From Maylandia zebra (taxonomy: Eukaryota > Chordata > Actinopteri > Cichliformes > Cichlidae): a DNA stretch of 64,000 bases. The stretch covers positions 24,742,060-24,806,059 of the forward strand of contig NC_135177.1 in the NCBI RefSeq assembly GCF_041146795.1, written 5' to 3'. The notes under the pieces were generated by a model that saw only the letters and a list, made by a program, of their open reading frames with translations, was not told the origin of the DNA and ran no database searches. Positions 1-64,000 of this stretch are shown here, one piece after another. The translations under genes were made by a program, and so were the position numbers. Within the stretch, counting starts at the first letter, position 1, and each line of letters opens with the position of its first letter.

Positions 1-103
1 CTGTGTCTTCAGGGACACCATCCCTCTGAAATATGCTTGAATGTGGCTTTCGGCTCTTTTCCCTTTTCGTTTTTCCTACGGGCTGGAGATTATGCAGAAT
101 CTA

Positions 104-218
104 CACAATGTAATGCTGCCTCTCTAAAGTCTGATATGGAATGAAATAAAAGGTCAAATTATACATATTTGACCTTTTATTTCATTCCATATCAGATTTT
201 AGAGAGGCAGCACAATGT
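104..218. mobile_element. Fold-back (MITE-like) insertion with 8-bp flanking duplication
   Basis: A nearly perfect inverted repeat: arms 115-159 and 167-211 (about 45 nt each) pair with one visible mismatch around a 7-nt loop at 160-166. The octamer CACAATGT occurs exactly at 104-111 and again at 211-218, bracketing the hairpin. An 8-bp duplication is the hAT-type target-site size, so this is probably a small non-autonomous fold-back element inside a ddr1 intron. The left end has about three extra bases before the arm begins, so the element's exact ends are uncertain. No coding capacity. Confidence 0.6.
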
Positions 219-684
219 CACCCCATTATTATTCCTTAGCTTTAACTTTGGACCTGCTTGGCTCTCAAGCACTCGCACACCGGTACCTGCAAATACTCAC
301 ATCTAAAGACACATGTTTATGTGCAATCAGGGTGTGCTGCACATATGTTATGTGAAGAATTGTTTATTTTGGGTAGCAAAGCACCGGGCTGGAGTCAGCG
401 TTACTGACGTCACCTCTGTTCTCAGGGAGTGGGCTGATTAGGTGTACATTAGAGGCAAGGAGGCTCGAGTTCCGCTGGTGGATGGTGACTGGGCCAAGCA
501 GGCCCGAGAAGCTGGCCTTTTAGTTTGTTTTACTGCTTGAAATCCAGCTGTAGCAGTTCTTCCCTGCAGCTGGGATTTCTGTTGGCTCTGTACATGTTGA
601 ACTACTCACAATGAAAACGGGAAAAAAAATGCTTGTTTCAAGGACCTCTCGACTAATATTTCTTCCCGTCTTGCCGTGTTTCAG

Positions 685-3600
685 ATGGGTTGAAGGCTTA
701 CACAGCTCCAGTGGGTCATGTTATGCAGCTGCCCGGCATGTCTGTGTATCTCAACGACTCCACCTATGATGGGAGCACGGAACAAGGGTAAGACGTACAT
801 CTGCTCCGAGCATCTTTTCCATTTTCATTTTTATGCACAAGTATGCTGGATTTCCATAAACGCCTGGATTTCGCTTTAATGGAAATGTGCAGGCATGGCC
901 TCGTTTATAAATCACGGCACTGCAGCGGCAAATGTGAAATATGATCATGACAACAATTCACACCACATTAGTGACACCCAGAAATGTGGGGTGAAGCGCT
1001 ATCATGATGATATTTGTGACTTCATCAATGGAGTAACAAAAACTGTGCTTATCACATCTGCTAGCTCTGAAGCCAAATCCTCTCATGAGGTTTATCCAGT
1101 CGGCCTAATCGAAAGGGAATGACATTATTTTCTTTAGTTGTTCGGGGATTTGAGGCATGTTTCCTGGCCGTGAGGTTTTTGGTAGGGAGCCATGGAGGGG
1201 GGGGAAATGGGGGTGGTGTCCACCCTTGCGTGGGCTGTGCGCTTAATGGGGCTGAAATGTTTTGTTAGCCAGTGATGTAGCACTTTTGATGTAATCCAGA
1301 CGCTCCCGTAGCAAAACGCACGGGCGAGGGCTCATATGGTCGGCAGTGGGGGGAACTGTTTGGGGATCCAGTTCTGTTGCTTAGTGTTTGCTGTTTGCTG
1401 AGGTGTGTGTTTGTAGGGGGAAAACGAAGTGGGGTTAAGGTTTGTGTTTGAACTTGTGTTAGTGTGTGTGCATCCTCGTGCACACAGCTTTATTTCTGCT
1501 TTAAATGGTAAATGTACGGGTCCTTACAAAGCACTTTCTTTTCTTACTGAGCTCTAAAAGCCACACTCAGACACACAATTGGTGCTTTATTCTGTGCCAT
1601 TATACACTTTTTCTCTCTCTCTTTTTTCTTTTAACCTCTGGTGCGCACAAAAGCCAATTTGGGGTTCAGTAGCAATGCAATAAGTGCCCGAGGACACTTC
1701 AACACTTTGCACTACCTCTTTAGCTACAGCTACCTGTTGCTTGTTTGTGTGCAGGATACAGTTTGGAGGGCTTGGTCAGCTGTGTGACGGTGTCCTGGGA
1801 GGAGACGACTTTACAAAGACTAAGGAGTTGAGGGTGTGGCCTGGGTATGACTACCTGGGCTGGAGCCGGGAATCCCTCGGGCAAGGCAGCGTGGATATTG
1901 AGTTCCACTTTGAGAAACCACGAGTCTTCCACCACATGCAGGTAGGCACTCGAAGTTGTGCTTGTGTGCAGTAGTGCGTGTATAAATCTGTGCAGGGCGT
2001 TGTTACCTCTGCAGATAGTGTAAATCAGAGATGCCGTTGCGGCTAAAAGCGATAGTCAATGGTCTGTGCCTTGGAGGAGATCCACCTTGTAAGAATGATC
2101 ATCTTTAGAAATCGTCACTCATTTTATCGCAAACCAGTTTTTCATGTGTTGAGATAATCTCATATCAGGTCACATTTCAGTGCATTTCCTGTGTTTTTGT
2201 TTTGGGTGAATGGTTAAGAGGACATGGCAGGACTTTGTTCATGGAGATGTGAAACTGCCATAGTAAATGAAAGAAAGAGTCTGTAAATATCATTAAAATC
2301 TACATTTTTACAGTTTAAAATTGAACATAGACCTTGACTTATTAAAGAAAATGTGGCATAAATGGTTTCCATTTACTTCCTCCTGCTCTCCCCTGTTTAT
2401 TCACACGTCCATGTATTAATATTAATTTAAGAAATACTCATTTATTTATGGATTTATTTCTGTATTGTTTTTTTCTTTGCGTGTATTCCCGCTGGTAGAA
2501 AACGAATAGCTTTGTTCTGGCTGGTGCAGTTACACTTTGAATAATCCCCCCTTTATAAGCAGAAATGCATAAAGAACGAACACAAAAATAAATACATTTT
2601 GGGGAATAAATATGAGGGAAAATACAAAGGAAAAATCATACATGTATAAACAGGGCAATCAGTACCAGGAGGGAAAGGAACACAGGAGCTTATTAAAACT
2701 GAGATTTCTCTCTATATATAACAGTTAAATTGATTGGTGCATTTAAGATCATATAAATGTATTTATGTAGTTGATATTTATTTTTTTGGCAGTTAAACCC
2801 TCCACAGTTTCCATCCAACAGGAGTCTCTTTGTCTGTGTGATACATTTCAAAGCACGGCTCAGTAAATGGGGCGTCTTTGATGCATATCATCCTTTTCAG
2901 CTTAAAATGAAGATCTTTTTTTCTAACTGTCTGCCAAAAAAACCCTCCAAAACAACTTAAGTTGAGAAAACCAGACAGCAGTCGAATCAAACTTTCTTTT
3001 TTATGGGCTACAGTCTGAACGTTCGAAGCACCTCGATGCGTCCAGCTTCTCGAAGGCACAAAAATGTTAACTTTTGTTAACTGCTCTGTGTCTGTCTTCC
3101 TGTCTTCCTGTGTTATGAACAGGCCATTGACTTGACAAAGAAGTATTTGTAATTAATACATTGTTTTGGTTGATTAATTATCTCATTAGCCCAAAACAAT
3201 CATGTCCCATTTCTCCATCTGATGAAACTGCTTAGAAATTCCTTTGTCTCCAAGCAGCTCGGGCCCTAAAACGAACTCCATCAGCACCGTTATGTGTCTG
3301 TGTGTCTCTCTTTTTAAACAGCACTAAGTTCCTTTATCTGCAGCGTCAGGAAGCAACATTTTTACTGGAATAGCTCTGCAGCCATTTAATTAGTTTGAAT
3401 GTGCCATTGTTTATGATGGGACAGTGCATCAGTGCTCGTCTCTCTGGGAGCCACCAAATTGCATCACAGTCTGTTTGTGCGTCTGTGCGGCTTTTGGGGT
3501 TAGTTTGTGGAGCAATGAGGGGGATAATGGTGTGAAGCAACCCAGTTTGAATTATAACTGTGTTGTCTCATTGGACGCGGACTGGAATGTCGGTTTGGGT

Positions 3601-6600
3601 GAGAAGCACCATATACATCTCTGTGGATTGAACAGCCTGCATGCCTTAAAAAGGGCACAAGTAATTACTCTAAAATCTCCTGACAGTGACTGAACATTTT
3701 TTGAATCTTTATTTTCTTTTTCCACGTGTTTTTCCACAGTTTACCTCTGTTACCTTTTAAAAATCTCTCCCAGCGGTATTCGTGGTGTTTTTCCTACGCT
3801 TATCCTGTTTTTCTTGCCTTTTCCCCAGTCGTTTTCATACACTAACCTCAACTGACACGCAGCGTTACACTAGCCTGCCCGAGCGGATATGTCAGACACA
3901 CAGGTCAAATAAACAAGGAGAGGGAACCTGAACCTGATTCTGGCTTGACTCGTCTCTGAAGACCGCACTTCCTCAAACTGTGTTTAATAAGAGAAATCTG
4001 CCCTTTGACATTTTGTCAGCCATAACCTGCACTTCTTACACATTTTCTAAAGTTTCTGTTCTGTTCTTTGGGCCTTTTTGTCCAAGATTTTTGCCCGTGC
4101 ATGTGGACGTAGACAAATATATCCCTTGATTTCTTAACGTGTGTCTTACATTAAGCTTTTGCAGCTGCATTCCCTGAAGGAGTAGTAAATTTCCTTATTT
4201 CTGTTGACTTATCAGAGCTCTACCTCTACCACCAGCTTCCAGTGCATACCCACACACCCCATTCTGTCCCCTTTCCAAACAGAAACACTTGCACGCCGTG
4301 TGTGTGTGAGAGAGACTTAACACGTGGATTAGGTTAGAGCAGCTGGCCTTTCAGTGTGTAAGGTTTACAGCTAACCTGTCAGAACAGCTTCTGCTCTCTA
4401 AGAGGGGATTTTTTTTTCTGTCTCGTTCTTAATTTTCAGTCTCTTAGATCTATACTTTTGACCTCAATTGACCAACCTCCATCTTCCCCCACATCCTCGT
4501 CTCTTCTTGTCAAGCTCCTCTTTCCGCTTCCAGCCACAACGACTCCTCGTATATTAATTCAGCTTTTATGGATTCTTCCGTCTTTGGCCTTTCCCTGCTT
4601 GTAAAACAGAGAAGATATATCCTCTATTCTCTTCTCTTCTGTCATACACTTTCTTTTCTTCTACCCTCCTTCTCTCCTCCTGTGTTCTAATTTTGTTAAT
4701 TTGCAGCCCGGCTCTGCTCTAAGTCGTGCCAAAGCAATTATGGCTCAACAGAAAGAGAATGTGTCATTAATTTTGTGCGTTAATTTAATCTCTTCCTGCC
4801 TTTCCGCGGATAATGAATGACAAAGGTCTAAAGGTTTTCCAGATATTTCCATGAGCTATAGGTAGTGAAAAGATTTTGTAACTGATTGCAACTTTTTCTT
4901 TCTTTTTTTGCTTCTCTGCACTCACACAATTTTCTCCTTCCTCTAGGTGCACAGTAATAACCGTCACACACAGGGTGTCAGAGTTTTCAGCAAAGTGGAG
5001 TGCCTTTTTAAGCCTGGCATCCTCCAGCCATGGTCCTCTCCTGCCCTCACCTTGCCTGTGCCCCTCGAGGATCTAAAAGACCCCTCGTCACGACCCATCT
5101 CTCTCCCACTGGGCGGCCGGCCGGCTCAGATCCTCCGCTGCAAATTCTACTTTGCCGACCGTTGGCTGCTCATCAGCGAGATATCTTTCCTCTCTGGTAG
5201 GAAACAGAATTGAGTTTGTCCATTTTTTTCATCTGTGAGATGTGTATTTTAGCCACTCTGGCAGGCGGTTATTGCTTCTATAGACGCTAGGCGCTTACAT
5301 CACACATATCCTAGCAACTTGCACTATCGTGGAAGTCAAGCTGAGATTTAGCTTTGTCTAGGGAAAGGCTAAATATAGATGGCACCAAAACAAAAAGCCA
5401 AAAAAATACCGACCTGTGAGAGATTGGATTTTCATCCATGCTACAGCAATCAGCTTTCCTCAGGTGTTCAGTGTAAAATTTAAGTAAAGTGGAGCTGCTG
5501 TGGCTTTTAGAGTGAAGCTTTCAGCCTTTTAACTGATCAACATGTTCAGCATTTGAGAGTCCTCTTTTGGACATGAACAGAAAAATCATGCTATTCTCTG
5601 AGACATTATCAGTACTTTCCTATTCAGAATTTTAAAAACCCAAAGCAGCCCATCTGTGAACATAATTAGCGTTCGTTCTTTTCTACCTGATCTAAAACAC
5701 TATTTTTAAAAAAGTGACTATTTTCCCTCCATCTGTTGTCTTCATTATCTGTGTCTAGGTTCCAACAATCAGGCGCAGCATGAAGGCGAACAGAGAAAGA
5801 TGAGTTTCATGCCTATCTGAGTCAAAGTCGGATAGAGGACTCCTCTGCTCTCAGCTTCAGATTACTGTGACTAATTAAGCTGTCTTTTCTAGTTAAAAAC
5901 ACTGTCAGGTGTAGTTGGATAAGAATCAGCCGAGTTATCTCACCAAACTCAGGTGGCTCAGATCAGTGGACCCAGCAGTGGCCTGACACGTCTTGCTGCT
6001 GGACTCGAGCCACACTGGTGATAAATGACCAAATGAGGTTTGGTTCAAACGTCTGACACGTAAAGAAAGGTCGCACAAAGTCTGTAACGGACTTTATTCA
6101 CAAAACTACCGACAAATGCAGCTGTATGCTGTGTTAGTTAGAGCTGGCTCACATCTGGCATCACAAAGCGGTCGGCCTGGTTGATAACCTGTTACTCAAC
6201 TATCCACCGGGCTAGCATTGCTGGCTTAGAGGTAATTTCAGAGTCAGATGTTCCTTACACCCTCTAATCACGTATGTCTACAGTCTATCTCTCACATTAG
6301 GGGGTCCATATAAACATTCGGCGCTCATTCATTCTGCATTCAGCAGCTGAGAGTATGCTCAGAGCTCCTCTGCTGTCAACTTTCACAAACCGAACTCCTT
6401 CCAGCTCCCCGGTCGACTCCTGCATTAACATTTAGTCATACGTGAGCTACAAGACCGAGATGCTGGCTGTGTTGTGCAAACAAAGCAGAGTATGTTATTT
6501 GATTACCTGCCGAGGGTTAGTGAGCTAACACAATCAGTCATGCTAATCGATAAGGAAAGGATCAGTTCCCAGTCAAAAACAAGGTAATTAAATCCAATGA

Positions 6601-9600
6601 AATGAATTGGCTTTCTCTGGAATAACAACCAGCTGTGACCACAGTCACTGTTTCCTCACAGCTGAGGGCTACCAGAAGGTGTGCTGCGTCACACAAAACC
6701 CTCTAAACACATAAAACATGATTTATTTTCATTAAATTGACTTCTCCCCCTCCCCTCTGTCTCTTTTTGGTTATTCAGAGCCGTTTGAGGAGGATGTCAC
6801 AGACACTGATTTATTTCCTCCAAATATTCCCAAGATTCCTGGCACCAAATCATCTTCTCCTCCTCCTGTTAATGTCACCTCCTCTGCTCCCACATCGAGC
6901 CGCGGTGCCTTCAATTCCACTACCGGGCCTACTGGTGAGTCCTGCGCTTCCCCTCTATCCCTCTGCTCATCACCCCAACATTTATCTCCCCTCTCACTCT
7001 TTCCACTTACCATTCCTTCTCTGTTGTCTCCTTTTATCACCTGCCGTGCTCTTTCATTTACCCCTCCGTGGTCCATGCTGCGCTCTACCACATCTCTAAT
7101 TCCCCTGATCTCTCTATCATCTCCTATCTCTTATTTTCCAGTTGCCATGAGTGTAAGCATGTTGGCAGTGCATCTGTGTCATGCGTATGAAGCAGATCCA
7201 GAGGCATGCAGCGCCAAAGGAGGCACGTGTTTGACTGGCCTCTGTCGTCATCACGAGCTCTGAAATTTCTTTGCCTGAACCTCTGTGCCCGATCCTTATC
7301 TAACACAGTGTGTTGTATTTAAAGGAGAAATCAGGCTTAAAATTAAAGGTCAATTGTTTCATTATGGGTTTTTTTTTAATAACTTTAAAGATTGCTGTAT
7401 CGGAGTAAAAGAAAAAAGGCAGAATTCTGCTTTCCAGGACTTTTTTTCCTCTGCTCATCACTCTCTTCTGAGTCTCCATCACTTTTCTTCTCATGCCTTC
7501 CTCCTTTGTCCATCCCTCGCTCCTCCAGAACCCCCCACCACCACCACCACCGCTGTCATGATGGACACCACTGGTAACTGGACGCTTTCAGGTGAGAGGA
7601 AAAAAAGAGAAGAGGGGACGATCAGAGGGGTGGGGAAGCTAACTCCATCCACTCTGGCCCTCCTCCAACATCTTAAAACTGTCCCATTGCTCGGTAGAGA
7701 GTATGAAGTATAATGGGAGAAGGATTACAGGGGCAGTCTTTGGCACCGGGCTCTCTCCCCTGGGTTTGAAGATATACAGCTGGAGGAGAAAACACTAACC
7801 GAGCTATAGTAAAATTTATTTATGTATGAATAACAACTGGGCTTCCTGTGGTCTCACAAACTGCATGTTTTTCGGGAACTGGCTCTAGTCTCCACAGCTA
7901 GACAATAACAGGCTTTTTAGAAAGCTGGAAATGGTTTTCTGTGGCGTGTATGCTGCTTTGTCCTCGTTACTGGCTGCGGTTGAAGGGCTTTGTTTGGGTT
8001 TATTTATTACCCGCATGGTGTTGAAGTGACAGACAGAAAGGGGCCGTCTTCTGCTCTGACATTGTAATGTATCAATTGGTGGTAAATGTGCGCGCATTAG
8101 CGTGGGCGCAGGTGTGTGTTTGTTGATGATATGCATTTATGTGCGCACATCTACGGAAATGCATTATGCACCATATTGCATGAGTTTCTCTGTTGCCTGT
8201 AAGAGTTTGTTTATGGGCAAAAGTTTACACTAAACTGTACCGAGGAAACTCTTTCATTCATCTTTCAAATTACACGCCACATTTGACCTTCAAAGGAGAA
8301 GAAATAGCTGCTTGATTCTGATTAATAGTTGACTTTAAAGCGCTGCATAAAGCCAAACAGTGTTGACATACTGTTCTCACAGCAGCGGGCTCTGAGAAGC
8401 TCTCTGGTATGAGCGGGCATACTAAATGCATTCTCACACAGGCAATCCCTATCAGATGCTTTGTAAGCCTGATGAAACCGCGACCTCAGTGAGAGCGTGA
8501 CTGTGCCGAAAGAGCAAATCCTCGCAGTCTGACCAGAGCATTAACTCAGACCAGCGTGCGGTCTCTCACAAACACCCACACACGAAGACCCCGGTGTTGC
8601 ATGGTGATCGATAGACATGACGTCAGACCCGCATGCAACTTTTAGGAAATCAAGGAAACATGCTAACATTTCATCCTCTATTTGCCTTCTCCAGGGCCGG
8701 CGTTTGCTGCTGTTACTCCAAGGGCGGGGCTTCCCGTGGCTAAAGACGACAGCAGCAATACAGCCATTCTGATTGGCTGCCTGGTGGGCATCATCCTTCT
8801 GCTCCTGGCTGTGATAGTTGTCATTCTTTGGAGGCAGTACTGGAAAAAGTTACTGGGAAAGGTGGGTCCAGACTCGGGTCACATGGCATTCCTTTTTAAA
8901 CTGGCGCTCATGGAGGATCAGCTCATGAAACATTTTCTTATTTATCCCAAGTGGTTTATATTCATCCGATCTTGGGTTGTATCCAAAGTCAGTCATTCAT
9001 TCACAGTTCCCCTATTCCCTGTTTTGGGAATTTTATGTAGGTTACTGTGTAGTCAGTTAAACTTTCCAACATGACGATGATACAGGACAAAGGTACACCG
9101 TGGAAGAGATACAGAGGTTAATAATGACTAATGATTAAATGCAGAGTGGTGTATAAACATGCAGAAAGTGAAAAGGAAACACTCAGTGCATCATGGGAAG
9201 CCCCCAGTAACCCAGGTGTGTTGCAGTATAAGTAAGGGAGGGTTTAGGGTCACCACATCCAGCCCATTTTAAAGTATGTGTGCACTGTGGGATACTTTTA
9301 GTGCACGAGTATAGTAATACTTCAAATGAGCAGCTCTACAGAAAAGCCAACTCATTATATACTCATAATGAGCAGTGTGGGCTTTTTCTTCTTAAACATA
9401 GTCCTGATTTTATTAGCCGAACTTTTGAAACTTTTGTTTTTTCCCACGCTCGTTCCAGCTAAAACATGTTTGTTTACTTTTGCAGAAAGCCTTGAAAACC
9501 TCAAAAATTACGATAATTTTCTAGAGAACCGAAAATGGTAAACGGTAATTTTGCTGTTAACAGATTCAAGGGGAACTACTTTCTGCTGAATAAATGGCTC

Positions 9601-10893
9601 TAAGCGAGAAATGTGATTAGCCTGAGCTGTTCCTTTTACCCAATTTTAAGTGATTGATGGCATCCTGAGATAACAACTGCCAGTCTTTTGGCAGAGACAC
9701 TCTGCATTTCCATCTGGATGTGTAGTGGGAATCATTTTACATTTAATGCTAATTATGTAACGATCAGTGCCCGTTTTCACGGTTTGATCACACATCTGCT
9801 CCGGAGACTCAGATGGTGCATTTATATTGCCTGAATACTCTGCCCTCCCCAGGCCCAAGGCAGTCTGTCCAGCGATGAGCTGCGGGTTCACCTTTCGGTC
9901 CCCTCAGACAACGTGGTCATCAACAACACCCACAGCTACTCGAGTCGCTACCAGCGCATCCACACTTTTCCAGATGACCGAGACCACGACAGAGAGGCAG
10001 AAGGGGAGTATCAGGAGCCCAGCGCCCTGCTCCGGCCCCGAGATCACAGAGACAGCACAGGTACCTATTCAGTTATGTAGGATATGGATGGAAATGTTTG
10101 ATTCATTGAGGGGTTAAAGATTTCTGTTGTAGCTGCTCAATCCAAAGAAATCACTCTTAGTTTTGATTGATGCTAAACATGTGGTGACAAAGATTGATCA
10201 GCCACTTGCAGCTGGCTTGGAAACGATGCACTCTTCCACATGTACAGTGTGTAAATTTCTACAATAATGTATGTGGTTTATACGGATTGCTTTGTTGATC
10301 ATATCAGAAAGCAAACACATTTGGAGACGGGGGGAAAAAATGTGGCATGAATGTCAAGAAAACAATAGTTTTACAACACGTTCCACCATGCTAAAGTAAA
10401 TCAAACTAAACACCCTGCCAGGGAGAGGGCCTCCATGAAGATGCACAGCACAGAGGGGGCACAAAAGAGCTATTGTTCTGGGAAAAGGGAAGAAAAGCAA
10501 CAAGGGAGGGGGGAAAAGACGAGTAAAGAAATAAAAGGCATTCCTTTGCTTGCATTGTACCGCAGGAAGTCGGCATGCCATCTTTACTAGGCGCCTGTGT
10601 GAATTTGAAATAACACGAGTAACAGAAACATTATTTTATCCACTGGTTCTTGTTATGTTTGATTGTTGCCTGAGTTACGTTAACTTGCCTGTTTTTGCAA
10701 TGCACTTTTGTTCTGTGCTCCATGTGCCAGCGCAACCCCATCTCATCCCTTTTATTATGATGGATATGCTAACATTGTCATGCTAATCATTGGTATTTTG
10801 TTTTGCTGTGTTTGTACTTTGTGCCACTTTCTGTGCGTTGTACGATCCACTTTGTGGTGCCTGTGTATACCCCACCTCGCCCCGTGCATCCTC

Positions 10894-10936
<43 letters not shown>

Positions 10937-13900
10937 CACTCCCAGCCTTGCTGTTAAACAACCCAGCCCATTACCTGCTCCTACCAGATCACAGAAAAGG
11001 CTCGAGAGCATTAGTCGTCCCCAGCTCCACACAGGCTCGGGAAAAGAGCCTCAATGTGCCCCAGGGTAAGAGACCTCAGACTGGGCCAACAGTCAAGAGG
11101 GGCCCCTGCTTCATTACCTACCTATCCATCTGTGACTGAGTCGAGACGGCAGATGTGCTGTCGCAGTCGAGACACAAACATTTCTTCCTACATAGAATTA
11201 GTGTATTTTGCATGTGTCTGACCTCTCCACTCATTTCTCATTCACTCACCACTCACATTACTCATTGCTTGTTTGAAGGGATGGTTTGGCTCTTGGGTAA
11301 TTCTAAAAGTGTTCACTGACTAACAGACTCAGACTTTTTTCTTTTTATAAAGCTTGCAGCGAGCTGAGCCAAGCTGAAAGCATAGCTGTCACACTAGCAG
11401 TCATGCTGCTGCTAGATGCACTAAGCAGCATGGCTGTAATGATCAACTGGATGGTCCCCCCCTGTAGTTTGTACCTTTCACTGAGTGACTGAGCAACTCA
11501 AAGCTTTTATTTATGAAGAGAAATTAAGTTACTGACCAATTTATTAGGTTTGCACCTTTTTATGCCTTCAGAAGTGCCCTACTGGCACCCAGTGTGGTCT
11601 TTTTGCTGTAGCCCATCTGCTTCAAGGTTTAAAATGTTGTGCATTCAGAGATGCTCTTCTCTCTTCATTCTTCATTCAGAGATGCTCCTCGCTTATAACG
11701 AGTGGTTATTTGAGTTATTCTTGCCTTCCTATCAGCTTGAAGCAGTCTGGCCAGTCTCCTCTTACCTCTGACTTCAAAAAGGAGTCACTGGATATTTTCT
11801 CTCTTCGAGCTCATTCTCTGTAAACCCAGAAATGGTTGTGTGTGAAAATCCCAGCAGATCAGCAGCTTCTGTAATACTCAGACCAGCCACCAGCATCCGT
11901 GTCACATTCAAAGTCAGTTAAATCACATTTCTTCCTCATTATGATGCTCTGTTTGAACTTCAGCAGGTCTCTTGACCATCTCTGCATGGCTGAATGCAGT
12001 GAGTCACCGTCATGTGATTGATCAAGCGGTGTTGTTTGCTGGTTTGCAAATATTTATGCTCACTGTTGTTAGTGAGCTTGCATTTTTAACTTCATTTTAC
12101 AGAAAAAGAAAATACATCAGAGGACAAATGTATACAAGACATAAATCACAAGAAGTATTGTGACAAACTTTATCAGACGAATAATTCTAAGCGTCTTACT
12201 TCTGAGTAGGTCACAATTTTTGTTGCTGTGTACTAAGTGGTATTAGAGACAAAATTAGAGAAAATGTGAATTATTATTTTCAAAATTTCAAATGACATTT
12301 CACAAAAGCAAAGTTTGAATAGAACAATGTGCATTTCTTCTACCTCACCCACTAGTTTCTGTCTTTCTGTTTCTCTACTTGGTGCTTAATTAAATGTCAG
12401 CCTACATTGGTCTTCACAATCCACAGCAGAATAAAAATCACAGCATTGTTTTCTTAACTTTACGTCTATCTGTTTTTAATAAATAGAAGCAGCATTATTA
12501 AAAACACTGAATTAATAATTAATTACAAGGCTCAGTCCTGGATCGTAATCCTGGCGCCACGTCTGCAGTCGTTCCTGGACTCTTCCACAGTTCCCACCAT
12601 TGACTTCCACATTTGTGGGTTTGATTGAATCATTAATTATTGGACGGACCGCAATAAAACTAGCCTCGACGGCTAAATGCGGTGATGCCTTCGCTTCACG
12701 TCATCTGGTCACAATTTTAATTTGTCTAATAATTTGGTTCATGGCCAAAAATCGGTAAAACTAATCTTGACCAGTCTCGTGTGCACGTTGTGTTTTGCTA
12801 CCTGTTTAAAATTAACATGTTAGTCCTGCCGCTGTGAGCCTGTTAGCATGCTGCTGTTTGCAATCAATCACAGCTGTACAGAACTGCAACGTGGCTTATT
12901 TTAATTTTTACTTAATTGTCATTAATTATTATAAAGTCCAAAATGCTGAATTTAAGCAGTTGTTTAAAACATAATTAATATTCATGGGGCCGTGGGTGCT
13001 CAGCTTGAAGCGGACTAAAAAGTCTCTTATCGTTCCCATTATTATTTTAACAAAAATATAACAACTTAGTATTCAAAGGCCACACTCCCCGCAAGTGTTT
13101 GACTTTTATGAACTGTTGAAACCTCATGAGAGGAGTTTGTGTTGAATGTAAAGTTACCCCTTGTTAAATTAAATATTTCAGAGCTGTTTAAATTCTATTA
13201 GTAAGCGCAGCAGCACATTTTAATTAGGTTTAAATCTAAGCAGAATAGACCGATGCTGTGCAATACATGAAAGGGTTTTGGGGTTTTTTAAGTAAGAAAG
13301 TTTAGCCTTCAGTCAGGAGCGTGTCACTGATTTTGACAGCACCTTCACGCCTTTCACGTCACAGACCTCCGTGATTTATTTCTTATGGGGGTGATTCAGT
13401 GTGTCTGCTTAAGCAAAAGTCTCCCCTGCCATCACTGCATTGTGTGAATGAGCATGCCAGACACAACCGCAGTGAGAAACGAGCTCACAAATTTGTGATT
13501 GCTGATGACTCTTAATAAATTAAGACGATCTAGAGATCCCCAGTGTGCGCTGGAATTTCTGTTGGATGACAGTTTCTGAGTTATTCTTCCTTTAGCTCAG
13601 CGTCCAGGCAGATGAATGACTGCACAGCTGTGTGGGCCCATCATTTGCTCATTTACAACGGTGAATTTGTGAGGTCAAAACACCTTTTGTGTGTGATTTC
13701 ACTCAGTTTGCCTGTTTTACTCTTCTAGTAGATGTGCTGAACGTTATTGAACAAGTCTCAAATGATCCAATCCATCCCTTCACAACAATAATTCCCAAAC
13801 TGTTTAGAGACAGCTCTGTTTTTAAAATGTATTTGATTACACATTTCTTCTCTCACAGTAGTTTCTCAGTCTCATCCAGCCTCTCTGCATCTTCCTCCTC

Positions 13901-16900
13901 TCTTCAGCTTGTGGTCTGGACTTTGACATGGAGAAAGGTTTCCCCCCAGCACAGGATGAGCCTCCTCCCTACCCCGGGTCCCCTCCTTACCCTTCTCTCT
14001 CTCCGCCCGTGTCTCCCCCGATGCCCCCCAGCGTCCCCCACTATGCCGAGGCAGACATCGTGAGCTTGCAAGGTGTCAGTGGCAACAACACCTACGCTGT
14101 TCCGGCCTTGGCCTCTTCAAGCCCCGGAGCTGATGCTGCCCCGCTTCCAGAGCTGCCGCGCCAGTGTCTCATCTTCAAGGAGAAGCTCGGGGAGGGGCAG
14201 TTTGGAGAGGTGAGAAATGAGATGAAAAGTAACTCCAGTGGGTAGAAGGGTGAGTGTGCTTTAACAGTGCCTGCCTTTTTCATTTTTTGGGTGAAAGGTA
14301 CACCTGTGTGAAATCGAGAGCCCTCAGGACCTTCCTACACTGGAGTTCCCCTTCAATGTGAGAAAAGGTCGCCCCCTTCTGGTAGCTGTGAAGATACTGC
14401 GCCCAGACGCCTCCAAGAACGCCAGGTCTGTAGCATCATATGTGCCTCAGCCTGGACTCTGGCTTCAGTGTGATTCACAATTGTTCTTTCTGTTATCCCA
14501 CCCTAACTTGTCTTTCACGCTTCCTCCTGAGGTCCTTGAACCTAATAAGTTTCTTAATTATCAAGGAGTATTTAGTGGTCATTTGAAAACAAATCATTGG
14601 ATATTCTCAGGTTCTCTGTTTTATTTGAAGTGTTAACCTTTAGTAGAAGTTTGTTGCCATTTTTGTAAAGCAAACCTTGTTTTCATGTACAAATCACTCA
14701 CAAGCCACTCGCTGGTGACAGCGAGCTGATTACTGCCTCTACAATAAATGCCTGCTTCTCTCTCTGATCTCTGTGGATCAAAAGTTAATTAAGAGAATTC
14801 AACTGCTTATTTGATGCCTATCACTGTGCAGACATCTCTCCCTGTCTGTGACCTCTAATGACATGTTTCTGTCTTGGAACTAATTGTAGGTTTTTTTTGG
14901 CCATATGTGCACAAACTAGATGAGGTTTCTGGGTGTCTGTAGACTTGTAGGTGTTTGACTCCCTTCACCTGCTGCTTCTTTACTCCGGCTCTCCCGGAGT
15001 TTTGCTCTGAGCAGATTAAATCAGCACGTGTGAGCTTATGTTCAGGGAACATCTTCCCACAGATTTATATTTGAGGTTAGTGAGAGCCAGAGCTACACAA
15101 ACATATTGAGCAGCAAAAACAAATCAATGAAGTGAAAAGTGTGGAAAGCCACAAGGAGCTGCAGGCTGGAGGTGTTGATTATTGACCACAGGGGGTCGGC
15201 AACCTCCTCACTTTACCCAGAGTTAACATTAAACATGTTGTTTGATAAATATTTAAGTATGCTTTTTTTTTTTTTTTTTTTTTAACAGTAAGCCTGAGAA
15301 GGAATTGTTTCTCTTTTTTTTTTTTTTTTATCTCTGATGTAACAACTTCTTCTCACCTCGACAGGAACGACTTCCTGAAAGAGGTGAAGATCCTGTCTCG
15401 CTTGAAGGACCCGAACATAATCAGGCTGCTGGGAGTGTGTGTGAGCAGTGATCCGCTCTGCATGGTCACCGAATACATGGAGTGTGGAGACTTGAACCAG
15501 TATTTGTCCCAACGAGTGCTTCTGGACAAAACTGGACCTTCACACAATACGCCAACCATCAGGTAGGACATGCGAACAAATGTACACACATACTTAAAAG
15601 CACACACAGACGCACACAAAGCAACAGTTTTTATTTTCTTCCATCTGTAATTTCCTCCCTCCAGTTACCCAGCGCTCATTTCCATGGCCAGCCAGATTGC
15701 GTCAGGAATGAAGTTCCTCTCCTCGCTTAACTTCGTGCACCGAGATCTGGCCACACGTAACTGTCTGGTTGGGGGTGAGAGGGGCGAGAGCGGAGAGGAC
15801 CAAGGCGGTGAGCGTCACATCAAGATCGCAGACTTCGGCATGAGCAGGAACTTGTACGCTGGAGACTACTACAGGATCCAGGGCAGGGCCGTGCTGCCAA
15901 TACGCTGGATGGCCTGGGAGTGCATACTCATGGTGAGAGCACAGGAATGTTGTCTTTATATTGGATTAATTAACAAACGTGGAGATGACTGTTCTTTTTA
16001 TGCAGTTTCTTAGACCACATTTGACTGCAGTGGTTCACAGTTTGACTTGCAGTTATGGGGCTTCAGTTTCCTAATGTTTCCTATATGCATCATACACATG
16101 CAGTCATGTGGCGGCAAGTGAATCATATTAGATTCAGGAATTTTTGAGGCCTCGACATCATCAGTGTACATGGGGTTTTTCCCCCCTGAATTTATACAAT
16201 CAAACACATGCAGTGCTACAGTGAGATACATTAAAACTTATATATGGAAACTGATATTTAATTTATTCATCAGAGCGTTCAATATAAATTCAAGAAATTC
16301 GAATTTTCTGGCTTTTTGGGTTAAATTAACTTAATGATGATAACAGGCCGGTTTTTCGAGGCAATGAATGATCACAGAAAGGTAGCCGTACAGATGTGCG
16401 TGTAGGTCCACCTCCCTTACACACAGAACAGTGCTTCGCTGTCCACCTTGGGGAAACACCAGTAACAGAGCATAAAGTTTAGCCAAAATAGAAACAGGAA
16501 ATTACCGGCCAACTGTGAAATGTCTCAAATATCCCGTCAGTAAATTTTAAAGAACAGATCCACAAGCTGAGCATAGATGATACAATGTGATTACTTTTAC
16601 AGTAATGGAGTTTATGATAACGAAGGTGACTGCGTCGGTGTGTGTTGGTGTCTGATCACAGGGTAAGTTCACCACGGCGAGCGACGTGTGGGCGTTCGGA
16701 GTCACTCTGTGGGAGATGCTGAGCGTTTGTCAGGAGCAGCCGTATTCCACCCTCACAGATGAACAAGTCATCGACAATGCTGGCGAGTTCTTCAGAGACC
16801 AGGGCAGACAGGTACATCTCAAACGCAAACACACTAAAACGAACTAAAACAGCATCCATCCTTTTTCTTAACTGTTTGTCCCATTCACCATCCCAGCTGG

Positions 16901-18528
16901 TGAAACCACCTCTTTAACATGTTTTTACTGTTTAGTGATCATATGCTGAAATATCACTTTCGAACTGTGAACTTAATCGTGATTTGAGCAGACCTGGGAA
17001 AAAAAAAAAAAAAAGCACAAACAAACTGCATCAAATGACCGATTTCATGTAAGGTTGCAAACACGGCCACCCTGCAGAGGAAGCTGCACGGGCTGGCTGG
17101 ACTAAGCCTCAGAGGTAGGAGCTCAGACATCTGGAGGGATCTCAGCGTAGATCTGCTCTGCATGTCAAAAGGAGCTACTTGAGGTGGTTCAAGCATCTGG
17201 TTAAGAAGCCTCCTGGGCGCCTCCCTTTAGAGGTTTTTCACGAATGCCCAACTGGGAAGAGTCCTTGGGGTAAACCCAGAACCTGCGGGAGAGATTACAT
17301 ATCTTGCCTGACCTGTGGATGCCTTCAGATCTCCCAGGAGGAACTGGAAAGTGAGGCTGGGGAGAAGGTTGCCTGGAATACCCTGCTTAGGATACTGCCA
17401 TCACAACCTGACTTTGGATAAGTGGATAAGATGATGAAAGGATTGATGGAGGATTTTAAATAAACAAAACATGCGTTTGCTGATGCTACAGCGCTGGCTT
17501 TTACAGAACTGAAATTCAGCTTGGATCCTTTTATGTTCCAGTGATTTATTAAATAACGGTGGGATGTTTGTTTGTTTATTTTTATTTGTTTCAGAAGTAC
17601 CGAAAAAAGATTCAGTATCATAGTTGTATGAGAATATTCATCAGATATCCTGTTTGTTCTTCATACAGTTCTTCACTCCCATAAAGACTTGCTTTGATGA
17701 CCCTCTTCGCCTCACTAACTTCTGCCACTTTGTTCTGAAACGTGACAGAAACCACTCAGTTCAGAAAAGCGGAACCGGGGTTACCCAAGAGAGGGGATGG
17801 GTTAAATAGTGCTCACTTTGTGCTTTTGTTGGATTTTTTTATAATATATAAAGTTTCCCCAGTAACCGTTCTGCCTCGGCCTGCACATTTAGAAAAATAT
17901 AAAGATATGAGTCTGCTGTGTGCTGATTTTTGTTGTTCTATTATTTTTTTCAATATTTGATTAATCATACAAGACTTTATCAGTTCCGTCTCTTTTCTTG
18001 AATTCTTCCACATATTTCCACTTTAGCTTATTTAATTTTTGTGTAAAGTGATTTGAAAGTATAAACTCGTCCGATATCTGGCGCCCCCTAGTGGTCGTTC
18101 ATTGGGCCAAATCTTTTCCTTGAGTTTAAAAGGGTAAAACTGCATGCACTGGTGAAGTTAGACTACACTTTTATGATTCACATAATTCCTAAACAAGTAA
18201 AAAAAAAATCCACAGGCTAAAAATATAAATTGCACTCCAGATTAAATCAAAATAAGAGAAAACTCATAACTTTTGCATATGTTTAAAACAGGGGATTTTT
18301 GTACCGTGTGGAAACGATATACTATATAACAAAGCAATGCCTCTGATCTCTAATCTCTTCCTGCACCTTTCTCCCTCTCTCCCACAGGTGTATCTGAGCA
18401 GGCCAGCCGTGTGTCCTCAGGGTCTCTACGAGCTCATGTTGAGCTGCTGGAACAGAGACTGCAAGGTCCGCCCATCTTTCGCTTACATACACTCCTTTCT
18501 TACGGAGGACGCCATGAACATGGTGTAA
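685..18528 (+). CDS. ddr1: Discoidin domain receptor tyrosine kinase 1, 3' part (5' exons lie left of the window)
   Basis: Collagen-activated receptor tyrosine kinase of the plasma membrane. Fourteen exons, with phases that all agree: 685-787, 1755-1941, 4947-5196, 6779-6934, 7529-7591, 8695-8861, 9853-10060, 10946-11065, 13908-14209, 14298-14425, 15365-15562, 15665-15932, 16662-16811, 18388-18528 (TAA). They encode about 812 residues. In order: discoidin-like domain ([28 protein letters not shown]); Pro/Thr/Ser stalk; transmembrane helix in 8695-8861 ([20 protein letters not shown]); proline-rich juxtamembrane region ([13 protein letters not shown]); kinase with Gly loop [14 protein letters not shown] lysine, [22 protein letters not shown] and WMAWE. 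The tail ends MNMV, like human [25 protein letters not shown] fits DDR1 rather than DDR2. Oddities: a charged insertion between the catalytic loop and DFG, an NPAHY motif, and a stalk longer than human. The N-terminal discoidin domain and signal peptide are outside the window. Confidence 0.96.
9160..9265. repeat. Fragment of a common teleost interspersed repeat
   Basis: The stretch around GTGCATCATGGGAAGCCCCC followed by TAAGGGAGGGTTTAGGGTCACC resembles, from memory, an interspersed repeat seen often in percomorph genomes. It lies in a ddr1 intron, has no ORF and is truncated on both sides. I cannot assign the family. Confidence 0.35.
10895..10929 (+). repeat. (TG)n microsatellite
   Basis: An uninterrupted TG dinucleotide run of about 17 units ends about 15 bp upstream of the acceptor of the 10946 exon of ddr1. 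It replaces part of the expected polypyrimidine tract, so its length could affect use of that cassette exon. Apparent ORFs of Cys-Val or Thr-His repeats here come from the microsatellite. Confidence 0.95.
10946..11065 (+). other. ddr1: Candidate ddr1 cassette exon (equivalent of the DDR1b juxtamembrane exon)
   Basis: A 120-bp exon entered and left in phase 1. Both flanking exons (ending 10060, starting 13908) are also phase 1, so skipping keeps the frame. In human, a 111-bp (37-residue) juxtamembrane exon is skipped in DDR1a and included in DDR1b; it carries the LLSNPAY Shc-binding motif. Here the equivalent reads [12 protein letters not shown], so the tyrosine sits one position later and the strict NPxY is lost. 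That it is alternatively spliced is inferred from the human gene. Confidence 0.65.
11520..12075. mobile_element. Old DNA-transposon-like repeat
   Basis: Starts near CAATTTATTAGGTTTGCACC, a decayed form of the ACTTTATTAGGTACACC-type end common in vertebrate genomes. It continues with internal stretches typical of that repeat (TGTAGCCCATCTGCTTCAAGG, GAGTGGTTATTTGAGTTA, AAATCCCAGCAGATCAGCAG). Many substitutions and no ORF. Sits in the 2.8-kb ddr1 intron 11066-13907. Family assignment is from memory. Confidence 0.55.
17052..17455 (+). mobile_element. 3' end of a non-LTR retrotransposon (LINE), decayed
   Basis: A frame from about 17179 to 17421 encodes a degenerate version of a familiar fish LINE C-terminus: [33 protein letters not shown], then [13 protein letters not shown] and [12 protein letters not shown] before the stop. 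A GGATAAG...GATG tail follows, typical of this LINE's 3' end. It lies in the ddr1 intron 16812-18387, same orientation as the gene. Truncated at the 5' side; not a functional element. Confidence 0.8.
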
Positions 18529-20654
18529 AGTAAAGCAGAGGAGCAGAATAAGAGCTTGTGCGTTCATGCATACTTCCCACAGTGGGAAGACGTGGTGGTG
18601 GCTACACATATGGGGCAGACGAAAAGGGAGACCGGGTTGCTCGCTTTTATATTTTGTACTTTTTGGGTGGATGGGGCTGAGAGACCGCTGGTTCGGTTTT
18701 AATTCCACATCAGACCCCAAAGACAAAGCTAACTTCCTCTTAACATAGTTTAAGCTACATTTCTCGCGGGTGGTGGTGCTGGTACTGGTGGTGGGTGCGG
18801 TCTGCATAGGATCTAATTTCTTCATGGAGGGTTTCTGTGACTGGTGATTATGTGCTGTAGAGTTAAGGAGCTCAGTTACAGGAAACACTCTGTAAACGTA
18901 GGAAATCAGGAGCAGTTATGAAGTTTAATGATTGTGTTTTTTTCAGCATCTCCACACAGGATGACAGGTGTGGGTCACATGACCCGCAAAGTTTTAAGAG
19001 AATGCCTCATGTCTAGAGAAGAAACACACAAACACACACACACAGACAGGTATTGTGTCAGTACTTATAGTATGTATAAATTACTGCACACAGACATGGC
19101 TGAGCTAGAACCTCAGTGATGGATTTCATTTTTATCTCAGCTCCTTATCCGTACGTAGCGACCCACATCCAGAGTTGTCAGTTTTAGTGGACTAATGTGA
19201 AATGATGTGGACCAGACAACAGCAGCCCTATTTCTGCAATGTGATCAAGTCAACACCAACAACGTAGTCAAAAACCCCAAAAATAAATATTTGAACTTCA
19301 TCTTTGAACCACAGTTTAAAAAGAAAAAACAAAACAGGTTGTATGAACTTCTCAAACCTGAGAAAAAGGTGCAGAAGAGGAGACTCTGCTACACCTTTGC
19401 TGCTCCCACAAACTGGAACAGCTTTTCCAAGCAGATGTAACACCAGCCAGGCAGTGGACGGGACTTCAGATGCACCTGCTCGGGTGTTTTGGCTGTGACT
19501 CATCAAAAAGGAAAGACTTTTTTTTTTTTTTTTAAATTCCAAAAACCAGCTGCACTTTAAACCCTTCACGAATCCCCGGCTGTGATGAAACTCATCTCTG
19601 TGATGATTCCTTTTGATGTGGATTCTAATGCTTTTTTTTTTTTTTCCAAAGTGAGATCGAAGCGAATCACAGAAGCAGGTCAAACATGCTTTTTTTAAAA
19701 TCCTCTCCAACAGAGCGTCGCCAAACCATTAGATGTAAAATATTTTATTTTTTAAATGGAATGGCATCCTCAGTTACTTCAATTTGAAATGTGTGACAAC
19801 CTTCTGTTCATTTTTTTTTTTTTTTAATGCGCTGACATGTTTAGTCGTCCAGTAATCTGTTTCCATTCATCCAAATGTATCACTGTGTCGTTGTTCAGAA
19901 GGATATTATGTGTCTTATCCGATATTAAGCGGGTCATTCCATGGAAAGTAATCAGTGCCTCCCACCTGAGCCCATCAGAACCAGCAGATATTTTTGTACA
20001 AAAAATGTGGCATGCATGCTTATCCTGTACATACTTCATACTATGAATATTTTCCAAATAATAGGAACTCAAAGTACATAGGCGAGGGTTCAGATGTTAC
20101 ACTTTTTAATTTAAATTATCGTTTTAGCATTTTCGAGACGTGGAAATGCTAAAAGTGCAGGGAATAGTTACAAAACACTGTCAAACCTGAAAAAAATTGA
20201 TTCCAACTGTCAAAATCTGAGGTAAAAAACTTGGATCGAGTAAAAGGAACATGTTGTCCTGCGCCAAAACAAAACTGCCACAAGCTGAGCAGACAATGAA
20301 GCAACAGCAAAGAAAAAAGGAATCTGTTATAACCACATGCTTATATGAGCCTTGAAACATTACCCAGAATGCACTTTTTTTTTTTTTTCCTCCTGTGAGC
20401 AAATCAGATCCAGGCATCCAGGCTGCTTGTCATTATTTCTGTTTCTCTATAGCATACAGATTATGAGTGTAGTTTTGCTTAGGAGCTACGATTGATCCAG
20501 CGCCCCTATAGTCAACTTGACTGAGCAGGCAACTCATGTACCAAAGACTCGAGTCCTCACCAGTGTCAATTCCAACCAGCGTTTCATTCTACCTTCACTC
20601 ACTCACACGTTCTTATTTAATAAATACAAAAAGTTAAACTAAATTAAAAATAAA

Positions 20655-20890
20655 AACATTTATCTTCTACCACTTGTTCAATTGAGGGTCGATATAGGGT
20701 AAAAGTAGGGTATACCCTGGACGGATTGCCAGTCTGTTGCAGGGCTAACAGAGAGACAACCATTCGTGCTCAAATTCGCACCTATTGTCAATTCAGGCTT
20801 ACCCAAACCCACGCTCGTCTTTGAACTGCCGGAGAAAACCAGAGAGGGGAGAGAACACGCAAACTCTGCACAAGGTTCATCTTAAAATTG
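20655..20890. repeat. Interspersed repeat fragment in ddr1 3' UTR
   Basis: Contains TATACCCTGGACGGATTGCCAGTCTGTTGCAGGGC followed by AACCATTCGTGCTCAAATTCGCACCTA and GGAGAAAACC...AACACGCAAACTC. These are the landmarks of a very common fish repeat (consensus of the type ACACCCTGGACAGGTCGCCAG, from memory). It has diverged substantially and carries no ORF. Confidence 0.7.
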
Positions 20891-21620
20891 GTTATAGAAA
20901 AAGTTTGCTAAGTAAATACGAGGTATTGGCTCCAGATTGTGACGGTGGGGGTTTATTAATAACAATTTAATATTTACATCACAACTAAAATGTTTTTCAC
21001 CCATTTCATCTGTCTCTTTTACTTAAGTGGCTAAAAAAAATTAGAAAAAAAGAACAAATAAAATAAGCACAGAGTTTTAACCAACTCTTAAAATATTTAT
21101 GGTATGAATGTAATATTTTGCATGCCTTTGTTAAATAGAATTATTGTACCAAAAATATATTGATTCAGAGGGGTCAGGTGGAAACTTTTTATATATATAT
21201 AGCTATATAGATTTGGCTGACTTTATATTGAATGACCCAGTCTGACTGCGGTAGAGTCAGTGCATCTACCTAACCGACAGAGCAGCACTGTAAATCAGTC
21301 CTGATCAACATCATGAAGTAACAAATTCACCGGTGGTGAATGGTTGTGCCATACGAGTCCTTTTTGATACACTGTAGTTTAACTAAACCCATATTTTTTT
21401 ATATATACTATACGTACTTAGGCTCTCCTTGTTGTCTGATTTTTGTCCCGTTCTGTCTGAAGCTGAAAAATCACAGTATGTACATATTTTAAGGACAGAA
21501 TTACAATTTCATTTAATATATAAACTCTGTCCCAACTGGGGGTCTTCTGTGTTTGTGTAGAACGCTTGCTACGTTGATGCTATTGTAATTCACTGTGTTG
21601 TCTATTTTTGTAGATGTTTT

Positions 21621-21626
21621 AATAAA
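21621..21626 (+). terminator. ddr1: ddr1 poly(A) signal
   Basis: Canonical AATAAA, with a T/G-rich element starting about 18 bp downstream. It is the last such signal before the convergent flot1 signal. Confidence 0.75.
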
Positions 21627-21699
21627 GTTAATCTTTTCAAAATCAGTGTGTGCTTGTTATTAATTACATCTGTCAAAAAAAAATCAAAAGTTTCATCGA

Positions 21700-23132
21700 T
21701 TGAAATATATTTTATTATAAGTCTAACATAGATTATGTTTAATATTTGATACAAGCAGCCAACTTTCACACTATATCAACGAAGGCTGAAAATGCAACAT
21801 TAAAAAAAAAGAAGAAGAAGAAAGTATTAGTCACTAGGAAGCACCAAAGGAGACAGGCGGATTCTGGCTTTCGTCCTTTTTTAAAAGTGACAAACTGGGC
21901 TAAGACCAGTTTGATATGAGGAACTGTTCCCTGATGAGTTTAACTAGTCTTAAACTGATGCCTGAGGAGTTTAACCAGGCACTTGGTTGCAAAATGCGGA
22001 GTGATTCTTAAAAAAAAAAAAAAAAAAAAAAAACTAGGAAAAAAAATTTCACTACTTTAACGCAGGAAAAAGACAAGGCGACTAAACTCAAGGCAGCATG
22101 CATAACAAAGCAGTAGTACTTCGTGATGGTCCTTCTTTACTCATGACAGCTGTATAAAAAGGCAGTTACAGTAAAGAAGAAAACAAAAGGTTCAACATAC
22201 TTTCATTGGCTTTAACAGGAAACCTAACCAAACCATAAATTGTTCCAACCACCCACTTCCTCCCTCCTCCTTTCAAGACACAAAGAAACTCCTCCCACTT
22301 GCAGTTCCAGCCAATAACATTGTTGCCAACAATGTAATCCATTATTACAAAGAGTCTCACGTATGTCTTTTTGCAATGCACTAGTAGACAAAGAAGAGAC
22401 ATTCAATCTTTTGTGATTAGTACATAAAAATATTAACAACATTTCAACACACAAAACTCTGAGGTGATTTGATAAACGCTCTCAGCAAGATTTCAGTCAG
22501 TGGTCTAAATGTAGAATGTACATTGCACTAACGTTTGTTTTTTAGGGTCTGACTTTGTCAGAACCTCCTTCTCTCGTGCTCAGAGACTCCAGGTGAATGA
22601 ACAGATTTAATAAAGGGGTGTGTAGCAGTGGCAGAAGTGTAGCAGCATACTCAGTTGGGCTCCCTGAAAGTGTATGTTTTGCATTATTTGATTAATTGGA
22701 AGGCACAGAAAGAAAATAGAATAAGGGTATAAGCTTTTCCTACATTCTCAGATTAAAAAGTAAAAAAAACAAACAAACATAATAGTTCATTGACCTAGTC
22801 CCTAAAAACTGGGCTTCTACGTATTAGCTGAGGCTTTTGTCAGCCAAAGACAGAAGTTGTGCAGTCGCTGTATCATGTGAGGCTGGTTGCAATGTGACCT
22901 GCAGCATGAAGCACAGCAGCACAGCTCAGGGACATGAAAAGAAAACCACACAACAGGGGAAGAAAAACCTAGCCTTGTTTAGACTGGGGAAAGGACATGA
23001 GTGAAAAGCATGCATTCACACAGACAATGAGAAAGGTTTACAGTGTTTACAAGTCAGTACAGTCGTTACAGGTACGAGGAGATGTGGAGCTCTTTGTCTA
23101 AATATTGTTGACACCTCTCCTGATTACTCTTC
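21700..23132 (-). other. flot1: flot1 3' UTR
   Basis: Downstream of the flot1 stop on the minus strand I see no further exon. A minus-strand AATAAA (plus-strand TTTATT at 21711-21716) gives a 3' UTR of about 1.4 kb. It contains an A-run at about 22010-22034 (plus strand) and no recognisable gene. Confidence 0.7.
21711..21716 (-). terminator. flot1: flot1 poly(A) signal
   Basis: TTTATT on the plus strand is AATAAA on the minus strand. It lies about 85 bp from the opposing ddr1 signal, so the two transcripts end almost tail to tail. Confidence 0.7.
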
Positions 23133-28352
<5,220 letters not shown>

Positions 28353-29060
28353 CTTGAATCCTAAATTTGAGACACACACAAAAACTTGTGAGAAAAAAAA
28401 ACCCAATGGACTTGATTTGCCCTGTAAAAATGTTTAAAGTAGAAAATAAATGTATGACATGTATAAAGAGACAGGTGGATGTATCCACCAGTACAACACA
28501 CAAAATATAGATTAAATCATTTTTTATTACAGCGTCTCATTGCTAATTTAAAGGCAATGAGTCCTATGCTGCCAACTATATTTTATTCATGTCGGTTTAA
28601 ACCATTTAAACCTAATTAGGTTTCCATGTTTTTCCCAGCGACCCTCGGGGCTCCTCCCACTCCCGCCAGCCCTAATCTTCACACGGAACTCGGACTTTCA
28701 ATGTAATAGCTGGAGCAACCAAAAAGCACATGAAGCACAAAAAAGTACCGATAATGGCAAACAAACACGGGTGTTGGATGTAAAATTAAAAACTTTAAAG
28801 AAAGCGACCTAACCTGCGTATTAAAATTCGCTATCTCGCTATTTAATCGAGTCTGGGTCGATAACGTGGGGGTTTAAAAAAACTGCCCAGTGTTTACGCT
28901 ACAGCACCGCGATTTAACACGTTAAAACGAGCACTCCGGTTAACTTACCGTTATCCGGTCAGGTCAAAAGGAAACCTCCTTTTTTATATAAAAATAATGA
29001 TAATAGTAAAATAAAGTCGGTTTTACTGTTGCGACGGTGAGAGCGTTGCTGCCCGTACAC
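28353..29060 (-). promoter_or_regulatory. flot1: flot1 5' UTR and promoter region
   Basis: Coding exon 1 carries only 8 nt of 5' UTR (28353-28360) after a minus-strand acceptor (TTTAG). An upstream non-coding exon probably ends at 28949, where the minus strand reads CCGGATAACG followed by the donor GTAAGT. Its 5' end is not visible but should lie near 29000-29060 in CpG-containing sequence. No TATA box was recognised. Confidence 0.55.
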
Positions 29061-29079
29061 TGCAATCACACTGCAAAAA

Positions 29080-29136
29080 ATGTCTGATGAGTGGGAAGTG
29101 CTCTGCGACCACGCCCATCCTCACGCTGACAGTGAC
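29080..29136 (+). other. Possible first exon of an unknown plus-strand transcript, divergent from flot1
   Basis: An ATG at 29080 opens 19 codons (MSDEWEVLCDHAHPHADSD) that stop exactly at a consensus GTAAGT donor. It lies head to head with the flot1 first exon, with a TGACGTAA CRE-like site at the junction. I do not recognise the peptide and found no convincing downstream exon before tubb. It may be chance in promoter DNA. Confidence 0.2.
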
Positions 29137-32100
29137 GTAAGTGTGTCTGTTGTCATCTGGTGGCTTAGAGCGACAACTGCACCTCCACCATATCTATTTA
29201 TCTATCTAGCAAAGAATTTATGATATCATGATACAAGGTTATAATAGTTAACTTAAAGTAAAAACTAAAACTAGAACTAAAGAAACAACTTTTGAAAAAT
29301 CTACAAACACAGAATAAATATTCTTAGTTTTAGTATTTGTAATTTTGGTTAAAAACATTACAACTTGCCTGATGAGGCAATGATGAACATGTTTATTCAG
29401 ACATTGGCTGTCTACATGCTGGTGAGTCACCCACCTTTAAAAAGTTGTTTTTTCACAGTAATACCTGTGATGACCAGTTTCTCTTTATTTTCAGGACTAT
29501 TTACATTCTAGATTTTCACTGAATGCATCAAAACTATGAATGAATACATATGGAATTATGTAGTAAACAAAAAGTGTGAAATAACTCAAAACATGTTTTA
29601 TATTTTAGATCTTCAAAATAGCCACCCTTTGCTTTGAATGCTGCTTTGCACACTCTTGGCATTCTCTCGATGAGCTTCATGAGGTTGTCACCTGAAATGG
29701 TTTTCCAACAGTCTTGAAGGAGTTCCTAGAGATGCTGAGCACTTTTCGGCCTTTTTGCCTTCACTTCATCCCAAACCATCTCGAATGGATTTACGTGGAT
29801 TTTAGTGACTGTAGAGGCCAGACCATCTGGCGCAGCACTCCATCACTCTTCTTCTTGGTCTTACACAGCCTGAAACTATTTTAAAGATGATAAAAATTAA
29901 AACAAGTTAATAGTCCAGCTAGTGTTTCTCATTTGCCTTGATAAGTTATCAAATACACCTTAATTTTTGTATACAATATAATATACGGAGAGCATCATGT
30001 GAGGAATAACCTGCAAAAACCCATAACTTGTTCATAACCTTTTGTTTGTCTCTTAAATGTAAATATTAACCACCATGAATATCTCATGGCTTTCAAAATG
30101 GCAAATACTTTTGCCACTACTTATAAACATACAGTCTATGGTTTAAAAAGAAGATGACGAATTCTTAGCCATGTAATCTGTGTAACAGGCAATACTGTGT
30201 ATTCTGAATTCAGACTATTCCTACAAGAGCAGCTGGCATGTGCAAGCTGTTGCCCCTGTAAATGTTTATCTAAGCACATTTGCACTTGTTGATAAATTGT
30301 GTGTCTGTTAATCTCATTACTTCCACTAGTGGGCAGTGTTTACCATTGCTTGAATTAAGATGTGACAAAATACCCAATCCTAAATTTTCAAATACCAACA
30401 AAGGCATCTGTTAAGTAGACTCTATATTGATGCATTTTATAAAATGTGGGCTTCAGAGGTGTTTCCAGAGGCAGGAATATATGGGTGGCACTGTCACACC
30501 TGAAATATGATTGGACAAGAGTACTGTTAGGGTCAAAGTTGAAATTGAGTGACAGTATAAATGTGACTAGACCAACTTATTAACTTTATTCATGGATTTT
30601 ACTGAAGTACAGTTTTAAAGTACTTTTACTGCATATAAGCATCGGTGCTTTTTACTTCTGCTCTGTTATAGTTTGGATAAAAATGTTGTACTTTGTAGAC
30701 AGGGTAACACTATAATATGGCCTTTGACTAAGGGCTTAATTGTACTCTAATTAAATGGAAATTCAATGTATTTTATGTAATTATATTTACCTGCAAATCC
30801 TTAAAGGTAGGCACACTAGTAGAAGTGCTTAACGAGTCAGGTTTTAGAGCAAACAAAGAAATAATGACACTGTAACTAAATATAAGTAGTCTCTAAGTAA
30901 ATTAAAGTAATGTGTTGGTAAATGTAAGTAGTCTGTAAGTAATTTTAAGTAGTGCCTAAATTCTGGGTATTTTACAGAAAATGAAACACAGACTATACTG
31001 TAATTGATAATGACTACCGCATAAGCAATTTTAAGTACTACTTTCTTGATAATTTTGTGGAAGCACAAAAAATATTTCCCCGTCTTATATTCTATGTACA
31101 CTGTACTTTTTCAGGCCACAGGCCATATTATGGAGTGGCTCCATCATTATAATGTCACATAAACCTGCAAACTTTGATGGTATTTCTTTTTTTTTTTTAG
31201 TCCTTATCAGATTATTATTGCTAAAGTAAAAGGGCAATTTAATAATAGAAGATCTGTCAGGTACATAATGGATATTAAATAAAGAGGTAAAACAATGAGA
31301 TGTTAAGATGTAAAACGGCAAAGTTAAACTACTCCATATTGCAGCTCACACCCCAAAAACATATTTAAAATGTGAGATCAGGAAATATTAATATTACAGT
31401 CAAATTGCTTGCTACTTAAAATTACATATGCAGGATGTACATTTATTGTTTTGTTTTTGTTTCCTGTAAAAACCTGATTTGTTACCCCCTTATTCTAGTG
31501 TGCCGACCCTTAAGTATTGGTAGGTAAATATATTTACATTGTAAATTCAAATAAAATACATATTAAACATAATAAGATTTTATGTAATTACAGCAGAATT
31601 TTGCTCTTAGTCATAGGCTGTATTATAAAATGCTACTATACTGCATACATTTATGTTAAAGTTTTAGTTACTTATTAGTTTGCAGCTTTTAAAATATATA
31701 TTTTGCCATTGGGGCATAATTATGGACAAACTACCCAGCCTCGTGACAATATAATGGGGATCTACATATTAATAAATCAGTAATGATGAATGATCTGATT
31801 AGAAAATGTATATGATTCTGAAAGGGGGCATTGTGCATGAGTACTTTTAGTCATTGTTTTGTACTATTATGTAAGCAGAATTATTACTTTTAGCCAAGTA
31901 AGAGACCTAAATACTTGTTTGATCACTTTGTGATACAGATATTAAATTAAAAAACACATTTTTCAGGCTCTTGTGCAGTGCAACTTTTCCTATAATATCT
32001 TCATGAAATATCTTTCCTGTAAGTGTCCAAGCAGTCAAAGGATGTACAGGCACAGGTATAATTTTCAAAATATGTGTTTTAATATACCCCCAAAAGACAA

Positions 32101-33590
32101 AAATAATCTCAAAAACACATAATAAAGAAAATAAGTTACTCTGAGAAAGAGGTACATCCATGAAACAGACGTCTACTCAAAGCTACTGCTTAACAACGGA
32201 GCGAAAGTTTGTGGTGTCCCGGGATTCCCATGTGCTTGTTTGCCATTCACCTAGGGACCATTTTTGATCCGAGGACACCACAAGGGGTATTACATTCAAA
32301 GGCAGACACCACAATAACTACATTTAATATAAAGAAACCATGCGGTCACAACAGGCAGTTCACTCCCTTTGATTAGTCTCTGTATTTAATCCAGCTCCAC
32401 CCTCAGCCTCCTCTTTTACTCAAACAAAGAAGGATGAAAGCAGCCTGCAGGTAACTCAAAAAATAGAGAAAAATAATACAATTTATTATGTATATAGTGG
32501 TTGCTGGTACAGTGTTCAGTGCAATCAGTGTAGTGTCATAATGTGTAATAAGAATAGATTAAGCAAATGAATCAACTCACTTTTGGTATTACAACTTTAA
32601 CGACTACTTAATTAACTTAAATGTTAGAATGTAAGATATAAGGTTTTACACTCCCACCTCAGGAGTATCTCCACATGCAGTCTGAACAAATATTACCACA
32701 TTTTTTCAAGTGTGTGGTTGTTGGTACGACCATCACACATCTATTTTCTTAATTGCTTGTGCAAGTCAGGGATGCATGGGGCTGTAGAATATTCCAGCTG
32801 CAGGGTGAATGGACACCCTACACTGTAAAAACATATATTTTAGCATTTTTACAGATTCATTGCAGGGCTAAGTAACTATTAATCTAAAGTGAAGCTAAAT
32901 TTGATTGCAGATGCATTCACAGCTAGTAACAATTATGCTTAGTCATTTACCCAAATGTGCTGAAAGTGTCCTTTCTGTCTTGAACAAGGAAGAAAATAAA
33001 GAATAGAACCAATGCAATGGAGTAAAAATATCAATAAAGTGTGCCATTTTCTAAAGATCTGTCAAGACTATTTCATAGCCTATACACATTATCATTCTTT
33101 AGAAACAGTGTTTAGTTTATTTTCTGCAATCCATTGCCAAACATATATAGATTTGCTCCTGTTTTCCTGAGATCATCTGCTGAGAGCTTGGATCAGAGGC
33201 CTGGCACACACCCCTCCTACACAATAATTCCTACCCTTGCATTTTCACATTGTCTTGTGGTGGCTAATAAGTACAGCAATGCACACATATGTAAACTATA
33301 TGTAAGGTATTGCAGCTCGTTTGAACATGAAGCTAGAGAAAGGCTTCAACATGCTGTTGTTTCAGCAGCTAGTCCTGATGAACCGGCTGACCCCATCTTG
33401 TCCCCACTTCATCTGTTTCCTCTGCAGAAGCAGATACAGTAATGGGTTGTCGTCATCCTCTGGTAGCTAAAACAACTGTAATGTATCTTTCTGGCATTTT
33501 TTTCCAGACACCAGCTGGTAACATTCTGGTCAATCCATATATCTAATTTCCACTCCCAGATCTGCAGCTGTGAGGCTCCTCCTCCTCCGT
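29137..33590. other. AT-rich intergenic region between flot1 and tubb
   Basis: About 4.5 kb. Apart from a dead Tc1-like fragment at 29600-29880 I see no supported gene. Around 30870-30960 there are loose AAGTAGT/TAAGTAA echoes. A 102-codon frame at 33134-33442 has no recognisable homology or codon character. No ier3, the mammalian flot1 neighbour, was found here. Confidence 0.6.
29600..29880 (-). pseudogene. Tc1/mariner transposase remnant (C-terminal part)
   Basis: The minus strand reads ELLQDCWKTISGDNLMKLIE then RMPRVCKAAFKAKGGYFED, the standard C-terminus of fish Tc1-like transposases, preceded by KKKSDGVLRQMVW and a damaged DLNP-type segment. There is an in-frame stop just before ELLQD and small indels. 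No terminal repeats were recognised, so this is a dead internal fragment. Confidence 0.85.
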
Positions 33591-33604
33591 GCTACTCCGC
33601 TCAG

Positions 33605-33683
33605 CCAATCCCCGTCTGCGGCAGCGGTGTCTGGCCACGCCCAACCCTAGCCTTAGCTCTGGAAACGCTCCAGCGATATAAAT
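33605..33683 (+). promoter_or_regulatory. tubb: tubb core promoter (CCAAT and TATA boxes)
   Basis: CCAAT at 33605-33609 and TATAAAT at 33677-33683 stand 72 bp apart. The TATA box is 100 bp before the tubb ATG, predicting a start site near 33710 and a 5' UTR of about 75 nt. CACGCCCA between them could be a Sp/KLF site. Confidence 0.75.
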
Positions 33684-33782
33684 CCATTGTCCGGCACATT
33701 CACACCAGTCTGCGGTCGGCTCCTCGTGCTCACTAAACAGCTGCCTTTTTTTGCTACCCATTGTAAAACTTTTGCATCCATA

Positions 33783-38048
<4,266 letters not shown>

Positions 38049-38199
38049 AGGTCAAGATGTGAAGGTCAAGAAATCATCGCCAAAACAGAAAATAATCAAA
38101 ACGGAACAACCACAAGTAACCAAGAAACCAACATAGTGTCAAGATCACTGCTAGAATAAAATTTTAGTGTCTGTTAGTTTTACCTTGTCATTGAGTGCA

Positions 38200-38205
38200 A
38201 ATAAA
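38200..38205 (+). terminator. tubb: tubb poly(A) signal
   Basis: AATAAA about 150 bp after the stop, followed by GTTGTCG. A second AATAAA at 38155-38160 could also serve. Confidence 0.8.
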
Positions 38206-38619
38206 GTTGTCGACTGAGAACTCATTTGCCTCTCATTCCTCTTCGCACATACATGCTTTTCATCAGTTTAGCCAGTCAGAAAGTAAGATCCAGGCCCTCT
38301 CGGTGCAGTATACAGTAGGCTAGATAGAGCTGCGAGTTACTGGAAAATCTAATGTGATGTAATGAAAGGGTTTATTTCTGCTCCATAAGCATTATGATGG
38401 CTAAGGGCCCACATCCATTTGCAACATTCTGCACCAACCCACATTCCCACAACTATCTGGCGTTGAAGAGATTGCACCCTGCCAGTTTTTAGATGACAAT
38501 AACATAACACCAGAGAAAGTAGGAGGGCATTTGCTGGTTGAGTAACCTACTAATTATATACATGTGTTATTTGAGATGTTTACATTTTGTAGGGAACTCA
38601 TAAGAGCTATTTCATTTTG

Positions 38620-39095
38620 GGGATTTAAGATAAGATAACACTTTATTGATCCCACAACGGGGAAATTTTTGCGTCACCTCAGCTCAAGTACAGATATATG
38701 AAGGAAATACAAAAATACAATTAAGTACAATCAATGAAAAAAAGTAAGATAATACACTATATACAATGGTAGCATACACAGTATGTGATTATGGATATAG
38801 TTGGAAATATGGAAGACATAAACTATATAGCTTGGAAGGTCCATTATGCATGAAGTGGTGACCGTGGATGTTCACAGTGTCCAGTGACTTATGACATCGT
38901 GATTGAGGAGTTATAGAGTCTAACTGCTGTTGGGATGAATGATCTGCGAAAGCGCTCCTTCCTGCAGCGAGGGTGTTTCAGTCTCTGACTAAAGGAGCTG
39001 CTACAGTACAGTAAAGGTTTTGACAAGAGGACTTCTTTTTCCCTGGAAATACAATTAAAAACAGTTTGACAGGTAAACTCCACATCAGGGGTGGA
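38620..39095 (-). mobile_element. LINE 3' end, inverted
   Basis: The plus strand begins AAGATAAGATAACACTTTAT and TGATCCCACAACGGGGAAAT, the reverse complement of a common fish LINE tail. The minus strand from 39083 to 38889 encodes QRLKHPRCRKERFRRSFIP then TAVRLYNSS, a typical LINE ORF2 C-terminus. It is 5'-truncated. Confidence 0.8.
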
Positions 39096-39354
39096 AATTA
39101 CAATATCTTACAATAGAGGACAGTTTGCTACAATACATCAAGATATTGATGTAACTGAAGGAAAAACATTTAAAACACAGAAAGCAGGAATTACAGATTT
39201 CTTCATTGCATTGAGGTATACAATAATGTGTAAATTTCTTGAGCCACACCCATTTCTTTATATCATGCTAAGGAAATGTGAAATGGGTAGAGTGATTTAT
39301 TGGAACATGACAACACAAAAGGAAATACAATAATTATGGAAAAAATGTTTTTAC

Positions 39355-39550
39355 AGTTCTAACCTGAACTGTCTTAGGAAGGCTTTAAAAAATCTTCAGG
39401 AATATTTTTCAGGCTTCTCGAAGCACATTCAAAGCTTGCCTTTGGATGTTGGCTACCTTTTATTCTGCTCTCTGTGAAGATAATCCCACACCCACATTGT
39501 GTGTTTTTCTGTCCAGGTATGTTTTTACTGCATTGGCACCACTGGATAAA
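39355..39550. mobile_element. Tc1/mariner-like fragment
   Basis: TTTCAGGCTTCTCGAAGCACATTC, CTTTGGATGTTGGCTACC and the segment up to GCATTGGCACCACTGG resemble the fish mariner relic at 59393-60043 (there GAAGGACATT, CTTTGGATGTTGGCTGCC, GTGCATTGGCA). It represents part of a reversed transposase region and is interrupted by stops. Confidence 0.7.
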
Positions 39551-39617
39551 ATGCAGCCTCAAACCAGGGCAGGGCCTCCAGTGTTTTATAGATGCCTTTA
39601 GACACTCACTGTTGTAC

Positions 39618-40611
39618 CTCTTGAACAGGGATGGGCAGTAACGTGTTACTTGTAACGAGTAAAGTAAGGGATTACTATTGCCAAAACGGTAATTAGATTA
39701 CCGTTACTTTCCCGTAGGAACGCTGCGTTACTGCGTTACTAAAACCATGATTTTTTGCGAGAATGTCTCACGACAGTGACGTAAGCGAGTGTTCCATTAG
39801 TGACAACAGCTGTGTGCAGATCAACAATGGATCACATATCGATTGTGGGAGAGAGTATGAGCGTTTAAAGCGTGGAAGTACTGACCTTACTTTGAGTTTG
39901 ATTCCATAAAAAGTGACAAAAACATTAGCGTCCATCGTGCGTGGGAAGAAAACTTCTTTTTACAGCGAAAAAAACCCCCTAAACTTCCAAGCAAGCACCG
40001 AGTGTGCTATGACGTAATGGGAAACTCACAGAGAAACTCGCGGATTCTTCAACTGACCGAGGCACACCTGCACCAGGGTAAACCTCCGCCTACCCCAGTC
40101 CTGCTTTACAGGTAAAAATAGAGCAACAGGACCGCTGAGTCTTTGACTTTATTTATGTTCTGCTGTGTTTTACTTGCATCTATTTGAAAGAGTGAGTGTA
40201 AACACAAAAAATATTTTATTTTATGTGCTGGAATGTGTAGAAAATAGGTTTAAATGTTAAACTAATTTATTCAACTCAGAGAATGTTGCATATAATTAAA
40301 TTTTTGCTTGATGCATAAAGTTAAAAGATTAAAACTGATAAAACAAGTTAAAAAAAGAGACTTTTCCATTTGATTACATTTTGTATGATGGATTATGCAG
40401 TAAAAGTAGAATTGGGCTGAAAGATCTATCACTTTATCACCTCTTCAGGTTGTAAATCGTGTTTTTAAAAAGTAACTAAGTAACTAAGTAATTAATTACT
40501 TTTGAAAAATAAGTAATCAGTAAAGTAACGGGATTACTTTTTTGGGGAAGTAATCAGTAATTAGTTACTGATTACTTTTTTCCAAGTAACTTGACCAACA
40601 CTGCTCTTGAC
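39618..40611. mobile_element. Non-autonomous hAT-type element with target-site duplication
   Basis: The element runs 39626-40603 (978 bp). Its left end is CAGGGATGGGCAGTAACG; its right end, read inward on the minus strand, is CAGTGTTGGTCAAGTTACTT. Both ends continue into GTTACT/AGTAAC-rich sequence, typical of vertebrate hAT elements. The flanks CTCTTGAA (39618-39625) and CTCTTGAC (40604-40611) are an 8-bp duplication with one mismatch. No transposase ORF. Confidence 0.85.
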
Positions 40612-41235
40612 TTCCTTCTTAAAAAAAATTCAAATTTGGATACACCACTCAGTAAGACTGGTCACTGATTACATCACCTTTTTCTCGCTGTTTCCCTTCC
40701 ATAAGAATGCCACCAGCCATCCTTCTATTTATAATTTGTTTTTCTATAAGTAATATATAATAAATCTACAACACAGGAAGGAATGCAGTTTATTGCTATC
40801 AATATTATACCCCACCCCTACAGTGCACATCATCCAGCTCTGTGACTTAAGGTCACATAAGCACTTTAGTGGACTTTCGTGGCCAAGGCATGCAGCAAGA
40901 GTTGGATCCCAAAGCAAAACTGTGCTGCTGGGCCACTAATTCTCCTACTCATGCACCTGGGTTTTGATGAAATAATTTCTCTATGAATATAAAACATAAG
41001 CACAAAATTTATATAACTGAATTTAGTTAGACCCTACTTGGGACAAGGCCTCAATAAAGCAGCACCAAATGCTTATTTTAACTCTTGTATCATGCAAATT
41101 TTAACTTTTGCAAAACATTCAAAACTAGTGTCATGAAGAGGGAAAGATCTTACATTATTTATATAAGGATATGTGATTTCTATATCATTATATATCTTAT
41201 GGAGACAGTTTAGCTCAGAGGTGTTAAACTTATTT

Positions 41236-41480
41236 TAGTATAATAGAATAGAATTCAACTTTATTGTCACTGTACATGTCACAGGTGCAAGGCAACGAAA
41301 TGCAGTTTGTATCCATCCAGAAGTGCTTTAGTCATGATATAGATGTATTACAAATATATATTAGCAATAATATAGATATGTAAGTATATTACAGAAATTG
41401 GTCTATTATGGTATGTTATAATGTACACGGTATGAAGGTATGTTATGATTAAGGTATGTTATGTTAGTACATGGGATACA
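41236..41480. repeat. Retroelement tail fragment
   Basis: AATAGAATTCAACTTTATTG then TCACTGTACATGTCACAGGTGCAAGGCAACGAAATGCAG is a widespread fish retroelement tail in reverse orientation. It is followed by TATG/GGTATGTTAT-rich AT sequence. No coding content. Confidence 0.6.
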
Positions 41481-42841
41481 TGCACTTGACATTTTGACAT
41501 CTCTCAAAATGTGTATAACTGGTAGAGATGCTGCTTCCATACACGCCCTTAGTTTTTTGCATTCAGTGGATCAGCTGTCATTACATGGACATATTCCAAT
41601 TCATAAAGGCAGAAAACTTTTACCCGTGGAGTTTTGCTAAATAAACAATATTCATCACTCATATTTTTAATGTAAAAACATTTACTTTTAAATACTAATA
41701 CTGGCATTGCATCACTAACACGATCCTGATATTATTTTATTATAAACACTGAGTAATTAACGCGTTTACATCATTTTAAATGATATCCAGTAAAGCAAAT
41801 TGGTCCCTGTGCGGCACCACGGCGGTATATTTGACACCCTTGGTTTAGCCCATATTGGTATGGACTAAACCCACATTAGCCCATAATGGTATCATCCAGT
41901 CTGCGTGGTTAAAATGGTGCAGGGCGCCAAAATTAATGTATGAACGCTGAAGTCCAGAGGACATGTGGGCCAATCACAGACATTGAGTGAGAAGTTAGTG
42001 TCCAATGGCAACATATTATAGCTTGAGTGATACTTATATTGGCCAATCGTTTTCATCGTTAAACGCCTATTGTGGGCGTGGTTAATCACTTCCAGGACGC
42101 TCATGACATTTTTTGTTTATCTACACGGGACAAGGCATGGCGTGCGAAGGTGGGTGTCCGAGTACGATCTTTTTCTTAGGTTTAAACTTAATGCACCTTC
42201 ACTGCAGGCTAACACCGGACGTCAGTTAAAATTTTTTTAGTCAAGTCACCCGTACAAATCACTTTACTTCTTTCATAGATTTCAAAGTAATTAAATTCGA
42301 AAGTTGGGATTATAATTCTCCTGAAAGTAGGAGCAGAAAATGGTTTTCTTACATATGCCTCGTTGCTAGTAATAATCAATTTGACAGCTGGGTTGCAGAC
42401 ACATAAAATCTGTGATGTCGATGGTTGAATCACACAAACTAGCGGTTAGCAGATTTTGTCTTCATATTGACCGGAAGTGGTATTACAGGGATGCGATTTT
42501 AGAGGAGACTTGTCCATACACATTTGATAAAAGTTGCCTCCGCGTTGTTTAAAGCTGTTTAGATCACTACACATTGGGTGTTTGCAGGAATACAACGGCA
42601 CAGGTACAGTTAGCGAGTCAATAAGTACCGATGAACTTTATCTTAACGCTATGGTGGGCGGGAGTCAATTAGCCATGCAGGCTAACGTTAGCTGCACAGG
42701 TTTCTATTTAGGCTATTCGATCTTTCTTTTAAAGCCTTGTTAAAACTAATGTTACCTTAATTATACGTTAACATTGCAGTTTATGCATTATGTTACCCGT
42801 GTTTATGTGCAGCACTCTTCCTGTCTTGCGCTTTGCCAGGA
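41481..42841 (+). promoter_or_regulatory. mdc1: mdc1 upstream region and 5' UTR
   Basis: The first coding exon begins at 42840 after the acceptor TTTGCCAG, so at least one non-coding exon lies upstream. The likely start is in the less AT-rich stretch about 42050-42620 (GTGGGCGTGG at about 42073, GGGACAAGGCATGGCG). I could not fix its boundaries. Otherwise the region is unique-looking AT-rich DNA. Confidence 0.4.
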
Positions 42842-45800
42842 ATGGATGCTACTCAGATGATCAGTGACTCAATCTTGGAGTCAGATGAGGAAGATAATGA
42901 AGAGGAGATCGAAAATAAGAGGGGACGACCGTTGGCTAAACTGTGCATCTTGAAAAATAAACACATACCTGAGGCAGGTGAGTGGCTAACTGATGTTGTT
43001 TTTACACGTGATCTGCACAGTCTGGTACTACTTAAGATAGCCTTTATTAGTCCCACATGTGGGAAATGTGTAAATCTTGCATACAGAGGGGGAAACATTT
43101 GATCCTTTGGAGAATTTGCAACTTTGCTCAGTTACAATGAAATGAACAGTCTCTAATTAGTATGCTAGTTTCATTTTAATAAAGAGGGACAATATAAACA
43201 TATTACATAATATTCGATCCCCCTTAATAGTTAGTGATGAAACTCTTGTTGGCAAAGGATCAATATGGTCCAGTGCATTGACCCATTAATTTGGTGAAGT
43301 TGTCCAGTACCTTCGCATTAAGACAGCCCCAAAGCATAATTTTTCCGCCTCCATGCTTGACTGTGGAGATGGTGTTCTTTGGGTCGTACTCTGCATTTCA
43401 CTTCCGAACTTCACTGCCAAAGAGCTGAATTTTGGTTTTATCTGACCACACCACTTTGTCCCACACCTTCTCTGAATCATTTAGCTGTTCACGGGCAAAC
43501 TTAAGACAAGCCTGTACATGTGCCTTCTTGAACAGGGAAGGCAAGATTTCAATCCATTACAGTGTAGTATGTTATCAGTGGTGTTCTTGGCTGCTTTCAG
43601 ATCATTAACAACCTCCTCCCATGTAGTTTTGGCCCAGCAGTTGTCACTTTCTCATCAAGCTTTTTGCTAAAATCTTGTCCAGGACATTCTTTGACAGCTC
43701 TTTGGTCCTGCCCATGTTGGTGGAGCGGTTGGAATGTAAAAAATGCATTCTTCTGATTTATTGTAATGTTGTACACAGCCAATCTGCAGGTGCAAGAATT
43801 CTGGTTGGATTCAAGAGGATCAAATACTTACTTCACTCAATGACATCCAAATCAAAACTTGTAATGTTTTTTTTTCCTAGATTTTGGTTAATGTTCTGTC
43901 TCTCTCAATTAAATTGATGTTTTATAAACAAATAAAGTAAATTAAACTACACAAATAGGCAACAAATAGGGAAGCCAGTTTGGGAGTATGCGGTTTCAAT
44001 AGTATTTGCTAGTAAAAAGCTGAGCTGCATCATTTTAAACAAGCTGCAGTGACACACTGACACTCGAATAAAGACACTAAAATGGAATGAAGGAATAAAT
44101 AAATAGATCTGAACCAGAGAAATGACTTCACCTTTCTGACTATATATCTAAGTATATTGTTAATGATGATGCTCTCTTTCACACAGAGTTTCCCCTCTTT
44201 TTGGGTGATAATGTGCTTGGCCGTGACCCCAACTCCTGCACTGTGCCCTTGCCGGCATCCTCAGTGTCCAAACAGCATGCTACTATCTGCCTTTGTGTGT
44301 ACCGGAGACGTGCCTGTCACAGTGAAGTGGACATGGAAGCTTTGGTTTGGGACTTAGGGAGCATGAATGGGACCCGCAAGGGCCGCTTAAAGCTGACTCC
44401 TAATGTACGCTATGCCCTCAGTGAAGGTGACAGTTTGGTGGTGGCGGACATCCCGTGTCAGTTTGTCATTTGTGGCGTAGACTCTTCTCAGGGGGACGCA
44501 AGCTCTCCTCTGAGACAAAATTCAGGGGTAAAGACCAAGTTGCCAGATGCCTCGGGAGAAAAGGGAGATGACACAAGCACAGACAGCAAGAAATGTGTCA
44601 ATGGAGGGACAGAGACTCCTGTCAGAGCCAGCTGCCTGACCTTTGAGCAAACTCCCCATCAGCCACAGGGGACCTTGGTCCCAGAATCTGACTCAGACTC
44701 AGACAGCGAAACAGGAGTAAGAGGAGAAAGAAGACGAAGGACTCTAGGTTTGTACATTATGTAAATATTTATAACTATTGAAGCTATGCTTTTTGGACCT
44801 GGTGTTTACAAGTTCACTTTTATTCTCTTTGTAGTGTCTGATTCTGACTCTCATAAATCCAGCCCCATCAGCTCGTCATTCTTGAGTCCCCCAAACAAAG
44901 TTGTCCCTGAAAGGTATACCCATAAAAATAAGCTATTTATTGGTATTCTTTTTGTAACTGTGATTATACTACTGGCTTAGCCATACCCCATTAATACATA
45001 TGTTTGACTTGTTCATTGTAAGACCTGTTAATTTGTTTTTCCCTGTTCTACAGTGACAATGAAAGCCCCATGACAGTCTCGTCTTCCTCTAAAAATAAAC
45101 CAAACAGACATGACAGCTTCACCACACAGGAGACAGATGTAGATGCGGCGCGACAGCAGTTGGAGGAAAAAAAAGTGGTTGCACTTGTGGAGGACAGTGA
45201 AGAGGAGGAAGAAAGAGCAGTGCAAGCGGGGACAAAGTCTCTGAAAGGGGGTTGGCATATGCCAGTGGAAAAGGAAAGCAATGCCAGTTTTACAGGAGAC
45301 GGTGAATTGTCAACACCAGCAGTCTCTACAGACGCAATCCCTGCATTTAACATGGACAGTGACACTGATGTGGAGGGAGAGGACGAAGAAGTGGCATCAG
45401 CGGGGCCTGTGACCTTGAATACAAACCAACAAGTTGATCAACCTCCAAAGACGGCCCAGTTTCACATGGACAGTGACACAGATATCGATGAGGATGATGA
45501 TGCTTCAGGTAAAGCTCCCAAAGCTCTGCCTTCTTCTGATGAGAACGCCAAAACTCCTCATGCTGTTTCAGTTATTCCACCTGAAGGCGTCACCATGGAC
45601 AGCGACACTGATGTGGACGATGATGGGGTCGTGTCAGACGCTGCCACAAAAGCAGGACCGACAGTATGTCAGAGTGCGCACACAGCAGACTCTGCTTTTT
45701 CAGTGCAGGCAGAAGATTTTCACCTCCACAGTGACACTGATGTAGATGAGGACGAAGCAAAAAATACAACAGATGAAACACCTAATAAATCAGATATAAA

Positions 45801-48800
45801 GCTTACAGCTCTTAAATCTGCTCCTGTGGCTCCTGACAACCTGCAGGTAGAGAGTGACACGGATGACGAGGCTCTCCCTGTCCCTGCCACCAGTAAACCC
45901 TCAGTGGTCGCTGCTGTTGCAGATTCACGCCCCACTGCAGTTGCAGATGCTGATTTGGAGATTCTCTCTGACAGCGACACAGATGTGGAAGATGCATCTC
46001 TTCTGGCTATACCTGTTGGTGTCACAACCTTGTCAGCTTCTCCTGGCCCAACTTTAAAGGCTTCTCTGGCAGATTCTGATGCAGATACAGATGTGGATGA
46101 ATCTAGCGTGCCCCCTGTTGGGGATGAGGCTAAACCAGCTGATGTCAGAGTCGACGGCGATACAGAAGATAAGAAGTCAGATATTGGAGAAGAAGGTGAG
46201 GACCAGGTGCCCAGGCTGCACAGGGAAACTACACCTGGGTTGCTGGCTCCCCTTCTGCAGAACTGCTCCACTCCTGTGCAGATGTCAGGTAATCGATCAA
46301 TCTTCAGAATTCATTTAGACTGCAAATATCTACTCGTTTGTTTTATTGCATTACCTTTCTAAATACTTTCTAAAATTCAGTAATTGATTATATATGACAT
46401 ACATCAGTGGCACAGTTTTAGGTGAGGCGCAATCTGAGGATAGAACTAGCCTGTGATGTTACAGTGGTCTCTTTACAGGATATCACAATGACTTGTAATG
46501 CAGTAATTGCAAAAAATACAATCTAAAAGAAATATAATCAAAGAAAATAATACAAAATATGTGAAGTGTATTGTTGGTGCTCAAAATAAAGACGGCGCCT
46601 GCAGGAGAGAGAGGTTTGAAATGAAGAAATCGATCTGTTTTTAAGTGAGTGGACTTGAGATTCTGTGTTAACTTCTTCGATCCAATCGTGTAAAGTGTTT
46701 GTTGCGTTGCGATGAGAAAGCATCAAGTTTAAATTGACTTTTACTTTGGATTTCAGATGAAGAAGTGGAAGACATGGCAACTCAAGCCTTCGTCAGTCCC
46801 TCTTCAGGTTCATTAAGGCGTGAGTAAATGACTATTAATAATGTCAAACGAGTCTGTTTCAAAAACATTAGTTCATTTTTTTTCTTTTGGCCAACAGGAG
46901 CGGCAGTGCCTGCAGTAAGACCTGTAGTATTGTCGTCCTGCTCAGACATCCAGGAGGAGGAGGATTTTGCTGTGGCTGAGACGCAGTCCTTTACATTTCA
47001 GAGCCGTGACCGTGTGAGCAGTGAGGAACCAACCCAAGCTTTTGTACTTGAGTCTTCTTGTGACAATAAAAATGACCAATCTACCAAAGAAGAGTCTTTC
47101 CAACTGGGACTGTCTGACAGCAGCCACCTGCAGTGTCCAGACCAAGCTTTAGCTATGGAGAACACCCAAGCTTTTGTTTCTGTGGAGAGGGGTGTGAACC
47201 TGGAAGATACCCAAGCATTTGCAGCCATGTCAGCTGCAGACAGATCCTCTGCAGAAAATGACGCGAACCTGGAGGCCACACAGGACTATGTAGAAGATAA
47301 AGAGACTGAGCGATATCAAGTAGATGTGGCCTTAGAAGCAACACAGGTATATGTGGCAGAGCCGTACAGTCACGCTGAGGATGATGCAGATGATGATGCT
47401 TGTGAGACACAGCCTTCAGACTTTACTGCCTCTTCTACTCTTGCCATAGCAGAAACCCAACCAATGTTGCCTATTGCAGGAGAGGAGGATCTGGCAGCTG
47501 AAAATCCAGTTTGCTCTGTTCAACAAATTCAGCCGAGATCCCTCAAGGAGGATGGTCCAAAGGCAGCTCAGCCTCAGGAGAAGGGCCTCAGCGACGCTCA
47601 GTCTGTAACTGAAACTCAGCCCGTGTGTACAAGTGACAGTGAAGCAAGTGATGATGAAGGCTCATTTCCAGCTCAGCGAAACAGAACAGCAAAGCCACTG
47701 CCACTTGAAGAAGCGCAGACACAAGATCTCACTTGTTCAGAGTTGTCGGTTTCTGAAACCCAGCCAATGCACGGTGGAATTGCTGAAACCCAGCCCATGG
47801 CTACATGTGACGATGATGATGAAGACTCAATGCCAGGCCCGAGAAAAAGGAAAGCAAAGCAGCTTCATCTTGAAGAAGAGGAGACGCAACCTGTCGCAGA
47901 CTCTGAGCTCTCCACTGCTGAAACCCAGCCCGTGGCTACATGTGATGATGATGATGAAGACTCAATGCCAGGCCCACGAAAAAGGAAAGCAAAGCAGCTG
48001 CATCCTGAAGAAGAGATGCAAACCCTTGCTAGTTCTGAAGTCTCTGCTCTGGAAACTCAGCCCTTGAGTACAAATGAAGGCCAGCAAAGTGATGAAGAGG
48101 ATGTGATTGCATGCACTCGGAAAAGAAAAGCCAAGCCACTTCAGCTTGAAGAGGAGCAGACGCAGCCCCTCACTAGTGCTGATGTTGAAACCCCGGCAGT
48201 AGTGACAGGTAAATGTGATGATAAGGACTCAATTCCAGGTCCACGGAAAAGAAAGGCAAAGCAGATGAAGCTTGAAGAAAAGACACAGCCAGTCGATAAT
48301 TCTAAAATGACCCATGTTGAAACTCGACCCTTGACAACAAAAACCGGATTATCGCCTTCAGAAGAATCTGAAGCGGGAACCAGTGGAGCTTGTGTTCCAA
48401 ATTTAAGAGTGACAAGAGCAAAACCGAGAGAAGAGGAAGATCAGGTGGCGTGTCCTGGACCATCCAAGAGGCAGACTAGAGGAAGGAGTGGAAAACCTTT
48501 GTCTGATGGTGACAACAATAAGGAGATGGTAAAACGGGCTAGAGGGAGAAAGATAACGAAGCAGCAGAAACATGATGGTGAGGAAGAGGATGAAACATCA
48601 GTAAGAGAAAGAAACAAGCAGGCTGTGAATAAGAGCCTGATAAAGCAACAAGATGGGAAAGATAGAGAGGAGGAAGATGGTGCCGATCTCAGACAAGAAA
48701 GAGAAGAAAATGATAACGAAAGGAGGACGACTGATGAAAGAAAGAAGCATCAGGATGAGATAGAAATGCAACTCATGGAAGAGAAGTTAGAAACAGAAAG

Positions 48801-51800
48801 AAGAGTAAATAAAGAACAAGAAAGATTGCAGGCTGAAGATGCAGCGAGAGCAGAGAGAGAAATCAAGGAGAAGGAAGAACAACAGAAAATAGAGTCTGAA
48901 AGGATTGAAAGAGAAGAGCGGGAGAGGTTAGAAAGAGAAGAAAAAGAGAGATTAGAAAGGGAACGAAAGGAACAAGAAAAAGAAACTGCAAAGAGAGAAC
49001 AAGAAGAGAGGCTTGAGCGGGAGCAACAACTGCAAGCAAGACTCGAGAGAGAAGAAAGGGAAATGGAGGAGAGAGAGAGAGTGGAGAAAGAAAAAGAAGC
49101 CCAAGAAAAACAGTTGAAAGAACTGGAAGAAAAGAAAGAGGAACAAGACAAATCCAAAACGCCTTCAAGAGGCCGAAGAACAACCAGAAGAACTATTGCT
49201 TCACAGAGCACAGCAGAGCCAGACCAAGACTCAACTGTATCAACCAATGACGATTTCCCAGCAAGGAGAACCAGATCACGCTCAAACTCCTCCAACTCGG
49301 TCAGCTCGGAGAGGTCTGCTTCAAGTGTCCACGCCCAGGAAAGCAAGGGCAGAGGGCGAGGGAGAGGGCGAGGGACGAGGGAGACCAGTGAGACACCCCA
49401 GAAACCCGTCGCCAGAAGCAGCAATCGAAGGACCACTGTGGCTGCAGGGGCCGTAGAGCACGAGCCTGACTCGTCCAACTCACTAGCCCCTGAGGTTTCA
49501 AGCTGCAGCGTGAGCTCTCATAACAGAGGAAGAGGAGGCAGGCAGCGAGGAAGAGCGAGGAAAACAGAACATGACCCAGACTCTATCCCTTCTGTTAGTC
49601 AGAGTCAAAGTGATCAGAATTTAAGCCCTGCCAGGGGAAGAAAGGGCAAGAAAGCTGAGGAGTCCTCCAATGAGGCTCTCCATAAAAATGGTAAAGAGGA
49701 CTCTCAGCCGGCTACAACCACTAGAGGGCGACAACAACCCAGTGCAGCTACAGATGAGGAAGACCAGTCGAAGCAAGAGGAAGCATGCACCAGCGAGGAA
49801 TCGCTACCTAAAAGAAATGTCAGGGGCAGAGGTCAGAGAGCAGTGAAGAGTGAAACTGTGGAGAAACCAGTTGCTCCTGCGGTCAGTGATGATGATGAGG
49901 CTAAAGATAAAAGAAAAGCAACGAGAGACTTGGAGGCAAATACTGGAGCAGATCTCAGCTGCAGCAAAAGGAAAGAAAGATCTTCAAAAACGGCAGAAAC
50001 AGACGAGGAAGAAGGAAAAGGCAAAACAAACGATGAGATTCCTGTTAGTTTACAAGGGAAGAAAAGAGGTAGAGCATCCACCGCTCAGGCAAAGAAGAGC
50101 GCAAAAGAGTGTCTCTCAGAGGTGAAGGAGGAGGAGAGAGAAAAGATGGAGGGTGCGACTGTGGAGAAAAAAGTCAGAGGTCGACAATCAGCGGTCTCGA
50201 GAAAGAAGAAAGAGGAGCTGGAAGAAAGTGGAACATCTTTAGCTGCCACAAATCAAGATGCAAATTTGGAGGCATCAGAGGTGACTATTGCTTCACTTTT
50301 AAACATACGCAGCCAAATGGAAACCATAAAGATGCGGTTTTGATTGAAACAAAAATGCATTAACATTGAAGGGTAAATCAGATGAAATGGAAAGCTGAGT
50401 AGTAAATAATTAGTGTCGAGAAGTTCTTGTTGTGAAGGAAGGCTTTTACCTTGGCTCAAGGCCATGGTGCATTTTCCTCTCTGAGTCAGCCTTTTCAATA
50501 TTGATGAACTACCATCAACATGAGTTACTCTCTCTGTTTCCTCCACTTTCTCTAGAGCAGTCTAACCTGCTCCGCATCACTGCTAATGAATTAAGTGGTT
50601 TAGTGGTCATCCAGTCACTTCCTCCACTTACATTTTATGGTGTTTGCTTTCTGGTGCAAGATGTTGTACCATCTTCTTTGCATGTTCCATACTTTGCCCT
50701 TCGCTGTCTTCAACCTGTTTTGTTTTCCCTGTCTTTACCTACCCTCTCCCCTATAACAGCCCCAGACTCCAACCAGCAACGCATCCCGGAAGCGGCAAGC
50801 TCCTGCAAATTTCTCTCCCGTGGCAAAGAGTCCTCGCTCCTCCTCTGCATCCCCAGCAGCAAGTGGTCGACTACAAACTGAAGGCCAGGCATACAAGGTC
50901 TCTGTGGTTGTGTTAGCAAAACACGCATTTTGTGTTTAGGAAAGAGACGCTCATACGGTGGTAGCTAGGCTGATCAAACCTAGCCTAAGACATCGGAATC
51001 ATAGTGGCAAATCCTATACTTGTATTCTTATATACTAAACATCATATTAAGAAACACTATTCTAAACTATCTTAGCATCTCGACAATGCTCTCAGTCATA
51101 TTACTGAGCTGTAGCCAGTGAAACGTATTATTTATGGAAAGTCCACCACGTGGTGCTAGCATCACATGCTCTTCCAGTTTTTTCCCAGTTTTTCCTGAAA
51201 CATGCTGCTGGCACTACATTTAAAATGAGTGCACATGTATGTTTACAATTACAGTTTAATATTGTGTTTTAATCTTTTGGCAATTCATCAGGCTTTAGCC
51301 TTATAAACATTTTACTCAGTGTCCTAATAGAATTGTAAAATTCATGTTGTGGTTTTGTTAGCATCATATTATCGATGAAGCTTTCAGAAGTCACCGCTCC
51401 TGCTCGAAACTTTTGGATATTTGGACCCATTATAATAAACTAAACACAAAGCCTCCTCCATCTAACCTCTGTGCACAGTGGTCTATTATAACAGCAGTAT
51501 CTACTCATCCAAATCATTGAAAGTAAAAGGATTTCACTAAGCGTTGCATTCACACTTAGAGCTGCGTAATCAATTTGTGCAGGGTTAAAGTTATTTTTGG
51601 TTTGTTCGTGCAGATGAGAGCAGGTGTTTTGAGCTCACGAAATCATTGTTCCACTAACCTCCTGCAGCTTGTTCTGAAATTTCAATCGACTCTCGGGCAT
51701 GACTGTAAAATGCATGACAGTGCTTTTCTTTGAGAGAAATGCCTAATTTCACACCTCTATTTTGCCTGCATGGCAGATTAAGTTGACTTGAGGCTTTTGC

Positions 51801-53252
51801 TTTCACAGGTTCTGTTTACGGGGGTGATGGATGAAGCAGGGGAGAAAGTGTTGGCGCGCTTAGGCGGCAGCTTGGCTAAAGGTGTGGGAGACATGAACTG
51901 CCTTGTGACTGACAAAGTGCGCAGGACTGTCAAATTCCTTTGTGCACTGGCCAAAGGCATTCCAATCGTCACTACAGACTGGCTGGAAAAGGTATGTTTG
52001 AAAAACTGCAGTCAGAAAGTTCTCTCTTAATTTATTGCAGATGTATATTATGATAATAGTCACCCTTCTTGTCTGTTTTAGAGTGGCAAAGCTGGGAGCT
52101 TCCTGTCTCCCTCCTCCTTTATTGTTAAGGATCCTGAGCAGGAGAAGAAGTTTAATTTCTCCTTGCACGAGTCTCTAAGGATTGCCAGCAGCCAGCCTCT
52201 CTTAAAGGTACTCACTCATTTTTCCTTAGAGTGAGAGGTTGACAGTGTGCCATTAACAGTATTTCCACTAGCAGACGGCACGGGGGTGGTGCATGATGTT
52301 TTCGTGATGGGAGCCCATAAACGTTTGAGTCATCCTCAGTCTAAATCTGGTTTAATATTTCCCTTCGAGCATTGTTTGAGCCTCTTTATTGTTAGCAATG
52401 TTCAAATCTTCAAAACAGCAGCCTGTGGATTGTTTATCATCATTCTGTGGCTTAGGGGAAAGTAATTTGATATTTGCTGTAAATATACTGATTATATTGC
52501 ATGTATTATGTTTCTCAGCTTGCGCTATTTCATAGAAGCTTGTAAAGGCATACCTTGTTACAACATAATACCAGCTAAAATTAGACATATAATATCAAAT
52601 TTCAACCCCAGGAGGCTTTTACTAAATTTCTTGAAGAGATTAAATAAAAATAGATTCACTCATCCATCTCTTTTCTTCTGCTTATCGGATTCAGGGTTGC
52701 GTTGGAGCCTATCCCAGCTGTCCTAGGACAAAAAGCAAATAGACCATTGGATGTATTCCAAATAAAAGTAGAGTAAAATGCTTTGCCTTCTTTCTGTCTC
52801 TCAGGGATACGAGGTCCATGTTACTAGATCGGTTAAGCCAGAGCCAGTTCACATGAAGGACATCATTTCCTCCAGTGGAGCTACCTTTCTACCAAAGATG
52901 CCCTCTTCTAATAAGGTGCCAGTTAAGCTGAGAGCCCTTCTCCGGCCAAAACGTTACATGAAATAAGTCTTTGCTTATGATGTTTATTACCTACATTTTA
53001 ATTCCTCTTCTATTTTCTGTCACCCCCGTCTCCCTCTCTGGCTCTTAGCCTCACACTGTCGTGGTTTCCTGCGAGGAGGACTGGTCTCTGTGTCGCCCGG
53101 CTCTGTCTGCATCTCTCCCTGTCGTCACCGCTGAGTTCATCCTCACAGGGATCCTGCAGCAGAAACTCGATTTTCAGTCCCACACACTCTCGCCTTCCAC
53201 AGCAAATGTACAACCTGCAGGTGGCAGAGGAAGGGGCAGGAGGAAGACTTAG
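42842..53252 (+). CDS. mdc1: Mediator of DNA damage checkpoint protein 1
   Basis: Nuclear scaffold that binds gamma-H2AX at DNA breaks and recruits MRN, ATM and RNF8. Exons: 42842-42977 (preceded by 2 nt of UTR), 44187-44747, 44835-44913, 45054-46288, 46757-46819, 46898-50280, 50760-50897, 51809-51991, 52082-52207, 52805-52915, 53049-53252 (TAG). All phases agree and give about 2072 residues (human 2089). FHA domain about residues 45-135: LGRDPNSC, SVSKQHATI, LGSMNGT. CK2-type SDTD motifs (six, plus one variant) in 45350-46110 should bind NBS1. TQxF motifs for RNF8 (TQAF or TQSF, five) lie between 46757 and 47230, followed by many ETQP sites. Then come 45-residue tandem repeats, a long charged helix, RG-rich segments, and tandem BRCT domains from 51809 (VLFTGVMDEAG, RRTVKFLCALAKGIPIV, GYEVHVT). 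The donor at 50280 is supported by the phase-0 exon PQTPTSNASRKRQAP that follows; reading on gives only a short dead end. Confidence 0.95.
43033..43080 (-). repeat. Short LINE tail fragment
   Basis: TAAGATAGCCTTTATTAGTCCCACATGTGGGAAAT is the same type of reversed LINE tail as at 38620. It lies in mdc1 intron 42978-44186, next to the Tc1 relic. Confidence 0.6.
43085..43915 (-). pseudogene. Tc1-like transposon relic in an mdc1 intron
   Basis: Near both ends are GATCAAATACTT/GTATTTGATCC-like segments (ACATTTGATCC at about 43096; GAGGATCAAATACTTACTTC at about 43817), typical of a fish Tc1 family. The minus strand encodes broken transposase pieces: WCGQIKPKFSSLAVKFGSE and, in another frame, the region equivalent to the HGGG-LWGC motif. 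Frameshifts and stops throughout. Confidence 0.75.
45350..46110 (+). other. mdc1: SDTD (NBS1-binding type) repeat cluster of mdc1
   Basis: Within the 45054-46288 exon the motif recurs as DSDTDVEGED, DSDTDIDEDD, DSDTDVDDD, HSDTDVDED, ESDTDDE, SDSDTDVED and, degenerate, DSDADTDVDE, spaced about 40 residues apart. In mammals doubly CK2-phosphorylated SDT motifs of MDC1 bind the FHA/BRCT of NBS1. The motif is retained while the spacer sequences are not recognisable. Confidence 0.85.
47608..48300 (+). repeat. mdc1: Coding tandem repeat in mdc1 (about 135 bp, 45 residues)
   Basis: Five units, each ETQP-x-x-x-acidic patch-PRKRKAKQ-L-LEEE-TQP. The two central copies start at 47782 and 47917 (135 bp apart) and are nearly identical at the DNA level (TGCTGAAACCCAGCCC, CTCAATGCCAGGCCC), implying recent duplication. 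Copies at about 47608, 48046 and 48180 are more diverged. Each unit carries one or more TQ (ATM-type) sites and a basic KRKAK patch. Confidence 0.85.
48640..49170 (+). other. mdc1: Charged E/R/K helix of mdc1
   Basis: About 170 residues of almost only Glu, Arg, Lys and Gln (for example EREERERLEREEKERLERE), with very few hydrophobic residues beyond spaced Leu/Ile. This is the pattern of a stable single alpha-helix or long coiled coil. It is followed by SRGRRTTRRT and RG-rich sequence (GRGRGRGRG at about 49351-49377). Confidence 0.8.
52650..52760. repeat. Interspersed repeat fragment in an mdc1 intron
   Basis: CAGGGTTGCGTTGGAGCCTATCCCAGCTGTC belongs, from memory, to the same widespread fish repeat as the ddr1 3' UTR fragment (its GGAGCCTATCCCAGCTGTCA part). 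It lies 45 bp upstream of the 52805 acceptor. Confidence 0.65.
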
Positions 53253-54315
53253 TACTCCCGGAGCAAAAATACAGTGACTGTCTGTGTATGAAATCTTTAG
53301 CTGTGAGGTTTGTCCGTCATTTCTGGATACACTTTAAAACTGTAGACCGGTAAAACACCTGTTTAGCTATTGGACTGTGAAAGACTGTATTGAATGTATT
53401 GTCGATTGTCCACTGATGTAAATGCGTAATTTACAGACGTCAGTGCTGGAAGAATGTGAATTATTTGACTGTCCATCATCAAATATTTAAAACTAATTTT
53501 TAACTTTCCAAGAGAATGAACTGAGAAACAAACAGAAAAGTAGTTAACTTAAGACATTTTGGAAGAATGGTGAAAACTTTCTTTCTAAGCTTGTTTGTGC
53601 AGTCTTTTTCTTGACACATTGAAACTGTTAAAGCTACCTCCCCTCTACTTCAAACCCTTCTTTTTTTTATGTAGAAACAAGCAGAGCAGGAAATTAACAC
53701 TGCTAAACTGCTGGTACCCTCCATGTGTGCTAACTGCTTCAGCTCAATCAGCCTGTTTGGCAGGTAACCAACCTTGAAGAGGGAGTTTGTGTAAATCATG
53801 GTGGATGGGAGAATAGATGTGGAGATGGTGTCTGTTATGGTATCCAACAGCCTTGTAGTCAGAGGAAAAAAGCTCGTTTCCGGCCTACATAAGAAGTTCA
53901 TAGTGCCTTTTTAAATGGAGATAATGACGAAGCTACCCACGTGTCTTTCTGGGGTTTTTTTCTGTCTCCATTAACCACCACCATCTACTCCATTAAGGCC
54001 TTATCCCATCCTGTTCCTCCAGAGAGAACAAGACAGACTGCGGATGTACCTTCTGCATCAACGCCTTTGTGGTGTTTGTTCTCGCCATCGATGTCTGTTT
54101 GCTTTATATGTGGATGTGTATTTTTTGTGTAATGCACAAAGCTTGATTACTGACCCACTGTCACTGCTGTGTCACTGGTGTTTTAAAGATGGTAGCTTGT
54201 CATTTTTAGAACTGTTAGCATGCTAATGCCTTAACTTGAAGTCTGTCTTCGTATCAAATAATGAAATGTCTCCATTATAAATGAAAAACATTAAATATTT
54301 TCCAGCTGCAACCAC
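53253..54315 (+). other. mdc1: mdc1 3' UTR (probable)
   Basis: No further gene features follow the stop. The first plausible poly(A) signal I see is ATTAAA at 54290-54295, giving a 3' UTR of about 1.05 kb. No canonical AATAAA was noticed in this stretch. Confidence 0.45.
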
Positions 54316-54420
54316 ACTGTGCCGAGTTTAAAATTTCACAGACTGAAGCTTCTAAATCCAAAAATTGACTTTCAAGTTAAACCTTTTTGTTTTTCAGTAG
54401 ATTTGATTGTAATTTTAGAC

Positions 54421-54975
54421 TACTGAGGACGTCATAAATGAAGAAGGGGGTAGATAAATTGGGACGAGCAGAGGATTAGTGAGGAAGACGTAAGGGCAGC
54501 TATGCAATGAAGAGTGGAAAGGTGGTTGGTCCACCTGTGGAGGTGTGGAGATGTTCAGGAGAGAGGGCAGTCAACTTTTTGACCATATTTTTGACACGCC
54601 CTTGGAGAGTGAGAGGATGTCTGAGGAATGGAGATGTGTACTGATACTGATTTTAAAGAACAAGGGTGATGAGTGGAAGGGTTTTAACTACAGAGAGATG
54701 ATGTGGAGGAAAGCCTGGCGAAGTGGAGGTATGCTGCAGAAAGAAGAGGTACAGAAATCAGTAGAAGCAAAACATGACCATGAAACGGAGAGGTGGAAAG
54801 GTGAAGTGGATAAAGGATTTTAAAGACGGAGCTGCCAACAGGCAGGAATATAAGAGGAAGACCACCAAGAAGATGAGTGGATGTAAGGTTTGGTGGGGAA
54901 GAAGAGGATACCTGGAATAGGGTGAGATAGCGATGGATGATCTACTGTGGTGACCCCAAATGGCATAAGTGGCTC
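54421..54975 (+). mobile_element. RTE-type LINE relic, internally deleted
   Basis: The left part encodes ERMSEEWRCVLILILKNKGD followed by a degenerate NYRGIK-like segment (NYREM), the reverse-transcriptase region of RTE/BovB-like LINEs. It jumps directly to the 3' end landmarks GGAGCTGCCAACAGGCAGGA, AGAGGAAGACCACCAAGAAG and GATCTACTGTGGTGACCCC. So the centre of ORF2 is missing. Same orientation as mdc1. Confidence 0.8.
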
Positions 54976-55179
54976 TCCCTTTTCTGGCATCTTCTTGGCA
55001 AAAAAGCAAACAAAGCAATAGCTTGAGGAAATGATGGACAATTTTTTGTGTTTATATAAAAAATATGTGGTAAAAATAGGTAGATAAAGGAGGTAAACAA
55101 CAAATACTTTAATAAGGTAAAAGCATGTCTCAAAGATAATATAGCCTATTAAAAAATTAAGTACATATAAACATATCAA

Positions 55180-55605
55180 CGATTTATACCCTACAGACGG
55201 ACAGCATTTGGGCAGAACGTCCTTCTGTCCAGGGTGGCCATCTGTGGAACAGTCTTCCTCAACCCATTAGAGAATGCTCGACATTCAATTTGTTTAAGGC
55301 AAAGGTTAAAAACTGGTTATGGACAAATCAAGTGTGTGATCATGTATGCGTTGTATAGTTTTAATGTTTTATTTGGGAACAGAATGGTGTGTATGTGTAA
55401 GTTTGGTGATGGAGTTTTTATTATGAATGAATGATGAATTTTTATGAATTATTATGTCTATTTTTTTATGTTTAAGGACAACAGATGGAAATGAGCCCTT
55501 GGCTATAATCTGGCATGTTTACATTCATGTAATTTTTTTTTTTTTACATTTATGTTCATTAACATGCACTGTCCTAAATAAATAAATAAAGTATAACGAA
55601 GTAAA
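55180..55605 (+). mobile_element. LINE 3' end with ORF2 C-terminus
   Basis: From about 55236 the frame reads GHLWNSLPQPIRECSTFNLF then KAKVKNWLWTNQVC and stops near 55360, the usual LINE C-terminus. The 3' UTR has GGACAACAGATGGAAATGAG, CATGCACTGTCCTAAATAAA and an AATAAATAAATAAA tail. The short divergence suggests a fairly recent, 5'-truncated copy. Confidence 0.8.
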
Positions 55606-55779
55606 ACCATAATTGTTTTTTGTTTTAAAAAAAGCTTACTAAATGCAGTAAAAACATTAATGACATTAAAGTGGATCAGTATATGTACAGGAATGTGTAG
55701 TGGACAATGCTGTGCAATAAACAGCTTTGTGCTCTATCGGTATCCTCGTGTATCACCTGGCTGGTACCTCGTTAAATAC

Positions 55780-56064
55780 CCCCCCTAGCTGTCAGATGAC
55801 CATAGGTATCTCGCGGATGAAGGGTGTCCGGTGTTTCCCGACACGAGTCGAGTGGCTCCGAGAGGGAGCAGAGCCCGACATATTCTGAACATCTTCCAAA
55901 TGTTGAGCCCGAGTCGTGAAGTGCTGCTCTTGAGGGGGGCGAGGTTGCAAGGGAGGGAGACGACGAGGGAGAAATCAGGCGACGTCCGCACAGATTTTCA
56001 CCTCTGAAAGCATCCCGGCAGTCTGCTCCGTGAATGCACCGCAGCTCCAGCCGGCCACTCAAAG
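55780..56064 (+). other. Candidate non-coding first exon of the Ig-fold gene
   Basis: A GC- and CpG-rich block ends in CTCAAAG followed by the consensus donor GTAAGT at 56065. It lies upstream of the coding exon at 60785, whose acceptor precedes 20 nt of 5' UTR. A CpG-rich first exon plus a 4.7-kb first intron fits. The 5' end is unknown and the link to 60785 is inferred. Confidence 0.5.
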
Positions 56065-57199
56065 GTAAGTGCGCTGCAGAGCGCCGTTTTTCTTCACATA
56101 CATGTACGGATGTGTGCCTTAAACGTGGCCGGTACGTGACGGGTTAAATTCTGCAGTTTTTTGCCTGATGCGCTGTCCCGGCTCTGAGGTGGCTGATAAG
56201 ACTCCGAGCTGCGGGGTTTATCACCAACTGCACGCTTTACTGGGAACGAGGAGAGGTGTGAAAATATGTTACCTGTTAAACGGTCCCGGCGTGGAGCTCG
56301 GGCTTTGTGGATATTTATTGTTTTCAATATATATATATTTTACTCATCTTGTTTAAATTAAAATTCAAAAAAATTTCAGAAATGTAAATTGTGGATGGGG
56401 AAATGTTCATTTTTAACAACATGCAGGCTCATCTAAGCAGGTTTAATACAAAGACATACTTGATTGATTTCATTATTGCTGGCAATATAATCATTATATG
56501 GAAATTATATAGATATATTTATTTTAGTGTCTCATGGTACTAGTTGTGTGGTCTATTGGGTAAATGTTCTGTTAAGACTTAAAAGCTTGGTTTATAGCTT
56601 CATTTCTCAGAGGAAGCCTTGGCCTACAGGCTGTCTCTGCCTTGCTCTGCCTGCAGTCCTGCTCATAAACTGTGGCCATTGCTGCACAGCATCAACACCC
56701 AACAAATCCAACCAGTCATTGTTTTCTATCACTGCACAATTATTTCATCTTAAGCATGAATATATCTCACATCTTTTCTTTCATCACCTCTCCTACCATG
56801 TTTGTCAATGCTGCACATAGCTCCACCAGCTCCCTCCTCCTCCACCTCCCCGCTCCTCCCTCATGTCCATTGATTTTAATGAATCTGACAGGTGCAAGCA
56901 ATATGGTGGAAACCTGTCTCATCCTTTAGTTCACTGCAGCAGGCTTTGTAAGAAAATTGGTTGTCAGCTGCTACAGGCTTCCTCTACTAAATGGTACAAA
57001 AATGATACTCTCTGATTTCACTTGGATGAGATCTTTGAATTTGTTTTGTTTTCTTTTTCAACAAGAGGAGATCTGCAGTGATGTTTCACCATTCTTTGTT
57101 TTGGTGAAGGGGAAACCTCCAAGCTCGTTTTTGACGTATGATGCAATCAAATGCACCATTTTCATTCACTCCCACACGTGTCTCTTGATGCAACAATAC

Positions 57200-57200
57200 T

Positions 57201-57276
<76 letters not shown>

Positions 57277-57277
57277 T
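57200..57277 (+). repeat. (TTTC)n microsatellite
   Basis: About 19 uninterrupted TTTC units in the first intron of the Ig-fold gene. It produces a spurious Ser-Phe-Leu repeat frame. Confidence 0.98.
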
Positions 57278-59392
57278 GATGCCTCATGATTTATAAATGC
57301 CAAGCTCTGTGAAGGCATGGTGCAGTACGTACTTCTGTGTAAACCTGCTTGAGCTCACTTGAGCTTAAGCTAGCTTGCCTACTCAGCACGAGGGGGACGT
57401 GACCCCGTGTTCCCCGTGCAACGAAAACGAGTTAAGTGAAAATGAAGGAGAAATGATGGAGGTTAAAGACAGAGTTTGCTTTGTAGTTGCCCCACATTTG
57501 CAGTCACTGAAGGCATTTCCGCCTCTTTAAAGGCCATGGACAAAGATCTGACTGTGTCTCCGTAAGCGGGGAGTTTGGCGTTTGAAGGAACAGGCACGGG
57601 CTTTGATTTCAGAGTGGGATGCATTGGCTTGGATTATATAAGATAAGGAGGAGGAGAGGATAAAAGAGACACGATAAGAGAGAGAGTGAGAGAGAGAGAG
57701 CCAGAGAAAATTCAGAGAAAGTGGCAAATTAAACAGCTGCCCTGAGACAGGAGGCATGGGATTCGGGTTGAGAAAAGTCATAGTGAGAACACAAAATGTA
57801 ACGGAGAGACACTGAGAAATGACACCAAGCTGTCAAACAGAAGCACAGAAAGTTAAAGAAGGCAGCTGAAGAGGACAGGGTGAGTTGAACAAGGTCACGG
57901 TGGTAGAAGGTAATATCTGTAGATGCGAAAATTATGACAGAAGTGAGAAAACAGAAGAAAAAACAGAAGGAGGCTGAGCGGAGAGGCCAGTGAGGTGGAA
58001 CGAAGACTGAATGAAGCTTGGGGAAAGGAGAGAGAAAGTCAGGCAAGGGTGGCAGATGGCATGCTAGTCTGTGCCTATGTTGGCATCCCACAGGGCAGTG
58101 TATAAATAAGATTATATTATAGCTTAATGCCCGTGTTGTCATGTGCATGCATGTTCATGCTCAGTGAAGCAGGCCTCGTCTTCTCATGTTTCGCATCAAA
58201 CGCTAAAAAAAAACAACAAGATTTTTTATTTTTTTGGTTCACATATCCTGGTTGTCCGTTGCGACTCCCTGAGACTAACTGCTGAGGCAAACAGATGGAC
58301 AAACGGTTCCCCTTTCGTTCTCTTCACAGCCAACCAATCCTACGTCTCGGATTGCTGGATTAATTAAATACTGACTTCTTCAAGGGTCAGTCTGGTTTCT
58401 TTTAGTTAGATGTCACAGTCAGTGCATGATGCAGCAGCTTCAAACAAAGGGTTCAAGCAGAAGAAAAACAAAGATGGGGACTGTTGTTATACAATTAGTG
58501 TAATTTGAGTTTTAGTGATGAATGGACACCACTTATTCATTTGCCATGAGACAGTGTTCTGTGTGACGCAGCTCTGTTCCATATTTTATTTCAGATACAA
58601 TAAAATCAGTGGGCTTTTAGGCTTTCTGCCCAGAGTGCTGTGTGAGAATGTGGCAGACACACTGCAGAGGGTTGCATGAGGCCTTCTGGGTAACAGCAGT
58701 TCTGGTTGTCAGATTAATACACTGTGAAATGCTAATTACTGTAATTAAATAATAAGGAACAACAAGAGCCTTTTTAGTATTTGGCTTTGAAGAAATATAT
58801 TCTCCAAAGCCAGTTAGATGGCCGGCATACCGGAAATACACGATCAGCCTAATAGACTGTGAAGATGGCTGCGTGCTTCATCACTTCCAGCAGGAACGGG
58901 ATGTCTTGTGATGTCTGCAGTGTTACAAAGCGACACTTTAATCCTTACTGCATGTTTATTATCTGCTGCTAAGTGTGACTGTGAGCACTGCAGGTGTTCC
59001 CTCCCAGGCCCCTCCTGGGCTTTGTAAATGAAACTGCAGCAAAAATCTCTTTTGCACAAACTGTCTTGATGTGCTGCCTCTGTGTAGCAGAAGGCACTTC
59101 ACATCACAATAATCCCTTCAGTGTTTCAGCTGAATTCTTCCACAACAGAGACCTTTTTTTTTTAAATTCCTATGGGAAAACCAGTCGAACTGTTACCCAG
59201 ATCACCTTTATACTGTGGTCACATTCAGACATTCGGGCATGTTATTAATGAGCAGCTCTTGAAACTGACCCAAAGACATCTGGGCCTCATAAATATTTAC
59301 ATATTCCTAACAAGAAAGAGCCTCTCTTCAGGTTAGACCTTTAAGAAAAGCTTTAAAACATAAACCTAAAACCCCGATTTAAAGCTTATGTA

Positions 59393-60043
59393 CAGTACTG
59401 AGCAGAAATCTCGAACAACCCCTCAGTGCTCTATGGTTTGCTTCAAAAATACAAAAAAGGGCAATAATTTATTGAAACATAAATTGTAATTTAGTACTTC
59501 AGTAGAATTGTAAAAGGCTTGAAAGTGAAATTCAGTGTATAATACAGCCTGAACTCTCTTAGACAAGCTTTCTTATAATTTCTTTAAGTAGTCTTGTGGA
59601 AGGGTTCTCCAGATTATTGAAGGACATTAAAAGCTTTTCTTTGGATGTTGGCTGCCTTCTGTGCTGTTTTCTGTCACAGCGACCTCACATTGCTTCAGTG
59701 AGATTGAGATCCAGGCTCTGGGGAGGCCAATCAATGACTGATATCTACCCAGGTATACTTTTAGTGCATTGGCAGTGAGTTAGGGATCATTGTCATGCTG
59801 CAATAAGCTGTTTTATGGATTAAAATTAAAGAAATGGGAACAAATTATTTATTATAGCTATCATTTATTATTATCTTTATTACATTGTAATGTTGAGACA
59901 CAACACTGGCTAATCCCTTGAGTTAGGCCTTTTTTATCCTTGGGTTGAGTCATAGGATACGTGTTAAGTAGCCTAACTAAAACCATTGAAAAAACTTGAG
60001 ATCTGAAAAAAAGGGTGGCTCAAGACTTTTTTATACAGAACTG
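59393..60043. mobile_element. Mariner/Tc1 relic with recognisable ends
   Basis: The left end CAGTACTGAGCAGAAATCTC and the right end, read inward on the minus strand (CAGTTCTGTATAAAAAAGTC), are imperfect terminal inverted repeats continuing into GAACAACCCC / TTGAGCCACCC. Inside is a reversed, broken transposase stretch (GAAGGACATT, CTTTGGATGTTGGCTGCC, GATTGAGATCCAGGCTCTGG). A TA stands at the left end (59391-59392) but the right-hand TA is not intact. Confidence 0.75.
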
Positions 60044-60804
60044 TGTGCTATTATATCCTATTTTGTCAACAAAAGTTGCATTTCAAGCACCAATTTTGTG
60101 TAAAACCTGTAATTAGAACCAAGAAAATGAAGGGACTCCAAAAGCCCCTGCATTCAGTCTCTTCTTCGCAGACAGTTTTTTGGACGGTTAGATCTTTTCT
60201 AATTTAAGTCTTTACCTGTACAGAATAAGATAAAAGAGAGGAAAGGCACTTTCAGCCTTAGAGGTATTGCGTAGAGGTTCAAAAGACGTTCTTTTACATA
60301 AATAATTAAACAAGGTCATACATATATTATGAGGTCAAAGATGTACACATTTCAATTTATCATGATCTTTTTAAAGTATATAACTAGTGTGCTACTAAAC
60401 GCTGCACTGTCAAGCTGTGGTCACTGCAGGTGTTTCCTCCTGGTCCTCCTGGGCTTTCAAACACCATAGGATGGTTATTTTTGCTGCAGCCCCCTGTTGC
60501 GTTGCTTCTGATGTGTCGGCATGAAAGCCAGCCATTCAAACCATCAATATCAACTGAGCAGTGCTGTAAACCTCCACAGGGTCTCGTAAAAATCATCATT
60601 GTCTTGTTGATTTTCTGTTTTTAGATGTTTCCTGTTTGAGGCACTGAACTTAATGGGTTTTCATGATATCCAAGTAATTTTCCTACTTAAATATAAACTA
60701 TGTTCAAGTATGAAGGAAAATAAGTACCTTTGGCTTTTATTGTGATTTAATCTGAAGATAATTAATCTTCCCTTTTCTTTCCAGACGCTAAAGAATCGAC
60801 TATC

Positions 60805-63800
60805 ATGGGGACATTCAGAGTGATCGTGCTTAGCCTTCTGGTCACCACGGGTAAGGCCATTGTCAGCATGGTTTGTTTTTGACAAGACATGCAATTAGAT
60901 GTTATATTAGTACATTTTATGCTATAAGAGGAATTAGAAATTTTTATTTAAGTTTAACTGATGAAAAGGTTGTAAAATATTACTCATATCAGTTTAACTC
61001 TAATGCTCTTTTGTCTTTGTTTGCAGCTCTTTCTGCCCCCTTAAAAGGTAAAACGTGTGTCTGAGAGATACTTTTTGATTTGTCTCATATATATTGTGAG
61101 CTTTTACTCTAATGTTTGTTTGTTTCTTTGCTTTATCCACCATAAAAACCAGCTGATGAGGAATCTTACACGTTATTCCACGGAGAGGATTTCCACATCC
61201 TACTACCCTCCCAAAATGTGGAGGTCACGTTTCATAACAAGTCTGCTCCTCGGTCAAAGGATGTGCACCTGATGAGGGAAGGCAAAGTGGTACACAGTCG
61301 GCCTAAACTCGACCGCAGCAACACCCATCTCCTTATAGAGGCTGTGGGTGAGGGAGATGAGGGCGTGTACACCGTGAAGAATCTGGAGAAGCCAGACGAT
61401 GTCAAACGCATGTCGCTTACAGTCCGAGGTACAGAGTAACAAGACACACATTAAACATGGTGACAGAATTCCTAAAAACCCACAAAATCACACCTAAATT
61501 AAATACTGTTTTTACTGTATTTTTACAAATACAGTAATAATCACATAATTGATTGTCATAATTGATATAATAACATAATTGATACTTGATTAGGAATTAA
61601 GACGGCGAGTAACACCAAGCTGCTACTAATCACATGCACTTGATTAACTGATCATCAGTAAGTGTGAACGCTTCTACGAAGGCAGAAGTTTGCAGGTCTG
61701 CAGCATCCAGGTGATTAACACCCTACCATGGAGGAACGACATCAGACAAGCATTCTGAGGTTTATTAGTGAGAAAGATTATTCACAAGTGGAAAAAAGTC
61801 AAGACAGTTGCCAATTTTCTCAAGAGAGCAAGCTTAAACAAGTTCACTCCGAGGTCGGAGACACTCCAAAAAACCCAAGAGCTACATCTCAGATTGTACA
61901 GGCCTCGGTTAGTTAGCATGTTAAATGTTAAACTTCATGAAGTACAATTAAAAAAGACTGAACAATTATGGCTTGTTTGGAAGGGTTGCCAGGGGAAAGC
62001 CTTTTATCTCTACAAAGAACACGGCAGCATGGCTTTGGTTTGCAGTGGCATCTAATCAAAGCACACCTCGTGCCAACTTTCAAGCACGGTGGTGGAGGGA
62101 TGATGATATGGGTTTATGTTGCTGGTAGAGGACCTGGGCACCTTGCAGTCATTGAGCTGACCATGAACTCCTCTGTATACCAAAGTTCCCTAAAGTCAAT
62201 CTGTTTGATAGCTAAAGCTTAGGTGAAGCTTTGTTCAAGCAACAGGTCGATGATCCCAAGCACAGCTGCAAATCTGCAACAGAATGGCTGAAAAAGAAAA
62301 GAATCAAGCTGTTGCAATGGCCCGGTCAATGTCCTGACCTCAATGTTATTAAAGTACTGCGGTGCATAAATGAATGCCAACAAACCTCAATGCTCTGAAG
62401 CAACACTGTAAAGAATAGTGGGCCAAATTCCTCCACGATGATGTGAGAGACCGATAAAGTCACGCAGAAAACAATTACTGCATGTTTTTACTAGTGCTCT
62501 AAAACAGCATCTGAACATCGTCAAAGACGATTAGTCACATACAATTTGTTAATATTTCCAAAACACAGACAGACACGCCTCCTTATCCCCACTAAATACC
62601 TTTAATACAGATTTTTGATACTAGGTATATCTCGCTGTTGCTACTACTTGTGCTTTCAATAATAATTTCAGCAGCTTAATAAACCTACTGTTAGCACATC
62701 CTGTTTGTCCTGTGAGAATTACAAGTTGCAGCAATGTTGACTGTAGAGATTAGACTTGCACACAAATGTGAAGAAGGCATTTTGGGCTGGGAGCAGGAGT
62801 GGTGGGCTCAAACCCAATATTGATAAAAGCGACCGTAGCGCAGAGCTGTGTACCATATGTTGAGAGTAAATGTGAAATCAAGTGATGAAGAGGTATGTGT
62901 GTGTTTGTGTGTAGAGAGTGAAGCTGCCCTGCAGTAATTATGCAGCTCTTTTACCACCAACCCACTCCGCTCTCCTTCCCCGCCTGCTGGTGTCCTGTCG
63001 TTATCTCGTCTTTACTGTCTTTCACTTTATTTGGTTTGTATTACTTCCCCTTCATTCCTGTAACTCTGATATTTTTGGATCCTTTGTCCTCTTTTTGCAG
63101 CATCTGTCACATCATCCTTCCTGTTCTTTTTTACTCCCTTCTCAAATAAACTGTCACTCTGTCGCTGCTCATCTCTGTGAAAATTTCAGACAGTTTTCTG
63201 TCCACTTAATCAAGTGTTTTTTTCTCCGCTTTTATCTTCTAGATTGCACCGTTGAGCAGATGGTCAAATATGGAGACAAATTCAGTATTCATTTGTCGAG
63301 GGTGAATCCTCCCATCACCCTTGAATACAGACCCAGAGCTACAGAGGCCAGGGAGACATTTAGGTAGGTGATATTTTAACCCAAGAGAATATGTAATGAC
63401 ATTTTGCAACATTGATGTACATTCAGTGAGACAGAGGTAACAGGAAAGGTTGAGAAAAAGCTCCTCCTCTTTGACTTTCCCTCCTGCAGACCAGGTTTGG
63501 TGGTGCTGACTGCTGCAGGGACATCACCGGAGCGCTATCAGGGTCGCGTCAGCACCGGTGGTCCTTATGTCACCCTCAGTGGTGTTACAGATGCAGATGA
63601 GGGTAGCTACACTGTCAGGGATAACAAAGGTGGTATTGAACGGAAAGTCTGTCTCAATGTCAAAGGTGAGAGCACATATGAAGACACCTCATGCCTATGT
63701 TCTTCTCCTACACTTGGCTTGCTTTAAATGAGCTTCTAACCCCCCCTTCCCCTGCTGCCATAATGGCTTTTTAAAGACGGAAACATTAATGGGCTCCTGC

Positions 63801-64000
63801 GGGCTGATGCATTTCAGATGATCCATGGAGCTGTAAACAGACTTGTGATTTATTTATCAAATGTCCCTCCTTCTTTTCTGCCTCTTTGTGTCTCAGAGCA
63901 CAAAGAGTTTGTGAAACTGCAACGCGGTAACAAACTGAAGATCAACCTGATACTCAACAGCTCCTTGGTGTACCTCTACTACAGCCCCAAGAGTGACTCC
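60805..64000 (+). CDS. Uncharacterised secreted or membrane Ig-fold protein (5' part; continues past the right edge)
   Basis: I do not recognise this gene by name. Exons: 60805-60850 (ATG, 5' UTR from 60785), 61027-61047, 61153-61428, 63243-63363, 63490-63665 and 63897 to beyond 64000. Phases agree throughout. The N-terminus MGTFRVIVLSLLVTTALSAP is a good signal peptide. Three Ig-like modules follow. The first, in 61153-61428, has the F-strand EGDEGVYTV. The second, across 63243-63665, has DADEGSYTV. The third begins in the last exon (KLQRGNKLKINLIL). The D-E-G-x-Y pattern is the Ig F-strand signature, but the position normally Cys is Val, and the B-strand Cys is also replaced (DFHILL, KFSIHL). 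A single Cys near each start or end (DCTVEQ, RKVCLNV) does not form the usual pair. Function unknown; the transmembrane or C-terminal part is outside the window. Confidence 0.8.
61590..62540 (+). pseudogene. Tc1-like transposase pseudogene in an intron of the Ig-fold gene
   Basis: The plus strand encodes FKHGGGGMMIWVYVAGRGPG then HLAVIELTMNSSVYQSSL, equivalent to the HGGGSVMVWG catalytic-domain region. Downstream, in another frame, ATEWLKKKRIKLLQWPGQCP then DLNVI corresponds to the WP-QSPDLNPIE motif, with the catalytic region damaged. Frameshifts and stops separate the parts. It lies in intron 61429-63242. Confidence 0.85.

What the first reader, a model, noticed from the sequence alone, without database searches (positions are those of the whole stretch)
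60805..64000. Ig-fold gene whose domains lack the canonical disulfide cysteines
Beside mdc1 in this MHC-linked block lies a secreted or membrane protein with at least three Ig-like modules. In modules 1 and 2 both the B-strand and F-strand cysteines are replaced by hydrophobic residues while the DEGxY motif persists. Extracellular Ig domains rarely lose both. I do not recognise the family; it could be a fish-specific lineage with an immune or adhesion role.
Basis: partly seen in the sequence, partly recalled or inferred. Interest (0 to 1): 0.7.

Follow-up and report, generated by a model that had tools for sequence, protein, structure and literature searches.

The report
Fish receptor without usual Ig disulfides
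This fish gene makes a cell-surface protein with three immunoglobulin-like domains that all appear to lack the disulfide bond normally holding such domains together, and it has a sister gene near the fish's MHC class I genes, so it looks like an old, uncharacterised fish family of cell-contact receptors.

Summary
The gene runs on past the window: nine coding exons with GT-AG borders give an open frame of 598 residues (signal peptide, three Ig-like domains, membrane segment, long tail). Genome searches found one relative (522 residues, contig C21); the next match is at chance level. In all six domains of the pair the B-strand cysteine site is Leu/Val and the F-strand site Val/Ile; the C-strand Trp is gone too, while D/N-x-G-x-Y/F persists. 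The only extracellular cysteines after the signal peptide, two in domain 2 (A-strand start, G strand), are kept in both copies, suggesting a non-canonical A-G disulfide. The copies lie in duplicated flot1-tubb blocks. The window's copy is 13 Mb from the only MHC class I match on its contig; the sister is 160 kb from the class I array. Between TUBB and a TCF19-like gene, the sister takes the place of an "UNKNOWN" gene (one EST) of the Atlantic salmon class I region, which its authors thought possibly unique to teleosts (2007). Most likely an old teleost type I membrane receptor, probably adhesive like CD2 but outside the CD2 and CEACAM families. Structure, ligand and expression are untested.

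The parts
55750..56064 (+). candidate promoter / 5' untranslated exon (CpG-rich), donor after 56064, could splice to the acceptor just before 60785
   Evidence: GC 0.53-0.59 and CpG observed/expected 0.80-1.03 in 200-base windows from 55700 to 56299, window-wide 0.44; donor AAGGTAAGT in the top 0.12% of GT sites. No transcript evidence; it could belong to something else.
60805..60850 (+). coding exon 1: start codon and signal peptide
   Evidence: hydrophobic core by Kyte-Doolittle
61027..61047 (+). coding exon 2 (21 nt), end of signal / linker; same size and phase in the paralogue
61153..61428 (+). coding exon 3: Ig-like domain 1 in one exon, B site Leu, F site Val, no cysteine
63243..63363 (+). 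coding exon 4: first half of Ig-like domain 2 (B site Leu; cysteine 116 at the A-strand start)
63490..63665 (+). coding exon 5: second half of Ig-like domain 2 (DEGSYTV, F site Val; cysteine 209 in the G strand)
63897..64000 (+). coding exon 6: first half of Ig-like domain 3 (B site Leu); runs on outside the window to 64039. Exons 7 (64920-65067), 8 (65874-66055, membrane segment) and 9 (66962-67645, tail and stop) follow in window-continued coordinates

Best explanation
The gene and its single detected paralogue (A on contig C11 beside mdc1, B on C21 beside tubb) form a two-member teleost family of type I membrane receptors. Shown at sequence level: signal peptide, three Ig-like domains, membrane segment, cytoplasmic tail, canonical disulfide sites replaced in all six domains. 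Inferred: each domain folds as an Ig sandwich whose core uses Leu/Val opposite Val/Ile in place of the cystine; domain 2 of each is pinned by a non-canonical disulfide between the start of strand A and strand G; the ectodomain makes cell-cell contacts as the disulfide-free N-terminal domains of CD2 and CEACAM do, while the conserved membrane and juxtamembrane block (LLxCLLSC, KVxKR, GEAFRQGLEVS) and a tail motif (SDSGVxF..LPLDxDT) anchor it and couple it to the cell interior without recognised tyrosine motifs. The pair most likely arose in the teleost genome duplication, B staying with MHC class I and A going with mdc1.
For: Full gene models with canonical splice borders and open frames of 598 and 522 residues. 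Six of six domains have L/V at the B site and V/I at the F site; no Trp in the 598 residues of A or the first 375 of B. Both domain-2 cysteines conserved although only 41 of 99 residues there are identical. Membrane/juxtamembrane block 36 of 59 identical, the most conserved part. Ectodomain NG86 dN 0.74 and dS 2.2 (saturated; not computable for domain 2 alone), consistent with purifying selection. Only the two loci match in the genome search; the next match has E 8.3. Both blocks hold flotillin-1 and tubulin next to the gene. Zebrafish has flot1 on chromosome 19, where most of its MHC genes lie, and flot1b and ddr1-like on 16 (PMC1309616, passages). Precedent for disulfide-free IgV and for an A-G disulfide in zebrafish Cd2 (PMC5990624, passages).
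Against: No structure could be predicted, so the Ig fold, the register and the A-G bond rest on sequence. The complete proteins score below Pfam's V-set cut-off (24.9 and 24.1 against 26), and single-sequence searches of solved structures found nothing significant (best E 0.38, 0.17 and 0.035). No ligand, tissue or transcript evidence for the window's copy; the tails have no ITIM, ITSM or ITAM and no class II SH3 motif, so the signalling route is unknown. No CD2-family chain is among the 60 rows shown of 88 and of 90. Duplication age: mdc1 and ddr1 had no match at E 1e-4 in the 129.8 kb fetched from C21, and the zebrafish survey mapped tubb relatives to 20, 14 and 23 and did not find MDC1 (it also says the tubb5 position was disputed).
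Confidence: 0.6

Rival explanations
1. A divergent offshoot of the CD2/SLAM or CEACAM adhesion families that spread the disulfide-free N-terminal type of domain through the whole ectodomain.
For: Disulfide-free extracellular V-like domains occur in CD2/CD58 and, by the F-strand residue shown, in CEACAM1; CEACAM1 and CEACAM6 are among the matches of the domain profiles.
Against: The second domain lacks the canonical pair that the C2 domains of Cd58 and Cd2 keep; no ITSM or ITIM; no CD2-family chain in the 60 rows shown in each; titin ranks above CEACAM in both, so the profile matches reflect the general Ig motif.
Confidence: 0.15
2. A muscle-type (titin/obscurin-like) intracellular Ig protein that gained a signal peptide, its lost cysteines reflecting a reducing environment.
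For: Titin chains are the top profile matches (E 2.9e-7 and 2.6e-6).
Against: Signal peptide and membrane segment in both paralogues; N-glycosylation sequons in the ectodomain, 3 in A and 4 in B; two extracellular cysteines conserved; single stretches against titin are weak (at most 18.0 bits among those printed).
Confidence: 0.07
3. A structural or matrix-facing adhesion protein (not immune) that merely sits in a duplicated MHC-framework block.
For: The window's copy is far from the MHC_I matches; neighbours are tubulin, flotillin and FHA genes; no immune tyrosine motif; only two loci found, unlike fast-expanding immune receptor families.
Against: Nothing specific; the sister keeps linkage to the class I array and the place of its salmon counterpart in the class I region, but linkage alone says little about function.
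Confidence: 0.35
4. A pseudogene or a chance assembly of open frames.
For: No transcript was seen for the window's copy; two splice donors are weak.
Against: Nine exons with GT-AG borders and no stop over 598 codons, same exon phases in the paralogue apart from one extra intron in domain 3, 0 of 5000 shuffles of the window's exons open, dN below dS.
Confidence: 0.02

Closest known systems
Atlantic salmon MHC class IA region gene labelled UNKNOWN (EST DW569240), said to have some identity to zebrafish chromosome 19 XP_001344849 and Tetraodon CAF97811; PMC1971071, section 6 read whole
   Same: In the salmon gene table it stands between TCF19 and TUBB, with FLOT1, ZNF384, KIFC1 and ZBTB22 following; gene B here lies between TUBB and an FHA gene read as TCF19, with flotillin-1, zinc-finger, kinesin and BTB/zinc-finger genes in the same order.
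   Different: The section read reports no domains for it; its map figure is not held, so the order is that of the table. Sequence identity could not be tested, since those records are not held. The window's gene is the paralogue, not the positional counterpart.
CD2 / CD58 (CD2-SLAM family)
   Same: V-like extracellular domain without the canonical disulfide, type I membrane protein; an A-G disulfide is described in zebrafish Cd2.
   Different: Three domains rather than two; the second domain lacks the B-F pair; no ITSM; no CD2-family chain among the 60 rows shown in each.
CEACAM1 / CEACAM6
   Same: First matched domain with Leu at the F site (alignment); profile matches.
   Different: CEACAM A/B domains are C2-set with cystines and the CEACAM1 tail has ITIMs (recalled); here no domain has the cystine and no ITIM was found.
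Titin I-set domains
   Same: Ig domains, some with hydrophobic residues at the F site in the printed alignments; top profile matches.
   Different: Titin is intracellular (recalled); A and B have signal peptide, membrane segment and sequons.

Membership tests
Immunoglobulin superfamily (V/I-type domain) | Profile match to a curated Ig model | tested here: inconclusive
   248-residue piece: V-set 26.7 bits, above the cut-off of 26. Complete proteins: 24.9 and 24.1, below it. Domains scanned singly: V-set matched 3 of 6 at E up to 1, best E 0.01; domain 1 alone 16.4 bits.
Immunoglobulin superfamily (V/I-type domain) | Tyrosine-corner motif D-x-G-x-Y before the F site | tested here: met
   6 of 6 domains carry [D/N]-x-G-x-[Y/F]; strictly D-x-G-x-Y in 2 of 6.
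Immunoglobulin superfamily (V/I-type domain) | B-F cystine and C-strand Trp | tested here: not met
   B site L,L,L,V,L,L; F site V,V,V,I,I,V; Trp site L,L,F,I,L,V in the six domains.
CD2/SLAM family | N-terminal V domain without disulfide | tested here: met
   Domain 1 of A and B has no cysteine; the family feature as in PMC5990624 passages.
CD2/SLAM family | Second domain C2-type with one or two disulfides including B-F | tested here: not met
   Domain 2 has only the A-start and G-strand cysteines.
CD2/SLAM family | ITSM or CD2-type SH3-binding tail | tested here: not met
   No ITSM and no PxxPx[R/K] in either tail; one [R/K]xxPxxP in A, none in B.
CEACAM family | C2-set A/B domains with cystine and ITIM/ITAM tail (feature recalled) | tested here: not met
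   No canonical cystine in any domain, no ITIM or ITAM.
DICP (MHC-linked fish IgSF receptors) | D1/D2 with conserved cysteines, multigene clusters (feature recalled) | tested here: not met
   Cysteine sites absent; only two loci found in the genome. No DICP sequence was compared.
Salmon MHC-IA UNKNOWN gene | Position between TCF19 and TUBB in the class I region | tested here: met
   For paralogue B: against PMC1971071 section 6. The TCF19 name rests on an FHA match and recall.
Salmon MHC-IA UNKNOWN gene | Sequence identity to DW569240 / XP_001344849 / CAF97811 | not testable with these tools
   Those records are not in the collections offered here.

The most novel reading that the evidence does not exclude
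Teleosts carry an undescribed, duplication-old family of membrane receptors whose entire three-domain Ig ectodomain has dispensed with the canonical disulfides and uses a single A-G cystine in the middle domain instead; one copy has stayed locked beside the MHC class I genes in this fish, in salmon and possibly in zebrafish, as an unrecognised constituent of the teleost MHC class I region.
Probability: 0.45. Interest if true: 0.7.

Novelty: new variant of a known kind. Interest (0 to 1): 0.55.

Why it matters
The B-F cystine is the textbook mark of extracellular Ig domains. A receptor that seems to do without it in all three domains, in both copies of an old duplicate pair, is a natural test of how the fold is stabilised without the bond. 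The sister copy also offers a domain plan for the one entry called UNKNOWN in the salmon MHC class I gene table, making its role in the teleost MHC region directly testable.

Tried and rejected
Tried without result: relatives of domain 1 in viral contigs (19 pattern matches, none confirmed) and in prokaryotic genome contigs (328, none confirmed) and of exon 5 in viral contigs (124, none confirmed); NCBIfam (one match far below its cut-off); Rfam on the window (none); single-sequence searches of solved structures (best E 0.38, 0.17, 0.035). Paper searches: searches gave 0 papers; the listings showed no title or abstract on such a family. Passages of PMC4810163, PMC13278318, PMC2846915 and PMC5824609 added little; PMC2846915 places FLOT1 and TUBB in the salmon IB region too.

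Considered and rejected: a beta-defensin match at 6736-7263 (below cut-off); Herpes_gE_N, LST1, TcdA/TcdB-pore and other matches (all far below cut-off, read as chance); an SH3-binding tail like that of CD2 (no class II motif in A, while its shuffles average 1.0).

Not done: the MDC1 BRCT region was read by eye and by a motif scan, not by Pfam, since one search failed on stop codons; I then left those pieces and the three long frames out. The names ddr1, vars2 and tcf19 rest partly on recall. No orthologue in another fish was compared at sequence level.

Full report
What was claimed. I checked the letters first. The window holds six coding exons of a plus-strand gene (60805-60850, 61027-61047, 61153-61428, 63243-63363, 63490-63665, 63897 to the window's end), each with GT-AG borders and matching phases, giving 248 residues without a stop. 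In 5000 simple base shuffles of these exons none stayed open; third-position GC is 0.57 against 0.40 overall in the introns. Two donors are weak. Domains 1 and 2 align with a score reached by 2 of 2000 shuffles; domain 2 and the partial domain 3 by 28 of 2000; domain 1 against the partial domain 3 is not significant, 1160 of 2000.

The whole gene. Once the window's assembly answered (962 Mb, 63 contigs, window at C11:24742060-24806059), I fetched the DNA downstream. The gene has nine coding exons and ends at window-continued coordinate 67645: 598 residues, with a signal peptide, three Ig-like domains, a membrane segment, and a tail which, counted from residue 340, has 259 residues, 46 prolines and no tyrosine. 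A CpG-rich stretch with a strong donor at 55.75-56.06 kb is a candidate first, untranslated exon; no transcript was available.

The paralogue. The same search found a second locus on C21. Its model (C21:6745566-6764399, eight coding exons, 522 residues) has the same plan, including the 21-nt second exon and the phase-2 intron inside domain 2; domain 3 is one exon there but split by a phase-0 intron in the window's copy. Identity is 29 of 93 in domain 1, 41 of 99 in domain 2, 33 of 97 in domain 3, 36 of 59 in the membrane and juxtamembrane block and 43 of 132 aligned tail residues. NG86 dN/dS over the ectodomain is 0.74/2.2, dS being saturated and not computable for domain 2 alone. A search with 417 residues of the paralogue at E up to 10 gave only these two loci; the next match has E 8.3. 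The search scores only its best first-look candidates, so a very remote relative could be missed.

The missing disulfide. On the six-domain alignment the B-cysteine site reads L,L,L,V,L,L, the F-cysteine site V,V,V,I,I,V and the C-strand Trp site L,L,F,I,L,V, while D/N-x-G-x-Y/F is kept in all six. The register is set by the conserved Gly before strand B and the tyrosine corner before strand F; it is an inference from sequence. After the signal peptide the ectodomains hold only two cysteines, at the start of strand A and in strand G of domain 2: 116 and 209 in A, 116 and 215 in B (B has one more inside its signal peptide, and both have two in the membrane segment). Because they are kept while 58 of 99 residues of the domain changed, I infer a non-canonical A-G disulfide. 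[quoted passage not shown] that passage words it under the IgV-like domain, but the paper says elsewhere that IgV has none and the IgC2 domain of Cd2 two. An interchain bond is the alternative.

Is it unusual? A V domain without the disulfide is not new: the same paper says so for Cd58 and Cd2 from fish to mammals. The CEACAM1 chain shows Leu at the F site of its first matched domain. What differs is that all three domains of the ectodomain lack the pair, in both copies. The ten paper searches listed no description of such a family; the library misses most subscription papers.

Family. For the complete proteins Pfam gives V-set at 24.9 and 24.1 bits, under the cut-off of 26, with Ig_3 and I-set also below theirs; the 248-residue piece had reached 26.7. 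Of the six domains taken singly, three match V-set and two I-set at E up to 1, best E 0.0076 to Ig_3. Single sequences found no significant solved structure. Profiles of the domains do: titin E 2.9e-7 and CEACAM1 5.1e-5, titin 2.6e-6, VEGFR2 8.4e-5 and CEACAM1 2e-4, spread over several weak stretches. No CD2-family chain is among the 60 rows shown of 88 and of 90. The defining features of the CD2/SLAM and CEACAM families tested here fail on the second domain and the tail motifs.

Place. The window holds a tyrosine-kinase gene read as ddr1, flotillin-1, tubulin and an FHA gene read as mdc1 (FHA match; BRCT by eye). On C21 lie, in this order, zinc-finger and BTB exons, kinesin, zinc-finger, the flotillin counterpart, tubulin, gene B and an FHA gene read as TCF19. 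mdc1 and ddr1 exons had no C21 match at E 1e-4 in the 129.8 kb fetched. Of the 76 MHC_I matches listed, 74 are on C21, most between 5.3 and 6.6 Mb; gene B is about 160 kb from the nearest. On C11 the single match is about 13.4 Mb from the window's gene. So the block is the counterpart of the human class I framework region, but only the sister copy is linked to class I genes here.

What was known. [quoted passage not shown] the map figure is not held). Gene B occupies that place. Sequence identity could not be tested. The zebrafish survey has flot1 on chromosome 19, which it says holds the largest number of MHC genes, and flot1b and ddr1-like on 16, but maps tubb relatives to 20, 14 and 23 and did not find MDC1 (PMC1309616, passages). 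That the C21 and C11 blocks come from the teleost duplication is inference.

How it probably works. Shown at sequence level: type I membrane plan, disulfide sites replaced, two conserved cysteines, conserved membrane and juxtamembrane block, one conserved tail motif (SDSGVxF..LPLDxDT). Inferred: a cell-cell contact receptor working as CD2- or CEACAM-type adhesion domains do, its cytoplasmic module coupling by something other than the usual phosphotyrosine motifs, since the tails have no ITIM, ITSM or ITAM. Whether the role is immune, neural or epithelial cannot be told.

Verdict. It is a new variant of a known kind (an Ig-superfamily membrane receptor), uncharacterised rather than unseen.

Noticed in passing
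G000:C21:5.30-6.59 Mb and 1.53-1.62 Mb: A dense array of MHC class I exon matches: 74 of the 76 MHC_I matches listed lie on C21 (a lower bound), some with stops, in two groups several Mb apart.
   Followed up: no
G000:C1:41700124-41700609 and G000:C11:38212930-38213415: Two MHC_I matches on other contigs, each in a 349-residue open frame and covering the same model range 16-177, suggesting duplicated intron-poor class I-like sequences.
   Followed up: no
window-continued 64040-64919 (C11:24806099-24806978): Domain 3 is split by a phase-0 intron in the window's copy but is a single exon in the C21 paralogue: an intron gain or loss between the two copies.
   Followed up: partly
62216-62395: Decayed transposase relic inside intron 3 (DDE_3 E 2.3e-4, below its cut-off); Tc1-like by reading. 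The neighbouring frame 61962-62219 gave no Pfam match.
   Followed up: partly
L008:8601-9191 (minus strand): PRY-SPRY exon about 5 kb downstream of the Ig gene's stop.
   Followed up: no
57200-57277: CTTT microsatellite between the candidate promoter and the first coding exon.
   Followed up: no
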